Below, one piece after another: positions 1 through 64,000 of a stretch of DNA of 64,000 bases (the stretch's first letter is position 1; every line of letters starts with the position of its first letter). The notes below the pieces were generated by a model. The model was not told the origin of the DNA and did no database searches. It saw only the letters and a program-made list of their open reading frames with translations. Both the position numbers and the translations under genes were made by a program. This stretch comes from Rhizobium leguminosarum bv. trifolii WSM2297 (GTDB taxonomy: Bacteria; Pseudomonadota; Alphaproteobacteria; Rhizobiales; Rhizobiaceae), in assembly GCF_000271845.1 (NCBI RefSeq), contig NZ_JH719395.1, positions 656,025 to 720,024 of the forward strand, read 5' to 3'.

Positions 1-27
1 GAACCGGTCAAGGCCGACGCAGCGTAA
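1..27 (+). CDS. yajC: YajC C-terminal end (partial)
   Basis: Only the last eight codons and a TAA stop are in the window, reading EPVKADAA. The position directly upstream of secDF, and the usual yajC-secD-secF gene order, suggest this is the preprotein translocase subunit YajC. The sequence alone is too short to prove the family, so the call rests on context. Confidence 0.5.
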   Translation, partial: EPVKADAA

Positions 28-72
28 CAAGCGATAACGGCTGCACGGCCGGATCGGAAGATCGTCGAGAGA

Positions 73-2613
73 ATGTTGCATTTTTCCCGTTGGAAAACAC
101 TTCTGATCTGGCTGGCCGCGTTTGCGGCCATCATCATCGTTGCGCCCAATCTGCTGAGCGAGGCGCAGCGTTCCTCTCTGCCGGGCTGGCTGCGGCACGA
201 CCGCGTGACGCTCGGCCTCGATCTGCAGGGCGGCTCGCATATCGTTCTGAAGGTCGAGCGTTCCGATATCGTCAAGGACCGCCTGGAAGAGGCGGTCGCC
301 AACGTGCGCAACGCGCTGCGCGGTGCCGGCATCCGCTATACCGGGCTGACCGGCAACGACCAGACCGTCACCGTCCGGATCACCGATCCGGCTGAGACAC
401 AGAAGGCGGTCGATCTCCTGAAACCCTTGACGACGGCCGACGGGCGTTCCGGACCTGACGTCGCGCTGCAGCAGGGCGAAGAGGGCCAACTCTCCCTGCA
501 GATTTCCGACGCCGGCATCGCCGCCGACGTCGCCGCGGCGCGAACGCGGTCGCTCGATATCGTCAGCCGTCGCATCGCCGGATTCGGTTATGAAAACTTC
601 CTCGTTCGCCCCGATGGCACCGATCGGATCGTCGTGCAGGTGCTGGGATCGGTTGATGCCGAGCGGCTGAAGAACCTCTTGAACCAGCCGGCCAAGCTTT
701 CCTTTCATCTGATCGACGAAAGCATGTCGGGGCAGGAGGCGCTGAACGGCCGCTGGCCGGCCACATCGCAGGTGCTCTATTCGCTTGACGATCCGCCGGT
801 CCCCTATCTCGTCGACCGCACCGCTTTCGCCAACGCCAGCAACATGGTCGATATCGAACCGGTCGTCGATCCGCAGACGCAGGATACATCGATTGCCTAC
901 CGCCTCGACGCCGAAGGCACGCGGCGGCTGGCTGAGGTGACGGGCAAGAATATCGGCAAGCACCTTGCCATCGTCTTTGACGACCAGGTGATGTCGTCAC
1001 CGGTAATCGACGCGGCGATCACCGGCGGCGAGGGCGCGATTTCGGCGAACTTCTCCGAGGATGGCGTCCGCGACCTTGCGACCATGCTGCGCGCCGGCGC
1101 TCTGCCGGCGACGCTGACGAGCGTCGAGGAGCGCAGCGTCAGCCCGAGATTCGGCGCGGATTCCATCTTCAGCGGGCTTGTTGCCGGGCTCGTCGCCGTC
1201 GTGCTGGTCGCAGCACTGATGATCGCGCTCTACCGCATTCTCGGCGTCATCGCCGCCGTCTCGCTCGTCTTCAACCTGATCCTCATCGTTGCGGTACTCA
1301 GCCTTGCCGGCGCGACGCTCACCTTGCCCGGCATTGCCGGCATCGTGCTCATCGTCGGCATGGCGGTCGACTCGAACGTTCTGATCTACGAGCGTATCCG
1401 TGAAGAGGAAAGAACGGCCCACTCCTTTGCAGAGGCCGTCGGCCGCGGTTTCCAGCGCGCCTTTGCAACGATCGTCGACGCCAACGTCACGATCTTCATC
1501 GCCGCCATCATCCTCTTTTTCCTCGGTAGCGAAGCCATCCGCGGTTTCGCGGTGACGCTGGCGGTCGGCATCCTGACGACCGTCTTCACGGCTTTCACCC
1601 TGACGCGCGCAATCGTTGCCGTCTGGCTGAACGGACGCCATCCCCGGCATCTGCCGAAGAGCGTTCTGACCCATCTTTTCGAACACGCCAATATCCGTTT
1701 CATGGGGATCCGCCGTTACGTCTTTACTGCGTCGGCGGTCATCTCGCTGATCGCCATGGCCGCCTTTGCCACCGCCGGCCTGCGTCTCGGCATCGATTTC
1801 ACCGGCGGCTCACTCATCGAGGTGACGGCGAAGCAGGGCAATGCCGACATTGATGATATTCAATCACGCCTGAACGATCTCAATCTCGGCGAGATCAGCG
1901 TCGAGCGCACCGGCGGCCCGTCGAATGCGCGCATTCGTATCGCCTCCCAGGGCGGCGGCGAGAATGCCGAGCAGTCTGCGGCGACGCTGGTGCGCGGCGA
2001 ACTCCAGGAGGATTATGATTTTCGCCGCGTCGAGGTTGTCGGCCCTGCGATCTCCGGTGAATTGACGATGATGGCGACGCTCGGCGTCCTGGCAGCGCTG
2101 GCCGCGATCCTGATCTACATCTGGATCCGCTTCGAATGGCAGTTCGCGGTCGGCGCCATCGTCGCGACGCTGCATGACGTCATCATCATGCTCGGTCTCT
2201 TCGTCCTCACCGGCATGGAGTTCAACCTGACGAGCGTCGCCGCCGTGCTCACCGTTGTCGGTTATTCCCTGAATGACACGGTCGTGGTCTATGACCGAAT
2301 GCGCGAGAATCTGAAGCGATACAAGAAGATGCCGCTGCCGATCCTGATCGATGCGTCGATCAACCAGACGCTGTCGCGCACCATACTGACCGCGGCGACC
2401 ACGCTGCTCGCCTTGCTCGCGCTCTATCTTTTCGGGGGGGAGGTCATCCGCTCCTTCACCTTCACGATGCTCTTCGGCGTCGCTCTCGGCACCTTCTCTT
2501 CGATCTATATCGCCGCTCCTGTTCTGATCGTCTTCCGGCTGCGGCCGGCAAGCCTCGACGGGGAAGAGAGCAACAAGACGGATGCTGGTGTAAAATCCGG
2601 CACGGTGGTTTGA
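73..2613 (+). CDS. secDF: SecDF fused protein-export membrane protein
   Basis: SecD and SecF assist the SecYEG translocon in the inner membrane and use the proton gradient to pull secreted proteins across. The 846 residues hold both subunits in one chain, as in many alphaproteobacteria. A first membrane segment lies at about residues 8-28 and is followed by the conserved LDLQGGSH motif and the large periplasmic domain. A block of five membrane segments spans about residues 365-520. The SecF half begins near residue 545, with its GIDFTGGS motif near residue 573 and a second block of membrane segments to the end. The GAGAG-like ribosome site is just before the ATG. It is probably cotranscribed with the two genes downstream, which are 4 and 2 bases apart. 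Confidence 0.97.
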   Translation: MLHFSRWKTLLIWLAAFAAIIIVAPNLLSEAQRSSLPGWLRHDRVTLGLDLQGGSHIVLKVERSDIVKDRLEEAVANVRNALRGAGIRYTGLTGNDQTVTVRITDPAETQKAVDLLKPLTTADGRSGPDVALQQGEEGQLSLQISDAGIAADVAAARTRSLDIVSRRIAGFGYENFLVRPDGTDRIVVQVLGSVDAERLKNLLNQPAKLSFHLIDESMSGQEALNGRWPATSQVLYSLDDPPVPYLVDRTAFANASNMVDIEPVVDPQTQDTSIAYRLDAEGTRRLAEVTGKNIGKHLAIVFDDQVMSSPVIDAAITGGEGAISANFSEDGVRDLATMLRAGALPATLTSVEERSVSPRFGADSIFSGLVAGLVAVVLVAALMIALYRILGVIAAVSLVFNLILIVAVLSLAGATLTLPGIAGIVLIVGMAVDSNVLIYERIREEERTAHSFAEAVGRGFQRAFATIVDANVTIFIAAIILFFLGSEAIRGFAVTLAVGILTTVFTAFTLTRAIVAVWLNGRHPRHLPKSVLTHLFEHANIRFMGIRRYVFTASAVISLIAMAAFATAGLRLGIDFTGGSLIEVTAKQGNADIDDIQSRLNDLNLGEISVERTGGPSNARIRIASQGGGENAEQSAATLVRGELQEDYDFRRVEVVGPAISGELTMMATLGVLAALAAILIYIWIRFEWQFAVGAIVATLHDVIIMLGLFVLTGMEFNLTSVAAVLTVVGYSLNDTVVVYDRMRENLKRYKKMPLPILIDASINQTLSRTILTAATTLLALLALYLFGGEVIRSFTFTMLFGVALGTFSSIYIAAPVLIVFRLRPASLDGEESNKTDAGVKSGTVV

Positions 2614-2617
2614 AAAC

Positions 2618-3004
2618 ATGACAAAAGGCATAGAAATCCGCGCCGCGCATTTTCCCGGGCGCGCGCCGATCGATACTTACGGCAATGGCGGTTTCCGCTT
2701 TGCCGACATGTCGCATCGCGGCTCGATCCTTTGCCTGCCCTCCGGCATTCACGGCTGGGACATGGATATGTCGAAACCGCTGTCGCCGGAAAATTTCCGG
2801 CGTGTGCTCGATGAGGCTGATGATATCGAGGTTCTGCTCGTCGGGACTGGAACCGAGCTTCGCCGCCTGCCGGAGGAATTGAAGCAGGCGCTGAAATCGC
2901 GTGGCATCGCCTCCGATCCGATGAGCACGGGCGCAGCGGTACGCACCTTCAATATCATGCTCGCCGAGCAGCGCGCCGTCGCCGCGGCACTGATTGCGGT
3001 CTGA
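2618..3004 (+). CDS. Mth938-like domain protein (NDUFAF3 homologue)
   Basis: This 128-residue protein belongs to the DUF498/Mth938-like family, whose mitochondrial member NDUFAF3 is an assembly factor of respiratory complex I. The N-terminal IDTYGNGGFRF and the central FSxxN-like core (LLVGTGTELRRLP) fit the family, and the length is normal. It starts 4 bases after secDF and ends 2 bases before the NDUFAF6-like gene, so the three form one operon. A role in membrane assembly of complex I is inferred from the eukaryotic relatives and this conserved neighbourhood; it has not been shown for the bacterial protein by this sequence. Confidence 0.85.
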   Translation: MTKGIEIRAAHFPGRAPIDTYGNGGFRFADMSHRGSILCLPSGIHGWDMDMSKPLSPENFRRVLDEADDIEVLLVGTGTELRRLPEELKQALKSRGIASDPMSTGAAVRTFNIMLAEQRAVAAALIAV

Positions 3005-3006
3005 CG

Positions 3007-3864
3007 ATGGCTGAAGCAAAGCCTGCGACGAACCAGGAGATCTGCCTGGCGATGCTGCGCGATAGCGATCGCGACCGCTACCTTGCCTGCCTGCTGTCGC
3101 CGGAGGACAAGCGCGGCGCGCTTGCTGCCCTATACGCCTTCAATGCCGAGCTTGCCCGCATTCGTGATCTCGTTCACGAGCCGTTGCCCGGCGAGGTACG
3201 GCTGCAATATTGGCGGGATCTGCTGGAAGGCAGCGCCCATGGTTCGACGGCGGCCAATCCCGTCGCCGCCGCACTTCTGACGGCGATCGAGACGCACCGC
3301 CTGCCGCGCAAGACGCTGATCGACATGATCGAGGCCCGCACCTTCGATCTCTATGACGATCCGATGGAAACGCGTCTGTCGCTCGAAGGTTATGCTGGTG
3401 AGACGGCATCGGCCCTAATTCAGCTTGCAAGCCTCGTGCTTTCGCCCGAGGAGGCCGCACGATCGGCAGACGCCGCCGGCCATGCCGGTGTGGCCCAGGC
3501 GGTTGCCGGCCTGTTGCAGCTGATGCCGCTGCATCGTCGCCGCGGCCAGGTCTATATCCCGCTGCAGATCCTTTCCGCCACCGGTCTTAACCGTGATGCC
3601 TTCCTTGCCGGCGAAGACCGGACGCGCATCTCCGCCGCCATCGAGGCCTTTGCCGGCCTCGGTCGCGAACATCTGGCAAAGGCGAGGGCGGCAGGGCCAA
3701 TCGCGCCGACGGTCTTTCCGGCCTTCCTGCCGGCGACGCTTGCCGAACCGGTGCTGTTCAGGGCGCAGAAGCTCGGCGCCGTCCTGTTCGACCGGACTCT
3801 GCAGCCGCCGCAATGGCGCCGCCAGCTCGGTATGGCGCTCTCGGCCATCTGCAGAAAAATCTGA
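3007..3864 (+). CDS. Squalene/phytoene synthase-like protein (NDUFAF6 homologue)
   Basis: A 285-residue member of the phytoene/squalene synthase superfamily. In true synthases two aspartate-rich motifs bind the diphosphate substrates. Here the first region reads AFNAELARIRD and the second YAGETASALIQLA, so neither motif is complete. That pattern matches the NDUFAF6 subgroup, a complex I assembly factor thought to be non-catalytic. It lies 2 bases after the NDUFAF3-like gene, and that pairing supports a respiratory-assembly role over carotenoid or hopanoid synthesis. Automatic annotation would probably label it phytoene synthase. Confidence 0.85.
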   Translation: MAEAKPATNQEICLAMLRDSDRDRYLACLLSPEDKRGALAALYAFNAELARIRDLVHEPLPGEVRLQYWRDLLEGSAHGSTAANPVAAALLTAIETHRLPRKTLIDMIEARTFDLYDDPMETRLSLEGYAGETASALIQLASLVLSPEEAARSADAAGHAGVAQAVAGLLQLMPLHRRRGQVYIPLQILSATGLNRDAFLAGEDRTRISAAIEAFAGLGREHLAKARAAGPIAPTVFPAFLPATLAEPVLFRAQKLGAVLFDRTLQPPQWRRQLGMALSAICRKI

Positions 3865-3936
3865 CGCCGGTCAAACTCGCGCAAGTCTCGCGCGTTACAA
3901 GGCTTGAACCGCTACCCTTTTGAACGGAGACTCGGC

Positions 3937-4404
3937 GTGGGCATTATCGTCTGGTGCGTCCTTTTCGCCATCGTCATCTTCTTTGCCTTCGCGGCAACGC
4001 GCATGGCCGCGCAGAACAAGGAAGACGGCCTGCATGACACTGGCCTCGCCATCATCGAGTTCGGCCGCGCCTTTCCGAACGAGGCGATCCGCCAGTTGCA
4101 GGCGACGGAGAACGGCCAGGCCATCTTCGTGCGCCTGCATGACAACAAGGCGGGCTTCATGCGCAACATGTCGCGCCACTTCGCTTGCCATCTGATCGAG
4201 CCCGGCCGCGTGCGCGTCGTCAGCTCGCAAACGGGCAGGGGCCTGGTGATCGATTTCCTCGATGCGCCTCATCACAACGGCGATTTCGAATTCGCCTCCG
4301 CCAAGGAGTCCTCGGAAGTCGCGCTCTGGCTGCTCGGCAACTATATCGCCGAGCCGGATAAGGACCTGCCGACGAACAATATCTCAGCGGCGAACAAGCA
4401 GTAG
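3937..4404 (+). CDS. Membrane-anchored conserved hypothetical protein
   Basis: I do not recognise a characterised family. The GTG start at 3937 is preferred because GGAGA lies six bases upstream; a TTG at 3904 would add 11 residues. The protein has one N-terminal membrane segment (GIIVWCVLFAIVIFFAF) followed by a soluble domain of about 130 residues with no cysteine cluster or nucleotide motif. It follows the NDUFAF6-like gene by 72 bases on the same strand and may share its transcript. A palindromic repeat follows its stop codon. Confidence 0.7.
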   Translation: MGIIVWCVLFAIVIFFAFAATRMAAQNKEDGLHDTGLAIIEFGRAFPNEAIRQLQATENGQAIFVRLHDNKAGFMRNMSRHFACHLIEPGRVRVVSSQTGRGLVIDFLDAPHHNGDFEFASAKESSEVALWLLGNYIAEPDKDLPTNNISAANKQ

Positions 4405-4406
4405 GA

Positions 4407-4446
4407 CATGAGCCCAAAACTGTGCAGCGGTCTTGGGTCATGACAT
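4407..4446. repeat. Palindromic RIME/REP-like element
   Basis: An imperfect inverted repeat lies between two convergent genes. Its arms read catgagcccaaaac and gtcttgggtcatg around a tgtgcagcg centre. The 'ccaaaa...tgtgcagcgg' core is typical of short palindromes scattered in Rhizobium intergenic regions (RIME type). It may also act as a transcription barrier between the converging genes, but has no U-tract. Confidence 0.5.
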
Positions 4447-4469
4447 GGATGAAACCAAGCCTGAGGCGA

Positions 4470-5903
4470 TCAGGCGTTTTCGGTGAGCGTTGAATTCTGC
4501 CCAAGCCAGACGGCGCAGTCTGCAAGCGCACGGCGCGCGATCAACTGCCGCTTCATGATCGTCTTGTCCTTGCCGCGGAAGCGCTTGACGCCCTCGGGCT
4601 TGACGATCGAACCCGGCTGAAGCTCCGGAAACAGACCGAAATTGATGTTCATCGGCTGGAAGGAGCGTTTGCCCGGCTCTTCGTCGGTGACGATGTGCCC
4701 ACCGGTGATATGAGCGAGCAGCGAGCCGAGCGCCGTCGTCGCCGGCGGCAGGCAGATCGCCTCGCCCTTGCGTTCGGCGGCGGCGAAACGGCCGGCCATC
4801 AGCCCGACGCTGGCGCTTTCGACATAACCCTCGCAGCCGGTGATCTGGCCTGCGAAACGCAGGCCGGGCCGCGATTTCAGCGTCAGCGACGGGTTAAGCA
4901 GGGTGGGGGAGTTGATGTAAGTGTTGCGGTGCAGACCGCCGAGACGGGCAAATTCGGCATTTTCCAGACCCGGGATCATCCGGAAGATTTCCGCCTGCGC
5001 ACCATATTTCAGCTTCGTCTGGAAGCCGACCATATTATAGAGCGTGCCGAGCGCATTATCCTGGCGCAGCTGCACGACGGCATAGGCCTTGACCGTCGGA
5101 TTATGCGCGTTCGTCAGCCCCATCGGCTTCATTGGTCCGTGGCGCAGCGTCTCGCGGCCGCGTTCGGCCATCACCTCGATCGGCAGGCAGCCGTCGAAAT
5201 AGGGTGTGCCTTCCCATTCCTTGAAACCGACCGTGTCGCCTGAAATCAGCGTGTCGACGAAGGCATTGTACTGCGCTTCATCCATCGGGCAATTGATGTA
5301 ATCCTTGCCGGTGCCGTCGGGACCGACCTTGTCGTAGCGCGACTGATACCAGCAGATATCCATGTCGATGCTCTCGCGGTAGACGATCGGCGCGATGGCG
5401 TCGAAGAAGGCAAGCGAATCCTCGCCCGTCTCCGCCTGGATGGCGCTGGCAAGCGACGGCGCCGTCAGCGGTCCAGTGGCGACGATCGCCAGATCCCAGT
5501 CTCTCGGCGGCAGGCCGGTGACCTCTTCCCGCACCACCGTGATCAGCGGGTGGTCGTGGATCGCCCGGGTCACCGCCTCGGAGAAGCCATCGCGATCGAC
5601 GGCGAGTGCGCCGCCGGCCGGCACCTGGTGGCGATCGGCAGTGGCCATGATCAGCGAGCCGGCCATGCGCATCTCGGCATGGATGACGCCGACGGCATTG
5701 CTGGTTGCATCATCGGATCGGAAGGAATTGGAGCAGACCAGTTCGGCAAGACCATCGGTCTTGTGCGCATCGGTACCGCGCACCCCGCGCATTTCATGCA
5801 GGATAACGGGAACGCCGGAATTGGCGATCTGCCAGGCGGCTTCCGAGCCGGCAAGCCCGCCGCCGACGACATGGATGGGGGAATAGGAAGAGATCGTGTT
5901 CAT
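4470..5903 (-). CDS. trmFO: Methylenetetrahydrofolate-tRNA-(uracil-5-)-methyltransferase TrmFO
   Basis: TrmFO makes ribothymidine at position 54 of tRNAs using methylenetetrahydrofolate and FAD. The 477-residue length is normal. The N-terminal [11 protein letters not shown] is the FAD-binding glycine motif. The family signature follows: HEMRG near residue 37 and [12 protein letters not shown] near residue 55, which includes a conserved cysteine. [12 protein letters not shown] motif lies in the C-terminal third. It starts with ATG and is a single-gene unit, convergent with the gene ending at 4404. Confidence 0.96.
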
Positions 5904-5954
5904 TCCGGGCTGATATCATGTCGGCAGGTGCGATCCAACACCTCGGAATCAAAA

Positions 5955-5974
5955 ACGGCGCCCGAGGGCGCCGT
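5955..5974 (-). terminator. Rho-independent terminator of the first DUF1127 gene
   Basis: A GC stem of eight pairs (acggcgcc / ggcgccgt) with a four-base loop lies 36 bases after the stop of the DUF1127 gene at 6011. Read on the minus strand it is followed by TTTTT. Confidence 0.8.
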
Positions 5975-6010
5975 CTTGGAAGCATCGCGCCCGCTATTAG
6001 CGGCCCGCTA

Positions 6011-6154
6011 TCAGCGGAATGAGCGGGATGCGATATTGCGGATGTCGTAGCGGCTGACGCCGATATCGGACAGGGTCTGGTTCGAAAGGCCGCCCAGTTC
6101 GTTGAGCGTACGGCGGTAGCTGAGCCAGCTTCTTGCAATGCGGATCGGGTTCAT
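6011..6154 (-). CDS. DUF1127 small protein 1
   Basis: A 47-residue basic protein with the DUF1127 (YjiS-like) pattern: SWLSYRRTLNELGGLSNQTL followed by SDIGVSRYDI. Family members in alphaproteobacteria are small arginine-rich proteins; some bind RNA and affect small-RNA processing and phosphate or carbon metabolism. The start is set by GAGGAAA seven bases before ATG, which excludes a longer reading frame reaching 6376. It has its own terminator and a plausible minus-strand TATATA box at 6218-6223. A second DUF1127 gene lies about 300 bases upstream on the same strand. Confidence 0.88.
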   Translation of the reverse strand: MNPIRIARSWLSYRRTLNELGGLSNQTLSDIGVSRYDIRNIASRSFR

Positions 6155-6242
6155 TGTCTTTTTCCTCAAACATATGTCCGCTGGATGGCGGGATCGCCTA
6201 TCTCTGCGGTTGATGTTTATATAGGCGAGAACCGTGCTTTTG

Positions 6243-6251
6243 TGCAGTGCA
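6243..6251 (-). promoter_or_regulatory. TGCACTGCA motif upstream of DUF1127 gene 1
   Basis: A nine-base near-palindrome lies about 20 bases upstream of the TATATA box of the DUF1127 gene, overlapping the expected -35 region. The same motif with matching A/T-rich flank occurs upstream of the small RNA at 7247-7255, which suggests a shared promoter element or regulator site. Confidence 0.4.
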
Positions 6252-6379
6252 AATAAAAGGCGTCTGCTATGCAATTGTGCAATGTAATGCTTGCCAATTA
6301 GGCGGTGGATATTTTTTGAGCGGGTTACGAAAGCAGGCAAAGCCGTGCAACCGCCGCGGCAGTGCCCCGGCAACAAAGA

Positions 6380-6411
6380 AAACGCCCGCTGTGGGTACAG
6401 CGGGCGTTTCG
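6380..6411 (-). terminator. Rho-independent terminator of the second DUF1127 gene
   Basis: The inverted repeat cgcccgctgt / acagcgggcg with a short loop is followed on the minus strand by TTTTCTTTGTT. It is 44 bases after the stop of the gene at 6455. Confidence 0.85.
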
Positions 6412-6454
6412 ATCGAAGACGAGTTGCTTGGGAGGAAGCAGCGATCGCCTTGAA

Positions 6455-6601
6455 TTAGCGGGAGGAAGCCTCACGGGCAACGCGATGGATGTCCGAACGA
6501 TCGATGCCGAGGTCGTGCAATTCGCGGTTGCTCATGCGGCCGAGTTCGGTAACGGTCTGACGGTACTTGCGCCAGTTATTGAAAGAGCGAGAGAAGTTCA
6601 T
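6455..6601 (-). CDS. DUF1127 small protein 2
   Basis: A 48-residue protein with the DUF1127 pattern: SFNNWRKYRQTVTELGRMS then ELHDLGIDRSDI. The start is ATG with AAGGGG upstream. It shares the core of the DUF1127 protein at 6011 but the two are only about half identical, so they are old paralogues and not a recent copy. The gene lies between its terminator at 6380 and the small RNA ending at 7026. DUF1127 genes are linked to anti-Shine-Dalgarno small RNAs in other alphaproteobacteria, so this neighbourhood is informative. Confidence 0.88.
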   Translation of the reverse strand: MNFSRSFNNWRKYRQTVTELGRMSNRELHDLGIDRSDIHRVAREASSR

Positions 6602-7025
6602 GTTAAGCCCCTTTCCGAGGGTTTGATCTGCCAGCAGCCACTAATCGGCGCTGACCTCTATTTGATGACCGGAATATATGTTGCGGCGCGAAAGAGGAAA
6701 ACAGCCAAGTTTTCAAATCACCTATGCGGCGTATGCAATACTCAACGCGTTTTTGATCAAGTCTTGCCGCTTTTTGGTCAACGAATAGGCAGAATGATCC
6801 TGAGGAAAGCAATCTGGTTTGGCGCGCCGAACGGGTGCCCGTGCTCCAAAACGCTGGTCCTTCGGCGGTTCCGACATGCGTTCACCGGTAAAGAGCCGTT
6901 TCGCTTCGGTTCGAAAGCCGCCCATTTATCCGCAGCCTTAGGTGGGGCGGTTTGGCGGCAGTTTGGAACGGCGGGGCCGAGCGTCCGAAATTCTGAGGGC
7001 ACTCATGTTTTAATTGCGTTTTGCA
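6602..7025. other. Intergenic region, no convincing gene
   Basis: About 420 bases between the second DUF1127 gene and the small-RNA terminator. The minus-strand frame at 6722-6925 is open for 67 codons but has no ribosome site, mixed codon use and no recognisable motif, so I do not call it. The promoter of the DUF1127 gene at 6455 must lie here. Confidence 0.6.
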
Positions 7026-7218
7026 GAATAAAACGCCCGCCGGGGGAGGATCCGGCGGGCGCATTATGATGACTGGCAACTGGGAGGAGGAGTGTTGCCA
7101 GTCTTATCGCAGCGCGCTTGGGAGGAGGAGTGCGCGGCTGCGAATCTCGTCACGGACAATCAATCCGCGGGCATCCGGCAGAGCCGGGCCGGGGCGCCAT
7201 CCCCGTGCTTCGATGAAT
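7026..7218 (-). ncRNA. Cuckoo/CcsR-type small RNA with anti-Shine-Dalgarno loops
   Basis: On the minus strand there are three consecutive hairpins. The first (7141-7109) has a nine-pair GC stem with one bulge. The second (7103-7071) is a perfect ten-pair stem. Both present the same loop, ACTCCTCCTCCCA. The third (7061-7034) is a ten-pair GC stem with loop ATCCTCCC followed by TTTTATT, a Rho-independent terminator. Loops carrying CCUCCUCCC are the hallmark of the cuckoo RNA/CcsR families of alphaproteobacteria, which are stress-linked and often lie beside DUF1127 genes, as here. The 3' end is set by the terminator. The 5' end is estimated from a TACTAT box at 7225-7230 and is uncertain by tens of bases. 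Confidence 0.8.
7034..7061 (-). terminator. Terminator hairpin of the small RNA
   Basis: Perfect ten-pair stem cgcccgccgg / ccggcgggcg, loop ATCCTCCC on the minus strand, followed by TTTTATTCTG. It is unusual in also carrying a TCCTCCC loop. Confidence 0.85.
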
Positions 7219-7246
7219 CTGTAAATAGTATGACTAATTGATTTTT

Positions 7247-7255
7247 TGCAGTGCA
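7247..7255 (-). promoter_or_regulatory. TGCACTGCA motif upstream of the small RNA
   Basis: Same nine-base motif as at 6243-6251, followed on the minus strand by an A-run and a TACTAT box 16 bases downstream. It is probably part of the small-RNA promoter. Confidence 0.4.
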
Positions 7256-7471
7256 ATAAATACATGATGGATATGCGCCTTGTGCATACCTCTCCGAACA
7301 TACACTTATATTAGCGCCTATGACGTTAGCAGCCGGTTAATGCTCGCCCCAACTTAGACCAATGAGGAATTTGTATATTTGTCACGAGGACGTTTGCGAA
7401 GCTCAATGCTGCGGCTATAACGACGGAAGCTGCGGCGCCGGACTGAGCGCCGCGGAATAAGGGGTGGGAGC

Positions 7472-8575
7472 ATGTATCGCGGCAGATTGGAGCGGGATCT
7501 CTCGCTCTGGGTGGGCAAGGGCCTGTTGGGGCAGGAAACGGCAGGCGCGCTGCTTGCCGAATATGACAGCCGCCCGGCAAGTTTCAGCCTCGGCAGAGTA
7601 TTGATGGCGCTGGCAGCGGTGCTGCTTGCATCAGCTATTCTGCTGCTCGTCGCGTCCAACTGGGAGGCCATCCCGCGCCTTGTTCGCGTCGGCGTCATCC
7701 TTGCGCTGATCTGGACGGCGCACATAGCCGCCGCCTTGATGCTCGCCCGCGGCGCGACAGCGGTGGCAGCCGGCTTGCTGGTCATCGGCGCGATGAGTTT
7801 CGGCGGCGCCATCTCGCTGGTCGGGCAGATGTATCATCTCTCCGGCGATGAGCAGACGGTGATGTATCTCTGGTTCGCCATTGCAACGATCTCGGCGATC
7901 CTGTTCCGCTCGGGCGCAGTAGCCGTCGTCGCCGGCTTCCTCTCCTGGGCATCCTTTGCCGTTTATCTCGAGAATTACGACACACATTGGATAGGGCTCG
8001 ATCCCTGGATGGCGCCTGTTATGGCGGTGATCATCATCGGGTTGGTGCGCTATACCGGTGCCGAGCGGGCTCGCCATCTCGCCTATCTGCTGCTGATCGG
8101 CTGGCTCGCCTGGCTTTATACGCTTTATGAGGAGATCGCCGTGGCACTCGCCTTCGCGATCGGCGGCATGGCGGCCTTCGTCCTGACGGCGGTGCCAAAC
8201 CGGTCTGTTGCCTCCCTGGTCAAGAGCGCCGGTGCGGCTCCGGCCTTCTACAGCTTCCTCGTCGCGGCGATCGGTTTCCTGCTGCTGCATATCGAGATCG
8301 AGGACGGCTGGCGGCTGGTGGTGCTTGGAGTGGCGACGCTTGCCGCTTCGGTGCTGGCGATCGCTCTGCATGGCAGGGACAACGGCGCGGTGCGTTATCT
8401 CGCCTACACGACCTTTGCCGCCGAGATGCTTTATCTCGCTTCCGTCACCGTCGGCTCGATCCTCGGCACGTCGAGCCTCTTCCTGTTCTCCGGCCTCGTC
8501 GTCGCGCTGGTCGCCTGGATCGTCATCCGTCTCGAACGGCGCTTTTCGGCGAATGCACAGGGGGAGCGCGCATGA
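7472..8575 (+). CDS. DUF2157 multi-pass membrane protein
   Basis: A 367-residue membrane protein. Residues 1-40 form a soluble N-terminal domain with the DUF2157 pattern (RLERDLSLWVGKGLL...AGALLAEYD). About ten hydrophobic segments follow from residue 47 to residue 352, including ASNWEAIPRLVR after the first one. The function of DUF2157 is unknown. The start is ATG with a strong GGGGTGGGAG ribosome site. Its stop overlaps the start of the GDYXXLXY gene by four bases (ATGA), so the two are translationally coupled. Confidence 0.9.
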   Translation: MYRGRLERDLSLWVGKGLLGQETAGALLAEYDSRPASFSLGRVLMALAAVLLASAILLLVASNWEAIPRLVRVGVILALIWTAHIAAALMLARGATAVAAGLLVIGAMSFGGAISLVGQMYHLSGDEQTVMYLWFAIATISAILFRSGAVAVVAGFLSWASFAVYLENYDTHWIGLDPWMAPVMAVIIIGLVRYTGAERARHLAYLLLIGWLAWLYTLYEEIAVALAFAIGGMAAFVLTAVPNRSVASLVKSAGAAPAFYSFLVAAIGFLLLHIEIEDGWRLVVLGVATLAASVLAIALHGRDNGAVRYLAYTTFAAEMLYLASVTVGSILGTSSLFLFSGLVVALVAWIVIRLERRFSANAQGERA

Positions 8576-9162
8576 ACTCGCTCATGGCAATGCTGCAATC
8601 CGGCAGAGGCTATCTGCTTTCGGCAATCATCGTCGCCGGCCTCCAGACCCTGATCCTCGGCTCGATCATCCAGAGCCGCGCGTCGATCCTGAGCAACGGT
8701 GCCGAGGTGCTGTTGAAGACGGCGCCCGTCGACCCGCGCGATTTCCTGCGCGGCGACTATGTCGTCTTGAACTACGACATTTCGTCGGTGCCGGTGCAGA
8801 CGGTCTCAGGCGGCATTCCGGCAGAGCCCGGCGAGCGCACGTTATGGGTTCGGTTGAAGAAGCAGGAAGACGGTTACTGGACGGTGATCGAATCGTCCTT
8901 TCACGAACTGCCGCCGCTGGCGGAGACCGTGATCCTGCGCAGCCAGCCATTCTACAGCGGCGGACTTGCCGCCGGCGACAGCATCCGGGTCGAATACGGC
9001 ATCGAGCGCTATTACGTTCCCGAAGGCGAGGGCAAGCCGATCGAGGAGGCCCGAAACGGCGGCAATGTCGCAATCGCCGTGCGCGTCTCGCCAGATGGAA
9101 GCGCGCAGATTCGCGGTCTTCTCGTTGACAACAAGCCAGTTTACGACGAGCCGCTCTACTGA
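8572..9162 (+). CDS. GDYXXLXY domain protein
   Basis: A 196-residue protein with one N-terminal membrane segment (about residues 13-33) and a periplasmic domain. The family name motif is present as GDYVVLNY at residues 61-68. A repeat-like VAIAVRVSPDGSAQIRGL segment ends the protein. The family is commonly encoded beside DUF2157 proteins, and here the two genes overlap by four bases, which suggests they act as one complex. No catalytic function is known. Confidence 0.88.
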   Translation: MNSLMAMLQSGRGYLLSAIIVAGLQTLILGSIIQSRASILSNGAEVLLKTAPVDPRDFLRGDYVVLNYDISSVPVQTVSGGIPAEPGERTLWVRLKKQEDGYWTVIESSFHELPPLAETVILRSQPFYSGGLAAGDSIRVEYGIERYYVPEGEGKPIEEARNGGNVAIAVRVSPDGSAQIRGLLVDNKPVYDEPLY

Positions 9163-9230
9163 TCCGACGGCACTTCGGGAGAGAGCGGTTTGCGGGCCGC
9201 AAATCCCTGTCATTGCCGTTCATTTTTCCT

Positions 9231-9258
9231 TTGCCTCGACCAAATCGGGTGATATAGA
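9231..9258 (+). promoter_or_regulatory. Putative promoter of tRNA-Leu
   Basis: TTGCCT at 9231-9236 and TATAGA at 9253-9258 with a 16-base spacer, about 55 bases before the tRNA. Confidence 0.45.
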
Positions 9259-9313
9259 GACGCCGCGCTCCGGAAGGCCTCATGCGCAGGCATAGGCATG
9301 CGGTTTTGTGAAC

Positions 9314-9398
<85 letters not shown>

Positions 9399-9576
9399 AG
9401 CTGTTTGCAGCGGGAGACTGAGATAGTTGTCCCGAATACCCGGAAGCGAGCGCCGTTCCTCTTTTGGGCGGAATGACAGGAATTGGGAAAAGCCACGCGC
9501 GGCACGCTGCCGGCGTCGTGCTCATCGAAACGAACGGCGTCTGGGCACGGCCGCCAGGACATGAAGGTAGGAAGAC

Positions 9577-11061
9577 ATGCAGGTTATCGAAACGCTCGCT
9601 GAAGGGCTGAAGCGCGAAATCAAGGTCGTTATCCCGGCCAAGGACATGCAGGACAAGATGAATGAGCGTCTTGCCGATGTGAAGGACAAGGTCCGCATCA
9701 ACGGCTTCCGTCCGGGCAAGGTACCCGCTGCTCACCTGAAGAAGGTCTACGGCAAGTCGATCATGGCCGAGCTCGTCAACGAGATCGTCCGCGAGCAGCC
9801 GGCCGCCATCCTGTCCAGCCGCGGCGAAAAGTCGGCCACGCAGCCGGAAATCGCCATGACCGAAGACAAGGACGAAGCCGACAAGATCCTCGCCGCCGAG
9901 CAGGATTTCGAATTCACGCTCTCCTATGAAGTGCTGCCGCCGATCGAACTGAAGTCGGTCAAGGGCATCAAGGTCACGCGCGAAGTCATCGACATCTCGG
10001 AAGACGAAGTCAACGAGCAGGTCCTGAAGGTCGCCGAAAGCGCCCGCGCCTATGAGACCAAGACCGGCAAGGCCGCCAACGGCGACCGCATCACCATGGA
10101 TTACGTCGGCAAGGTCGATGGCGAAGCCTTCGAAGGCGGCACCGACCAGGGCGCCGAACTGGTGCTCGGCTCCGGCCGCTTCATTCCTGGCTTCGAAGAC
10201 CAGCTCGTCGGTGTCAAGGCCGGCGTTGAAAAGACCATCACCGTGACCTTCCCGGCCGACTATCCGGCCAAGAACCTCGCCGGCAAGGAAGCGACCTTCG
10301 ACGTCACCATCAAGGATGTTGCAGCACCCGCCGCTGTCGAGATCAACGACGAACTCGCTTCCAAGCTCGGCATCGAATCCGCCGACCGCCTGAAGGAAAT
10401 CGTCCGCGGCCAGATCGAATCGCAGTACGGTTCGCTGACCCGCCAGAAGCTGAAGCGCCAGATCCTCGACCAGCTCGACGAGATGTACAAGTTCGAGACC
10501 CCGAACTCGCTGGTCGACGCCGAATATAACGGCATCTGGAGCCAGGTGAACAACGATCTCGCCCAGTCCGGCAAGACCTTCGAGGACGAAGACACGACCG
10601 AAGAAAAGGCACGTGAGGAATACAAGACGCTCGCCGAGCGTCGCGTCCGCCTCGGCCTCGTTCTCTCCGAAATCGGCGAAAAGGCCGGCGTCGAAGTCAG
10701 CGAAGACGAGATGCAGCGCGCCATCTACGATCAGCTGCGCCAGTATCCGGGCCAGGAAAAGCAGATCCTCGAATTCTTCCGCAGCCAGCCGGGCGCCGCC
10801 GCTTCGATCCGCGCGCCGATCTTCGAAGAGAAGGTCATCGATCACCTGCTGAGCGAAATCGACGTCACCGACAAGAAGGTGACCAAGGAAGAGCTGCTCG
10901 CCGAGGAAGAAGGCGAGGCGAAGGCTGAAACCAAGAAGGCCGCCCCGAAGAAGAAGGCTGCCGCCAAGGCCGAAGCTGCCGACGCCGGCGAAGGCGAGGA
11001 AGCCGCTCCGAAGAAGAAGGCCGCTCCGAAGAAGAAGGCGGCTGACGAAAGCGCCGAATAA
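9577..11061 (+). CDS. tig: Trigger factor (ribosome-associated chaperone)
   Basis: Trigger factor binds the ribosome exit tunnel and folds nascent chains; it also has peptidyl-prolyl isomerase activity. The ribosome-binding signature GFRPGKVP is at about residues 44-51. The FKBP-like domain lies near residues 165-245 ([17 protein letters not shown]). A long helical C-terminal domain follows to about residue 445. The last 50 residues are a lysine/alanine/proline tail with repeated AAPKKKA blocks, absent from the E. coli protein (432 residues against 494 here). It is followed by a strong terminator and stands alone after tRNA-Leu. Confidence 0.97.
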
Positions 11062-11085
11062 TCGCTTTTCAGTTTTGAAGTTTGG

Positions 11086-11118
11086 AAGGCCCCGCCCTCG
11101 CGCGGGGCCTTTTCTTTT
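11086..11118 (+). terminator. Rho-independent terminator after tig
   Basis: The stem aaggccccgc / gcggggcctt with a short loop is followed by TTCTTTTTT, 25 bases after the tig stop. Confidence 0.92.
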
Positions 11119-11289
11119 TTGGGTCACCCGGACGGGGTACTCGACGACCTCTTGATTATGGTGTTATCTTCCCCAGCAACAACAAATAGTTGAAATAAAG
11201 TATAAACCGATGCAGATTTGCTGGGCATGTCGCCCGGGGATGACGACATGCATAAAACCAAAGAGCTTTGGGTGGTGGAGGACCTGAAA

Positions 11290-11712
11290 ATGGCTGCAAA
11301 GAATGACATGAAGACGCTGGTAGAGGAAATCTATTCTGTGCGTGACCGTGGCGATATCGAGGGTACGCTTGCGCTGATCGGCGAGGGTTGCACCTTTCGC
11401 ATGGTCGGCAATGCACGGCTGGCGCCATTGACGACTGAATCGAGCGGGCATGACTTTCGCCAAACGATAACGCAGCTTATCGCAGCATGGGATCTATCCA
11501 AGGTCAGGACGACCGGCATCTATGTGGACGAGGATGAGCAGATGGTCTTTGCGCATCGTGAAGGCGAGGTCAGGCACATCCCATCGGGCGTAAGCTTCTC
11601 TACGGAATTCGTCGACAAGATCCATTTCCAGGATGGCAAACCGGTCAAGATCGTCGAATTCGTCGACACGCTGCAAGTGGCCGAGACGAGCCGGATGATC
11701 CAATTCGCTTAA
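11290..11712 (+). CDS. SnoaL/NTF2-like protein
   Basis: A 140-residue protein with the pattern of the nuclear transport factor 2/SnoaL fold: an N-terminal helix (MKTLVEEIYSVRDRGD), then a curved sheet ending in FSTEFVDKIHFQDGKPVKIVEFVDTL. Members include isomerases and many ligand-binding proteins of unknown substrate. The ATG at 11290 is chosen because GGAGG lies eight bases upstream; the frame stays open to 11218. It is a single gene between the tig terminator and a convergent radical SAM gene. Confidence 0.82.
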   Translation: MAAKNDMKTLVEEIYSVRDRGDIEGTLALIGEGCTFRMVGNARLAPLTTESSGHDFRQTITQLIAAWDLSKVRTTGIYVDEDEQMVFAHREGEVRHIPSGVSFSTEFVDKIHFQDGKPVKIVEFVDTLQVAETSRMIQFA

Positions 11713-11790
11713 ACGGCAACCGAGTCGGAGCCGCCAAAGCGCGTCGCATCAATCGTGATTCCTGCGACGTGCTTCAGCGCCAATTGCGGC

Positions 11791-13560
11791 TCAATGGCGG
11801 GTTAGTTCCGCGACTTTCCTGACGTGGCTCACGGCTGCGGTTCCGCCTGATGTCTTGGTGAAGAGGCTGAGTGTCTCTTCCTCGTCATCGGCGACTGGCG
11901 TCAGGGCCTGATCCATATAGGTCTTCGACTTCGCTTCCCTTGAAATCAGGAATGCCGAGATCGTCAGGCCGATGATCGTGCCGGCGAGCGAAGCGTGTTT
12001 TCTGAAGGTTTCCCAGGCAAAGCGCGGCCAGAAGACCAGCGGATTTTCCCGCGGCAGGTCCGGGCGCCGCTCCGACGGCGTCTTCAGGCGCAGCAGGCCG
12101 CTTTGCAGCGGATGCACGTTTTCCAACGGCACGGTGGTCGCAAAGGAAACGAGAACCTTGACGAGCCTTGCGAGCGGGACTCCGGTCGCCACGGCGCGGC
12201 GCAGCAGCGTCTTCATATGAGCAGGCGAATAATAGAGCGCCCAGGCCTCGTGGTAGATGTCTTCCCACTCCTGCTTGCTCATCTTCGGATGCGCGGTGCA
12301 GACGTGCTCGACATCGTAGATGTTGAGATCATCGTCCATCTCGACACCCTTCTTCCACAGCACCTGATGGTCCTCGGAGCCGGGCAGCGGCGTCAGGATG
12401 AAGAATTCGATGACGTCGAGCGGCAGCTCTTCCTGGATGATCGCGATGTCGCGGCGGATCGATTCCGGCGTGTCGGCCGGGAAGCCCAGGATATAGCCGG
12501 CGAGCGTCATGATCCCCTGCGCCTTCCAGGCCAGCAGCATCTTGCGATATTCGGTGATCTTGTTCTGGTTCTTCTTTGCGGCGGTCAGATTGTCCGGATT
12601 GACGTTTTCGAGGCCGATGAAGACCCGGGTGACGCCCGCGCGCCGGGATTTCTCGATGAAATTGGGGATCTTGTGGCAGAGCGTGTCGACCTGGATCATC
12701 AGGCCGAGCGGAATGCCGTCCCGCTCCTTCAGCTCGATCAGCCGGTCGAAGATCGCTTCCCAATCCTTGTTGCGGGCGAAATTGTCGTCGGTGATGAAGA
12801 ATTTGTGGATGCCCTGCGCCCAGTTCATCCGCACCAGCTTTTCGACGTCATCGGCCGAGCGGAAGCGCGACTTACGTCCCTGGACGTTGATGATGGTGCA
12901 GAACGAGCACTGATAGGGACAACCGCGTCCGGCATCGAAGCTGGTGCTGAGCCCGAGCGTGCGCTGGATATTGTCCTTCGGCAGGAAGGGAACCGGCGTG
13001 CCGCCGATGCCCGGAAGGTCGTTCATAAAATTGTAGAGCGGCTTCAGCTCCCCGCTCGCCGCATCGCGCAGCACCATCTCGAGCCGGCCCTCGGCCTCGC
13101 CGGCAAACATCGAAATGCCCATATCGCGGCAGGCGTCGAGCCCGACCGCCTTGCCATCCAGCATCGACAGGCAGCCCGAAACATGGAAGCCGCCGATCGA
13201 AACCGGCAGGCCGGCATCGCGGAAGGGCCGGGCGATATCGAGGGCGCGCGGATACTGGTTGGTCTGGACGCCGACGAGCGCGATCATGCCGAAATTGTCG
13301 TGGCGCTTGAATTGTGCCAGCAATCCGGCGAAGTCGATGCGCGTATTGGTCTCGTCGATCACGGTGATGTCGATCGCGGTATCAGGGCCGAGCACCTTGC
13401 GCTCGGCGCATTCGGCGGCGATGCCGTAGAGAGCCGCGAGCGAATTGGAGGGGATCATCGCCCGCCACCAGCGGATGACATAACCGTCGTCGTCATAATG
13501 CGATGGCTTGATCAGGATCAGCTGAAAACGTCGGCGCGCAGCTTCCAAGACTTGGGACAA
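11791..13560 (-). CDS. Cobalamin-binding radical SAM protein
   Basis: A 589-residue protein. The first 190 residues resemble a B12-binding Rossmann domain (FQLILIKPSHYDDDGYVI at the N-terminus). The radical SAM core follows, with the 4Fe-4S motif CPYQCSFC at about residue 214. The C-terminal part carries an HxxPxM-like segment (CTAHPKMSKQEW) and a hydrophobic stretch (GTIIGLTISAFLIS) near residue 540, which suggests membrane association. This resembles the class B methyltransferase-type architecture, as in the hopanoid or bacteriochlorophyll enzymes, but I cannot name the substrate. Translation probably begins at TTG, since the B12 domain starts immediately. The neighbours give no pathway hint. 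Confidence 0.85.
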   Translation of the reverse strand: MSQVLEAARRRFQLILIKPSHYDDDGYVIRWWRAMIPSNSLAALYGIAAECAERKVLGPDTAIDITVIDETNTRIDFAGLLAQFKRHDNFGMIALVGVQTNQYPRALDIARPFRDAGLPVSIGGFHVSGCLSMLDGKAVGLDACRDMGISMFAGEAEGRLEMVLRDAASGELKPLYNFMNDLPGIGGTPVPFLPKDNIQRTLGLSTSFDAGRGCPYQCSFCTIINVQGRKSRFRSADDVEKLVRMNWAQGIHKFFITDDNFARNKDWEAIFDRLIELKERDGIPLGLMIQVDTLCHKIPNFIEKSRRAGVTRVFIGLENVNPDNLTAAKKNQNKITEYRKMLLAWKAQGIMTLAGYILGFPADTPESIRRDIAIIQEELPLDVIEFFILTPLPGSEDHQVLWKKGVEMDDDLNIYDVEHVCTAHPKMSKQEWEDIYHEAWALYYSPAHMKTLLRRAVATGVPLARLVKVLVSFATTVPLENVHPLQSGLLRLKTPSERRPDLPRENPLVFWPRFAWETFRKHASLAGTIIGLTISAFLISREAKSKTYMDQALTPVADDEEETLSLFTKTSGGTAAVSHVRKVAELTRH

Positions 13561-13678
13561 GACGATCTATCTTTCTTCAGAAGCTTTTGCCGGAGGCAAA
13601 ATGGAGTTGAAGGCACATATCATACATGGCGTACCAATGCGACTTATGAGGGTTCAAACTAAGGCGTAAAAACCGGCA

Positions 13679-13702
13679 CTGCGCGCAAATCGCTTCGCGC
13701 AG
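13679..13702 (-). terminator. Possible terminator after the EEP hydrolase gene
   Basis: On the minus strand ctgcgcg...cgcgcag forms a stem, with GGTTTTTACG shortly after. It is 20 bases past the stop at 13722; the U-tract is offset, so this is tentative. Confidence 0.4.
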
Positions 13703-13721
13703 CGTATCATTCCTCAATATA

Positions 13722-14525
13722 CTACCCGATATCGAGCAGCAATGCGCGGTGGTCGGAGACTTCGGGTGCTTCGACCACCTCGAATTTGGCGACATTGACC
13801 CCCGGTGTAACCAGCATGTAGTCGGCAAAGCGGCCCTGCTTCAGATAGTAGGAGGTTCGCGTGTCTACAAGGCCGTTTCCGGTGACGAGATCGGAAAGCC
13901 CGAGTCCGGCGAGAATCGCGAAAGTCGTGCTGTTGGGCAAAACGTTGAAATCACCGCAGACGACGAGCCCTTCGTCGCCGGGCCAGATGCGCTCGATAAG
14001 CCTGACCAGCGCCGCAGCCTGTTCTTTGCGCGCCGCCGTGTCGCCTTTGCCGGCGGGATCGCGCAGGCCATGCATATGGGCGATGGTCACGGTAGACGCG
14101 TGCTCATGGCTGAAGAGGCGGATGCAATGGGCGTTCCGCGGCCGCGGATGTTCGCCCCAGCCGTTGGCGGAAAAACTGCCGTGTACGAAGTCCAGCCCTT
14201 GGGCGATGACCGAATGCGATTTGCGCACGAAAGTACCCAGCCCGAATTCGGCGGCAATAGCGCTATCGCCGTTAAGCAGCTCACCCCTCGATGTTGGGCA
14301 GAAGAAGCCATCGTGGCCGGGCAGGGCGGCGCTGATCTCGGCAAACAGATTGGCGCGCTGCGGCAGCTCCAGCCCCGCATCCCGATAGATCCACCATCCC
14401 CCATCCGCACCCGGCGCCCGCAGCACTTCCTGCAGGCACAGCACATCCGCATCGGCCTGCCTGATATAATCGATCAGGGCCTCATGCAGCCTGCCGCCCC
14501 AGGCGTTCAGCGAAATGATACGCAA
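13722..14525 (-). CDS. Endonuclease/exonuclease/phosphatase family protein
   Basis: A 267-residue EEP-fold metal-dependent hydrolase. Family motifs are in order: ISLNAWGG at the N-terminus, LCLQEV near residue 30 (metal-binding glutamate), AHMHG mid-protein, CGDFNVLPNS near residue 195 and SDHRALL at the C-terminus (catalytic histidine). The fold covers DNA exonucleases, sphingomyelinases and phosphoinositide phosphatases, so the substrate is open. No signal peptide is visible, suggesting a cytoplasmic role. The start appears to be TTG because the fold begins at the first residue. Confidence 0.87.
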   Translation of the reverse strand: MRIISLNAWGGRLHEALIDYIRQADADVLCLQEVLRAPGADGGWWIYRDAGLELPQRANLFAEISAALPGHDGFFCPTSRGELLNGDSAIAAEFGLGTFVRKSHSVIAQGLDFVHGSFSANGWGEHPRPRNAHCIRLFSHEHASTVTIAHMHGLRDPAGKGDTAARKEQAAALVRLIERIWPGDEGLVVCGDFNVLPNSTTFAILAGLGLSDLVTGNGLVDTRTSYYLKQGRFADYMLVTPGVNVAKFEVVEAPEVSDHRALLLDIG

Positions 14526-14590
14526 TGTCGTTCGGCTCCGTTCTGAGCGGGCCGGATTGGGACGACGGTTCGGCCGTCTGTGATCCGCCC

Positions 14591-15997
14591 TCAGAGTTCC
14601 GACTTAATGTCGCCCATCCGGTTCCAGGCGTCGAGGCCGGCGATCTTATAGGCTTCGGCAAGCGTCGGATAATTGAAGGTGTTTTCGACGAAATATTCGA
14701 CCGTGCCTTTGAGATTGAGCACCGCCTGGCCGATATGGACCAGCTCGGTGGCGCCTTCGCCGACGATATGCACGCCGAGCAGCCGGCGGGTCTTCAGCGA
14801 GAAAATCAGCTTCAAAAGCCCGGTGTCGAGGCCCATGATATGACCGCGCGAGGTCTCGCGGAAGCGGGCGATACCGCATTCATAGGGAATTCCGCGCTCC
14901 TTCATCTCCTCTTCGGTCAGGCCGCAGGTGGAAATCTCGGGCACGGCATAGATGCCGTAGGGGAAATATTTCGGCGGCTCCTTGGCGACCGCACCGATCG
15001 CGACGCGGGCAGCGATTCGGCCCTGTTCCATCGAGGTCGAGGCAAGGCTCGGAAAGCCGACGACGTCGCCGGCCGCATAGACGTTGGCAACCGAGGTCTG
15101 GAATGTTTCCGGATTGACCTTGAGACGGCCGCGGCTGTCGGCTTCGAGGCCGATGGCCGGAAGGTTCAGCGCGTCTGTCGCCCCCATGCGGCCGGCGGCG
15201 AACAGCACCATGTCGGTGGTCAGGCGACGGCCGCTGTCGAGTGTCAGCTCAACCTTGCCGCCCTCAAGCGTCTCCACCTTGTCGGCCTTCTGGCCGAGCA
15301 GCAGCTTCATATTGCGGTCGCGCAGCTGATAGGTGAAATCCTCGACGATTTCCTTGTCGATGAAGTCGAGCATCGTCGCCTTCGGGTCGATGACGGTGAC
15401 GGCCGTGTCGAGCGCACTGAAGATCGTCGCATATTCGATGCCGATGACGCCGGCGCCGATGACGACCATCGAGCGCGGCAGCTCCTGAATATCGAGCAGT
15501 TCGTCGCTGTCGAGAACGGTCTTGCCGTCGAAAGGGATGTAATCGGGGCGAAACGGCTTCGTGCCGACGGCAAGCAGCACGCTGGCGCCGGTAACCTGGG
15601 TGATCTCGCCGTCATCCTTGATCACCTGCAGCGTCGACGCATTGATGAAGCTTGCCTTGCCGCGAATATGCTGCACGCGGTTGCGGGCGAACTGGTGTTC
15701 CAGCACCTCGACCTCGTGGTTGAGGGTAATCAGCAGGCGGCGGCGCAGGTCATCGGCACTGATCTCTTCCTTGACGCGGTAAGACCGGCCATAGAAGCCG
15801 CGTTCGCGCCAGCCGGAAAGATTGAGCGCGGTCTCGCGCAATGTTTTGGAAGGGATGGTGCCGGTGTGCACGGAGACACCGCCGACACGTTTGCCCTGCT
15901 CGATGACGAGCACTTTCTTGCCGAGTTTGGCAGCTTGGATCGCCCCGCGGCGCCCTGCGGGACCGCTGCCCACCACAACGAGATCGTACTGAAGCAT
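14591..15997 (-). CDS. sthA: Soluble (Si-specific) NAD(P) transhydrogenase
   Basis: A flavoprotein of the pyridine nucleotide-disulphide reductase family that passes hydride between NADPH and NAD. The FAD motif VVGSGPAGRRGA is at the N-terminus and a second dinucleotide motif VIGAGVIGIEYA near residue 170. Where lipoamide dehydrogenase has its redox disulphide, this protein reads GGVSVHTGTIPSKTLRE, with no cysteine, so it cannot act as a disulphide reductase. The ATG at 15997 starts at LQYDLVVVG; an upstream in-frame ATG would add ten residues. The dimerisation domain (NTFNYPTLAEAY) is intact. Confidence 0.93.
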   Translation of the reverse strand: MLQYDLVVVGSGPAGRRGAIQAAKLGKKVLVIEQGKRVGGVSVHTGTIPSKTLRETALNLSGWRERGFYGRSYRVKEEISADDLRRRLLITLNHEVEVLEHQFARNRVQHIRGKASFINASTLQVIKDDGEITQVTGASVLLAVGTKPFRPDYIPFDGKTVLDSDELLDIQELPRSMVVIGAGVIGIEYATIFSALDTAVTVIDPKATMLDFIDKEIVEDFTYQLRDRNMKLLLGQKADKVETLEGGKVELTLDSGRRLTTDMVLFAAGRMGATDALNLPAIGLEADSRGRLKVNPETFQTSVANVYAAGDVVGFPSLASTSMEQGRIAARVAIGAVAKEPPKYFPYGIYAVPEISTCGLTEEEMKERGIPYECGIARFRETSRGHIMGLDTGLLKLIFSLKTRRLLGVHIVGEGATELVHIGQAVLNLKGTVEYFVENTFNYPTLAEAYKIAGLDAWNRMGDIKSEL

Positions 15998-16114
15998 TAT
16001 CTGGCCCCGGATTGGAAATGGAATCATTGCGACGCAAAATGTCGCCCGTCTATCGGTAGCCGGTCAATGTTACAGATTGTTTTACGACCGCCGATTCGAG
16101 CCTGCCTGTGCTTT

Positions 16115-16960
16115 TCAGATCAGCTTCAGCCCCTTCAGGCTGACATGGCCGTCCTTGCCGATGATGACGTGATCATGGACAGTGATATCAAGCGCCTTGG
16201 CGGCATCGATGATCACCTTCGTCATATCGATGTCTGCGCGCGACGGCGTCGGATCGCCTGAGGGGTGGTTGTGCACCAGGATCATCGCCGTTGCCGAAAG
16301 CTCGAGCGCGCGTTTGACCACCTCGCGCGGATAGACCGGCGTATGGTCGACGGTGCCGCGGCCCTGCACCTCGTCGGCGATCAGCACGTTGCGCTTGTCG
16401 AGGAAGAGGATGCGGAATTGTTCGCGGGTTTCGTGCGCCATTGCGGCATGGCAATATTGGATGACCGACGACCACGAGGAAAGCACCTGCTTGCTCCTCA
16501 GCTCGCTCTTTAAGGTCCGGTGGGCGACCGTCGAGATCAGCTTCAGGTCGAGCGCCACAGCCTCGCCGACACCCTTTACCTCCGTCAGCAGTGCCTGAGG
16601 CGCGCCGAAGACGCCGGAAAGCGAGCCGAACCGTTCGATCAGCGCCTTGGCGATCGGTTTGGTGTCGCGCCGCGGAATCAGGCGAAAAAGCAGGAGTTCG
16701 AGGATTTCATAGTCGGCAAGGGCGATGTCGCCCTGTTCGCGAAAGCGGTCACGCAGCCGCTCGCGATGTCCATGATAATGCTCCTGAGGGGCGAGCGAGG
16801 CGGGCAGGGGGGCCTTGGCATTCGGCGTGACCGGTTTTTGCGGCTGTCCGCCGAAAAACGAGCGTTCATCGGCGGCAACAGGCTCTTCGATCTCGAAAGG
16901 CAGCTCGTCGTCTGAAGATGTCGCAACGGGCCCCTTCGCCATTGGATCGTCACCCGGCAA
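16115..16960 (-). CDS. radC: RadC/JAB-domain protein
   Basis: A 281-residue RadC-family protein. An N-terminal disordered stretch (about residues 1-55) is followed by a helix-hairpin-helix-like region ([22 protein letters not shown]). The C-terminal JAMM domain has the metal motif [11 protein letters not shown] with a following aspartate. Despite the historical name, a DNA repair role is doubtful for the family. The start overlaps the last 11 bases of map, so the two genes are probably cotranscribed and coupled. Confidence 0.92.
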
Positions 16961-17786
16961 ACGACGGCAGGCCGGGGCGGTCGAGCCCGCCTGGCGACAG
17001 CGTGAAGATCTCGCAGCCGTCGGAGGTGACGCCGACGGTGTGTTCGTACTGCGCCGAGAGCGACCGGTCGCGGGTGACCGCCGTCCAGCCGTCGGCCAGC
17101 ACCTTCACATGCGGCCGGCCGAGATTGATCATCGGCTCGATGGTGAAGATCATGCCTTCGCGCAGCTCCGGCCCCTCGTTGGCGCGGCCGTAATGCAGGA
17201 TATTCGGCGAATCGTGGAACAGCCGGCCGACGCCATGGCCGCAGAAATCGCGCACCACCGAGCATCGCTCGGCCTCCGCATAGGTCTGGATCGCTTCACC
17301 GATCGCGCCGGTGCGGGCGCCGGGCCTGACGGCGCCAATACCCCGCATCAGCGATTCATAGGTCACCTCGAGCAGCCGCTCGGCGGCGCGCTTGATCGCG
17401 CCGACCGGATACATCCGGCTGGAATCGCCGTGCCAGCCGTCGAGCACGAAGGTGACGTCGATATTGACGATATCGCCCTCACGCAGCGGCTTGTCGTTTG
17501 GAATGCCGTGGCAGACGACGTGGTTGATCGAAGTGCAGGTCGATTTGGTGTAGCCGCGATAGTTCAGCGTCGCCGGGTGGGCGCCGTGGTCCATGCCGAA
17601 ATCGAAGACGAACCGGTCGATGTCATCGGTCACCAGTCCCGGCTTGACGATGTCGGCCAGCGCATCGAGGCAGCGCGCCGTCAGCTGGCATGCCCTGCGC
17701 ATGCCCTCGAATGCTTGTGCGTCGTAAAGCCGGATGGCGCCCGTATTCTTCGAGGGCGCGGAAGAGGCTTCGATATAGTTCACCAT
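16950..17786 (-). CDS. map: Type I methionine aminopeptidase
   Basis: Removes the initiator methionine from new proteins. The 278-residue pita-bread fold shows the metal ligands in family order: NHVVCHG (histidine), IVNIDVTF (aspartate), FCGHGVG (histidine), FTIEPM (glutamate) and a C-terminal EHTVGVT. The N-terminus carries about 20 extra residues, which is common in rhizobia. It lies upstream of radC with an 11-base overlap and is divergent from the TetR gene at 17985. Confidence 0.96.
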
Positions 17787-17984
17787 TGCAGGGCCTTAGT
17801 GGAGAATATTAGAATTGTTCATAATGCAGCTATGCCGGGTTCGTCCATCGCGATCAACCGCCCGGACGAGATTTCTGAGCCGATCCGATCGGCCGGGCAT
17901 GTCGTCCTCCACATCCCTGTGACATCCAATCATTGGTATGGGATGAAATATCCACAATCTTCCCAACAGGATAGGATTGATTGC

Positions 17985-18695
17985 ATGAAACCTCCCCGCT
18001 ACTCACCGATTGGTGACAGCGGGGAAGGGTCGTTCGTGCTTGATGAAGCGGTAAAACTTGAAAATTTGCCTGAGGCCGGCGGCGAGCCGGAACGGCGCGT
18101 GCGGGATCGCGGCGCCACCGAACGCGCCATCCTTGCCGCCGCCAAGGGATTGCTGGCCGAGGAAGGCTTCCAGAATTTCGGCATCAATGCGGTCGCTCGC
18201 CGTGCCGGCTGCGATAAACAGCTGATCTACCGTTATTATGGCGGTCTCGACGGGCTGGTCGAGGCGATCGGCGCCGATCTCGGCACATGGGTGAGGGACC
18301 GCATTCCGGAGGACGCCGGCGGCATGTTCCTGCTCACCTATGGCGACCTGATGGAGCGGCTGTCGCTTCTCCTCCTCGACGCCTTGCGGAACGATCCGCT
18401 GATGCGCCGCATCCTCGCCTGGGAGATATCTGAGAACACCGAGCAGGTGAGGCGGCTTTCCGAAGCGCGTTCGAAGGCGCTCGCGCTCTGGCTGGAGCGC
18501 ATGCGCGGCTCGCTGGCGCCGCCGAAGGGGGTGGATGCGGCGGCCGTCAATGCCGTCATCATCGCCGCGATCCAGCATCTCGTGCTTGCCGCAGCAAGCG
18601 GCGGGCAGTGCGCCGGTCTGGCGCTGAAGACATCAAAGGACTGGGAGAAGACGGCGACGGCGCTGAAGCGCATCGTGCGCGGCGTCTACGGCTGA
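17985..18695 (+). CDS. TetR-family transcriptional regulator
   Basis: A 236-residue repressor-type protein. A 40-residue N-terminal tail precedes a helix-turn-helix at about residues 45-90 (RAILAAAKGLLAEEGFQNFGINAV then KQLIYRYYGGLDGLVEAIG). The all-helical C-terminal ligand domain is typical in size but does not identify the inducer. The ATG follows AGGATAGGA. The frame remains open far upstream, antisense to map and radC, which is not coding. The divergent map gene is a possible but unproven target. Confidence 0.88.
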   Translation: MKPPRYSPIGDSGEGSFVLDEAVKLENLPEAGGEPERRVRDRGATERAILAAAKGLLAEEGFQNFGINAVARRAGCDKQLIYRYYGGLDGLVEAIGADLGTWVRDRIPEDAGGMFLLTYGDLMERLSLLLLDALRNDPLMRRILAWEISENTEQVRRLSEARSKALALWLERMRGSLAPPKGVDAAAVNAVIIAAIQHLVLAAASGGQCAGLALKTSKDWEKTATALKRIVRGVYG

Positions 18696-18734
18696 TAACT
18701 CACTCATCCACAGGGAGCGGCTGCCACGTTAACC

Positions 18735-18750
18735 TTAATGAATGGTTTAC
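18735..18750 (+). promoter_or_regulatory. CtrA-like half-site
   Basis: TTAA, seven bases, TTTAC: one mismatch to the CtrA box TTAA-N7-TTAAC. It lies about 75 bases before the small membrane-protein pair. Confidence 0.3.
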
Positions 18751-18822
18751 GTTGCCTGGCCGCAGTTAACCCGACAGTGTGGAGGAAGCAGAGATGAATG
18801 AGTAAGAGCCCCCGAGTTGATA

Positions 18823-18996
18823 ATGGGAACCAGGATCGCCAAAGCCGCTATTCTCGTCACCGCGATGATGTTTTTCGCAGTCCTGGCGCTGGATATCGCA
18901 ATTCCGACGCTGGTGCTTTGCATCATGGCATTGTCGACCTGGCTGGTCTCCCTCGATCTGCCCGTCGCGCGCAAGCATGGAGGAGAGGCCGCATGA
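18823..18996 (+). CDS. Small membrane protein upstream of DUF6105 gene
   Basis: A 57-residue protein consisting of one long hydrophobic region (about residues 6-47) and a short charged tail (ARKHGGEA). Its TGA overlaps the ATG of the next gene (ATGA), which points to translational coupling. Third codon positions are GC-rich as in the neighbouring genes. The ATG at 18823 has only a weak ribosome site; GGAGGA at 18781 instead serves an ATG at 18794 that opens a three-codon frame, so the true start could be different (TTG at 18817 is in frame). Confidence 0.6.
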   Translation: MGTRIAKAAILVTAMMFFAVLALDIAIPTLVLCIMALSTWLVSLDLPVARKHGGEAA

Positions 18997-19322
18997 AGTG
19001 GTTTCTGATCTTCTGGGCCGGCCCCATCGTCTTTCTCGGCGGATGGTACTGGCTTTCCTATTACGACATGAATTTCGGCATCTTCATGCTGTCGCGGCAG
19101 GTCCATGACCTGACGTTCCAGCTGTATGGCGAGGCGCTCGGCATTCCGCCGGAGAACATTCCGCCGCTCGTTGCCCGTGCGATCGTGGTCGACAGTCTCG
19201 TCGTCTTCGCCATCCTCGGCTTCCGGAAACGCAGATCGATTATCGCCTGGTGGAAGGCGCGTCAGCTGAATTCGTCCCCATCGGATCTCGCCAGCAAGGA
19301 AAGCCTGTCGAGCGCGCCCTGA
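18993..19322 (+). CDS. DUF6105-like membrane protein
   Basis: A 109-residue protein with two membrane segments: [19 protein letters not shown] at the N-terminus and an [13 protein letters not shown] segment near residue 70. The start is ATG with GGAGAGG, directly after the 57-residue gene. The pattern matches a rhizobial family I know as DUF6105, of unknown function. Its last 61 bases overlap, on the opposite strand, the 3' end of ruvX, so both C-termini are encoded by the same DNA. Confidence 0.75.
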
Positions 19323-19759
19323 AGGATGAAGCTTGCCGCGGCCGAATCGATCCGTTCGGCCCGCTTGGCCCGCGAGACGTCCATTTCAAGCAGCGTCCGC
19401 TCGGCCGCCACCGTCGATAACCGCTCGTCCCAGTAGACGAAGGGCAGTCCGGTCTTCTGCTCCATGTTGCGCACGAAGGCACGCGTCGCCTGTACCCGCG
19501 GACCCGCCGATCCGTCCATATTCATCGGCAGGCCGATCACGAAGCCTGCGACCTTTTCCGCTATCGCAAAATCCATGAGCGCCTGCGCATCGATGGTGAA
19601 TTTGACGCGCCGGATTACCGGGCGGGGTGTGGCGAAGCGCCGTCCGAGATCGGACATCGAAAGCCCGATCGTCTTGGTGCCGAGATCGAGGCCGGCAATC
19701 GCCTGCCGCGGGGCAAGCGTCTCGGCCATTTCCTCGATCGTCAGCACCGTCATCGCCAT
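19262..19759 (-). CDS. ruvX: YqgF/RuvX-type Holliday-junction resolvase-like nuclease
   Basis: A 165-residue RNase H-fold protein. The first acidic motif is [13 protein letters not shown], the second [12 protein letters not shown], and the third [13 protein letters not shown], followed by a C-terminal acidic residue in [12 protein letters not shown]. In E. coli the homologue is needed for 16S rRNA 5' end maturation, so that role is as likely as junction resolution. The start may be the second in-frame ATG at 19753. The gene overlaps the convergent membrane-protein gene by 61 bases. Confidence 0.93.
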
Positions 19760-19826
19760 TCCATCCCGTCAAAAGAAATTGAAGTCGCCGCCGCTTTTCT
19801 TTGCGGCCGCATAAGATATGTCCATA

Positions 19827-19874
19827 GAGCATGATGCCGAAAAGTGTGAGCGGTTTTCGGACGGCATCATGCTC
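19827..19874. repeat. RIME-type palindrome, left part
   Basis: Arms gagcatgatgcc and ggcatcatgctc around a gaaaagtgtgagcggttttc centre that is itself partly self-complementary. This is the classic Rhizobium intergenic mosaic element type. Confidence 0.7.
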
Positions 19875-19889
19875 CAATTCTTTGATTGA

Positions 19890-19934
19890 GATCCGGATGA
19901 TTTTAGGCCGATCCGGCCTAAAATCATCCGGATC
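19890..19934. repeat. Perfect 21-bp inverted repeat beside the RIME element
   Basis: The two 21-base arms (gatccggatga...ggccg and its complement) match perfectly around a three-base loop, ATC. It sits between the divergent ruvX and metallohydrolase genes, 15 bases from the left palindrome, and probably belongs to the same mosaic element. Confidence 0.7.
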
Positions 19935-19977
19935 TCCTGAAACCGGCTTTTGCATCCCGTAATAAAGGAGAGATTTC

Positions 19978-20682
19978 ATGAAGATCACCTGGCTCGGCCA
20001 TTCCGCCTTCCGCATCGAGACCGGAAAGGCGACGATCCTGCTCGATCCGTTCCTCAGCCATAACGCTTCCTTTTCCGGCCAGGATATCAAGGATGTTTCC
20101 GCAGGCGTCACCCATATCCTGCTGACGCATGGCCATGGCGACCATGTCGGCGATACCGTGACGCTTGCCAAGGAAACCGGCGCCGTCGTACTCGCCAATG
20201 CCGACCTCGCCGCCTGGCTCGGCTCCAAGGGCGTCGGCAAGATCGAGATGGGCAATACCGGCGGGACGATCGCGCTCGGCGGTTTCTCGGCGACCTTTAC
20301 CAATGCGCTGCACTCATCTGCTGCGATTACCGAGGACGGCGTCTCGCATGCGCTCGGCAACGCCAATGGCCTGATGCTGCATTTCGATGACGAAGCCTCG
20401 ATCCTCGCCATGGGCGACACCGACATCTTCGCCGACATGGCGCTGATCAATGAATTGCACCAGCCCGATATCGGCCTCGTGCCGATCGGCGACCGCTTCA
20501 CCATGGGCGGCGCCGTGGCAGCCCTTGCCTGCCGGCGCTATTTCAACTTCAAGACGGCAATCCCCTGCCACTTCGGCACCTTCCCGATCATCGACCAGAC
20601 GGCCGATAAATTCGTTGCCGGCATGGAAGGATCGAAGACGGAAGTGAAGGCGCTGAAGCCCGCCGAGAGCCTGTCGATCTGA
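19978..20682 (+). CDS. UPF0173 metal-dependent hydrolase
   Basis: A 234-residue metallo-beta-lactamase-fold protein. It starts with [14 protein letters not shown], the UPF0173 signature, and has the metal motif [10 protein letters not shown] near residue 48, a second histidine site (ALHSSAA) and [10 protein letters not shown]. Substrates of the family are unknown. The ribosome site AGGAGAG precedes the ATG. It is followed by the gatC promoter and is separate from the gat genes. Confidence 0.92.
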
Positions 20683-20692
20683 CGAAATCCCG

Positions 20693-20721
20693 TTGCACCG
20701 GGCGGACATGGTCTTTATAGC
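20693..20721 (+). promoter_or_regulatory. Sigma-70-type promoter of gatCA
   Basis: TTGCAC at 20693-20698 and TATAGC at 20716-20721 with a 17-base spacer, about 30 bases before the gatC start. Confidence 0.6.
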
Positions 20722-20751
20722 GGGTAGGAAAAATCCCATCCGGAGAATGCC

Positions 20752-21039
20752 ATGTCCGTCGATCTTGCCACCGTGAAGCGCGTCGCCCACCTTGCCCGTA
20801 TTGCCGTCTCCGAGGACGAGGCAAATCGCATGGTCGGCGAGCTGAATGGCATCTTGGGCTTCGTCGAGCAGCTTTCCGAGGTCAATGTCGACGGCGTCGA
20901 GGCGATGACGTCCGTCACGCCGATGGCGATGAAGAAGCGCACCGATGAGGTGACCGACGGCAGCAAGGCCGCCGATATCGTCGCCAACGCGCCCGTCACC
21001 GACCATAATTTCTTCCTGGTGCCGAAAGTCGTCGAATAA
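20752..21039 (+). CDS. gatC: Asp-tRNA(Asn)/Glu-tRNA(Gln) amidotransferase subunit C
   Basis: The small subunit that holds GatA and GatB together in the GatCAB amidotransferase, which converts mischarged Glu-tRNA(Gln) and Asp-tRNA(Asn). The 95 residues match the family: [16 protein letters not shown] at the start and [17 protein letters not shown] at the end. A GGAGA ribosome site precedes the ATG. gatA begins 57 bases downstream. Confidence 0.96.
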
Positions 21040-21096
21040 GGCTTCGAAGCCTCTTTCCGACCCTGTTGCCATTTCAAGACCCGAAGCGAAAACACC

Positions 21097-22578
21097 ATGA
21101 GCGAACTCACCAGCCTGACCATTGCCGAAGCCCGCCAGAAGCTACGCGCCAAGGAAATCACCGCACTCGAACTGACCGAGGCCTATATCTCGGCGATCGA
21201 TGCGGCCAATGATCATCTGAATGCCTATATCAAGGTGACGCCGGATCTCGCCCGCCTGATGGCGAAGAATTCCGACGAGCGCATCGCCGCCGGCAAGGCC
21301 GGCGACCTCGAAGGCATTCCGCTCGGCATCAAGGATCTCTTTGCCACCGTCGGCGTGCACACCCAGGCCTGCAGCCACATTCTCGATCGTTTCGAGCCGC
21401 GTTATGAATCGACCGTCACGCAGAACCTTTGGGACGACGGCGCCGTCATGCTCGGCAAGCTGAACATGGACGAATTCGCCATGGGCTCGTCCAACGAGAC
21501 CTCCTATTACGGCCCGGTGATCAATCCCTGGCGTGCTAGCGGCTCCAACCAGCAGCTGGTTCCCGGTGGGTCCTCCGGCGGTTCGGCCGCAGCTGTCGCC
21601 GCGCATCTCTGCGCCGGCGCCACCGCCACCGATACCGGCGGTTCGATCCGCCAGCCGGCCGCCTTCACCGGCACCGTCGGCATCAAGCCGACCTATGGCC
21701 GCTGCTCGCGCTGGGGCACCGTTGCCTTCGCCTCCTCGCTCGATCAGGCAGGCCCGATCGCCCGCGATGTGCGAGATGCCGCAATCCTTCTGAAGTCGAT
21801 GGCAAGCGTCGACGCCAAGGACACGACCTCGGTCGATCTGCCCGTGCCGGATTACGAGGCAGCCCTTGGCCAGTCGCTGAAGGGCATGAAGATCGGCATT
21901 CCAAGCGAATACCGTGTCGACGGCATGCCTGAGGAGATCGAGACCCTCTGGCGCCAGGGCATCGCCTGGCTGAAGGATGCCGGCGCCGAAATCGTCGACA
22001 TCTCGCTGCCGCATACCAAATACGCCCTGCCGGCCTATTATATCGTCGCTCCCGCCGAGGCATCCTCGAACCTCGCCCGCTACGACGGCGTGCGCTACGG
22101 CCTGCGCGTCGACGGCAAGGATATCGTCGACATGTACGAGAAGACGCGTGCCGCCGGCTTCGGCCAGGAAGTCAAGCGCCGCATCATGATCGGCACCTAC
22201 GTGCTGTCGGCCGGTTATTACGATGCCTACTACATCCGCGCCCAGAAGGTCCGCACGCTGATCAAGCGCGACTTCGAACTTGCCTTCGACGCCGGCGTCG
22301 ACGCCATCCTGACGCCGGCGACGCCGTCGTCGGCCTTCGGCGTCGCCGATGAGAACCTCGCCGCCGATCCGGTAAAGATGTATCTGAACGACATCTTCAC
22401 GGTGACCGTCAACATGGCGGGCCTGCCGGGCATCGCCGTGCCCGCCGGCCTCGACCAGAAAGGCCTGCCGCTCGGCTTGCAGCTGATCGGCAAACCCTTC
22501 GACGAGGAAACCCTCTTCAAGACCGCTCATGTCATCGAACAGGCGGCCGGCCGGTTTACGCCGGCCAAGTGGTGGTAA
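21097..22578 (+). CDS. gatA: Asp-tRNA(Asn)/Glu-tRNA(Gln) amidotransferase subunit A
   Basis: The glutaminase subunit, an amidase-signature enzyme of 493 residues. The catalytic triad is visible: lysine in [12 protein letters not shown] near residue 80, the cis-serine in [12 protein letters not shown] near residue 155 and the nucleophile serine in [10 protein letters not shown] near residue 179. It delivers ammonia to GatB. The stop overlaps the GTG start of a GNAT gene by ten bases, so that gene is translationally tied to gatA. Confidence 0.97.
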
Positions 22579-23069
22579 CGGAGCCAACGATTCGAAAGAT
22601 GGCGGCTGCCGACCACGAAGCGGTCGGCGCCGTCGGCTTCGCAGCTTGGGCCGCAAGCGACGCCTTTGAGACCAGCTATCGCGATCCCGGCGTGATCGTC
22701 AAGGTACGGCACGAATTCGACGTCTTTCCCCATGAGACGAAAGGTGAAATCTTCGTCGCCGAGCGGCACAAGGCAATCGTCGGCTGGGGCGCGCGTGAAA
22801 ACGACCCGAACTATATATCCGACCTTTGGGTGCATCCCGATCATCAGGGCAGGGGTGTCGGCCGGGCTCTCGTATTGCATTTGTGTGAATTGATGGCAAA
22901 CGAAGGGCTGGCGACTGTCCGGCTCGACACCCATGCCAGGAATGAGGGCGCGATCCGGCTCTATGAAAGGTGCGGCTTTGCCATCGTCTGGCGCGGCCGC
23001 GAATTTTCCAAAAGCATGGGTGTACCGCTCGAAAAGGTGCATCTGGAAAAACGCCTGGCCGATCGATAG
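22569..23069 (+). CDS. GNAT acetyltransferase 1 (overlaps gatA)
   Basis: A 166-residue GNAT-fold N-acetyltransferase. The acetyl-CoA motif A is [16 protein letters not shown] and the C-terminal motif is [15 protein letters not shown]. The substrate is unknown. The GTG start is within the last ten bases of gatA. The next gene, at 23091, has its own strong ribosome site 21 bases later. Confidence 0.85.
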
Positions 23070-23090
23070 CTGGAACCAGGAGGAGGTCCT

Positions 23091-23366
23091 ATGGCAAGCA
23101 ATGATCTTGTGCGGCTGATCGAAGCAATCGATCGCCTTGCCGCCGGCGGTTTCACCATGGGTGCGGAATGGCAGGCGGTACACGACATCTGCCAGCGCCA
23201 CGAAGGCGAACAGCCGTTTGACTGGGGCCATGCGCTTTGCCATCGCATTGAGGGCGACGACTGGAACGCCGACTACTGGTATCGCCGCGCCGGCAAGACC
23301 CGCGGCACGGGCGCCGTCGCCGACGAGTGGTCGGCGATGCGGGCGGAACTTTCTGCAAAGGCCTGA
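23091..23366 (+). CDS. Conserved hypothetical protein, 91 residues
   Basis: I do not recognise a characterised family. The protein is acidic, rich in tryptophan and histidine (WQAVHDICQRHEG, DWGHALCHRIEGDDWNADYWYRRAG), and cytoplasmic by appearance. The GGAGGAGG ribosome site is one of the strongest in the window. It follows GNAT 1 by 21 bases, so it belongs to the gatCA transcript or its tail. Similar short proteins with a WYRRAG motif occur in other rhizobia, to my knowledge without known function. Confidence 0.75.
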   Translation: MASNDLVRLIEAIDRLAAGGFTMGAEWQAVHDICQRHEGEQPFDWGHALCHRIEGDDWNADYWYRRAGKTRGTGAVADEWSAMRAELSAKA

Positions 23367-23422
23367 GGCTATTCCCTGACCGCGCGACCGATAACGACAC
23401 GCGGTCAGGGTGATTGTTTGAA

Positions 23423-23680
23423 TTACCTGTTGTTCAGCTGCGACCTGACCAGCCCTAGCCCTCTTTCGGTGATCCGGTAGGGCTGGCCGCTCGAGGACTT
23501 GATTGCCCTCAGCCGTTTCAGTTTACGGAAGAGATCGAGATCGACGCCGGGATAGAGCCAGCCGTCGCGGGTGAAGCAACTGACCGCCTCGATCTTCCTG
23601 TTGTCGTCACGAGAAATTTCGATGCGGCCGCCTTGGGCCATGAGATGCAGGATGCGCTGCTCCGTGCGGGAAATGTCCAT
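23423..23680 (-). CDS. yjhX: YjhX/TopAI-family protein (UPF0386)
   Basis: An 85-residue protein that aligns along its full length with E. coli YjhX: ISRTEQRILHLMAQGG at the N-terminus, FTRDGWLYPGVDLDLF in the middle and GQPYRITERG then VRSQLNNR at the end. E. coli YjhX (TopAI) is a toxin that inhibits topoisomerase I and is neutralised by the GNAT protein YjhQ. The ATG at 23680 gives the family length; the open frame reaches 23776. A GNAT gene lies divergently about 300 bases away, at 23986. The DNA-binding-like shape also allows a regulator role. Confidence 0.85.
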   Translation of the reverse strand: MDISRTEQRILHLMAQGGRIEISRDDNRKIEAVSCFTRDGWLYPGVDLDLFRKLKRLRAIKSSSGQPYRITERGLGLVRSQLNNR

Positions 23681-23985
23681 GTTGAGATCCGGTATCGCGC
23701 CCAGAGGCGCGCACAAAAACGATCTGGCGCTCTTTCGAACGTCAGGGCTTCGTTTTTTTCGGGCCCATGCGCGCAAGCGGACTTGCGGGCAGGGCCTTTA
23801 CCGGGTCTGTGACAGGCTCAACATAAAACACCTCGATAAGGTTTTTTATTCAGCGCGCAAAAGGCGGTCAAGTCCGTGTTTGCCGACAAAACCGGTCGAA
23901 AACCGCAGTTTCCAGCCATCATCCCGCTGGGGCACTGGTAAATCCCCCGACTCAATGGTCTAGTTGCGGGGTAACGGAGGTGTCG

Positions 23986-24492
23986 TTGATCCACATTCGC
24001 AATGCCCGCGACGGCGAAGCGGAGCTATTGAGCGAGATTGGGCTGAGGGCCTGGCAAAAAGCGATGGCGTCGATCGGCGAATCGGACGCGATGATCGACG
24101 CAGCCCGCAATGCCTTTCGCAATTTCGTGGAAAATGACTGGCTGACCATCACCGTCGTCGAGCAGAACGGCCAGGTCGCAGGCTGGGCGGCGCGCGAGGG
24201 ATTGGACGAAACCATCTCGGATTTCTGGATCGATCCCGCCTTCACCCGCCAGGGCCTGGGTTCCGCCCTTCTCGAGCGCATCGAAAAGGAGATCGCCGGC
24301 CGAGGTTTCGAGACGGCGGCGATGCAGACCCATTCCGGCAACAACGAGGCGATCGGTTTTTTCCGGAAGCATGGCTACAGCATCCACTGGCTCTCTGTCG
24401 CCTATAATCCGAAGCTTGACCGCGACGTGCCTTCGGTCGGACTGACGAAAACGCTCGTTTCAGACGGCCAGGGATACGGGCAGGAATTTTGA
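23986..24492 (+). CDS. GNAT acetyltransferase 2 (divergent to yjhX)
   Basis: A GNAT-family protein of about 168 residues. Motif A is FWIDPAFTRQGLGSALLERIEKE and the later motif is SGNNEAIGFFRKHGYS. TTG at 23986 has GGAGG five bases upstream; GTG at 23980 overlaps that site and is less likely. It could be a YjhQ-like antitoxin partner of the divergent YjhX-family gene, but GNAT sequences are too diverse for me to assign it on sequence alone. No gene follows closely on this strand. Confidence 0.82.
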   Translation: MIHIRNARDGEAELLSEIGLRAWQKAMASIGESDAMIDAARNAFRNFVENDWLTITVVEQNGQVAGWAAREGLDETISDFWIDPAFTRQGLGSALLERIEKEIAGRGFETAAMQTHSGNNEAIGFFRKHGYSIHWLSVAYNPKLDRDVPSVGLTKTLVSDGQGYGQEF

Positions 24493-24600
24493 CGTTTCAA
24501 AACGCAGAGGATACTTGCGGTGCGCAAATGGGCGTTCCGTCATATTGAGCCGGCCGTGGCGCAGCAAACGCCGCCGCCGTCCTTCCTGGGCTACAGCGAA

Positions 24601-24987
24601 CTATTCGGACGTGACGCAAAAGTTGTTGCCTTCAGGATCGTTCAACACAGTGTAGGCATCCGTCCTTCGGACGAATGTCGCGCCGAGGGACAAGAGCCGC
24701 TCCACTTCTTTCTCCCGATCCTGTGCGGCGATATCGAGATGGACACGGTTGCGTGGGGGACGCTCTCCCTGGCGAAGGTGGAAGCAAAGACGTATGCCGG
24801 GACCGTCGACCATCACGGTCGGGTCCGTTTCAGGTGTCAGGCCCATCGTGGCAAGGCGGGCCAACTCCGGCTCGTCATAAGGCATCACTTCGTAGTCATC
24901 GAGCGCCGCTGCCCAGAAATGGGCAACGCGCCAGGGAACGTCGCAGTCAATGACGATTTCTTTCAGTCTTCCCACGGGGGTTCTCAA
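24601..24987 (-). CDS. VOC/glyoxalase-like protein
   Basis: A 128-residue protein of the glyoxalase-like (VOC) fold: two beta-alpha-beta units, with VDCDVPWRVAHFWAAAL at the start, RNRVHLDIAAQDRE and DPEGNNFCV near the end. Some members bind metals or antibiotics and many are unknown. It begins with TTG or the nearby GTG and overlaps by four bases the stop of a small membrane-protein gene, so the two form an operon. Confidence 0.82.
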   Translation of the reverse strand: MRTPVGRLKEIVIDCDVPWRVAHFWAAALDDYEVMPYDEPELARLATMGLTPETDPTVMVDGPGIRLCFHLRQGERPPRNRVHLDIAAQDREKEVERLLSLGATFVRRTDAYTVLNDPEGNNFCVTSE

Positions 24988-25160
24988 AACTTGTCGGTTT
25001 TACGCTGGGAAATACGCTCGACAACCGCGCCTCCTATGGCCGGTAGCAATGCGAAAAGCATGAGCTGCGGTGTTCCCTGTAGCGTCAAGACGGCGGAAAT
25101 GATGAGCGCGATCAGCAACCCCGTAAGGGTTCCGACCAGATAGGGCAGATAATCCTTCAA
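24984..25160 (-). CDS. Small two-segment membrane protein
   Basis: About 58 residues with two hydrophobic segments (LVGTLTGLLIALIISAVL and LMLFALLPAIGGAVV) and a basic tail (RISQRKTDKF). The TTG at 25160 is chosen because GGAGG lies five bases upstream; a TTG at 25193 would add 11 residues. It is upstream of and coupled to the VOC gene. I do not recognise the family. Confidence 0.62.
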   Translation of the reverse strand: MKDYLPYLVGTLTGLLIALIISAVLTLQGTPQLMLFALLPAIGGAVVERISQRKTDKF

Positions 25161-25294
25161 CCGAGCCTCCAGGTTGTGAGGGCGCCAAATCAAAGCGGCA
25201 TTGTGGAGGAAGATAGTGATTATCGCGGTATCGGCAATCGGACGACGGCGAAACTCGCCTCGATCGCCTGGCTTATGCGGAATACATACACGCC

Positions 25295-25374
25295 CCGGTG
25301 CAAGGCGGCCCTTCAGCCTGAGCGGGAGCGGTCACCGGCGACTGCTATGCAGCTCTGCGAAAGCCTTGCACCGG
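25295..25374. repeat. Inverted repeat in the gatB leader
   Basis: The 12-base arms ccggtgcaaggc (25295-25306) and gccttgcaccgg (25363-25374) match perfectly and enclose 56 bases that can fold further. They lie 56 bases before gatB. Confidence 0.5.
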
Positions 25375-25429
25375 CACGCCGTTTCCTTTACCTCACCAAT
25401 GGAAAAGAACAGCCTGCAAAGAGTATCAG

Positions 25430-26932
25430 ATGACCCTTGTCGACGTCCGCACGCCCGATCCGAAACGCTTCATCCCCGGCGCCACCGGCGACTGGGAAGT
25501 CATCGTCGGCATGGAAGTCCATGCCCAGGTGCTGTCCAATTCGAAGCTCTTCTCCGGCGCCTCGACGGAATTCGGCAAGCCGCAGAATTCGAATGTCTCG
25601 CTGGTCGATGCCGCCATGCCCGGCATGCTGCCCGTCATCAATGAGGAATGCGTCAGCCAGGCGGTGCGCACCGGTCTCGGCCTCAAGGCCAAGATCAACA
25701 AGCGCTCGCTCTTCGACCGCAAGAACTATTTCTATCCCGACCTGCCGCAGGGCTATCAGATCTCGCAGTTCAAGGATCCGATCGTCGGCGAGGGCAAGAT
25801 CGTCATTTCGCTCGGGCCGGACCGCCAGGGCCAGTTCGAGGACATCGAGATCGGAATCGAGCGCCTGCACCTGGAGCAGGATGCCGGCAAGTCGATGCAC
25901 GACCAGCATGCGACCATGTCCTATGTCGATCTGAACCGCTCCGGCGTCGCGCTGATGGAGATTGTCTCCAAGCCCGATATGCGCTCCTCCGACGAAGCCA
26001 AGGCCTATATGACCAAGCTGCGTTCGATCGTGCGCTATCTCGGCACCTGCGACGGCAATATGGACGAAGGCTCGATGCGCGCCGACGTCAACGTCTCCGT
26101 TCGCCGCCCGGGCGAGGGTTTCGGCACGCGCTGCGAGATCAAGAACGTCAACTCCATCCGCTTCATCGGCCAGGCGATTGAATATGAAGCCCGCCGCCAG
26201 ATCGGCATTCTGGAAGATGGCGGCATGATCGAGCAGGAGACGCGGTTGTTCGACCCGAACAAGGGCGAGACGCGTTCGATGCGCTCCAAGGAGGATGCGC
26301 ACGACTATCGTTATTTCCCCGATCCGGACCTGCTGCCACTCGAATTCGACGATGCCTACGTCACTGCGCTCGCAGCCGACCTGCCGGAATTGCCTGACGA
26401 CAAGAAGGAGCGCTTCGTGCGCGAACTCGGCCTGTCGATCTACGACGCCTCGGTGCTCGTCTCCGAAAAGGCGATCGCCGATTATTTCGAGGCCGTAGCC
26501 GCCGGTCGCGACGGCAAGATGGCGGCGAACTGGGTGATCAACGACCTGCTCGGCGCGCTGAACCGCACCGGCAAGGATATCGAGCAGACGCCGGTTTCGC
26601 CGGCCCAGCTCGGTGCCATCATCGATCTCATCAAGGCTGGAACCATTTCCGGCAAGATCGCCAAGGATCTCTTCGAAATCGTGCTGACCGAGGGCGGCGA
26701 TCCGGCCGAAATCGTCGAAGCGCGTGGCATGAAGCAGGTGACGGATACCGGAGCGATCGAAAAGGCCGTGGACGAGATCATCGCCGCCAATCCCGATCAG
26801 GTGGAAAAGGTCAAGGCCAAGCCCACCTTGGCGGCGTGGTTCGTCGGCCAGGTGATGAAGGCGACCGGCGGCAAGGCCAATCCGCAGGCCGTCCAGGCGC
26901 TCGTCAAGGCGAAGCTCGGCATCGAGGAATAA
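25430..26932 (+). CDS. gatB: Asp-tRNA(Asn)/Glu-tRNA(Gln) amidotransferase subunit B
   Basis: The tRNA-binding, phosphorylating subunit of GatCAB, 500 residues. [18 protein letters not shown] near residue 26 and [15 protein letters not shown] near residue 145 are signature sequences. The C-terminal helical YqeY-like tail ([10 protein letters not shown]) is present. It is separated from gatA by about 2.9 kb holding six other genes. A GNAT gene starts four bases after its stop. Confidence 0.97.
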
Positions 26933-26935
26933 GCG

Positions 26936-27439
26936 GTGTATTTCGTCCGCACTGCCGGCGAGAGCGATCTGGAGAAAGTCCGCGCCCTGCTGGTGGAGAG
27001 TTTTCACGCGGCCTATGACAGCCTCCATGGCAGAGCCAGGGTGGATGAACTCACTGCCCAGCTCTTTTCGCCGGCGGCGCTGAAGACGCGGCTGGCGCGA
27101 AAGGATGCCGAATTCCTCGTTGCCGACGACGGCCGCAAGATAGGCGGTATGGGCTATGCGGCGATGTCGCAGCAACTGACGAAGACGGTCATGCTGCATC
27201 TCCTCTATGTCAGCCCGGCGCTGCAGCGCCAGGGCATTGGCCGCGATCTCTTCGCCGAGCTCGAAACCTGCTTTCCGGATGCGGAAATCATGCGCCTCGA
27301 AGTCGAGCCGCAGAATGCGGCGGCGCTCGCCTTTTATCAGGCGCACGGCTTCACCGAGGTTGGCCGCAACGAGAATAGCGCGCCCGGGCAATCCGGAATT
27401 CCGGCGCTTATCTTCGAAAAACCGCTCGAAGGGCATTGA
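26936..27439 (+). CDS. GNAT acetyltransferase 3 (after gatB)
   Basis: A 167-residue GNAT protein. Motif A is YVSPALQRQGIGRDLF and the later motif is PQNAAALAFYQAHGFTEVGRN. It starts with GTG, four bases after gatB, so it is cotranscribed with gatB. The substrate is unknown. It is followed three bases later by a fourth GNAT gene. Confidence 0.87.
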   Translation: MYFVRTAGESDLEKVRALLVESFHAAYDSLHGRARVDELTAQLFSPAALKTRLARKDAEFLVADDGRKIGGMGYAAMSQQLTKTVMLHLLYVSPALQRQGIGRDLFAELETCFPDAEIMRLEVEPQNAAALAFYQAHGFTEVGRNENSAPGQSGIPALIFEKPLEGH

Positions 27440-27442
27440 GGC

Positions 27443-27916
27443 GTGGCCGCCGATTTGCCCCACATTCGCATTCGCCGGGCGCGCCGGGAGGATCTGCCCG
27501 CCCTCGTGTCAATCTTTGCAGCCGACGCCGTCGGCGGTCACGGCGACACGACCGACCCAGTGGCCTTTGCTGATTATGTCAGGGCCTTCGCAGCCATCGA
27601 GGCTTCGCCCGACCAGGCGCTTTACGTCGCGGAGTGCGGCGGCGAGGTTGTCGGCACGTTTCAGACGATGGTGACGACAACGCTGACCGGGCGCGGTTCC
27701 TCGGCGATGATCATCGAGGCCGTGCAAACGCGGGCCGACAGGCGCGGGCAGGGGATCGGCGCCGGGATGATCGAGTTCGCCATTGCCGAGGCAAAAGGCC
27801 GCGGGATGAAGCGGGTCGCATTGACCTCGAATGCGATCCGCAAAGATGCCCATCGTTTCTATGAAAGACTGGGCTTCAAGCCCTCGCATCTGGGCTTCAA
27901 GATGGCTTTGAAATGA
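27443..27916 (+). CDS. GNAT acetyltransferase 4
   Basis: A 157-residue GNAT protein. Motif A is EAVQTRADRRGQGIGAGMI and the later motif is KDAHRFYERLGFKPSHLGF. The GTG start follows the previous GNAT gene by three bases. The two neighbours are only distantly similar, so they are not a recent duplication. The substrate is unknown. Confidence 0.87.
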   Translation: MAADLPHIRIRRARREDLPALVSIFAADAVGGHGDTTDPVAFADYVRAFAAIEASPDQALYVAECGGEVVGTFQTMVTTTLTGRGSSAMIIEAVQTRADRRGQGIGAGMIEFAIAEAKGRGMKRVALTSNAIRKDAHRFYERLGFKPSHLGFKMALK

Positions 27917-28019
27917 CCTCCGGCTGTCGTGGAATCGCTGGACAATTCGGCTTGGCGACGGCATAAGCGAGGAAACGAATTCTGGTTTCGCCCGCATCTG
28001 GCGGGCACAAGGAAAAGAC

Positions 28020-28418
28020 ATGTGGAATCTTCTGGTTCAGACCTTTACCTGGTGGAACGGTCAGACGATGGGCACCCGTTTTGCGACCTGGCGTTTCGGC
28101 AAGCGCGTCGGCGAGGATGAATTCGGCAACGTCTATTATGAAGGCGGCATGTCGTCCTACGGTCTGCCGAAGCGCTGGGTGATCTATAAGGGCTATGCCG
28201 ATGCCTCCGCCATCCCGCCGGGCTGGCATGGCTGGATGCATCATCGCACCGATGTTCCGCCGTCCAAGGAAAACTACGTCCCCAAGGAATGGCAAAAGGG
28301 GCATCGCCCGAACTTCACCGGTTCTTCGCAGGCCTACCGTCCGCCGGGCTCCATCGCCGTTCCGGGCGAGCGTCCGCGCGTCACCGGCGATTACGACGCC
28401 TGGACGCCGGGCAACTGA
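28020..28418 (+). CDS. NDUFA12-like complex I subunit
   Basis: A 132-residue homologue of the mitochondrial complex I accessory subunit NDUFA12 (B17.2). The family core GEDEFGNVYYEG is at about residues 31-42 and is followed by KRWVIYKGYADASAIPPGWHGWMHH. In alphaproteobacteria this subunit is part of NADH dehydrogenase but encoded away from the nuo operon, as here. A terminator follows, then the DUF2155 gene, its usual neighbour. Confidence 0.94.
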   Translation: MWNLLVQTFTWWNGQTMGTRFATWRFGKRVGEDEFGNVYYEGGMSSYGLPKRWVIYKGYADASAIPPGWHGWMHHRTDVPPSKENYVPKEWQKGHRPNFTGSSQAYRPPGSIAVPGERPRVTGDYDAWTPGN

Positions 28419-28428
28419 GACGGCTCGA

Positions 28429-28451
28429 CCGGGCGACCTCAGCCCGGCTTT
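28429..28451 (+). terminator. Terminator after the NDUFA12-like gene
   Basis: Stem ccgggc / gcccgg followed by CTTTT, 11 bases after the stop codon. Confidence 0.5.
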
Positions 28452-28531
28452 TGGCCACAATTGACCTTTACCCGCAGGTTGGCCGCGCTTGACCGCGGTG
28501 TTGAACTGAAAATGTCTGGAGACGGGTACAC

Positions 28532-28972
28532 ATGAAGCTCTTCACGCGGAACATCGTCCTGCGTGCCGCCGGGTCGCTGCTGGCGCTCTCGGCCCTGCTT
28601 CCGCCGGTTGCGGCAAATGCTGCACGCATCGAGAATCCGGTTGCCGTCTTCTCCGGCCTGGACAAGATCACCGGCCGCATCACCACCTTCGACGTCTATG
28701 TCAACGAGACGGTACAGTTCGGCGCGCTGCAGGTGACGCCGAAAGCCTGTTATTCGCGGGACCAGGCCGAAGCCCAGAAGATCGACGGTTTCGTCGAGGT
28801 CGACGAGATCACTCTCGACCGCAAGATCCGCCGCATCTTCACCGGCTGGATGTTTGCCGCCAGCCCCGGCCTCAACGCCGTCGAGCATCCGATCTACGAC
28901 GTCTGGCTGAAGGACTGCAAGACCAGCTCGGACGTGCCGGCGCCTGACGGCACCAAGGCGACAGCGCGCTAA
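28532..28972 (+). CDS. DUF2155 exported protein
   Basis: A 146-residue protein with a signal peptide ending near AANAA (residue 31). The mature part has the DUF2155 pattern: NPVAVFSGLDKITGRITTFDV, then VTPKACYSRDQ and FTGWMFAASPGLNAVEHPIYDVWLKDC. The two conserved cysteines may form a disulphide. The function is unknown. It lies downstream of the NDUFA12-like gene, a pairing found widely in alphaproteobacteria. Confidence 0.9.
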   Translation: MKLFTRNIVLRAAGSLLALSALLPPVAANAARIENPVAVFSGLDKITGRITTFDVYVNETVQFGALQVTPKACYSRDQAEAQKIDGFVEVDEITLDRKIRRIFTGWMFAASPGLNAVEHPIYDVWLKDCKTSSDVPAPDGTKATAR

Positions 28973-28995
28973 AACGTTTCGACACCTTGGTATCA

Positions 28996-29016
28996 GCGCG
29001 TCTTTTTGAGACGCGC
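28996..29016. terminator. Stem-loop between convergent genes
   Basis: A perfect eight-pair stem, gcgcgtct / agacgcgc, with a ttttg loop. There is no U-tract; it may terminate one or both converging transcripts. Confidence 0.4.
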
Positions 29017-29054
29017 AAGAGACGCCGCAAGTCTTTGATCCGCGTATCGCGCAC

Positions 29055-29984
29055 CTACGCGGTCGGTGTTTTGTTCCTCTTGAAGAGGCCCTTGGCAAAG
29101 CGAAGCGCCCCGCCAAGCACGACAACGACGAGGATGCCGGCTTTTTTGAAGAAGACAAGCGCAAGCGCCAGCAGTCCTGCCTTTGCGGCAATCTTGGCGC
29201 CTGCGCCTGCCGCGATCATTCCTGCCATGCCGTAGGCCGCGATCTTGTCGCCGTCAACATAGTCGCCATAGGCCATTCCCTTGTCGAACTGCACGAGCGT
29301 CGTGACCGTCGGAATGACCTCCTCAATCTCCCTCAGCTGTCCGAGTCCGGCAACGAAGTCGAATTCAAACACACCCCCGCGACCGAACACGCGCACGGAA
29401 TAATTCAGCGTGTGCTCAGCTTGCGTGTCGTTGCCGAAAACCAGATCGCGCGCCCAGTGCATTGCATGCGTCGGCTTGTCGTAGCGCGGTGCCGAAGCCC
29501 AGCCGACAAGGGTGATCTTCGGGAAGCCTTGCTTTTCCCGCTCGGGATTCTTTTCGCTGATCGAATCCTTGATGCTCTGCAACAGTTCGTCGTAATTCGT
29601 CGTGGCGGCATCGCCGTCCGAAACATAACCGTCGCCGCTATATTCCACGATCGATCCCCAGGATCCCGGGTCGGTCGGCGCGTATTTCGCCGGGAAGATC
29701 ATGCCCATCGTTCCCTCGGCCGCTGCCGGAGGATTTCCCCAGATATCGACAAGCACCGTCTTCGCATCGGCAGGGCTGAGATAATAGAAGTCGGCAGGCA
29801 CGTTCAGCGTTGCCTTGGCCTCCGGCAGCTTGATCACTCCCTGCTGAAAATCGAGCTTTTCCAGCAGTGGTTTTTCTGCGTCGGTAAAGTCGGTCCTGTT
29901 GGCGAACATGTCCTGGTAAGGACGTGCGCCGGCCTGAGCTGTAAACAAGGTGAAAAGGATTGCGGCTGCAAAATATCGTTTCAA
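29055..29984 (-). CDS. DUF2167 membrane protein
   Basis: A 309-residue protein with a signal peptide (cleavage near QAGA, residue 20) and a C-terminal membrane region (GMIAAGAGAKIAAKAGLLALALVFF) ending in a basic RFAKGLFKRN tail. The periplasmic domain has the DUF2167 pattern: FYYLSPADAKTVLVDIWGNPP and GWASAPRYDKPTHAMHWA. The function is unknown. Many relatives are larger or fused to other domains. It stands between DUF2155 and aat and has its own leader. Confidence 0.88.
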   Translation of the reverse strand: MKRYFAAAILFTLFTAQAGARPYQDMFANRTDFTDAEKPLLEKLDFQQGVIKLPEAKATLNVPADFYYLSPADAKTVLVDIWGNPPAAAEGTMGMIFPAKYAPTDPGSWGSIVEYSGDGYVSDGDAATTNYDELLQSIKDSISEKNPEREKQGFPKITLVGWASAPRYDKPTHAMHWARDLVFGNDTQAEHTLNYSVRVFGRGGVFEFDFVAGLGQLREIEEVIPTVTTLVQFDKGMAYGDYVDGDKIAAYGMAGMIAAGAGAKIAAKAGLLALALVFFKKAGILVVVVLGGALRFAKGLFKRNKTPTA

Positions 29985-30059
29985 AATTCTATCCCCCGTT
30001 GCGTTCGCGAACCTAATGAAATCGGTTCGAAAATCAACGCCAGGGTGAAACGATCTGGC

Positions 30060-30674
30060 TTAAAACTTAAGGTGCGGTGAATCCATCGCCGCGGCAAGCA
30101 TCCCGGCATAATCAGCCTTGGGAACGTCGATCGCTCCGAAGGTCTTCAGGTGCTCGGTGGTGAACTGCGTGTCGAGCAGGGTGAAGCCCTTTTCCCTAAG
30201 CCGCTTGACCAGATGCACGAGGCAGATCTTCGAGGCATCCGTCCGGCGCGAAAACATGCTTTCGCCGAAGAAGGCCGAGCCGAGCGAGACGCCGTAGAGG
30301 CCGCCGACCAGCTCATCACCGTCCCAGGCTTCGACGGTATGGGCGTGGCCCATGTCGAAGAGTGTCGAATAGAGCGATCGGATCGTCCGGTTGATCCAGG
30401 TGCTCGGGCGGCCGGAGGTCTCCTCCGCGCAGGCGGCAATCACCTGATCGAAAGCGTGATCGAAACGGATCTCGAAGGGTTTCCTGCGCACCGTTTTGGC
30501 AAGGCTCTTCGACACATGGAAATGGTCGAACGGCAGCACGCCGCGCAGTTCCGGCTCGACCCAGAAAATCTCGGGATCATCGGCAGATTCAGCCATCGGG
30601 AAGAGGCCGATGGAATAGGCGCGCAGGAGAATTTCAGGGGTAATGCCCGGTGACTTCCTGCGCGATCCTGCCAT
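30060..30674 (-). CDS. aat: Leucyl/phenylalanyl-tRNA-protein transferase
   Basis: Attaches leucine or phenylalanine to proteins with basic N-termini, which marks them for ClpAP degradation (N-end rule). The 204-residue length is normal. Family motifs are [47 protein letters not shown] and [16 protein letters not shown]. It starts seven bases after the accC stop, so it belongs to the accB-accC-aat operon. Confidence 0.96.
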
Positions 30675-30681
30675 TCCTGCC

Positions 30682-32031
30682 CTATGCCGCCGGTGTGTTG
30701 GCGAGGTAGTCTTCCAGCCAGTGGATGTCGTAGTCGCCGTTGGCGATATCCTGGTTGGAGACGAGATCCTGGAACAGCGGCAGCGTCGTATTGATGCCGT
30801 CGACGACGAATTCGTCGAGCGCCCGGCGCAGGCGCATCATGCATTCGACGCGGGTACGGCCGTGCACGATCAGCTTGCCGATCAGGCTGTCGTAATAGGG
30901 CGGGATCTTGTAGCCCTGATAGGCGCCGGAATCGATGCGTACGCCGAGGCCGCCCGGGGCGTGGAAATGCGTGATCGTGCCGGGCGAGGGCACGAAGGTG
31001 CGCGGGTGCTCGGCATTGATGCGGCATTCGATGGCATGACCGGAAAAATGCACTTCATCCTGCGTCACCGAGAGACCGCCGCCGGAGGCGACGCGGATCT
31101 GCTCGTGCACCAGGTCGATGCCGGTGATCGCTTCGGTGATCGGATGCTCCACCTGCAGGCGGGTGTTCATTTCGATGAAATAGAACTCGCCGTTCTCGTA
31201 GAGGAATTCGATCGTACCGGCGCCGCGATATTTCAGCTTCTTCATGGCGTCGGCGCAGACCTGGCCGATCTTCATGCGCTGCTCGACGTTCAACGCCGGC
31301 GAATTCGCCTCTTCCCAAACCTTTTGGTGGCGGCGCTGCAGCGAGCAGTCGCGCTCGCCGAGATGGATGGCATTGCCTTCGCCGTCGCCGAATACCTGGA
31401 TTTCGATGTGGCGCGGCTTGCCGAGATACTTTTCCATATAGACGGCATCATTGCCGAAGGCGGCTGCCGCTTCCGTGCGCGCCGTCGACCAGGCCTCGAT
31501 CAGGTCGGCCTCGCTCTTGGCGACCTTCATGCCGCGTCCGCCGCCGCCGGCCGTTGCCTTGATCAGTACGGGATAGCCGATTTCGGCGGCCGTCTTCAGG
31601 GCATCCTCTTCGGTTTTCACTTCGCCGTCCGAGCCCGGAACGACGGGAATGCCGAGTTCCAGCGCCGTCGTCTTGGCGGTGATCTTGTCGCCCATGATGC
31701 GGATATGGTCCGCCGTCGGCCCGATGAAGGTGATGCCATGGGCTTCGAGAATATCGGCGAACTTGGCATTCTCAGACAGAAAGCCGTAGCCCGGATGCAC
31801 GGCATCGGCGCCGGTGATCTCGCAGGCGGCGACGATCTGGTGGATGTTGAGATAGCTCTCGCGCGAAGACGGCGGGCCGATGCAGACACTTTCGTCGGCA
31901 AGGCGCACATGCATGGCATCGGCGTCGGCGGTGGAATGAACCACGACGCAGGCAATACCGAGCTCCTTGCAGGCCCGAAGCACGCGAAGGGCGATTTCCC
32001 CGCGATTGGCGATAAGGATTTTCGAAATCAT
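30682..32031 (-). CDS. accC: Acetyl-CoA carboxylase, biotin carboxylase subunit
   Basis: Carboxylates the biotin on AccB using ATP and bicarbonate, the first step of fatty-acid synthesis. The ATG at 32031 begins [19 protein letters not shown], the family start; an open frame reaches 32091 but runs into accB. The ATP-grasp glycine loop GGGGRGMKV is near residue 160 and [14 protein letters not shown] near residue 285. The length is the usual 449 residues. Confidence 0.97.
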
Positions 32032-32041
32032 GGGCATGGGC

Positions 32042-32515
32042 CTATTCGATGACGACGAGGGCTTGGCCGTATTCGACGGGATGTCCGTCATCGACGAGGA
32101 TTTCGGTTACCTTGCCCGACTTCGGCGAGGGGATCTGGTTCATCGTCTTCATCGCTTCGATGATGATCAGTGTCTGGCCTTCCTTGACCGTCGCGCCGAC
32201 TTCGATGAAGGGACGGGCGCCCGGAGCCGGCGCCATATAGACGGTGCCGACCATCGGTGCATTGACTGTATTGGCGGGGTTGCGGGCGGGAGCTGCCGCC
32301 GGGGCTGCACCTGCGGTTGCCGGAGCGGCGGCGGCGGGCGCGGCATAGGCCGGTGCTGCGATCGGCGCCTGGACGTATTGCGGGGTGCCGGCGCGCGAGA
32401 CGCGGATGCGCAGGTCGTCCTGCTCGACCTCGATTTCGGTCAGATCGGTCTCGTTGAGGATATTGGCGAGATCGCGGATCAGTGCCTGATCGATGCCCGA
32501 TTTCTTTTCAACCAT
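32042..32515 (-). CDS. accB: Acetyl-CoA carboxylase, biotin carboxyl carrier protein
   Basis: A 157-residue carrier. An N-terminal helix region is followed by an alanine/proline linker (about residues 45-80) and the biotinyl domain. The biotinylated lysine sits in EAMKTMNQI, where E. coli has EAMKMMNQI. The ATG at 32515 is chosen since the family starts there. It lies ten bases before accC and 20 bases after aroQ. Confidence 0.97.
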
Positions 32516-32535
32516 GGTGTTGCCCTGTCTTCTTC

Positions 32536-32973
32536 TTATGCCGTGATGTTCTTCAGCGCCTGGAGCGCCAGGATGTAGCTGTGAGGCCCGAAACCGCAGA
32601 TCACGCCCTTGCATGCCGGCGCGATCATCGATTTGTGGCGGAATTCTTCCCGTGCATGGACGTTGGATATGTGGAGCTCGATGACGGGAATGGAAATAGC
32701 GCGGATCGCATCATGCAGCGCAACCGACGTATGCGTGTAGGCGCCCGCATTGATGGCAACGCCGGCGGCCTTCTCGTCGGCCTCATGGAACCAGTCGACG
32801 AGCGTACCTTCGTGGTTGCTCTGGCGGAAATCGATGTCGAAGCCCAGTTCGCGGCCGGCGGCTTTGCAGTCCGCCTCGATGTCCTTCAGCGTCTTGCCGC
32901 CATAAATGCCGGGCTCTCGTTTGCCCAGCATGTTCAGGTTGGGGCCGTTCAGGACAAAAATCGTTTGCGTCAT
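32536..32973 (-). CDS. aroQ: Type II 3-dehydroquinate dehydratase
   Basis: Third step of the shikimate pathway. The 145 residues show the type II motifs: LNGPNLNMLGKREPGIYG at the start, RQSNHEGTLVDWFHEA, NAGAYTHTSVALHDAI and HISNVHAREEFRHKS, which hold the catalytic tyrosine, arginines and histidine. It leads the aroQ-accB-accC-aat operon. Confidence 0.96.
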   Translation of the reverse strand: MTQTIFVLNGPNLNMLGKREPGIYGGKTLKDIEADCKAAGRELGFDIDFRQSNHEGTLVDWFHEADEKAAGVAINAGAYTHTSVALHDAIRAISIPVIELHISNVHAREEFRHKSMIAPACKGVICGFGPHSYILALQALKNITA

Positions 32974-33134
32974 CGAATGTTCCGTAAAATGTACGACGGC
33001 AACCTATAGACTCCGCGAAGGCTGAATGAAAGCCCTTACGGATTGGCCAACAGGAATCGCGCCACATTTGTCCACATGGTTGAAACGCTTCGATTTTGGC
33101 GATTTGATGGGCGGCCGACGGGCCGCTGACCTGC

Positions 33135-33893
33135 TCAGCAGGCGGTCTTGCCGCAGCTGCGCATATTCTTGACCTTGGTTTCGAGATCGTCGAGACCGAC
33201 GGCGCCCGGCACCAGTTCGTTACCGATCACATAAGACGGCGTGCCGCTGATGCCGAGACTGGAGGCAAGCTGGTAAGTGGCCTGGACGATGCCGTCATTC
33301 GGGCTCTTGGCCATTTCAGCGCGGATCTTGTCCTCGCTGACGCCGAGCGAAGCGGCAACCGCGGTCGCCGTTTCGTCCGAAGCGCGGCCCTCGCTGCCGA
33401 GCAGGGCGACGTGGAAATCGGCATATTTCTCCGGCGCCAGCTTGCGGAAGGCGTCGGCCACTTTGTGGGCGGCAACCGAATCCGGCCCGAGGATCGGAAA
33501 CTCCTTGAGCACGAAGCGGACGTTCTTGTCCTTCTTCAGCATCGCCTGCATGTCGGGAAGCGCGTGACGGCAGTAGCTGCAATTATAATCGAAGAATTCG
33601 ACGACGGTGACATCGCCCTTGGGATTGCCGAGCGTGACGTCGTTCTTCGAATCGAAGATGTCGGCGGTGTTCTCATCGATCGCCATATTGGCCTTCACCA
33701 GCCGCTGGGCTTCCTGCTTCTTCTGCAGCGCATCCTGGACATCGAGCATGATCTCGGGATTCTCGATCAGATATTGCTTGATGAATTCGCCGAACTCCTT
33801 CTTCTGCTGGTCATCGAGCGCTGCCGCCGGAAACGGAAGAGCGATCGATGCGGCAAGCGCCAGTGCGGTGAAGCTTTTCGAGAAGAAGGCCAT
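33135..33893 (-). CDS. DsbA-family periplasmic thiol-disulphide protein
   Basis: A 252-residue exported protein with a signal peptide (cleavage near AAALDD, residue 26). An N-terminal helical segment (about residues 28-75) precedes the thioredoxin domain and resembles the oligomerisation stalk of ScsC-type proteins. The redox motif is CSYC at about residue 130, and the cis-proline loop is GTPSYVIGN. Two further cysteines end the protein (MRSCGKTAC). It could be an oxidase or isomerase. It is 161 bases upstream of aroQ. Confidence 0.9.
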   Translation of the reverse strand: MAFFSKSFTALALAASIALPFPAAALDDQQKKEFGEFIKQYLIENPEIMLDVQDALQKKQEAQRLVKANMAIDENTADIFDSKNDVTLGNPKGDVTVVEFFDYNCSYCRHALPDMQAMLKKDKNVRFVLKEFPILGPDSVAAHKVADAFRKLAPEKYADFHVALLGSEGRASDETATAVAASLGVSEDKIRAEMAKSPNDGIVQATYQLASSLGISGTPSYVIGNELVPGAVGLDDLETKVKNMRSCGKTAC

Positions 33894-34097
33894 GATATCC
33901 TCGTCATCGGCGATGTGGTCTTGGTCAAGAAGACCGTCGCCGGGTTATGGACTTGAATGCGTCGCGTCAAGGTACGGTGCGCCGAGTTCTGTTCAAACAG
34001 GAATTTTCACCCCCGTGCCGCCCTCGCGGGATTGTGATGAGCCGATTAATGCGGCAATTGTCTGGCCGTCATCGAAGAAGCCGAGCGAGAAGCGATC

Positions 34098-35255
34098 TTG
34101 TTTTCCATATCGAAACGCAGCGAAGTCGAGCCATTTCATGCCATGGACGTCCTGGCGGAGGCGACGAAGCGGCGCGCGAGCGGCCATCCGGTCATCTCGA
34201 TGGCGGTTGGTCAACCCTCGCATCCAGCGCCTCAGGCGGCCCTTGCAGCAGCGCGTGAAGCCCTTGCCGAAGGCCGGATCGGGTACACCGACGCGCTGGG
34301 AACGGCACGGCTGAAATCGGCACTCGCCCGGCACTACAGGGATCGCCACGGCCTGGAAATCGATCCGACGCGGATCGCGGTGACCACTGGCTCCTCGGCC
34401 GGCTTCAACCTCGCCTTCCTGTCGCTCTTCGATGCTGGCGATGCGGTGGCGATCGCAAGACCCGGTTATCCCGCCTACCGCAATATTCTGGGCGCGCTGG
34501 GCCTGAGGGTTGTCGAGGTGCCGGTCACGGCCGAGACCCACTTCACGCTCACCCCTGAGAGCCTCGAGGCGGTGCAGAAGGAAAGCGGTGTGACGTTGAA
34601 AGGCGTGCTGCTCGCAAGCCCGGCCAACCCGACCGGCACGGTGACAGGCCGCGACGGGCTGAAGGCGCTTGCCGATTACTGCGCTGCCCATTCCATCGCT
34701 TTCATCTCCGACGAAATCTATCACGGGCTTACCTTCGCCGGCGAGGAGGCGAGCGCGCTCGAGCTGACCGACGAGGCGATCGTCATCAACTCCTTCTCCA
34801 AATATTATTGCATGACCGGCTGGCGAATCGGCTGGATGGTGCTGCCCGAGCACCTGGTGCGGCCGATCGAGCGGGTGGCGCAGAGCCTCTATATTTCCCC
34901 GCCAGAACTCTCCCAGATAGCCGCCACCGCCGCGCTCGGCGCCGGCGAAGAGCTTGACCGCTACAAGGCAAGCTATGCCGCCAACCGGGATTTGCTGATG
35001 CGGCGCCTGCCGCAGATCGGCCTTTCGATCGCCTCGCCGATGGACGGCGCCTTTTATGCCTATCTCGACGTCACCCGCTTCACCAATGACAGCATGGATT
35101 TTGCCAAACGCATGCTCGCGGAGATCGACGTCGCGGCAACGCCCGGTCTCGACTTCGATCCGCTGGAGGGACATCGAACCCTGCGTCTGTCCTATGCGGG
35201 CTCGCAAGCCGAGATCGCCGAGGCGGTGGAGCGAATCTCGGCCTGGTTGAAGTAG
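34098..35255 (+). CDS. PLP-dependent aminotransferase, class I/II
   Basis: A 385-residue fold-type I aminotransferase. The PLP lysine is in NSFSKYYCMTGWRIGW near residue 235, and AVGQPSHPAP, TTGSSAGFNL and SPANPTGT are other family motifs. The substrate is not clear; it is distinct from the aminotransferase at 39463. The start is TTG at 34098, or ATG at 34143 which would cost 15 residues. It is divergent from the DsbA-family gene and alone on its strand. Confidence 0.9.
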   Translation: MFSISKRSEVEPFHAMDVLAEATKRRASGHPVISMAVGQPSHPAPQAALAAAREALAEGRIGYTDALGTARLKSALARHYRDRHGLEIDPTRIAVTTGSSAGFNLAFLSLFDAGDAVAIARPGYPAYRNILGALGLRVVEVPVTAETHFTLTPESLEAVQKESGVTLKGVLLASPANPTGTVTGRDGLKALADYCAAHSIAFISDEIYHGLTFAGEEASALELTDEAIVINSFSKYYCMTGWRIGWMVLPEHLVRPIERVAQSLYISPPELSQIAATAALGAGEELDRYKASYAANRDLLMRRLPQIGLSIASPMDGAFYAYLDVTRFTNDSMDFAKRMLAEIDVAATPGLDFDPLEGHRTLRLSYAGSQAEIAEAVERISAWLK

Positions 35256-35292
35256 CAAGCTGGCACGCCAGCGGCTGCTCGCTCTCTATCGT

Positions 35293-36627
35293 CTAGCTGC
35301 GCGACGAAAACAGCGAGGCGAGGGTCGAGGCCGGCTTGTTGTTCAGCCGCGGCACCACCACGAGCTGCCTGATGTCGCCGCGTTTGTAGGCGGCGAGGAA
35401 GCGTTTGTAGTCCTTGAAGGAAACGCAGCCGTTGGAATCGCCGTTCTTGCCGAGCATATAGGTGTGGGCAAGCAGGCCGACGCGGTCATAGATGGCATCC
35501 GAGCCTTCGAGCGGCGTCAGACGTAGCGCCTCGACGCCATGGAAGAGACTTTCCCGCATGGTCAGGGCGTAGGTATGCGGCGGCGTCGGTCCACGCATCT
35601 TCTTGTTTGCAAAACGCGGATTGTCGCGCATCTTGCCGAGGCCGGAATGAGCTTCGAGCCTCTCGCCGTTCGGCAGATAGACGGTGCTGTTCTCGATGTC
35701 GTAGATCGCCACGCCGGCGCGCAGCTTCGGCGAGAAGACCGGCTTGTCGTAGCGCGGCACTGCGTCGTCCTCGTCGTCCTGGATCGGCGAGTTTGGCTGG
35801 GCGTAGGCAAGGGCAGGCTCGGCGCGCTGCGAACCCTTGGCGGTCGGCGCCGGTTTGCCGATAAGGCCGTCGGGACGCGCCATCGGCAGCGGCACGGAAT
35901 CTTCTTCCGGCGTCAGCACGAGATCGAAAGGCGGCGCGTTATCCGCTGCGGCAACGACCACCGGTGCGGGTTGCGAGGCGGGAATTGACGCGGTTCTGAC
36001 AGGAGATGCGGTTGGCTCGACCGGCGGCGGCGCGATCTGCTGGGATCCTGCATCGGCAAGCGCCAGCAAGGCCGGGAGTTCGGCAGCGGCGACGGCCTCC
36101 TTTGAGGGAACGATGATCCGGTCGCCATCATCTTCTACCGTCTCTGCCGAGGCGACCTCGACGGGCGGCGCTGTGACCACATCATCCTTGCGGAATTTGG
36201 CGCTGTCGGAAATCGCGGCGACCTCAGGCTGCTCGGCAGCTATGACAAGCCGATTGTGTTTTGTAAGCGCCGCCAATGCCGCTGCGGCAGCATTGGTCCT
36301 CTGCGCATGCGATTGGACGAGGTCGGCCGTCAGGGCGATGACCGGTTTGGCGTTGAAGGCGGCCAGCCGATCGGCTTTGCCGACATGGATCAGTCGTTCG
36401 TGCGTCGCCGGCTTGGGCTTCGGCGCCGATGCGACCTGCGTGAATTTTTCGGGCGGAGAAACGGGCGCGCCGATCGAATGCATCGTCGCCAAGGTGGCGA
36501 TCAGCCATGTTGAGGTTAGGAATCCGGCGCCGACAACGCCGTAAAGAAAGCCACGAGATCTGCGCAAACGAACAGCAGATCCGCCAAGAGGGGTGACGTC
36601 ATCGAACGTCCCGACCGCAAACGCCAT
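35293..36627 (-). CDS. Tlde1/DUF2778 L,D-transpeptidase-like protein
   Basis: A 444-residue protein. An N-terminal cytoplasmic part of 30 residues is followed by one membrane segment (GVVGAGFLTSTWLIATLA) and a long alanine/proline-rich periplasmic linker to about residue 310. The C-terminal domain has the L,D-transpeptidase-like active site HTYMLGKNGDSNGCVSF, with the cysteine in NGC. Similar domains cleave or exchange peptidoglycan peptides, and some are type VI effectors; this one looks like a resident envelope protein. The ATG at 36627 is chosen over a frame open to 36813. Confidence 0.85.
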   Translation of the reverse strand: MAFAVGTFDDVTPLGGSAVRLRRSRGFLYGVVGAGFLTSTWLIATLATMHSIGAPVSPPEKFTQVASAPKPKPATHERLIHVGKADRLAAFNAKPVIALTADLVQSHAQRTNAAAAALAALTKHNRLVIAAEQPEVAAISDSAKFRKDDVVTAPPVEVASAETVEDDGDRIIVPSKEAVAAAELPALLALADAGSQQIAPPPVEPTASPVRTASIPASQPAPVVVAAADNAPPFDLVLTPEEDSVPLPMARPDGLIGKPAPTAKGSQRAEPALAYAQPNSPIQDDEDDAVPRYDKPVFSPKLRAGVAIYDIENSTVYLPNGERLEAHSGLGKMRDNPRFANKKMRGPTPPHTYALTMRESLFHGVEALRLTPLEGSDAIYDRVGLLAHTYMLGKNGDSNGCVSFKDYKRFLAAYKRGDIRQLVVVPRLNNKPASTLASLFSSRS

Positions 36628-36833
36628 ACTACACTCGTCTTTCAAACTCGCTACGCAGGCCGGCGGCACTGACTGACTACACTTCGCCGGGGCCGGTAAT
36701 GGCGCAAATGGGCCGAATTTAGACCACTCGCGACATCCGACTGTTTCGCAAGGATGACGAATTATGGTTTCTAATTTGTTTACGCGGCGTTGCGCTTTCT
36801 CACGACGTCTCAAAAAGAGATGCGTGGGGTCTT

Positions 36834-38723
36834 TCAGACGCGTTCCATCACATAACTTCCGGGCGCTGCCTCGATCGCGTTCAGCGCATCGCCGCCCGGT
36901 TTGCGCGCCGCAACGCGCCTGCCGTCATGGGTCTCGATCCAGGCCCGCCAATGCGGCCACCATGATCCCGGCGTCTCAGTCGCCTGCTCGATCCAGGTCT
37001 CGTACTCGCCCTTGGCCGGGCCGCCCGTCCAGAACTGGTACTTCTTCTTGTCGGGCGGGTTGACGACGCCGGCGATATGTCCCGAGCCGGTGACGACGAA
37101 TTCCACCTTGCCGCCGAAGAACTGGCTGCCGAGGAAGACCGATTTGGCGGGGGCGATGTGATCCTCGCGGGTGGCGAGATTATAGACCGGGATCTTTACA
37201 TCCTTCAGCGACACCGGCTTGCCGTCGAGGATCATCTCGTTGCGCGTCAGCGCGTTCCGGAGATAGCAGTTGCGCAGATAGAAGGCATGGTTTGCCGCCG
37301 CCATGCGGGTCGAATCGGCGTTCCAGAACAACAGGTCGAAGGGCAGGGGCTCCTGGCCCTTGAGGTAGCTGTTGACAAAATAAGGCCAGATCAGCTCGGA
37401 AGCGCGCAGCATGTTGAAGGCCATCGACATCTTCGAGCCGTCGAGATAGCCGGCTGCCTTCATATGCCCTTCGAGCGCTGCAAGCTGCTCCTCGTCGACG
37501 AACACCTTGAGGTCGCCGGCATGGGTGAAATCGACCTGTGTGGTGAAGAGCGTCGCAGTCTTGATGCGCTTGTTCTTCTCCTTGGCATGCAGCGCCAGTG
37601 TCGCCGCCAATAGCGTGCCGCCGACGCAGTAACCGACGGCGTTGACGTCCTTTTCACCGGTCGCCTTCTCGATCGTCTCAAGTGCGAAATCGATGCCCTC
37701 ACGGGCATAGGCGGCCCAGTCCTTGTCGGCATGGCGCGCATCCGGGTTGACCCAGGAAATCACGAAGACGGTCTGTCCCTGGTCGACGCACCATTTGATG
37801 AAGGATTTCTGCGGATTGAGGTCGAGAATGTAGAATTTGTTGATCCAGGGCGGGCAGATCAGCAGCGGCCGCTTCAGCACAGTTTCGGTCGAAGCTTCGT
37901 ACTGAATGATCTGGCAGATATCGTTCTGGGCAATCACCTTACCCGGCGTCAGCGCCATGTCGCGGCCGACGGCGAATTTCGTCATATCGGTCTGGCGAAG
38001 GCGAAGCTCTCCGTTTCCAGCTGCGATGTCCTCGGCAAGCATCTTCATCCCACGCACCAGATTTTCGCCGCCGGTCGCGATCGTCTCGCGGTAGAGCTGC
38101 GGATTGGTGGCGACGAAGTTGCTTGGCGAAAGCGCTGCCGTGATCTGCTTCACGTAGAATCCGGCCTTGTGCTTGGTGTGCTCGTCGATGCCATCGGTCT
38201 CCGAAACCAGCTTTTCGACCCAGTCGGTGGTGACGAAATAGACCTGGCGCAGAAAATCGAAGAAGGGGTTCTTCTGCCAGTCTTCGTCGGAAAAACGCTT
38301 ATCCTTGCGGTCCGGTTCGGGAGTTACGGGCTCGCCCTGCATCCGCTGCATCGAGCGCATCCAGATGCCGAAGAACGACGACATCAGCTGCGTCTGTGCC
38401 TCGAAGGTGCGGCGAGGGTCGGCAATCCAGTATTCGGTGACCTTGGAAAGCGTCTTGACCATGTCGGTCATCGGATCGATGGCGGTTTCGCTGATCTCGC
38501 CGCGTTCGCGCGGCGCAAGCCAGGCTGAGGCAGCCTGTCCGAGATTCTCGAGCGCCCGGGCGAGATTCATCGCCATGGTCTCGGGATCCTTCAACAGATA
38601 GGGATCGAGATCGGTCGTGTCGAAACCGGCCTTGCCGCTATTCTTCTGGCCGCCATTCTCCTGCTTGCTGTCGGTCACCATTTCCTCCGGCGGCAGCACT
38701 GTTTTTATCCATTCGTTGTACAT
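36834..38723 (-). CDS. phaC: Class I poly(3-hydroxyalkanoate) polymerase
   Basis: Polymerises hydroxybutyryl-CoA to PHB carbon storage granules. The lipase-like box GYCVGGTLLA holds the catalytic cysteine, with the aspartate in REDHIAPAKS and histidine in GSGHIAGVVNPP. The start is uncertain: ATG at 38723 gives 629 residues, but the best ribosome site, GGAGGA, is placed for ATG/GTG at 38681-38678 and would give about 615. It is divergent from the lipoprotein gene at 38828. phaA and phaB are not in the window. Confidence 0.95.
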   Translation of the reverse strand: MYNEWIKTVLPPEEMVTDSKQENGGQKNSGKAGFDTTDLDPYLLKDPETMAMNLARALENLGQAASAWLAPRERGEISETAIDPMTDMVKTLSKVTEYWIADPRRTFEAQTQLMSSFFGIWMRSMQRMQGEPVTPEPDRKDKRFSDEDWQKNPFFDFLRQVYFVTTDWVEKLVSETDGIDEHTKHKAGFYVKQITAALSPSNFVATNPQLYRETIATGGENLVRGMKMLAEDIAAGNGELRLRQTDMTKFAVGRDMALTPGKVIAQNDICQIIQYEASTETVLKRPLLICPPWINKFYILDLNPQKSFIKWCVDQGQTVFVISWVNPDARHADKDWAAYAREGIDFALETIEKATGEKDVNAVGYCVGGTLLAATLALHAKEKNKRIKTATLFTTQVDFTHAGDLKVFVDEEQLAALEGHMKAAGYLDGSKMSMAFNMLRASELIWPYFVNSYLKGQEPLPFDLLFWNADSTRMAAANHAFYLRNCYLRNALTRNEMILDGKPVSLKDVKIPVYNLATREDHIAPAKSVFLGSQFFGGKVEFVVTGSGHIAGVVNPPDKKKYQFWTGGPAKGEYETWIEQATETPGSWWPHWRAWIETHDGRRVAARKPGGDALNAIEAAPGSYVMERV

Positions 38724-38827
38724 CGTGATCGAACGAGAAAACAAGTTCCACCCGCGCCGGCACATGCTATTGCTTTGTGGCTGCGACAAATTTAACAGTC
38801 GACGCAGTCAGAACTGGATTTTGAGGC

Positions 38828-39241
38828 ATGACGAAGAACGGCATTCGGCGCATCGCAACCTTCAACCGCACCGCATTGATCTGCGCCGCGGCGGCGATGG
38901 CCCTTGCCGGATGCAATCTGACGGCGGAAGAAAAAGCCGCTGCCGCCGCCAAGCGAGCGGCGCCGACCGCTGTCGTCATGCCGGCCACCAAGGGCGATGC
39001 GGTCGAAGGCGGCCTGGCAAAGTCGCCGGACGGCTATCCGAATTTCGGCGCGCCGCTGACGGCCGCCAATGTCCAGATGAGCGACGAGCAGGCGGCCGAA
39101 CTGCAGCATCAGCTGACGGCGCTTGGTGCCCAGCGCAAGGCCGGCACGCTCTCGGAAGCCGCATATCAGGCCAAGGTCGCCGAAATGCGCCGCCTTGCCG
39201 CCGAACATGGCACGGATACGCTCTCCGAAATCTCCAAATAG
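38828..39241 (+). CDS. Small lipoprotein, function unknown
   Basis: A 137-residue protein with a lipoprotein signal (ALICAAAAMALAGC, cysteine at residue 29). The mature part is alanine-rich with a C-terminal helical stretch (EQAAELQHQLTALGAQRKAG... EAAYQAKVAEMRRLA) resembling short SHOCT-like helices. I do not recognise the family. It is divergent from phaC and alone. Confidence 0.8.
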   Translation: MTKNGIRRIATFNRTALICAAAAMALAGCNLTAEEKAAAAAKRAAPTAVVMPATKGDAVEGGLAKSPDGYPNFGAPLTAANVQMSDEQAAELQHQLTALGAQRKAGTLSEAAYQAKVAEMRRLAAEHGTDTLSEISK

Positions 39242-39462
39242 ACCTTGCCTTTCAGGCAATTTGGACGCAAAGCCTTCCGGATGGATCGGAAGATACGATT
39301 TTCCCGATAATGCGCGTTACGCGGCCTTTCCGTCAAAGATTTGCCGCGTGGCTTAGGTCTGATGAATACGGCGTTGCGATTCTGAAGTTCGTGTCGCAGC
39401 CGCCGGGAGACGGAACGAACTTCGACTGCGGCCCGAAATGCCGCCTTTCCATGGGGAATGAA

Positions 39463-40680
39463 ATGGAAGAGTTTCACAAAGTCCGGCGTTTGCCGCCTTA
39501 TGTTTTCGAACAGGTCAACCGTTTGAAAGCAAGCGCGCGAGCGGGCGGGGCCGATATCATCGATCTCGGCATGGGAAACCCTGACCTTCCCACCCCCCAG
39601 TCGATCGTCGATAAGCTCTGCGAGGTCGTGCAGGACCCGCGCACGCACCGTTATTCCTCCTCCAAGGGCATTCCGGGGCTGCGCCGCGCCCAGGCGGCCT
39701 ATTATGCCCGCCGTTTCGGCGTCAAGCTCAACCCGGATACGCAGGTGGTCGCCACCTTGGGTTCCAAGGAAGGCTTCGCCAATATGGCGCAGGCGATTAC
39801 CGCGCCCGGCGACGTCATCCTCTGCCCGAACCCGACCTATCCGATCCACGCCTTCGGCTTCCTGATGGCGGGCGGCGTGATCCGCTCGATGTCGGTGGAG
39901 CCGGACGAGACCTTCTTCCCGCCGCTTGAGCGTGCGGTCCGGCATTCGATCCCGAAGCCCTTGGCGCTGATCCTCAACTATCCCTCGAACCCGACGGCCT
40001 TTGTCGCGACGCTCGATTTCTACAAAGACGTCATTGCCTTCGCCAAGAAGCACGACATCATCGTGCTCTCCGACCTTGCCTATTCGGAGATTTATTTCGA
40101 CGACGTTCCACCGCCTTCGGTTCTCGAGGTGCCGGGCGCCATGGACATCTGCGTCGAGTTCACCTCGATGTCGAAGACCTTCTCCATGCCCGGCTGGCGC
40201 ATGGGTTTTGCCGTCGGCAACGAGCGGCTGATCGCTGCGCTCACCCGCGTCAAGTCCTACCTCGATTATGGCGCCTTCACGCCGATCCAGGTGGCGGCGA
40301 CGCATGCGCTGAACGGCGATGGTTCCGACATTGCGGAAGTTCGCAACGTCTATAAACGTCGCCGCGACGTCATGGTCGAAAGCTTCGGCAAGGCCGGCTT
40401 CGACGTGCCGCCGCCGGCTGCCACCATGTTCGCCTGGGCGAAGATCCCGGAAAAATTCCGTCATCTTGGTTCGCTTGAGTTTTCCAAGCTGCTGGTCGAG
40501 AAGGCTGACGTCGCCGTTGCCCCGGGCATCGGCTTCGGCGAGATGGGCGACGACTACGTGCGTCTGGCGCTCGTCGAGAATGAACACCGCATCCGCCAGG
40601 CTGCGCGCAACATCAAGAAGTTCATGTCGACGGCGGACGAGACGATGCATAACGTCATTTCGCTGAACGCGCACCGCTAA
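39463..40680 (+). CDS. LL-diaminopimelate/alanine-type aminotransferase
   Basis: A 405-residue fold-type I aminotransferase closely similar in pattern to the AlaC/LL-DAP aminotransferase group: DIIDLGMGNPDLPTP, RYSSSKGIPGLRRAQA, NYPSNPTAFVA and the PLP-lysine motif SMSKTFSMPGWRMGF near residue 240. ATG at 39463 is preferred, with GGGGA upstream, over ATG at 39451. It is followed by hom 62 bases downstream with a stem-loop between, which suggests an amino-acid biosynthesis role (alanine or aspartate family). Confidence 0.9.
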   Translation: MEEFHKVRRLPPYVFEQVNRLKASARAGGADIIDLGMGNPDLPTPQSIVDKLCEVVQDPRTHRYSSSKGIPGLRRAQAAYYARRFGVKLNPDTQVVATLGSKEGFANMAQAITAPGDVILCPNPTYPIHAFGFLMAGGVIRSMSVEPDETFFPPLERAVRHSIPKPLALILNYPSNPTAFVATLDFYKDVIAFAKKHDIIVLSDLAYSEIYFDDVPPPSVLEVPGAMDICVEFTSMSKTFSMPGWRMGFAVGNERLIAALTRVKSYLDYGAFTPIQVAATHALNGDGSDIAEVRNVYKRRRDVMVESFGKAGFDVPPPAATMFAWAKIPEKFRHLGSLEFSKLLVEKADVAVAPGIGFGEMGDDYVRLALVENEHRIRQAARNIKKFMSTADETMHNVISLNAHR

Positions 40681-40692
40681 TCCAACTTTAAA

Positions 40693-40715
40693 GGCAGCCG
40701 CGTCCCGCGGCTGCC
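40693..40715 (+). promoter_or_regulatory. Stem-loop between the aminotransferase gene and hom
   Basis: A perfect ten-pair stem, ggcagccgcg / cgcggctgcc, with a three-base loop and no U-tract. It could reduce read-through or stabilise the upstream mRNA. Confidence 0.45.
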
Positions 40716-40742
40716 CCCACACAGATATTTCAGGATCGATCC

Positions 40743-42065
<1,323 letters not shown>

Positions 42066-42096
42066 ACCCTTTTCCCGTTTATGTGGAACCGTTTGA

Positions 42097-42125
42097 ACCG
42101 CCCTGCCTCCACAGGGCGGTTTTTC
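42097..42125 (+). terminator. Rho-independent terminator after hom
   Basis: Stem accgccctg / cagggcggt followed by TTTTTCT, 32 bases after the stop codon. Confidence 0.92.
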
Positions 42126-42228
42126 TGTGATTTTTTCAGCCTTCCCTAACGGAAGTCTATATTAACAAATACCGAAATATTGATATAAATAAAACCACAG
42201 ATGGTGAGTCGTCGGCGTGGAGAATTTC

Positions 42229-42474
42229 ATGAGCAAGGACAGCCACGCCGATAAGGGGTATGGCCGCCCAAGCGAGGTGCCGCCGGAACGTCCTGAGATG
42301 CTTGGGGCAATTCTCAAGCCGACCTATCGTGAGATTCGTGAACAGGTCCCTGACGAGACTGATGGTGATGAGCACACCGAAGGCCGCAACTGGGCTATTC
42401 TCCTGACGCTGTTTTCGTTCCTGCTGGTGCAGCTGGCCGGCATCGCCATGATCATCTGGGCCGTGTTCTGGTAA
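42229..42474 (+). CDS. Small membrane protein, 81 residues
   Basis: A charged N-terminal half (DKGYGRPSEVPPERPEML) and one C-terminal membrane segment (ILLTLFSFLLVQLAGIAMIIWAVFW). ATG at 42229 has GGAGA six bases upstream; a GTG at 42217 is also in frame. I do not recognise the family. It lies between the hom terminator and recJ. Confidence 0.7.
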   Translation: MSKDSHADKGYGRPSEVPPERPEMLGAILKPTYREIREQVPDETDGDEHTEGRNWAILLTLFSFLLVQLAGIAMIIWAVFW

Positions 42475-42554
42475 AAATCCGTGTCTGCAAATCCGCCGCT
42501 ATGTTATCTCCGCTGCTCCTGTAAAAAGAGCAGATGAAGTAAGCGGAGTGTGGC

Positions 42555-44357
42555 ATGGCAGATCTCGTCGATCCGGTACAGCGAGCCTTTCTCGGCGTGG
42601 AGAAATCCGCGCTCGACAATCGCTGGGTCGCGCGGCTCGACCAGGCCGGCCAGAACCGGGCGCTCGCCATGTCGCAGACCCACGGCCTGCCGGATCTGAT
42701 CGCCCGCGTGCTGGCCGGGCGCGGCGTGGCGGTGGACGATGCGATCGAATTCCTCGATCCGACCATCCGCGGCCTGATGCCCGATCCGCATAAGCTGACC
42801 GATTGCGAAAAGGCCGCGACCCGTCTGGTGAGCGCCATCGAGCGCGGCGAGAACGTCGCGATCTTCGGCGACTATGATGTCGACGGCGCCGCCTCATCGG
42901 CGCTGATGTTCCGTTTCCTCAGCCACTTCGGCGTCAGGGCGAACATCTATATTCCCGACCGCGTCTTCGAAGGTTACGGCCCCAATCCGGCGGCGATCAA
43001 CCAGTTGATCGACAATGGCGCCCAGCTGATCGTCACCGTCGATTGCGGCTCCACCAGTCACGAGTCGCTGGCGGCGGCTGCCGCGCGCAATATCGATATT
43101 GTCGTCATCGATCACCACCAGGTGACACATGAGCTGCCGCCCTGCCACGCGCTCGTCAACCCGAACCGCGAGGACGATCTCTCGGGGCAGGGGCATCTTT
43201 GCGCCGCCGGCGTGGTCTTCATGGTGCTGGTCGCCACACTCAGGCTGCTGCGGGCTACCGGCAACAAGCGCATCCTGGCGATCGATCTCTTGCAATGGCT
43301 GGATATCGTCGCACTGGCGACGGTCTGCGATGTCGTGCCGCTGAAGGGCCTGAACCGCGCCTATGTGGTCAAGGGGCTGGTCGCCGCCAGGCATCAGAGC
43401 AATGCCGGGCTTGCGGCACTTTTCCGCAAGGCCGGCCTTGCCGGCCCGGTGACACCCTATCATTTCGGCTTCCTGATCGGGCCGCGCATCAATGCCGGCG
43501 GGCGGATCGGCGACGCCGCCCTCGGAAGCCGCCTGCTGACGCTCGATGATGCCGGCGAGGCGGAATTGATCGCCCAGCGACTCGACGAACTCAACCGCGA
43601 GCGCCAGGCCATGGAGGCCGTCATGCTGCAGGAGGCGGAAGCGGAGGCGCTCGCCGAATATGGCGACGGTGAGGGCGCCTCCGTCATCGTCACCGCCCAT
43701 GAGAAATGGCATCCGGGCATCGTCGGGCTGATTGCGGCGCGGCTGAAGGAGAAGTTCAAACGGCCGGCCTTCGCGATCGCCTTCGATCCCTCCGGCCGCG
43801 GCACCGGCTCGGGCCGCTCGATCAACGGCTTCGACATGGGCCGGATGGTGCGGGCTGCGGTTGACGAGGGGCTGCTCGTCAAGGGCGGCGGCCACGCCAT
43901 GGCCGCGGGCCTGACGGTCGAGCGCGCCGATCTCGGCAGGCTGAGAACCTTCTTCACCGAGAAGTCGGCAAAGACGGTGGCGAACCTCGTCGCCAACGAG
44001 ACCTTGAAGATCGACGGGGCGATCGGCGCCAGCGGCGCCACGCTCGAACTCATCGACCGTCTGGAGGCGGCCGGTCCCTATGGCTCCGGCCACGCTCAGC
44101 CGCTCTTCGCCGTGCCGGCGCACCGGCTGCGCGACGCGCGCCTCGTCGGCGAGAAACATGTGAAGGTGACGATGGAGGCAATGGATGGATCGCGGCTCGA
44201 CGGCATCGCCTTCCGCGCCGCCGATACGGCGCTCGGCAACCTGCTGCTCAACTCGCGCGGCGCCAGCCTCCACGTCGCGGGCTCGCTCAGTGCCGAACAT
44301 TACCAAGGTGCGCGCCGCATCCAGTTGCGCCTCTGCGACGCAGCACCGGCGAAATAG
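42555..44357 (+). CDS. recJ: Single-stranded-DNA-specific exonuclease RecJ
   Basis: A 5'-3' exonuclease in recombination and mismatch repair. The 600 residues show DHH-family motifs: IFGDYDVDGAASSALM near residue 105, VTVDCGSTSHES, DHHQVTHELPP, and the DHHA1 motif KGGGHAMAAGLTV near residue 445. The C-terminal OB-like domain is present (LHVAGSLSAEHYQGARRIQLRL). A run of tRNA-Glu genes follows on the other strand. Confidence 0.96.
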   Translation: MADLVDPVQRAFLGVEKSALDNRWVARLDQAGQNRALAMSQTHGLPDLIARVLAGRGVAVDDAIEFLDPTIRGLMPDPHKLTDCEKAATRLVSAIERGENVAIFGDYDVDGAASSALMFRFLSHFGVRANIYIPDRVFEGYGPNPAAINQLIDNGAQLIVTVDCGSTSHESLAAAAARNIDIVVIDHHQVTHELPPCHALVNPNREDDLSGQGHLCAAGVVFMVLVATLRLLRATGNKRILAIDLLQWLDIVALATVCDVVPLKGLNRAYVVKGLVAARHQSNAGLAALFRKAGLAGPVTPYHFGFLIGPRINAGGRIGDAALGSRLLTLDDAGEAELIAQRLDELNRERQAMEAVMLQEAEAEALAEYGDGEGASVIVTAHEKWHPGIVGLIAARLKEKFKRPAFAIAFDPSGRGTGSGRSINGFDMGRMVRAAVDEGLLVKGGGHAMAAGLTVERADLGRLRTFFTEKSAKTVANLVANETLKIDGAIGASGATLELIDRLEAAGPYGSGHAQPLFAVPAHRLRDARLVGEKHVKVTMEAMDGSRLDGIAFRAADTALGNLLLNSRGASLHVAGSLSAEHYQGARRIQLRLCDAAPAK

Positions 44358-44404
44358 GGCTGTCGCGCAAGCATTTGAAAGAAATGGAATTTAGAGAGAA
44401 GAAG

Positions 44405-44479
44405 TGGCACGCCCTAGGGGAGTCGAACCCCTCTTCCCAGAATGAAAATCTGGTGTCCTAACCGATAGACGAAGGGCGC
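44405..44479 (-). tRNA. tRNA-Glu (anticodon UUC), copy 1
   Basis: 75 bases with encoded CCA. Acceptor arms gcgccct / agggcgt; the anticodon arm ccaga-ttttcat-tctgg gives TTC. The sequence is identical to the copy at 44804. Confidence 0.96.
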
Positions 44480-44497
44480 TTCCTTCGTGGTGGCGCC

Positions 44498-44526
44498 CTT
44501 ATAGTCAGCACCTTCGAAAGCCGCAA
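44498..44526 (-). promoter_or_regulatory. Promoter of tRNA-Glu copy 1
   Basis: On the minus strand TTGCGG (44526-44521) and TATAAG (44503-44498) with a 17-base spacer. Confidence 0.7.
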
Positions 44527-44655
44527 GCGCGAAGGCGTGAAAAAATCATGGTTTTCGCTGATTTTTTTCTGTTGTGGAAAACTGCGCCGCCGCGGGAAGG
44601 CGAAGCCTAGGAAAGATCGACGTTAGGATGGCTCCGTCGGATTGCACAACCAGAC

Positions 44656-44730
44656 TGGTACGCCCTAGGGGAGTCGAACCCCTCTTTACAGAATGAGAAT
44701 CTGTCGTCCTAACCGATAGACGAAGGGCGC
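44656..44730 (-). tRNA. tRNA-Glu (anticodon CUC)
   Basis: 75 bases with encoded CCA. The anticodon arm acaga-ttctcat-tctgt gives CTC. The T-arm and D-arm match the TTC copies; the discriminator base is A instead of G. Confidence 0.96.
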
Positions 44731-44742
44731 AGGCAATTCAGT

Positions 44743-44771
44743 AAAATAGGAGCGTGCACCGGCTTATGCAA
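44743..44771 (-). promoter_or_regulatory. Promoter of tRNA-Glu (CUC)
   Basis: On the minus strand TTGCAT (44771-44766) and TATTTT (44748-44743) with a 17-base spacer. Confidence 0.6.
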
Positions 44772-44803
44772 GCGGATGCGATGGCTTCTGTATGGAGAGA
44801 AAG

Positions 44804-44878
44804 TGGCACGCCCTAGGGGAGTCGAACCCCTCTTCCCAGAATGAAAATCTGGTGTCCTAACCGATAGACGAAGGGCGC
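44804..44878 (-). tRNA. tRNA-Glu (anticodon UUC), copy 2
   Basis: Identical to the copy at 44405 over all 75 bases, including CCA; flanks are also nearly identical. Confidence 0.96.
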
Positions 44879-44896
44879 TTCCTTCGTAGTGGCGCC

Positions 44897-44925
44897 CTTA
44901 TAGTCAGGCGTTTTGAATCCCGCAA
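44897..44925 (-). promoter_or_regulatory. Promoter of tRNA-Glu copy 2
   Basis: On the minus strand TTGCGG (44925-44920) and TATAAG (44902-44897) with a 17-base spacer, as for copy 1. Confidence 0.7.
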
Positions 44926-45076
44926 GCGGCAATTTCGGTTTTCTTTCAAAAAAATGACAAGAAATCCGAATGCGTTCGAAGAGCTGATTATGAAAGCTGA
45001 ATCAATAGGCTGCCGGTTGTTTCTTTAACAAGACGAGGCGGCGCTGCCGTAACGTCATGCGCAATGCGCGCGGCCG

Positions 45077-46129
45077 TCAGATCGCTCTTGCAGTCGCCAT
45101 GGGCGCGCGTTTGCCGCCGCAGCCCCAGTTCCAGTCGCGACTTTTGCCTGTGTCGAGATGAACCGAATCTGTGTGGCAATAGGTGCCGACGCCGCCGCGG
45201 TTCGGTAGAGAGCGGATATAGGCGGCGATATCCCATTTCGTCACGCCGTCGATCTGGATGTCGGCCGCCTCGCAGCTTTTGTGCATCGATTCGTCTGCGC
45301 CGCCGACCAGGCGGTTATGCTCTTCGTCGCGATAGCCTGAGGTGACGATAACAGGCCGGCCGAAATGGCTTTCGACCGTCTTGATCACGTTCAAGAGGTC
45401 GGGCTTGAAGCAGCCGACCTCGACCTTGTCGTTCTGGACATGCAGCCCGTTCGGCGCGATGCGCGTCATGCCGGGCAGGGCAGCCTTGTGCAGCAGGCCG
45501 GAGAGACTGCCGAGCAGGTTCTGCTTCGGTGCGCTGTAGAGCGCATTCATCGTCGGGGCCGGATTGCCGTCTGTCGCCAATGAGGCCGTTTGGACGGGCG
45601 CGAGCTGTGGGCTGCCATTCTGCGAGGATTGCTGCGGCAGCACCGGCTCCGCCGGCTGTCCTGATGCAGGTTGCTGGCTATAGACGCTGCTTCTCGCGGG
45701 TGCTGCACCTTGGACCGGTGCATAGGCCTGCGGCTGGATGACCGTCGACGTGCTGTTGTTCTGCGGCGCCGGCTGGTGGTCGGAAAAGATGCTCATCGCC
45801 TGCGCGTTGATCCGGGTCGACTGCAGCACGAGTCCTCCGATATTGGCCGGCGCTGCCGTTGCAGGATCGGCCGGTGGGGCAGGCGCGTTCGGATTCTGTG
45901 CAACCGCCTGGGGCGCGGCCTGGGCGCCGGAGACGTTGACGAGGCGAGGATCCGAGTACATCGAGCGTGGGGCAGGGCTTGCAGGCGCTGCCGCGGCAAT
46001 CTGGGGTACTGCGGCTTGCGTCGCCGGGACAGCCGCGGCGGAATCGAGCGCCGTCTTGTCCGACGCGCAGCCGGACAGCGCCAGCACCGAAGTGGCGATC
46101 AGCAAAGCGCCCGTCAGGGGCATCCGCAT
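45077..46129 (-). CDS. M15-type (YcbK-like) peptidase lipoprotein
   Basis: About 350 residues. A lipoprotein signal (ALLIATSVLALSGC) is followed by some 200 residues of alanine/proline/glutamine-rich low-complexity linker. The C-terminal domain has the zinc-peptidase pattern: VIVTSGYRDEEHN, then ESMHKSCEAADIQIDG (metal histidine and aspartate) and YCHTDSVHLDTG (second histidine). Members cleave or bind D-Ala-D-Ala peptides of peptidoglycan. The start is ATG at 46129 or 46123; a TTG at 46144 with GGAGA upstream is possible. Confidence 0.86.
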   Translation of the reverse strand: MRMPLTGALLIATSVLALSGCASDKTALDSAAAVPATQAAVPQIAAAAPASPAPRSMYSDPRLVNVSGAQAAPQAVAQNPNAPAPPADPATAAPANIGGLVLQSTRINAQAMSIFSDHQPAPQNNSTSTVIQPQAYAPVQGAAPARSSVYSQQPASGQPAEPVLPQQSSQNGSPQLAPVQTASLATDGNPAPTMNALYSAPKQNLLGSLSGLLHKAALPGMTRIAPNGLHVQNDKVEVGCFKPDLLNVIKTVESHFGRPVIVTSGYRDEEHNRLVGGADESMHKSCEAADIQIDGVTKWDIAAYIRSLPNRGGVGTYCHTDSVHLDTGKSRDWNWGCGGKRAPMATARAI

Positions 46130-46307
46130 CTCAATGTTAGACAAGCGACAGTCTCCGGTTGATGCGGAAAATGGCCGAACCGCCATCTTCCGCTTCGAGT
46201 CACCGGCAGATTGCCTGCGGGGCCGGATTGCGGCAAGCACCAAGGCGCCGGCCAGACCCGAATTCGCAAAAGCCGCAAGCCTCGCAAAAGCCTTGCGGAA
46301 AAAAGCC

Positions 46308-46748
46308 TTACCAGGCGCCGGTATTGCCCATCGAGGCCCAGGGTTCGGCGGCGGCCAGCGGGCTGCCCTTCTGCAGGATTTCGATCGAGATGCCGTCGGG
46401 CGAGCGCACGAAGGCCATGTTCCCGTCGCGCGGCGGCCGGTTGATGGTGATGCCGTTGTCCATCAGATTCTGGCAGGTTGCGTAAATATCGTCCACCTCA
46501 TAGGCGAGGTGGCCGAAATTGCGCCCTCCGCTATAATCTTCCGTATCCCAGTTGTAGGTAAGCTCGAGGCAGGGCGCCTTTTCGCTGCGCGCACGGTCGA
46601 GATCGTCGCGGGCGGCCAGGAAAACCAGGGTGAAGCGTCCCTTCTCGTTTTCGTGGCGGCGAATCTCCTCCAGCCCGAACAGGGTGGTGTAAAAAGCGAG
46701 GGAGGTGTCGAGGTCTTTGACCCGAACCATTGTATGGAGATAACGCAT
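46308..46748 (-). CDS. gloA: Lactoylglutathione lyase (glyoxalase I)
   Basis: Converts the methylglyoxal-glutathione adduct to lactoylglutathione. The 146-residue length is normal. Metal-binding and signature positions are visible: MRYLHTMVRVKDLDTSLAFY at the start, LELTYNWDTEDY, FGHLAYEVDDIY and SPDGISIEIL at the end. ATG at 46748 is chosen, with a longer frame open to 46808. Confidence 0.95.
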   Translation of the reverse strand: MRYLHTMVRVKDLDTSLAFYTTLFGLEEIRRHENEKGRFTLVFLAARDDLDRARSEKAPCLELTYNWDTEDYSGGRNFGHLAYEVDDIYATCQNLMDNGITINRPPRDGNMAFVRSPDGISIEILQKGSPLAAAEPWASMGNTGAW

Positions 46749-46942
46749 TCTATCTACTCCTTTATTGGGGCTGGTCTTTTTCGGCGAGCTGAGGTCAGCT
46801 TCGGGCAAGTCATCTTTGGAAAATGTGCAGTTGGGAATAACCGAAAACTAGGACTTGCGCTTATCCGTTACCAAGATGTTAATCTTGATTTCAAGAATCA
46901 GTTAACCGTAACAGTGTGACGCGTATTCGAGGGGCTGGCGAA

Positions 46943-47521
46943 ATGGCTGATAGGATTTCATCGAACGAATACTCCGACCTTGACGAGCTATCGGCAGAGG
47001 CGGTCGATCTTGTTGAAATCACCGGCGTCGTCAAGTGGTTCGACGTCGCAAAGGGTTTCGGCTTCATCGTGCCCGACAATGGCATGCAGGATGTTCTCCT
47101 GCACGTCACCTGCCTGCGCCGCGACGGTTACCAGACCATCCTCGAGGGAACGCGCATCGTCGCCCTCATCCAGCGCCGCGAGCGCGGCTACCAGGCTTTC
47201 AAGATCCTTTCGATGGATCAGTCGACTGCGGTTCATCCGTCGCAGCTACCGCCCGTGCGCACCCATGTGCAGGTCACCGCGACGAGCGGCCTTGAGCGGG
47301 CGCTGGTCAAATGGTTCAATCGAACCAAGGGCTTCGGCTTCCTGACGCGCGGCGAGGGCACGGAAGACATCTTCGTGCATATGGAAACGCTCCGCCGCTT
47401 CGGCCTGACGGAACTGCGCCCCGGCCAGGTGGTGCTCGTCCGCTTCGGCGACGGCGAGAAGGGCCTGATGGCCGCGGAAATCCATCCCGACATTCCGAGC
47501 CCGGCCAGCCGGTCTCATTGA
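46943..47521 (+). CDS. Double cold-shock-domain protein
   Basis: A 192-residue protein with two CspA-like OB domains, about residues 28-95 ([17 protein letters not shown]) and 120-185 ([17 protein letters not shown]). Both keep RNP1 (KGFGF) and an RNP2-like segment (VLLHVT, IFVHME). This tandem form is common in alphaproteobacteria and binds single-stranded RNA or DNA. The ATG has GAGGGG upstream. The DUF192 gene starts two bases after its stop, so they are cotranscribed. Confidence 0.92.
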
Positions 47522-47522
47522 T

Positions 47523-48011
47523 ATGCGCGGCCCAGTCCTGTTTCATGTGATCAGAAGCGCCATCCTGGCGCTTTTTTTCATGGTCGCCCTGCCGGCTCTG
47601 GCCGATGAGCAGGTGCGCTTCGACAAGGAACCGCTGCTCATCCAGACCGCGGCGGGCAAGGTGCTGCATTTCACCGTCGAGATCGCCTCGACACCCGATC
47701 AGCGCGCCTACGGGCTGATGTTTCGGAAAACAATGGCCGATGATGCCGGCATGATCTTCGATTTCGACGTACCGCGGCGGGTCACCATGTGGATGGAAAA
47801 CACCATCCTGCCGCTCGACATGCTGTTTGCCGACGACACCGGCACGATCCGCCACATCAAGGAAAAGGCAGTGCCTTATTCGCGCGACATCATCGATTCG
47901 ATGAGCCCAGTGAAATACGTCGTCGAACTCAACGCCGGCATCGCCGCCAAACTCGGAATCAAACCGGGCGACAGGATCGTCAGCGCCACGACAACGAAGA
48001 AGGCGAAGTGA
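47523..48011 (+). CDS. DUF192 exported protein
   Basis: A 162-residue protein with a signal peptide (LALFFMVALPALA). The DUF192 core is FTVEIASTPDQRAYGLMFRKTM then MIFDFDVPRRVTMWMENTILPLDMLF. The function is unknown. It starts two bases after the cold-shock gene, an association conserved in rhizobia. Confidence 0.92.
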   Translation: MRGPVLFHVIRSAILALFFMVALPALADEQVRFDKEPLLIQTAAGKVLHFTVEIASTPDQRAYGLMFRKTMADDAGMIFDFDVPRRVTMWMENTILPLDMLFADDTGTIRHIKEKAVPYSRDIIDSMSPVKYVVELNAGIAAKLGIKPGDRIVSATTTKKAK

Positions 48012-48080
48012 CGGGCGCGCACGCCCGACAATGCGGGCCGTGATGCGGCTGTCAACGTTCCAAGAATATCAGTTGAAAGA

Positions 48081-48157
<77 letters not shown>

Positions 48158-48215
48158 GTCCGGCGGTCGCGTTTCAGGGAGCGCGACCGGATGCGGCAGT
48201 TCTGGACGAGAAATC

Positions 48216-48521
48216 TCAATGCGTCCAGGGCTGTGTACGGGTATAGCGGAAATTATCCGGATAGGCGACAACCTGGCGAACCGGGTCCTTCGGCGCGATG
48301 ACGCGGTATTCGATGCCGTTGCGCTGGGCGTAGGCTTCGGCCAGTTCCTGGCTTTCGAAAGTGAGTTTCACCTGCTGGCGCGTATCGCCGGAAGAGGTGT
48401 AGCCCATTATCGGATCGATTTTGCGCGGCGACTCCTGGTCGAATTCAAGCACCCAGAGATGGGTCTTGGCCTTGCCGGACTGCATGGCGGTCTTGGCTGG
48501 ACGATAGATCTTGGCAGACAT
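48216..48521 (-). CDS. NDUFS4-like complex I subunit
   Basis: A 101-residue member of the ETC complex I subunit family, homologous to the mitochondrial 18-kDa subunit NDUFS4 (AQDQ). Motifs are [26 protein letters not shown], then [20 protein letters not shown] and ERY-type ending [15 protein letters not shown]. In alphaproteobacteria it is a supernumerary NADH dehydrogenase subunit encoded outside nuo. Its stop is 59 bases before tRNA-Arg. Confidence 0.95.
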
Positions 48522-48897
48522 GACTGCGGCGTCTCCGACTATGCGGGCAGCGCCCGCCTTTCATGGTCTCAATCCCGTTGCCGGGGCCTTTGCTTCATCG
48601 CTAAAGACAGCGCAAAGAGATGAGTTTTGCTTATCCGCGAATCCTTGGTATTTCAAGAAAAAAGGCACTGTGCGCCGCCGCCGATCGCATCCCGACAATA
48701 AGGTAATGCTGCCGAAAATGGATATCGGCGACAGGCCGGCAGCGGAATCCTCTCCGTGTCCAGCCGCCGCTGAAGCCCACGGGGTCCGGCCGGTTGCGCG
48801 ATATTACCGTCTGTCTAATGTTGTGATAACAACCTGATTGCCGCGGCAGGCCCTCGGCACTATTTACGGCTCAGTCAATTTTAGTGGATTTGCACTC
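48522..48897. other. Intergenic region, no gene seen
   Basis: About 375 bases upstream of the NDUFS4-like gene. A plus-strand open frame at 48511-48837 has poor codon use and no ribosome site. The promoter of the NDUFS4-like gene should lie near 48530-48650; I see no clear boxes. Confidence 0.6.
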
Positions 48898-49011
48898 ATG
48901 ATGAGACGTTCGGCGGAGTTCAATGCCATCGTGATAGGGGCTGTCATTACGGCTTTCTTTTACGTTGCCATCAGCTATGCCCAATATATCGGCCTGCTCG
49001 AACGCGGCTAA
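48898..49011 (+). CDS. Possible 37-residue membrane peptide
   Basis: The peptide [15 protein letters not shown] continues with a hydrophobic stretch ([19 protein letters not shown]) and ends ERG. A basic N-terminus before a membrane helix fits an inner-membrane small protein. The ribosome site is weak (GTGGAT). I do not know a family; it could be a chance frame. Confidence 0.45.
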
Positions 49012-49129
49012 GGCAGCCTTCTCCTGACGCCCAGTTACGCCGGCAGGTACAAAATGGCAGCCCATCACGAATTTTCTCTATTCATCCAAATATCAGGCGG
49101 GAATCTGCTCCCAGGGCTGGATTTATGGG

Positions 49130-49158
49130 TTGCGACGGCGAAGTGAACCGTGTATCTC
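49130..49158 (+). promoter_or_regulatory. Promoter of tRNA-Pro
   Basis: TTGCGA (49130-49135) and TATCTC (49153-49158) with a 17-base spacer, 13 bases before the tRNA. Confidence 0.55.
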
Positions 49159-49171
49159 CCCGCCCACGGCA

Positions 49172-49248
<77 letters not shown>

Positions 49249-49360
49249 TTCAATTGAGCCTCACACACCAGGCAGAATGGCCGTTTGGTATGCCGTATAT
49301 TGTCGTGTCTCTGCGGCTTGATCTCGGACCCGCACCCGGTCCCCATGTTTTGGATCTTGA

Positions 49361-49669
49361 TCATTCGAAAGCGGGCGGCGTGGGTTCCGTGACGGACATC
49401 CAATGCACCCACACACTTGCCCCGCGATCCTTCAGTGTATCGAAAATATGCCTGGCGGGCGTGCCGGCAGTTGTGACTTGATCGTAAATCTCGTTGTCGA
49501 GAACTCTCACTTCCTTCAGCGCCGGCAAGTCGAGCAGAGCTTCGATGTGGTTTATGCCGGTACTGAGCCGCCGGTATTCCAGCCGCGGCAACGGCCTGAT
49601 CCGTGCGAGGATAGGATGAGCTTTCGGCCTCGGCCCGTCGACCAGAAACGCTGGTGAAATCCCATTCAC
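49361..49669 (-). pseudogene. Truncated ORF with a leucine-rich segment
   Basis: The frame encodes about 100 residues, including IEALLDLPALKEVRVLDNE, which resembles a leucine-rich repeat. It starts only with GTG, has no ribosome site, and the frame continues open upstream to a stop near 49736 with protein-like sequence (PQGRFHPIEVNGIS). This looks like the C-terminal part of a longer protein whose front is missing. I do not recognise the family. It could still be an intact short gene. Confidence 0.4.
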
Positions 49670-49784
49670 TTCAATAGGATGGAAGCGACCCTGCGGGCCA
49701 CGAACCGTCCGATCCGATGGAGGGCGGATGTATGGCTAATTTCTCAGGCGAGATTGCTGTCCATGACAATAGGTGTCGCGAAAC

Positions 49785-50360
49785 ATGGGTTTCCGAATCG
49801 TGCTCATAGGCTTCCCTGGCGTCGGAAAGTTGACCATCGCGAAAGAGTTGAGCGCATTGGTTTCGGCAAAAATTGTCGACAACCACTCTATCAACAACCC
49901 AATCCTGCGTCTGCTGGATGAGGATGGAACCGCGTCGCTTCCAAAGGGAATATGGGAGTTCACGGGTCGGGTTCGGCAAACCGTCCTTGATGCAATCACC
50001 GCTTACGTGCCGTCCGCCAATTTCATTTTCACCCATGCCGGTATCGAGGGTGATGAGCGGAGCCTTCGTACCTTTCAACAGATCGCCAGTGCTGCTGAAG
50101 CCTGCGACGCCGTTCTGGTGCCGGTGCGATTGCTGTGTGATGAAGAGGAGCTGGCTCACCGGGTTTCGAACCCCGAGCGACGCGAAAAGTTAAAATCCAC
50201 CGACGTGGCAGCCTCGAGAAATCGCAGCCGCAGGGCGCGGGTTTTCGATCCATGCCACCCAAACACATTGGTCCTCGACGTCACTTCCGCGCCAGCGGAA
50301 AAAACGGCCACCGCAATCCGCGATCATATTCTGAAGGTTCTTGCCGACCTGTCAGCCTGA
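49785..50360 (+). CDS. P-loop kinase-like protein
   Basis: A 191-residue small P-loop protein. The Walker A region is GFPGVGKLT, where leucine follows the lysine in place of the usual serine or threonine, as in some shikimate-kinase-like and chloramphenicol phosphotransferase-like families. A DNHSINNP segment follows near residue 33, and a lid-like basic region (NPERREKLKSTDVAASRNRSRR) lies near residue 125. The substrate is unknown. ATG at 49785 is chosen; GTG at 49773 is in frame. It lies in the accessory stretch after tRNA-Pro. Confidence 0.75.
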   Translation: MGFRIVLIGFPGVGKLTIAKELSALVSAKIVDNHSINNPILRLLDEDGTASLPKGIWEFTGRVRQTVLDAITAYVPSANFIFTHAGIEGDERSLRTFQQIASAAEACDAVLVPVRLLCDEEELAHRVSNPERREKLKSTDVAASRNRSRRARVFDPCHPNTLVLDVTSAPAEKTATAIRDHILKVLADLSA

Positions 50361-50590
50361 AATTTGTCGGAGTTGATTTTATTGGCGCTACGATCGTCGA
50401 TACGCCTGACGGGCGGCAGGTGAGTCGTTCTGACAAACTATCGGTTTACGCAAAGACGGTCCGAAGGCCGGCTGACGCCCGTCGAAACATCGTAGCGCGC
50501 GGATGGGGGCTCCCTCATCCACGCGCCGAAGTAGCCGATTTTTGCGGCCTGCGTGTTGTGGCGATCGGACGACCGCCACAACGGCTATCA

Positions 50591-52663
50591 TTACAGGAGA
50601 AAATCGCCTGCCCCCAGGTGGACGAGGCCCTTCAGCTGAATCTCGAAGTCATGAATGCCGTCGCCGTTCGTGTCGGCCTGAATAACGGTAACATCGTTCG
50701 CGGTTCCGGCGTTGTCGTCATAGTGCCAAGCGAGCGCGCCAGCCTTGTGATCGAACAAGGCATTCTCCTGTGCCTGGAAATGGAAGGTTCCATTGCCCGC
50801 CGCAGAGCCATTCGCATCGATCGCCGAGATGTCGATCTTATCGACGCCGTGCTGGAAGTCGGTGATGACGTCGCGGTTCAAGCCGGACCCGGTTTCCGTC
50901 GGTGCCTTCAAGATAAACGTATCCTCGCCGGTGCCACCGGTCATAATGTCCTTTCCGGCACCACCAATGAGGACATCATTGCCGGCGCCGCCGTCCAGCT
51001 TGTCCGCGCCGGCCCCGCCAGTGAGAACGTTGCCGCCGTTATTGCCGCCGGTCAGTACGTCGTTGTAGCTTGAGCCGGTCAAGTTTTCGATGCCGGCGAT
51101 CTTGTCACCGGTCGCCTGGCCGCCCGATGCGACCTTAGTCGCCAAGTTGACGTTGACCGCGTCGGAGCCCTCATAGCTGGCCGTGTCATTGCCAGTACCG
51201 CCGTCGAGCACGTCCGCGCCGGCCCCGCCCTTCAACACGTCACTACCGCCGAGACCCTTGAAGGTTTCGTTGCCGCCGTTGGACTGACCGGTGTGCGGCA
51301 GGATGTCATTACCGTTGGTGCCGATGAATTCCTTTGTCGGCGCCGTTGGCGTTGTCGGTTGCGTCGGCGTGGTTGGCGTTGTCGGATTCGTCGGTGTGGT
51401 TGGGGTTGTCGGATTCGTCGGTGTGGTTGGGGTTGTCGGTTGCGTCGGCGTGGTTGGTGTTCCCGGTGTCGCACTGGAGCCCGATTCGTAGGCACCCATA
51501 TCGACAGTTCCAACGACGCGAGCGTGGCCGTCCAGGTCGACCGAGCCGACGCCGTACTTGGCGGTTCCGCCGTCGATCGCTGCCGAGCCGGAGGCGAGGT
51601 GGAAGTTGTCGCTCGCTGCCCCCGCGAAATGCGGGTCGATGCCGAGCTTGTTGCCGTTCGCCGTGCTCGGCATAGCGTTGCCGCCGTCGGTATTGACCGA
51701 GGCCTGGCCGGCCGTGCCGTTGTAGGTGTTGTTGTTGGCCCAGACGACGTTGGCGTTGGTATAGCCGCCGTACGACGTGTTATCGACCGCGGTGTTGTTC
51801 TTGTTCACCGACGGGTCGGCAACGGCGATGTTGTTGATCCAGGTGTTGTTGCTCGACTGCGCGTTGCTGAGTTCGCCGCGCCAGGTGCCGTCGTTCAGCA
51901 GGTCCTGATTGTTGTGGTATGCGGTGTTGTTTTTCACCGTGACGGAGTCGCTCCAGGTCACCTGGATGCCTTTGCTGCCGTTCTCATAGACGAGGTTGTT
52001 GTCGACCAGGGTCTTAAACGTGTAGTTCGGATGACCGCTCGTCTGCGTGCTCTGGAAATCGTCGATGATGATGCCGTTGCCATCGGTGTGCGCACCCGAC
52101 TTCGTGACGTTGTCGTGCGAGATGTTGTTCCGGATGATGTTGCGGAAGCCGCCATCGTCCGGCGCCCCGGTGATATTCCGGTTCTGGTAGAGAGAGATGC
52201 CTGAAAACCAGCCGGCACTCGCATTTTTGTAAGTCTCGTTCCCTTCGATCGTGATGAAGTCAGATCCGGCGAAGGCAATGCCGGACGCACCGTTGTCGTG
52301 GGAAACGTTATTTTCGATCTTCACATGGTGGACGCCATCACCAACGATGCCGTGCGAATCGCTCCCGTAGACCTCGAAGCCCTCGACCGCTACATAGTTG
52401 GCAGTGATGTTGATACCATTTGCGCCGCCCGATGCTGAGTGGATCACCGCTCCACCCGGTACCTCTGAGCGCAAGGTAATGTAGCCGGCGGCGGAACCAT
52501 CCTTGTACATGTTCACCGACTCGTTATAGGTGCCAGCGCGCACTACAACCTCGTCGCCGGGCTTAAGGTCCGACGCCATCGCGTCGCTGATCGTGCGAAA
52601 TGGGGAGGAGGCACTGCCGTTACCACCGCCGCTGCCAGTCGTCGCTACGTAGTATGTCGTCAT
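50591..52663 (-). CDS. Secreted beta-helix protein with RTX repeats
   Basis: A 690-residue protein with no N-terminal signal peptide. Residues 1-395 are a right-handed parallel beta-helix with many NN/N-turn coils (IENNVSHDN, IIRNNISHDN, VKNNTAYHNN). A threonine/proline linker (PTTPT repeats) spans about residues 396-441. Two clusters of calcium-binding GGxGxDxLx nonapeptides follow near 478-493 and 537-581, then a C-terminal GAGDFLL. This fits type I secretion, as for the PrsDE-exported glycanases of R. leguminosarum. The beta-helix may be a polysaccharide lyase or epimerase, but I see no diagnostic catalytic set. The ATG at 52663 has GAGGAA upstream. Confidence 0.88.
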   Translation of the reverse strand: MTTYYVATTGSGGGNGSASSPFRTISDAMASDLKPGDEVVVRAGTYNESVNMYKDGSAAGYITLRSEVPGGAVIHSASGGANGINITANYVAVEGFEVYGSDSHGIVGDGVHHVKIENNVSHDNGASGIAFAGSDFITIEGNETYKNASAGWFSGISLYQNRNITGAPDDGGFRNIIRNNISHDNVTKSGAHTDGNGIIIDDFQSTQTSGHPNYTFKTLVDNNLVYENGSKGIQVTWSDSVTVKNNTAYHNNQDLLNDGTWRGELSNAQSSNNTWINNIAVADPSVNKNNTAVDNTSYGGYTNANVVWANNNTYNGTAGQASVNTDGGNAMPSTANGNKLGIDPHFAGAASDNFHLASGSAAIDGGTAKYGVGSVDLDGHARVVGTVDMGAYESGSSATPGTPTTPTQPTTPTTPTNPTTPTTPTNPTTPTTPTQPTTPTAPTKEFIGTNGNDILPHTGQSNGGNETFKGLGGSDVLKGGAGADVLDGGTGNDTASYEGSDAVNVNLATKVASGGQATGDKIAGIENLTGSSYNDVLTGGNNGGNVLTGGAGADKLDGGAGNDVLIGGAGKDIMTGGTGEDTFILKAPTETGSGLNRDVITDFQHGVDKIDISAIDANGSAAGNGTFHFQAQENALFDHKAGALAWHYDDNAGTANDVTVIQADTNGDGIHDFEIQLKGLVHLGAGDFLL
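51358..51465 (-). repeat. Four 27-bp tandem repeats in the RTX gene linker
   Basis: Four in-frame units of 27 bases encode nine residues each (PTTPTTPTN or PTTPTTPTQ type). The two central units, 51385-51411 and 51412-51438, are identical; the outer ones differ by a few bases. Confidence 0.85.
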
Positions 52664-53602
52664 TGTCTTGTTCCTCAACCTTAGCGTTGTCTTTGCCGAT
52701 TACTATTTTTAGTTAATCAGGGGTTACGGCGGCAGGTTATAGGGCGGCGTTTTCGGGGGCGCAACAGCAACGAGACAGTAAGTGCTTGAGAAACATAGCC
52801 ATATTGCTGCCACATTATCCAAATCGATCCGAAGTTACGGTTTGAAATATTTGGTGAATTTCGAGTCGCCCAAAATGTGGCAAAATATAAGTCTCGCCTA
52901 CCGCGAATTATTCTTTCTGCAACTATAGCGAAATGCATCTTTTGAAAACGTTGGAGAAATCTGGCGGGCGTGGCTGGATTCCTTCCCTCAAAGCGGAATA
53001 GTCATTTTTTTTGTGAATTTAACAATTTTGGGCAGTTTCGCCCTATGATTGGCACCGATCGAGATGGAAAAGGGCGGGAATGACCGTCGTCGATTCGGGT
53101 CAAACCTATTGCCCAGGGCCTCAAGCGGAACCGCTTTTCCCCCGAGATCATCCGGCGGCGGTGCGACTATACTTTCGGTTTCCGCTGAGCCTGTGTCATG
53201 TCGAAATCCTGCTTGCCGAGCGTGGTGCCGATGTCTTGCAGGGTCTCTCGTTTTGCTGACCGCGTTGGAAAGAAGCCTATCGACGGTCGCCGCAGACCTG
53301 TGAGTTGTCCCAGTCGCAGCAAACGGACGACAACTGTTTAAGTCGAATGGCAGCGGTGATGGCCGCCAATTCGACCTTGCTCTGCATCCGGCAGTCCCGA
53401 TGGGGGATCAATGGCAGCGGACGCTGTGATGCGATCCGACAAATGTCAGCCGACTCCGGGAGCATCGGCTTTGCCAGGCCCGTTTCTCGATACGACCGAC
53501 AACGGGAGCGAAACGCACCTAAGGCATGAATGACAACCCCGTGCCCAACGGATTGCCGACGGCTTGCAACGACGAGATCGCAAGCCAACGAGCGATCCTA
53601 TT
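52664..53602. other. Gene-poor region
   Basis: About 940 bases. The first 380 are more AT-rich than the surroundings and must hold the promoter of the RTX gene. The rest has several short open frames on both strands (for example plus 53305-53529) with no ribosome site or family pattern. I see no gene here; it may be eroded sequence. Confidence 0.6.
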
Positions 53603-53935
53603 TTAACGGCCTTGGAAAATCTTGATGATCTTCGGAGTAAACCGGTGCTGTCTGACGTCGATAACGTCCTCATAGGTAAGGCGGCCGGAAACCACGGCTG
53701 CAACAAATCGCTCGCATGCAACTCTCGGAGCGTCCTTGTCCGAAACGTTTGTCACAATGCCGGCGCCGCGGCGGCCGTTTGCATCGAACCCCTTCGCGCA
53801 TTCCTTCACTGCTTCATTTCTTGCTCTTGAGCTGCCTTGCAGCAGTGTGACGTAAGCATCGTAGTCCTGACGTGTCGGCACGCAGGCAGTCAGCAGTCCC
53901 ATGGCAATCATTACTGTTAGAATACGAGCGCGCAT
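53603..53935 (-). CDS. Small lipoprotein, 110 residues
   Basis: A lipoprotein signal (LTVMIAMGLLTAC, cysteine at residue 18) and a short mature domain with two further cysteines (KECAKGF, RVACERF). I do not recognise the family. AGGGAA lies before the ATG. It stands alone in a gene-poor stretch. Confidence 0.7.
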   Translation of the reverse strand: MRARILTVMIAMGLLTACVPTRQDYDAYVTLLQGSSRARNEAVKECAKGFDANGRRGAGIVTNVSDKDAPRVACERFVAAVVSGRLTYEDVIDVRQHRFTPKIIKIFQGR

Positions 53936-54162
53936 TATTAAAATATTCCCTTAATTACCCAAATGAACAGCGTCGGCTGTTTTATTTCGATTCGTGTGAC
54001 ACGGGAAAGACCATGCGCGAGTTGCGATGTCGATCATAAGGTTGGTTTGCCGCGCTTTGGACGGGTTCGACCTGCCGGTATACTGCCGCTAATCACAATA
54101 GGCGGGATTTCGTTTCGGCCGATGCGATGTAACCTGACCATCAATCGTCTGGGAGCGGAAAC

Positions 54163-54558
54163 ATGAGAACGATATTTTCGAGCGTCGGAGCTGCGGCATT
54201 CTTGCTGTCGGCTGTCAACACCTATGCCGTCGACCTTCCGGCCGGCGCCAAGAAGGTCACGATGGAAGAGTTCAAAGCATTTGCTGACGGCAAGCATGTG
54301 AAGGTGGAGATTGTTGATATGGAAAAGCCTGTGACCGCTGATCTGGTCTGGAACTGGAAAAAGGCGACCATCACCGGTAAGGCCGATGTCGGCGGCAAGA
54401 TGATAGACGTAAAAACCAAACTCACGTTCAAGGGCGATAAAGCTTGCTCCCACGGCAAAGGCGAAAAGCCAAGCTGCCATTTTATCTATATAGACGGCGA
54501 CAAGTTCTATGAAGTTCGCGATGACATGAAAGTTCATGCGGTTTCGACGGTCGGTTAA
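54163..54558 (+). CDS. Exported hypothetical protein, 131 residues
   Basis: A signal peptide (cleavage near YAVD, residue 22) followed by a beta-rich domain (VKVEIVDMEKPVTADLVWNWKKATITGKAD) and two cysteines (KACSHGKGEKPSCHF) that could form a disulphide. I do not recognise the family. A terminator follows. GGAG is placed before the ATG. Confidence 0.75.
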   Translation: MRTIFSSVGAAAFLLSAVNTYAVDLPAGAKKVTMEEFKAFADGKHVKVEIVDMEKPVTADLVWNWKKATITGKADVGGKMIDVKTKLTFKGDKACSHGKGEKPSCHFIYIDGDKFYEVRDDMKVHAVSTVG

Positions 54559-54633
54559 GCTTCGCAGTCTACCGCAGCTTCGGCCGCGGCCGATCTAGGA
54601 AACACGCTGACATGCGCGCAAGTGTAGGCAATA

Positions 54634-54660
54634 AGCCCCGCCAACACGGCGGGGTTTCTG
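54634..54660 (+). terminator. Rho-independent terminator
   Basis: Stem agccccgcc / ggcggggtt with an aacac loop, followed by TCTGTTTT. It follows the gene ending at 54558. Confidence 0.8.
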
Positions 54661-54707
54661 TTTTGACCTTCGAACTTCTATAGCGGATCGGCGCCGTTCG
54701 GCCCTTC

Positions 54708-55019
54708 TCAGCGATCCAGAAAATGCTCGAAGTAAACTTCGGGAATGGGGTAGGCGTAGACGCCTCTGTCAATGAAGCCGCGCCTGGAGAGGCAACTTCT
54801 GAGCGCCGTGTTGTAGTGCAGGCTGCGTGGATCCGGTGAGCCGCGTTGCCATGAACCTGCCTCCGGCACGCACCAGCGGAGCGCTTTGTCGTATCGAGCC
54901 AGCAGGACCGGCTCGGTATCGACCCGAATGCCGCTGTAGGAGCGATAGTTTGAAGGGGATTCCGCGGCCGAAATACAGCCCAAGCCAAGTGCAACGCCAA
55001 CGACTGCCATCAATCTCAT
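54708..55019 (-). CDS. Small putative lipoprotein, 103 residues
   Basis: The N-terminus (MRLMAVVGVALGLGC) reads as a lipoprotein signal with cysteine at residue 15. The mature part has two more cysteines (LRWCVPEAG, LRSCLSRRGFI) and an aromatic end (YPIPEVYFEHFLDR). The CLSRRGF segment resembles short cell-envelope proteins of rhizobia. No known function. GGGAGA lies upstream. Confidence 0.7.
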   Translation of the reverse strand: MRLMAVVGVALGLGCISAAESPSNYRSYSGIRVDTEPVLLARYDKALRWCVPEAGSWQRGSPDPRSLHYNTALRSCLSRRGFIDRGVYAYPIPEVYFEHFLDR

Positions 55020-55188
55020 TGGATTTAATTCTCCCGTGATCGATTATCGAAGTAATCGAGCGGAACGTTATTGGTTCCAGTGCCTGCGGGCAAGGGCACT
55101 GATGGCCTGACTGGCGTGTGCCTAGGTTGCCGACGCACCATGACAGATGAGCCTCTATCACGAAGCGCCGGCAGCTTTCGCTCATCGA

Positions 55189-55629
55189 TCAATCCAGGAG
55201 ATCGGCCGGTACTTTGCCGCCATTTTCCGAAAGGCGTTTCATCAGCGCCTTGTGCAGCCACATATTCATCTTTGCGGAATCACCGGTGTCGCCGGTATAG
55301 CCGAGTTCAGCGGCAAGTTCCTTGCGCTCGGCCATGCTCGCATCCATCCCGACCGCTTTCATCAAGTCCACGATCGAGTGGCGCCAATCGAGTTTCTGGC
55401 CGCTCTTTTTCACGGCCGCGTCGAGGATCGGGACGATATCGACATTTGCTGCGGCCGGTGCCGTGGCCGGCTTGCCCTGAGCGGGAGCGGCCGCGGGTGC
55501 GGGACTGGGCGCTGCCGATGGCGAGGCGGGAGCCGGGGCGGGCTGCGTCTTCGGCGCGCTTGATGCACCCGGTTCGGCTGCTTTCGCTTCTCCGAAAATG
55601 GCGTGTTTGATCTTGTCGAAAATGCCCAT
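55189..55629 (-). CDS. DUF3597 protein
   Basis: A 146-residue protein. The N-terminus (MGIFDKIKHAIFG) is amphipathic, followed by a proline/alanine linker (about residues 28-62) and a C-terminal DUF3597 domain: VDIVPILDAAVKKSGQKLDWRHSIVDLMKAVGMD then ELGYTGDTGDSAKMNMWLHKALM. The C-terminal domain is LysM-neighbour-like and of unknown function. The ATG at 55629 has GGAGG eight bases upstream. Confidence 0.88.
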   Translation of the reverse strand: MGIFDKIKHAIFGEAKAAEPGASSAPKTQPAPAPASPSAAPSPAPAAAPAQGKPATAPAAANVDIVPILDAAVKKSGQKLDWRHSIVDLMKAVGMDASMAERKELAAELGYTGDTGDSAKMNMWLHKALMKRLSENGGKVPADLLD

Positions 55630-56131
55630 TCTTGAACCTCCAGTTCCATTAGATGAGAACATTCTGAAACATGGACTTCCTGGCTGATATATCCAGACGG
55701 AGGGGAGTTATTTTTGGCGATCTCAATCAGTGATGGAAAATCCAGCGCTGAGGCAAGGTTCTGGCGATCTGCAAAGGGCTGAGAAAGGATCCATCGCCAC
55801 CCAATCGTCGCGAGAACTGCGCTTTGCTTGCCGGCATTCAAGATTCCTGACGCAGCCGGACAGAAATACTGCGCCGGTGCACTGGTCGCGGGAAGATATG
55901 TTCGCTTTCGGCACAGTCGGGCTGGCAATTCGCATTTCGATAACCGTGAAAGAACATTGGACGCCGCTCAGCCGACTTGCCGTGCCGTGCTTTGAAACAT
56001 TCGTCATCCCCTCACGTTGCCTTGCCATGGATGTCCTGCAGGCTGCAGGCGTCCAGACGATCGAAGGCACGCGCGTTCCTCGATTTTCGATTGCCGGGCA
56101 AATCGCCCGGCGAATGGAAACGGAGGAAAAC
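55630..56131. other. Intergenic region, no gene seen
   Basis: About 500 bases between two divergent genes. Frames on both strands are open (minus 55723-56133 and plus from 55730) but lack ribosome sites and codon bias. Promoters of both flanking genes must be here; I see no clear boxes. Confidence 0.6.
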
Positions 56132-56794
56132 ATGACACATAATCACAATAGACTATCGCTGGTGGTGCTTGCATCCACCTGCGCCCTGCTTGCGATGCCG
56201 GCAAGCGATGCACAGGCTATCGATGTCGGCGTATCGGTAAATGCAGGCAATGCCGCAAGCGCCGATGTCGGGGCATCGCTCGGCGGCGGCAGTGGCGTCA
56301 GCGCCGATGCCAACGCTTCCGTCGGCGGATCGAGCGGCGTCAATGCCGATGCGACCGTCAATGTCGGCGGCCGGAGCATTGATGCCGATCTCAACGTGGG
56401 GGCCGGCGGCGGCAATGGTCTCGATGCAAACGCCAATGCCAGGCTCGGCGGCGGGCGCGACGCCGATTCTGATCTCAATGCACGCATCGGCGGCTCTGAT
56501 AGGCTTGATACTGACACCACGGCCTCGGTCAGACGCGGCAGCGGCATCGATGCCAATCTCGCGGTCGGCGCGGGAGACGGGGCAGGCGGCAGCAACAGAT
56601 CCGCTGCTCAGGGTACCCTCAGCGCATCGCAGGCCCGCACCCTGCAGGATTTCCGGGCGAGGCCCGTCAATGAGCAACGCAAGATGCTTGTCCGTTGCGC
56701 GGATATCTCCTCTCCAGGCGGGTCCGCTTCGGGCGGCTCTGATTCTGGTCTTGCCGGTCTCTGCAGTCTGCTGCAGGCGTCAGCTTCGCGCTGA
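56132..56794 (+). CDS. Exported glycine/alanine/aspartate repeat protein
   Basis: A 220-residue protein. A signal peptide (cleavage near AQAID, residue 28) is followed by eight or so imperfect repeats of about 14 residues, pattern xADAxAxVGGxSGV, to about residue 150. The C-terminal part is non-repetitive, with LSASQARTLQDFRARP and two cysteines (VRCADIS, GLCSLL). GGAGGA precedes the ATG at 56132. I do not recognise a characterised family; the repeats suggest an extended or beta-roll cell-surface protein. Confidence 0.75.
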   Translation: MTHNHNRLSLVVLASTCALLAMPASDAQAIDVGVSVNAGNAASADVGASLGGGSGVSADANASVGGSSGVNADATVNVGGRSIDADLNVGAGGGNGLDANANARLGGGRDADSDLNARIGGSDRLDTDTTASVRRGSGIDANLAVGAGDGAGGSNRSAAQGTLSASQARTLQDFRARPVNEQRKMLVRCADISSPGGSASGGSDSGLAGLCSLLQASASR

Positions 56795-56802
56795 ACGTGA
56801 AA

Positions 56803-56832
56803 GACCCGCCGAACCGGAAGGCGCGGCGGGTC
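56803..56832 (-). terminator. Terminator at the end of the aap operon
   Basis: Stem gacccgccg / cggcgggtc with a 12-base loop, followed on the minus strand by TTTC. It lies between two convergent genes and may serve both. Confidence 0.65.
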
Positions 56833-56854
56833 CATTAGGAAAGTCTTCCCAAGC

Positions 56855-57628
56855 TTAATGCAGGATCTGGCTGAGGAACAGCTTGGTGCGTTCGTGCTGC
56901 GGATTGTCGAAGAATTCGGCCGGCGAATTCTGCTCGACGATCTGGCCCTGGTCCATGAAGATGACGCGGTTGGCGACCTGGCGGGCAAAGCCCATTTCAT
57001 GGGTGACGCAGAGCATGGTCATGCCTTCCTCGGCAAGACCGACCATGGTGTCGAGCACTTCCTTGATCATTTCAGGATCGAGGGCCGAGGTGGGCTCGTC
57101 GAACAGCATGATCTTGGGGTTCATGCACAGCGACCGGGCGATCGCCACACGCTGCTGCTGGCCGCCGGAGAGCTGTCCCGGATATTTGTTAGCCTGCTCG
57201 GGGATCTTGACGCGCTTGAGGAAGTGCATGGCGACCTCTTCCGCCTGCTTCTTCGGCATTTTGCGCACCCAGATCGGCGCCAGCGTGCAGTTTTCCAGGA
57301 TCGTCAGGTGCGGGAAGAGGTTGAAGTGCTGGAACACCATGCCGACTTCGCGCCTGACCTCGTCGATCTTTTTCAGGTCGTTCGTCAGTTCGGTGCCGTC
57401 GACGATGATGCGGCCCTTCTGATGCTCTTCCAGGCGGTTGATGCAGCGGATCATCGTCGATTTGCCCGAACCCGACGGGCCGGCAATCACGATGCGCTCG
57501 CCGCGCATGACCTTGAGGTTGATGTCGCGCAGCACGTGGAAATCGCCGTACCACTTATTCATGTTGACGATATCGACCGCCACTTCCGTTGCGGAAACGG
57601 TGAGCTTTTTAGCTGGAGCTTCAGCCAT
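56855..57628 (-). CDS. aapP: General amino-acid permease ATP-binding protein
   Basis: The ATPase of the AapJQMP amino-acid ABC transporter. The 257 residues show Walker [11 protein letters not shown]-loop [13 protein letters not shown], signature LSGGQQQR, Walker [13 protein letters not shown] and the switch histidine in CVTHEMGF. In R. leguminosarum this system imports and also affects efflux of a wide range of L-amino acids and matters for nitrogen-fixing bacteroids. It is last in the operon. Confidence 0.96.
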
Positions 57629-57646
57629 GACTATTTTCCCTCATTC

Positions 57647-58801
57647 TTATCGTTTGTGGCCGGTATCGAGATGGCGTTCAATAAAAGCTGAATAGCGCGA
57701 CATGCCGAAGCAGAAAAGCCAGAAGGCGAAGCCGGCGAAGATCAGGCCGGTCAGCGGCGTGACCGCACTGGCCCAATAGGCGTCGCTGAAGTTCAGGCGG
57801 ACAATCCCGAGCAGATCGAACATGCCGATGATCGAGACCAGCGACGTGTCCTTGAACGTACCGATGAACGTGTTGACGATGCTCGGTATGACAAGCTTGA
57901 TCGCCTGCGGCAGGATGATCAGCCGCATCTTCTGCCAATAGCCGAGGCCGAGCGAATCGGCACCCTCGAACTGGCCCTTCGGGATCGCCTGTAGGCCGCC
58001 GCGGATGACTTCTGCCATATAGGCCGAGGTGAAGATCGCAACGCCGATCAGCGCCCTGAGCAGTTTGTCGACATTCCAGCCGGTGGGCAGGAAGAGCGGA
58101 AGCATGACGCTTGCCATGAACAGCACGGCGATCAGCGGGATGCCGCGGACGACCTCGATGAAGCCGATGCAGACGGTGCGGATGATCGGCATATGCGAGC
58201 GCCGCCCGAGCGCCAGGATGACGCCGAAGGGAAGCGAGACGGCGATGCCGACGAAGGAGAGAACCAGCGTCACCATCAGGCCTCCCCAGAGCGATGTCTC
58301 CACAGGCTCGAGCCCGAAACCGCCGCAGAGCAGCCAGAAGGAGAAAAGCGGCAGTGCGATGAACAGCAGGATCGCGTTCAGCCCCTTGCGCGGGGCGCGG
58401 GGGATCAGCATCGGCACCATCAGCGCGATGAAGAGGATGCCGACGATGGTCGGGCGCCAGCGCTCGGAGAGCGGATAGCGGCCATAGACGAACTGGTCCA
58501 TCTTGGCGTTGACGAAGGCCCAGCAGGCGCCGCTCCAGCCATCCGGCTGGATGCCACCCTGCACGGTCGTGGCGCAGAATGTCCGGTCCGGGCCGCTCCA
58601 GACGGCTTGGACGAACAGCCAGTTGATCATATGCGGCAGCACCCATGCGAGAAGGGCAAGGGCAAGCACCGTCATTACCATATCTTTGGGCGTCGCAAGC
58701 AGGTTCTTGCGGACCCAGGCGATGGCGCCCCTTTGGCCAAGCGGGGCAGGTTCCGGTGCCAGCATGGCGGTTCTGACGAAGGATTGATTGGATACCGACA
58801 T
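57647..58801 (-). CDS. aapM: General amino-acid permease membrane subunit M
   Basis: A 384-residue inner-membrane permease with about eight membrane segments; longer than typical polar amino-acid permeases because of an N-terminal extension, as known for AapM. The EAA-type loop [22 protein letters not shown] is present near residue 275. It lies two bases after aapQ and 19 before aapP. Confidence 0.96.
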
Positions 58802-58802
58802 C

Positions 58803-59999
58803 TTATCGCTCCACCAGGGCCATTTTGGCGTTGAACCAGTTCATGAAGACCGAGGTCACGACGCTGAGAAGCAGATAGGCGATGACCACGAGGAACATGA
58901 TCTCGACGGCCTGGCCGGTCTGGTTGAGGATCGTGCCGCTGACAGCGAAATAATCGGCGAAACCGATGGCGATCGCCAGCGAGGAATTCTTGGTCAGGTT
59001 CAGATACTGGCTTGTCAGTGGCGGAATGATGATGCGCAAGGCCTGCGGCACCACGACGAGGCGTGTGATGCTCGACGGATGCAGGCCAAGCGCGCCTGCC
59101 GCCTCCGACTGCCCCTTCGCCACGCCGCGAATGCCGCTGCGGACGATTTCGGCGATGAAGGCGGCGGTATAGAAGGAGAGCGCCAGGAAGAGCGACATGA
59201 ATTCCGGACCGACGACGCTGCCGCCGGTCAAGTTGAACTTGCCGGCGACCGGCATGTCGAATGACATTGGCAGACCGCTCAGCAGGAAGGCGAGGATCGG
59301 AAGCCCGATGATCAGGCCGATCGATGCCCAGACCGTATGGAACTGCTTGCCCGTGGCCGCCTGCCGCTTATGTGCCCATTTCGCCAGGACGACCGCCGCG
59401 ACGATCCCGATCAGCAACGCGATGCCGACGGCCCACATGCCGGTCTCGAAGATCGGTTTCGGGAAGGCGAGCCCGCGATTGTTGAGGAACATGTTGAGCG
59501 GCAGGTGCAGCGATTCACGCGGCTGCGGCAGCACGGCAAGAACGCCGGAATACCAGAAGAAGATGACGAGCAGCGGCGGGATGTTGCGGAACACTTCGAC
59601 ATAGACCGTGCAGAGCTTGGCGATCAGCCAGTTGTGTGACAGTCGGCCGATGCCGATGATGAAGCCGATGATCGTTGCCGTGATGATGCCGGTGATGGCG
59701 ACCAGGATCGTGTTCAGAATGCCGACGAGCAGTGCGCGTCCGTAGGTGGAATCGCTCGAATAGGCAACCAGCGACTGGCCGATCTCGAAACCGGCGCGTC
59801 CGCGCAGGAAGGCGAAACCGGATGCGGTATTGCTGCGGGCAAGGTTGACCGCCGTGTTGTGCGCGATCCATGTGACCGCCACGACAAGCACGACAATGGT
59901 TAGGATTTGGAAGAAAATCCCGCGTATTCGCGGGTCGTACATAGCCGAGTGCCAACTCCAGCCGGTATCGTGCAAAGGTATAGAAGCCTGTTGCGTCAT
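58803..59999 (-). CDS. aapQ: General amino-acid permease membrane subunit Q
   Basis: A 398-residue permease, partner of AapM. The EAA-type loop [22 protein letters not shown] is near residue 285. A long central insert (about residues 185-240) distinguishes this family. It begins about 100 bases after aapJ, with a stem-loop between. Confidence 0.96.
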
Positions 60000-60049
60000 G
60001 CCGAGCCAATCCCCTGTGAGCCCGTTTTTGGGCTTTTCTTTTTGGAAGA

Positions 60050-60073
60050 GGAAAGGCGTTTTACCGCCTTTCC
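60050..60073 (-). promoter_or_regulatory. Stem-loop between aapJ and aapQ
   Basis: Perfect nine-pair stem ggaaaggcg / cgcctttcc with a six-base loop. It lies just after aapJ and has no long U-tract, so it may stabilise aapJ mRNA or weaken read-through, giving excess binding protein. Confidence 0.55.
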
Positions 60074-60097
60074 CGGCTTGTCAAACGGTGCGCGAAA

Positions 60098-61123
60098 TCA
60101 GCGAACCGGCGGAGCGTACTGGAGGCCGCCCTTGTTCCAGAGCGCGTTCAGGCCGCGTGCGATCTTCAGCGGGCTGCCCTGGCCGATATTGCGCTCGAAG
60201 ACTTCGCCGTAATTGCCGACATTCTTGACGATGTTATAGGCCCAGTCGTTGGTCAGGCCGAGGTCGGTGCCGATCTTGGTGTCGGCCTCGCTGCCGAGGA
60301 AGCGCTTGATGTCGGGGTTCGGCGAGTTCTTCATTTCGTCGACATTCGCCTGGGTGATGCCGAATTCTTCGGCGTTAACAAGCGCGTAGGCCGTCCAGGA
60401 AACGATGTCGAACCACTGGTCGTCACCCTGGCGGACTGCCGGGCCGAGCGGCTCTTTGGAGATGATCTCCGGAAGAACAATGTGCTCGTCGGGGTTCTTC
60501 AGCGTCAGACGCAGCGAATAGAGGCCGGACTGGTCGGTCGTGTAGACGTCGCAACGGCCTGAATCATAGGCCGCGTTGACTTCTTCGAGCTTTTCGAAAA
60601 CCACCGGATTGTACTGAAGATTGTTCGCCTTGAAATAGTCGGCGAGGTTCAGTTCGGTGGTCGTGCCGGACTGCACGCAGATGGCGGCTCCCGAGAGTTC
60701 CAGCGCCGACTTCACGTTCAGGCCCTTGCGAACCATGAAGCCCTGACCGTCATAATAGGTGACTGGGCGGAAGTTGAAGCCGAGGGCGGTATCGCGGTTG
60801 ATCGACCAGGTGGTGTTGCGCGACAGGATGTCGATTTCACCGGACTGCAGTGCGGGGAAACGATCCTTCGCCGACAGCGGCGTGTATTTGACTTTGGTCG
60901 GATCGCCGAGGACGGCGGAAGCGACGGCCTTGCAGAAGTCGACGTCGAAGCCGGCCCAATTGCCGGAAGCATCAGGCTGCGCGAAACCCAGAAGGCCGGT
61001 ATTGACGCCGCATTGCACGAAACCCTTCGCCTTGACGTCTCCGAGAGTGGTGGCCGAGGCGGCCGAAGCGCCAAGTGCCAAAACTGCTGCGCCGAGAGCG
61101 GCGGACAGAAGCTTGTTCTTCAT
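60098..61123 (-). CDS. aapJ: General amino-acid-binding periplasmic protein
   Basis: The solute-binding protein of the Aap system, 341 residues. A signal peptide (LLSAALGAAVLALGASAASA) precedes the mature start near TTLGDVKAKG. Motifs GFAQPDASGNWAGFDVDFCKAVA and DILSRNTTWS are family signatures. ATG at 61123 is chosen; a longer frame to 61207 is not needed. It is first in the operon and divergent from metC. Confidence 0.97.
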   Translation of the reverse strand: MKNKLLSAALGAAVLALGASAASATTLGDVKAKGFVQCGVNTGLLGFAQPDASGNWAGFDVDFCKAVASAVLGDPTKVKYTPLSAKDRFPALQSGEIDILSRNTTWSINRDTALGFNFRPVTYYDGQGFMVRKGLNVKSALELSGAAICVQSGTTTELNLADYFKANNLQYNPVVFEKLEEVNAAYDSGRCDVYTTDQSGLYSLRLTLKNPDEHIVLPEIISKEPLGPAVRQGDDQWFDIVSWTAYALVNAEEFGITQANVDEMKNSPNPDIKRFLGSEADTKIGTDLGLTNDWAYNIVKNVGNYGEVFERNIGQGSPLKIARGLNALWNKGGLQYAPPVR

Positions 61124-61483
61124 TTTTTTCCCAACCTTTTCCGTTGTCTTATATTTTCTTGTGGGAGCTCCGGCCGAAAACCTGCCGCCTCCCATGTGTC
61201 TCGACACCCTCCCGGCGCGAGTGGGTCTATCACAGTCTCAAATGTCACTATGGTCAAGTGTCGCCATCAATAATTGCGGCAAAATTCAGAATTTTGGTGG
61301 ATTGCGCCGCATTCGAAGGCGGCTGATTACGAAATAGGCGTCCGGTTGCGGAAAAATAACGCGAAAATCCCATTTTTGTCGTCCCAGAACGTTGTCTGCA
61401 ATCCATCGTCAAGGGGTTGACCGGAAACGGCGGCGCGTCCAAAAGTCTGGTTTTGCGACCCCTCGCTAAAGGCTATTCCCGAC
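61124..61483. other. Divergent promoter region of aapJ and metC
   Basis: About 360 bases that must contain both promoters. I looked for a sigma-54 GG-N10-GC pair, because aap is linked to nitrogen control, and saw no convincing one. Before metC the sequence ggggt (61413-61417) and acccc (61458-61462) can pair, followed by CGCTAAAGG. Confidence 0.5.
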
Positions 61484-62674
61484 ATGAAAGACAAAGACAG
61501 CGTGCTGCAGAACGCCGGGATCAATACCCGCCTGACCCATATCGGCAACGACCCTTTCGACTATCATGGCTTCGTCAATCCGCCGGTCGTGCATGCCTCG
61601 ACGGTGCTGTTTCCGAATGCGCGGACGATGGAGACGCGCTCGCAGAAATATACTTACGGAACGCGCGGCACCCCGACGACGGATGCGCTTTGCGAGGCGA
61701 TCGATGCACTCGAAGGCTCGGCCGGCACGATCCTCGTACCCTCGGGTCTTGCGGCCGTCACCATTCCGTTCCTGGGTTTCGCCGCCGCCGGCGACCATGC
61801 GCTGGTCGTCGATTCGGTCTATGGCCCGACCCGGCATTTCTGCGATACGATGCTGAAGCGCCTCGGCGTCGAGGTGGAATATTACGATCCGGCGATCGGC
61901 GCCGGCATCGAGACGCTGTTCCGCCCGAACACCAAGCTCGTCCACACCGAGGCTCCCGGCTCCAACACCTTCGAGATGCAGGATATCCCGGCGATCTCGG
62001 CGGTGGCGCACCGCCACGGCGCCGTCGTCATGATGGACAATACCTGGGCGACGCCGCTCTATTTCAGGCCGCTCGATCACGGCGTCGACATCTCCATCCA
62101 CGCGGCGACGAAATACCCGTCCGGCCATTCCGATATCCTGCTCGGAACGGTATCGGCCAATGCCGAGCATTGGGAGCGGCTGAAGGAAGCGAATGGCGTG
62201 CTCGGCATTTGCGGCGCACCGGATGACGCCTACCAGATCCTGCGCGGCTTGCGCACCATGGGCCTGCGCCTCGAGCGGCATTATGAAAGCGCGCTTGCTA
62301 TCGCAGAATGGCTGGAGGGCAGGGAGGACGTTGCCCGCGTGCTGCATCCGGCCCTGCCGAGTTTTCCCTCTCACCATCTCTGGAAACGTGATTTCAAGGG
62401 CGCCAGCGGCATCTTTTCCTTCGTGCTCGCCGCTGATGGCCCAGAAAAATGCAGGGCAAAGGCGCATGCCTTCCTCGACGCGCTCCGGATTTTCGGTCTC
62501 GGCTATTCCTGGGGCGGCTTTGAAAGCCTCGCATTGCACGCCCACCTCAATGATCGCAAGGTCGCCAAGGCTCCGACGGATGGGGCGGTGATCCGCCTGC
62601 AGATCGGCATCGAGGACGTTGCCGACTTGAAAGCCGATATCGAACGGGGTTTTGCCGCCGCAAGCGCCGTCTGA
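61484..62674 (+). CDS. metC: Cystathionine beta-lyase
   Basis: Cleaves cystathionine to homocysteine in methionine synthesis. The 396 residues belong to the Cys/Met PLP family: VVHASTVLFPN, KYTYGTRGTPTT, TWATPLYFRPLDHG and the PLP lysine in SIHAATKYPSGHSD near residue 210. It is divergent from aapJ, as in R. leguminosarum. Confidence 0.95.
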   Translation: MKDKDSVLQNAGINTRLTHIGNDPFDYHGFVNPPVVHASTVLFPNARTMETRSQKYTYGTRGTPTTDALCEAIDALEGSAGTILVPSGLAAVTIPFLGFAAAGDHALVVDSVYGPTRHFCDTMLKRLGVEVEYYDPAIGAGIETLFRPNTKLVHTEAPGSNTFEMQDIPAISAVAHRHGAVVMMDNTWATPLYFRPLDHGVDISIHAATKYPSGHSDILLGTVSANAEHWERLKEANGVLGICGAPDDAYQILRGLRTMGLRLERHYESALAIAEWLEGREDVARVLHPALPSFPSHHLWKRDFKGASGIFSFVLAADGPEKCRAKAHAFLDALRIFGLGYSWGGFESLALHAHLNDRKVAKAPTDGAVIRLQIGIEDVADLKADIERGFAAASAV

Positions 62675-62708
62675 GCGGACGCGGGGAGGGCCGCTGCCTG
62701 CCCCACGC

Positions 62709-63863
62709 TTATGGCAGGCGCACGGCCCGGTAGCCGTAGATCCAGTCGAGATCCGCCGCCAGGCTTTGCGGCGGCTTGAGGCCGAGAACCAGATCGCGGC
62801 CGATCCGGATCGGTCCTTTCGCATGATAGGCAAACCGGTTGAAGGCGCCGCGCTGGCGAAGTTTGGCGATGCGTGGGGCCCGATGGCTTTCAAAGAGCTT
62901 TAGCGCTTCCGCCGCCGGACGATCGGAAAGAAACGCGGCAAGTTCGTAACCGTCTTCGATCGCCATGGCCGCTCCTTGTGCGGCAAAGGGCATCATTGCA
63001 TGCGCGGCATCGCCGATCAGAACCGTCTTGCGGCCGTCCTGCCACGCGCCTGATGTGGTTTCGAACAGCGGCCAGAAACTCAGCTGCTGGTGTTGTTCGA
63101 GCAGCGAGACGATCGTGGAATTCCAACCGGAAAGACGCGCGAGCAACTGCGCGCGCTGCTCGGCCGTCGCCTCGCTTTGCCAGGCCTGCGGCGCGATATT
63201 GCCGGCGGTGATCGCCACCATGTTGAAGCTGGCGGTCTCCCTCAAAGGGTAACAGACAAGATGCGCCGACCCGCCGAGGAAAGCGCAAACGCTTGCCCGG
63301 TCGAGAAAACCCGGCGCTTCGGTTTCGGCAATGGTGAAGCGGTAGGCGATATTGCTGGAAAACCGCGGCGAGGGGCTGCCCGGAACGGATTGCCGCAGCT
63401 TCGACCAGACGCCGTCGGCGCCGATGACGACATCGGCGTCCCGCTCGATAGCCGGCAGCGTCGATTCCATCCGGATACTAAGGTGAAGCCGGCAGAGCGG
63501 ATCGGCCTCGACCGCGGCCAAAAGGGCTTTCTGCAATGTGCTGCGATGCAGGACGCCATAGGGAGCGCCCCAGCGCTGCCGCGCGAATGCGCCTGCAGGC
63601 ACGGCCGCCAGCTGGCGAAGCGAACTGCCCGAGATCAGCCGGATCGTTTCCGGCTCCAGCCAGACCTTTGACAGCCCTTCAAGGATACCGAGTTCAGCAA
63701 GGATGCGCGAGGCGTTGGGCGAAAGCTGCAAGCCCGCGCCGATGTCGGTCAGTTCGCTCGCCTGCTCGAAGATGTCGGAGCTGATGCCCCGGCGCGAAAG
63801 CGAAAGCGCAGCGGTCAGCCCCGATATTCCGGCGCCGATGATGGCGGCATGTTCGACCGGCAT
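62709..63863 (-). CDS. FAD-dependent aromatic-ring hydroxylase-like monooxygenase
   Basis: A 384-residue group A flavin monooxygenase related to salicylate and 3-hydroxybenzoate hydroxylases. Motifs: IIGAGISGLTAALSLSRRG at the start, VIGADGVWSKLR near residue 155 and LIGDAAHAMMPFAAQGAAMAIEDGYEL near residue 280. The substrate is unclear. It is convergent with metC and followed on the same strand by nothing close. Confidence 0.92.
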   Translation of the reverse strand: MPVEHAAIIGAGISGLTAALSLSRRGISSDIFEQASELTDIGAGLQLSPNASRILAELGILEGLSKVWLEPETIRLISGSSLRQLAAVPAGAFARQRWGAPYGVLHRSTLQKALLAAVEADPLCRLHLSIRMESTLPAIERDADVVIGADGVWSKLRQSVPGSPSPRFSSNIAYRFTIAETEAPGFLDRASVCAFLGGSAHLVCYPLRETASFNMVAITAGNIAPQAWQSEATAEQRAQLLARLSGWNSTIVSLLEQHQQLSFWPLFETTSGAWQDGRKTVLIGDAAHAMMPFAAQGAAMAIEDGYELAAFLSDRPAAEALKLFESHRAPRIAKLRQRGAFNRFAYHAKGPIRIGRDLVLGLKPPQSLAADLDWIYGYRAVRLP

Positions 63864-63891
63864 TGTCCGTTCGATCCGAAATCTGGACGGG

Positions 63892-64000
63892 TTAGGCCGC
63901 CTTCACGTGGAAAACGCAGCCTGCCGGGTTGGTCTGGCTGGGCTTGAGCGCGGAATTGAAGCGATAGAGCGTCGAGCAATAGGAACAGACCTTCTCGTTG
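63892..64000 (-). CDS. NDUFS6-like zinc-finger protein (partial, 3' end)
   Basis: Only the last 35 codons are in the window, reading VCSYCSTLYRFNSAL then PAGCVFHVKAA and a TAA stop. The CxxC-TLY and later cysteine/histidine match the zinc-finger protein related to the complex I subunit NDUFS6. The start lies beyond position 64000. Confidence 0.8.
   Translation of the reverse strand, partial: NEKVCSYCSTLYRFNSALKPSQTNPAGCVFHVKAA

What the first reader, a model, noticed from the sequence alone, without database searches (positions are those of the whole stretch)
7026..7218. Cuckoo-type small RNA with three anti-Shine-Dalgarno hairpin loops
Two stem-loops on the minus strand show the same 13-base loop (ACTCCTCCTCCCA) on unrelated stems, and the terminator loop also carries TCCTCCC. 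Identical loops on different stems imply selection on the loop, and the loop can pair with ribosome-binding sites. Cuckoo/CcsR RNAs of alphaproteobacteria share this plan and lie near DUF1127 genes, which occur just downstream on the same strand. A terminator hairpin that adds a third anti-SD loop seems unusual.
Basis: partly seen in the sequence, partly recalled or inferred. Interest (0 to 1): 0.85.

Follow-up and report, generated by a model that had tools for sequence, protein, structure and literature searches.

The report
Known rhizobial small RNA, long form

Summary
Window 7148-7028 (minus strand) is a full-length alpha-r14 RNA (Rfam RF02344, 114.8 bits, cut-off 58.8), the rhizobial branch of the "cuckoo" RNAs. 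An anti-Shine-Dalgarno loop on the terminator is a family norm, not unusual; here it is the shortest of the three. The RNA stands at the same place in 37 of 37 named relatives. The order tig - tRNA - alpha-r14 - DUF1127 - DUF1127 - trmFO recurs in Sinorhizobium meliloti with two alpha-r14 genes in tandem: SmelC398 (217 nt) and NfeR1. Promoter and position make the window RNA the counterpart of SmelC398; no second copy is at the window locus.

Beyond the finding: (1) a conserved ~68-nt 5' module without anti-SD loop (one match each in 103 of 120 genus genomes, none in 17); (2) a CCUCCC hairpin in the 3'UTR of the adjacent DUF1127 gene, a sub-threshold alpha-r14 match, missing in 9 of 20 diverse loci; (3) LsrB-like boxes before the RNA and the first DUF1127 gene. 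Most likely it silences mRNAs by covering ribosome-binding sites, as shown for NfeR1; expression, regulator and targets were not tested. New member of a known kind.

The parts
7028..7148 (-). alpha-r14 (cuckoo) RNA body, three hairpins, the last one the terminator
   Evidence: RF02344, 114.8 bits, model 1-123 of 123, E 1.6e-20 in the whole window
7107..7143 (-). hairpin 1; loop ACTCCTCCTCCCAA at 7131-7118
   Evidence: fold, covariation
7071..7103 (-). hairpin 2; loop ACTCCTCCTCCCA at 7093-7081
   Evidence: fold, covariation
7028..7067 (-). terminator hairpin; loop AUCCUCCC at 7051-7044
   Evidence: fold; CCTCC in this loop in 35 of 38 loci
7149..7216 (-). conserved 5' module without anti-SD loop (three small hairpins in the window's fold); transcript start ~7216 inferred by homology
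   Evidence: alignments A2 and A4, pair counts on 20 chosen sequences, model R1 match 7223-7141, 97.3 bits, the window being one of the sequences it was built from; S. meliloti counterpart SmelC398 is listed as 217 nt
7223..7251 (-). predicted sigma-70 promoter: CTGCAA (7251-7246), 17 nt, CTATTT (7228-7223)
   Evidence: read by eye; aligned with CTGCAC-N17-CTATAT of the S. meliloti locus
7273..7287 (-). LysR-type box ATGC-N7-GCAT, -71 to -57 from the inferred start
   Evidence: 35 of 38 loci, 38 of 38 if the last T is ignored; NfeR1's LsrB site is given as -72 to -57
6455..6601 (-). DUF1127 gene 1 (48 aa)
   Evidence: PF06568, 60.2 bits
6425..6440 (-). single hairpin TGCTT-CCTCCC-AAGCA in the 3'UTR of DUF1127 gene 1
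   Evidence: TCCTCCCA invariant in 38 of 38 rows of alignment A3; CCUCCC-loop hairpin in 31 of 32 distinct sequences, 10.1 expected from flank shuffles; CCTCC there in 38 of 49 loci from unnamed genus genomes
6377..6478 (-). sub-threshold alpha-r14 match spanning the end of DUF1127 gene 1, the hairpin above and the terminator
   Evidence: RF02344, 33.7 bits, E 3.5e-4 in a search of 1,421 bases, cut-off 58.8
6715..6737 (-). LsrB/VtlR-like sites before DUF1127 gene 1: TGCA-N6-GCAT (6737-6724) and GCAT-N3-TG-N3-T (6727-6715)
   Evidence: GCAT-N3-TG-N3-T in 38 of 38 loci; consensus quoted in PMC8844928
6011..6154 (-). DUF1127 gene 2 (47 aa), no CCTCC in the 3'UTR stretch printed
   Evidence: PF06568, 49.6 bits; 3'UTRs printed
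6243..6281 (-). conserved promoter words before DUF1127 gene 2: TGCACAATTGCAT (6281-6269) and TTGCACTGCA (6252-6243)
   Evidence: 37 of 38 and 36 of 38 loci

Best explanation
A trans-acting small RNA of the alpha-r14/cuckoo family, about 189 nt (7216 to 7028), counterpart of S. meliloti SmelC398 at the nfeR1 locus. Shown here: family membership, three anti-SD hairpins with covarying stems, same gene order in Rhizobium and Sinorhizobium, shared promoter layout, conserved 5' module. Inferred: the start site; that a LysR-type regulator (LsrB) bound at the ATGC-N7-GCAT box activates a sigma-70 promoter; that the unpaired CUCCUCCUCCC loops pair with GGAGG-type ribosome-binding sites of target mRNAs and block translation initiation, the loops being largely interchangeable as shown for NfeR1. 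The 5' module probably sets stability or processing, or holds a protein or RNA contact; its role is untested.
For: RF02344 114.8 bits. 37 of 37 named relatives keep the RNA at this place. S. meliloti Ak57 has tig - tRNA - two alpha-r14 - DUF1127 - DUF1127 - trmFO. AbcR2 end to the second copy is 30,998 nt and to the first 30,720 nt, against 31,004 from the Rm1021 coordinates of AbcR2 and NfeR1 in PMC7143759, so copy 2 is NfeR1; copy 1 fits SmelC398 (1667766-1667982, 217 nt; PMC2873474). Copy 1 and the window share CGCATA-N5-CATG-N5-ATTGCACTGCA and a CTAT -10. Mechanism shown for NfeR1: an NfeR1 mutated in all three anti-SD motifs no longer silences ntrB (PMC10746234). The presumed ntrB leaders (long frame just before ntrC, start codon my choice) of 5 of 5 Rhizobium genomes examined read GGGAGGCGGC-ATG, which pairs with the loop (-16.6 kcal/mol). 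Loops are 0.98-1.00 and stems 0.69-0.81 identical across 49 distinct copies, paralogues included (copies with fewer than 4 CCTCC words were dropped first, which favours the loops).
Against: No expression data from the window's organism. The strict published LsrB word TGCA-N6-GCAT (N5 or N6 allowed) stands before the RNA in only 11 of 38 loci, and the NtrC word TGC-N11-GCA in 0 of 38. Ribosome-binding-site pairing is generic, so target choice is not shown. Terminator-loop anti-SD is absent in 3 of 38 loci and that loop is less conserved than its stem among orthologues. RNAalifold on the 38-row alignment of the 5' module found only its first hairpin. PMC7143759 says that only one of six S. meliloti copies is reliably seen on Northern blots.
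Confidence: 0.9

Rival explanations
1. It is NfeR1 itself (the 123-nt form), started at about 7148, and the conserved stretch upstream is only promoter DNA.
For: The RF02344 match starts at 7148; same locus as NfeR1; the 5' stretch of the window alone is not unusually stable (z -1.04).
Against: Conserved promoter words lie ~70 nt further up, aligned with those of S. meliloti copy 1, not copy 2; the stretch shows changes that keep pairs; class-B copies have a -10-like word directly before the model start (by eye).
Confidence: 0.1
2. The RNA is transcribed long but cut, so that only the ~121-nt three-hairpin part acts and the 5' module is a spacer.
For: [quoted passage not shown]
Against: Changes that keep pairs in the module; SmelC398 was listed as 217 nt.
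Confidence: 0.3
3. The CCUCCC hairpin in the DUF1127 3'UTR is a decayed or minimal alpha-r14 copy that acts as a 3'UTR-derived anti-SD RNA, like the CcsR RNAs of Rhodobacter.
For: Sub-threshold RF02344 matches there in the window and in 4 of 8 complete genus genomes; hairpin with invariant loop.
Against: CCTCC missing there in 11 of 49 genus loci, 9 of them among the 20 chosen for diversity, and in the S. meliloti and Sinorhizobium K101 sequences read; only one loop; the MmgR model also touches the stretch weakly (21.1 bits); no transcript evidence.
Confidence: 0.3
4. The repeats are DNA palindromes or a small coding gene, not an RNA.
For: GC-rich inverted repeats; an ATG opens a short frame in the 5' module.
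Against: Covariation across paired sides, family score, start codon not kept (GTG or TTT in some aligned sequences).
Confidence: 0.02

Closest known systems
SmelC398 / sm7' (S. meliloti)
   Same: Place between tig and two DUF1127 genes, promoter words, long 5' part, three anti-SD hairpins.
   Different: 217 nt against ~189; stands in tandem with NfeR1, which is absent at the window locus; its 5' part matches model R1 only weakly (13.3 bits, E 0.21).
NfeR1 / Smr14C2 / SmelC397 (alpha-r14 founder)
   Same: Three hairpins with anti-SD loops including the terminator; LysR-type box at the same distance from the start; same locus.
   Different: NfeR1 is 123 nt without the 5' module; it is the other tandem copy; third loop here is shortened; no NtrC word found here.
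CcsR1-4 and CIN1 locus (Rhodobacter)
   Same: CCUCCUCCC loops and a DUF1127 neighbour; RF02791 scores 40.4 bits.
   Different: There the RNAs are co-transcribed behind the DUF1127 gene from an RpoHI/RpoHII promoter; here the RNA precedes the gene and has its own sigma-70-like promoter (inferred).
AbcR1/2 (alpha-r15) and MmgR (alpha-r8)
   Same: Anti-SD seeds in rhizobial small RNAs.
   Different: No RF02345 match listed at the window locus; the MmgR model (RF00519) only gives a 21.1-bit sub-threshold match over the DUF1127 3'UTR.

Membership tests
alpha-r14 (RF02344) | Covariance-model score above the curated cut-off, full length | tested here: met
   114.8 bits against 58.8, positions 1-123 of 123
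alpha-r14 (RF02344) | Three hairpins, each with the CCUCCUCCC motif unpaired | tested here: inconclusive
   Loops 1 and 2 carry CCUCCUCCC; the terminator loop has only UCCUCCC
alpha-r14 (RF02344) | Intrinsic terminator as last hairpin | tested here: met
   GC-rich hairpin followed by TTTTAT; core stem kept in 99.7% of cells
Cuckoo family (thermodynamic matcher, 2-4 hairpins; definition recalled and from PMC3927594 section 21) | Adjacent hairpins, same loop motif, variable stems | tested here: met
   Two hairpins with the full motif, a third with a short one; stems less conserved than loops among paralogues; the matcher program itself was not available
SmelC398 counterpart | Same gene neighbourhood and promoter layout | tested here: met
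   tig, tRNA, two DUF1127 and trmFO in both; promoter alignment
NfeR1 proper | 123-nt transcript, copy next to DUF1127 in tandem pair | tested here: not met
   Only one alpha-r14 above cut-off in the window; its promoter aligns with copy 1
CcsR1 (RF02791) | Score above curated cut-off | tested here: not met
   40.4 bits against 65.3
LsrB regulon | Binding and activation by LsrB | not testable with these tools
   Only box similarity: ATGC-N7-GCAT in 35 of 38 loci; strict word in 11 of 38
CIN1 locus (DUF1127 + cuckoo) | Cuckoo RNA beside a short DUF1127 gene | tested here: met
   Window: DUF1127 gene 1 starts 427 nt after the RNA, same strand; 18 of 50 above-cut-off copies in 8 genomes lie within 500 nt of a DUF1127 match, 18 of 18 on the same strand

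The most novel reading that the evidence does not exclude
The Rhizobium locus is one regulatory unit: a long alpha-r14 RNA whose separately folding 5' module adds a second function to the anti-SD loops (for instance binding of the neighbouring DUF1127 protein), and a DUF1127 mRNA whose own 3'UTR carries a one-loop anti-SD element, both under one LysR-type regulator.
Probability: 0.2. Interest if true: 0.5.

Novelty: new member of a known kind. Interest (0 to 1): 0.25.

Why it matters
NfeR1 links nitrogen status, the LsrB regulator and nodulation in S. meliloti. The window shows which member of that tandem pair Rhizobium kept at the locus, and gives it a conserved 5' module that three-hairpin descriptions of the family leave out. 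A LysR-type box before the RNA and before its DUF1127 neighbour, plus anti-SD hairpins beside and in the DUF1127 mRNA, make a link between the two testable in ordinary laboratory strains.

Tried and rejected
Considered and dropped: the ATG in the 5' module as a small gene (start not kept in all sequences, frame runs on in others). NtrC site as in NfeR1 (0 of 38 loci). GCAT-N3-TG-N3-T before the RNA (0 of 38 on either strand), although the same word precedes DUF1127 gene 1 in 38 of 38. RNAalifold on the 3'UTR alignment did not pair the hairpin; I put this down to stem lengths that vary and used single-sequence folds instead. RNAalifold on the 38-row alignment of the 5' module found its first hairpin and a different pairing in place of the other two; the counts rest on the window's own fold and on 20 sequences chosen by me from the 43 distinct ones, with the most divergent ones (L057, L058, L060, L063) not among them. 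The first version of the hairpin test used too long a core and undercounted. Weak R1 matches in 7 genomes of other genera have no series of TCCTCC loops beside them (single such words near two) and are taken as chance. Two papers on small RNAs of R. etli and Agrobacterium gave no hit for the terms searched in their main text (PMC2881028, PMC3738593). The 2015 cuckoo paper and the 2021 CcaF1 paper are not held; I know them only through papers citing them and recall.

Full report
WHAT IS THERE. The minus strand carries ACTCCTCCTCCCA at 7131 and 7093, its only two places in 64 kb, and TCCTCCC at 7050. All three sit in hairpin loops; 7148-7028 folds at -62.6 kcal/mol, z -9.66. A direct repeat of 14 nt was not reached in 1,000 dinucleotide shuffles (maximum 12). 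Rfam RF02344 (alpha-r14) matches 7148-7028 over its whole length with 114.8 bits against a cut-off of 58.8. The model's consensus already has three anti-SD loops, the third on the terminator. CcsR1 (RF02791) matches the first two hairpins with 40.4 bits, below its cut-off of 65.3.

RELATIVES. A search with the neighbouring DUF2157 protein gave 37 named loci, 36 titled Rhizobium and one titled Rhizobiales bacterium; all 37 hold the RNA at the same place. In this stretch the window is nearest to R. hidalgonense FH14 (93.3% over 8,114 nt) and R. redzepovicii 18T (92.0% over 6,670 nt) (best aligned piece only). Over the 38 sequences, 35 distinct, pairs are kept in 94.3% of cells, with 29 cells changed on both sides (shuffle mean 10.1, 0 of 500 as high); the number of further pair types does not stand out (108 of 500 as high). 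CCTCC stands in loop 1 in 38, loop 2 in 38 and the terminator loop in 35 of 38; L060, L061 and L063 lack the last. Among these orthologues loops 1 and 2 are slightly more conserved than their stems (0.927 against 0.905, 0.980 against 0.940), but the terminator loop is less so (0.943 against 0.980). RF02344 matches in 37 of 37 same-genus genomes sampled (3 to 13 matches each), in 10 of 24 genomes from other families of the order, more weakly (38 of all 61 have a match over the cut-off), and in 0 of 14 control genomes.

LOCUS AND COUNTERPART. Window order: tig (9577-11061), tRNA (9314-9395), GDYXXLXY and DUF2157 proteins, the RNA, DUF1127, DUF1127, trmFO/GidA. S. meliloti Ak57 shows tig, tRNA, two alpha-r14 copies, DUF1127, DUF1127, trmFO; Sinorhizobium sp. 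K101 also has two copies before a DUF1127-like frame, and in Shinella sp. PSBB067 two copies are 1 kb apart. From the AbcR2 end to copy 2 is 30,998 nt, to copy 1 30,720 nt; the Rm1021 coordinates quoted in PMC7143759 give 31,004 for AbcR2 to NfeR1. Copy 2 also carries TGCA-N6-GCAT, the LsrB motif of NfeR1 (PMC10746234). Copy 1 fits sm7' (predicted, 214 nt, detection then awaited; PMC2573895), listed as SmelC398, 217 nt, in a deep-sequencing survey (PMC2873474). The window's promoter aligns with copy 1: CGCATA, CATG, ATTGCACTGCA and a CTAT -10. I therefore take the window RNA as the SmelC398 counterpart and place its start near 7216. That start is inferred; no transcript of this organism was seen. 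In the library searched, SmelC398 was named in one listed paper, PMC2873474 (supplements were not searched).

THE 5' MODULE. Between the inferred start and the first anti-SD hairpin lie about 68 nt that fold into three small hairpins without anti-SD loop in the window. On 20 sequences, chosen by me from 43 distinct ones, 87.5% of pair cells are standard (shuffle mean 84.5) and 10 cells change on both sides (mean 3.8, 1 of 500 as high); slid versions fall to 31-47%, though a structure taken from one of the sequences favours itself there. Against: the window's own stretch is not unusually stable (z -1.04), the outer helix pairs in only 76.7% of cells, and RNAalifold on all 38 sequences recovered the first hairpin only. 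So conservation is firm and the first hairpin well supported; the other two rest on less. A covariance model (R1) finds the module in 103 of 120 genus genomes, once each, at E <= 1e-5, and in 10 of 151 family genomes at E <= 0.01: the 3 of the same genus, where it precedes the loops, and 7 others without a series of loops beside it. In K101 and Ak57 the homologous stretch matches weakly (16.8 and 13.3 bits). Copies in the genus fall by eye into three kinds: this one; copies without a module; copies with a fourth anti-SD hairpin in that place.

DUF1127 LINK. In 8 complete genus genomes, 18 of 50 above-cut-off copies lie within 500 nt of a DUF1127 match, all 18 on the same strand: 8 precede the gene as here, one per genome, and 10 follow it at 214-270 nt. 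These are not independent, since orthologous loci repeat. The association itself is in print as the CIN1 locus (PMC10253847, passage). New to me is the 3'UTR of DUF1127 gene 1: TCCTCCCA is invariant in 38 of 38 sequences, and a hairpin encloses CCUCC in 31 of 32 distinct ones against 10.1 expected from flank shuffles (identical elements counted once). RF02344 scores 33.7 bits across it, E 3.5e-4. Against generality: of 49 loci from unnamed genus genomes (some may be the same genomes as the named ones) 49 have alpha-r14 loops upstream, 38 have CCTCC in the 3'UTR and 33 the hairpin; of the 20 chosen for diversity 11 have CCTCC and 9 carry another hairpin, judged by eye. The S. meliloti and K101 sequences lack it. 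So it is a feature of part of the genus. I built no tree, so whether it was gained or lost is open.

REGULATION AND TARGETS. ATGC-N7-GCAT stands at -71 to -57 of the inferred start, in 35 of 38 loci; NfeR1's LsrB site is reported at -72 to -57. GCAT-N3-TG-N3-T, given for B. abortus and A. tumefaciens (PMC8844928), precedes DUF1127 gene 1 in 38 of 38 and the RNA in 0 of 38. In Brucella, VtlR positively regulates AbcR2 and three DUF1127 proteins (PMC12595884, abstract and passages); that VtlR is the LsrB counterpart is recalled. Against: TGCA-N5/6-GCAT before the RNA in 11 of 38 and the NtrC word in 0 of 38. NfeR1 silences ntrB through its anti-SD motifs, which act redundantly (PMC10746234, sections 3 and 8). 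The presumed ntrB leaders of 5 of 5 Rhizobium genomes have GGGAGGCGGC-ATG, and S. meliloti has GGGAGGAGATTGCGGC-ATG; predicted pairing with the loop is -16.6 and -17.8 kcal/mol (ntrB taken as the long frame before ntrC, start codon my choice). This shows that the pairing is possible, not that it happens.

VERDICT. A known kind of RNA at a known locus. What remains open is the role of the 5' module and of the DUF1127 3'UTR hairpin. Papers were seen as follows: PMC10746234 (abstract, sections 3 and 8, passages), PMC3927594 (section 21, passages), and passages of PMC7143759, PMC10253847, PMC8625941, PMC8844928, PMC12595884, PMC2573895, PMC2873474, PMC12218461, PMC11975290 and PMC12542648; other papers only in search listings. 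Literature on SmelC398 and on DUF1127 with cuckoo RNAs was sought.

Noticed in passing
L100, L107, L112, L114, L116, L118, L120 (around base 1500, oriented as): 7 of the 10 DUF1127-following alpha-r14 copies were at hand as loci, and 7 of 7 begin with a fourth anti-SD hairpin (ATCGAAGC..CACCTCCTCCC..), read by eye; four-hairpin SmelA099 of S. meliloti is similar.
   Followed up: partly
L060, L061, L063 (alignment A1): In these three loci the terminator loop has lost the anti-SD word and loop 1 is changed to TATCCTCCC, while hairpin 2 keeps TCCTCCTCCC.
   Followed up: no
L172, L174, L178, L179, L180, L185, L187, L188, L190 (3'UTR of DUF1127 gene 1): In nine of 20 loci chosen for diversity the anti-SD word of the DUF1127 3'UTR is missing and another hairpin seems to stand there (often GGCTTCGC..GCGA..GCC).
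   Followed up: partly
L133 about 5210-6040: In Shinella sp. PSBB067 the two alpha-r14 copies are separated by what looks like a small transposase gene (judged from the sequence only).
   Followed up: no
CP090106.1 (L132, L135), NZ_CP104131.1 (L134), NZ_CP069303.1 (L133): Records of 3.5-4.6 Mb labelled plasmids; the one with annotation in the stretches seen (CP090106.1, called pSymB) carries tig, trmFO, secDF and the LysR/ArsR pair around AbcR1/2, so it looks like a chromosome under a plasmid label.
   Followed up: no
G001 (13 matches): One genome holds 13 alpha-r14 matches, 9 above the cut-off, against six copies reported for S. meliloti (PMC7143759).
   Followed up: no
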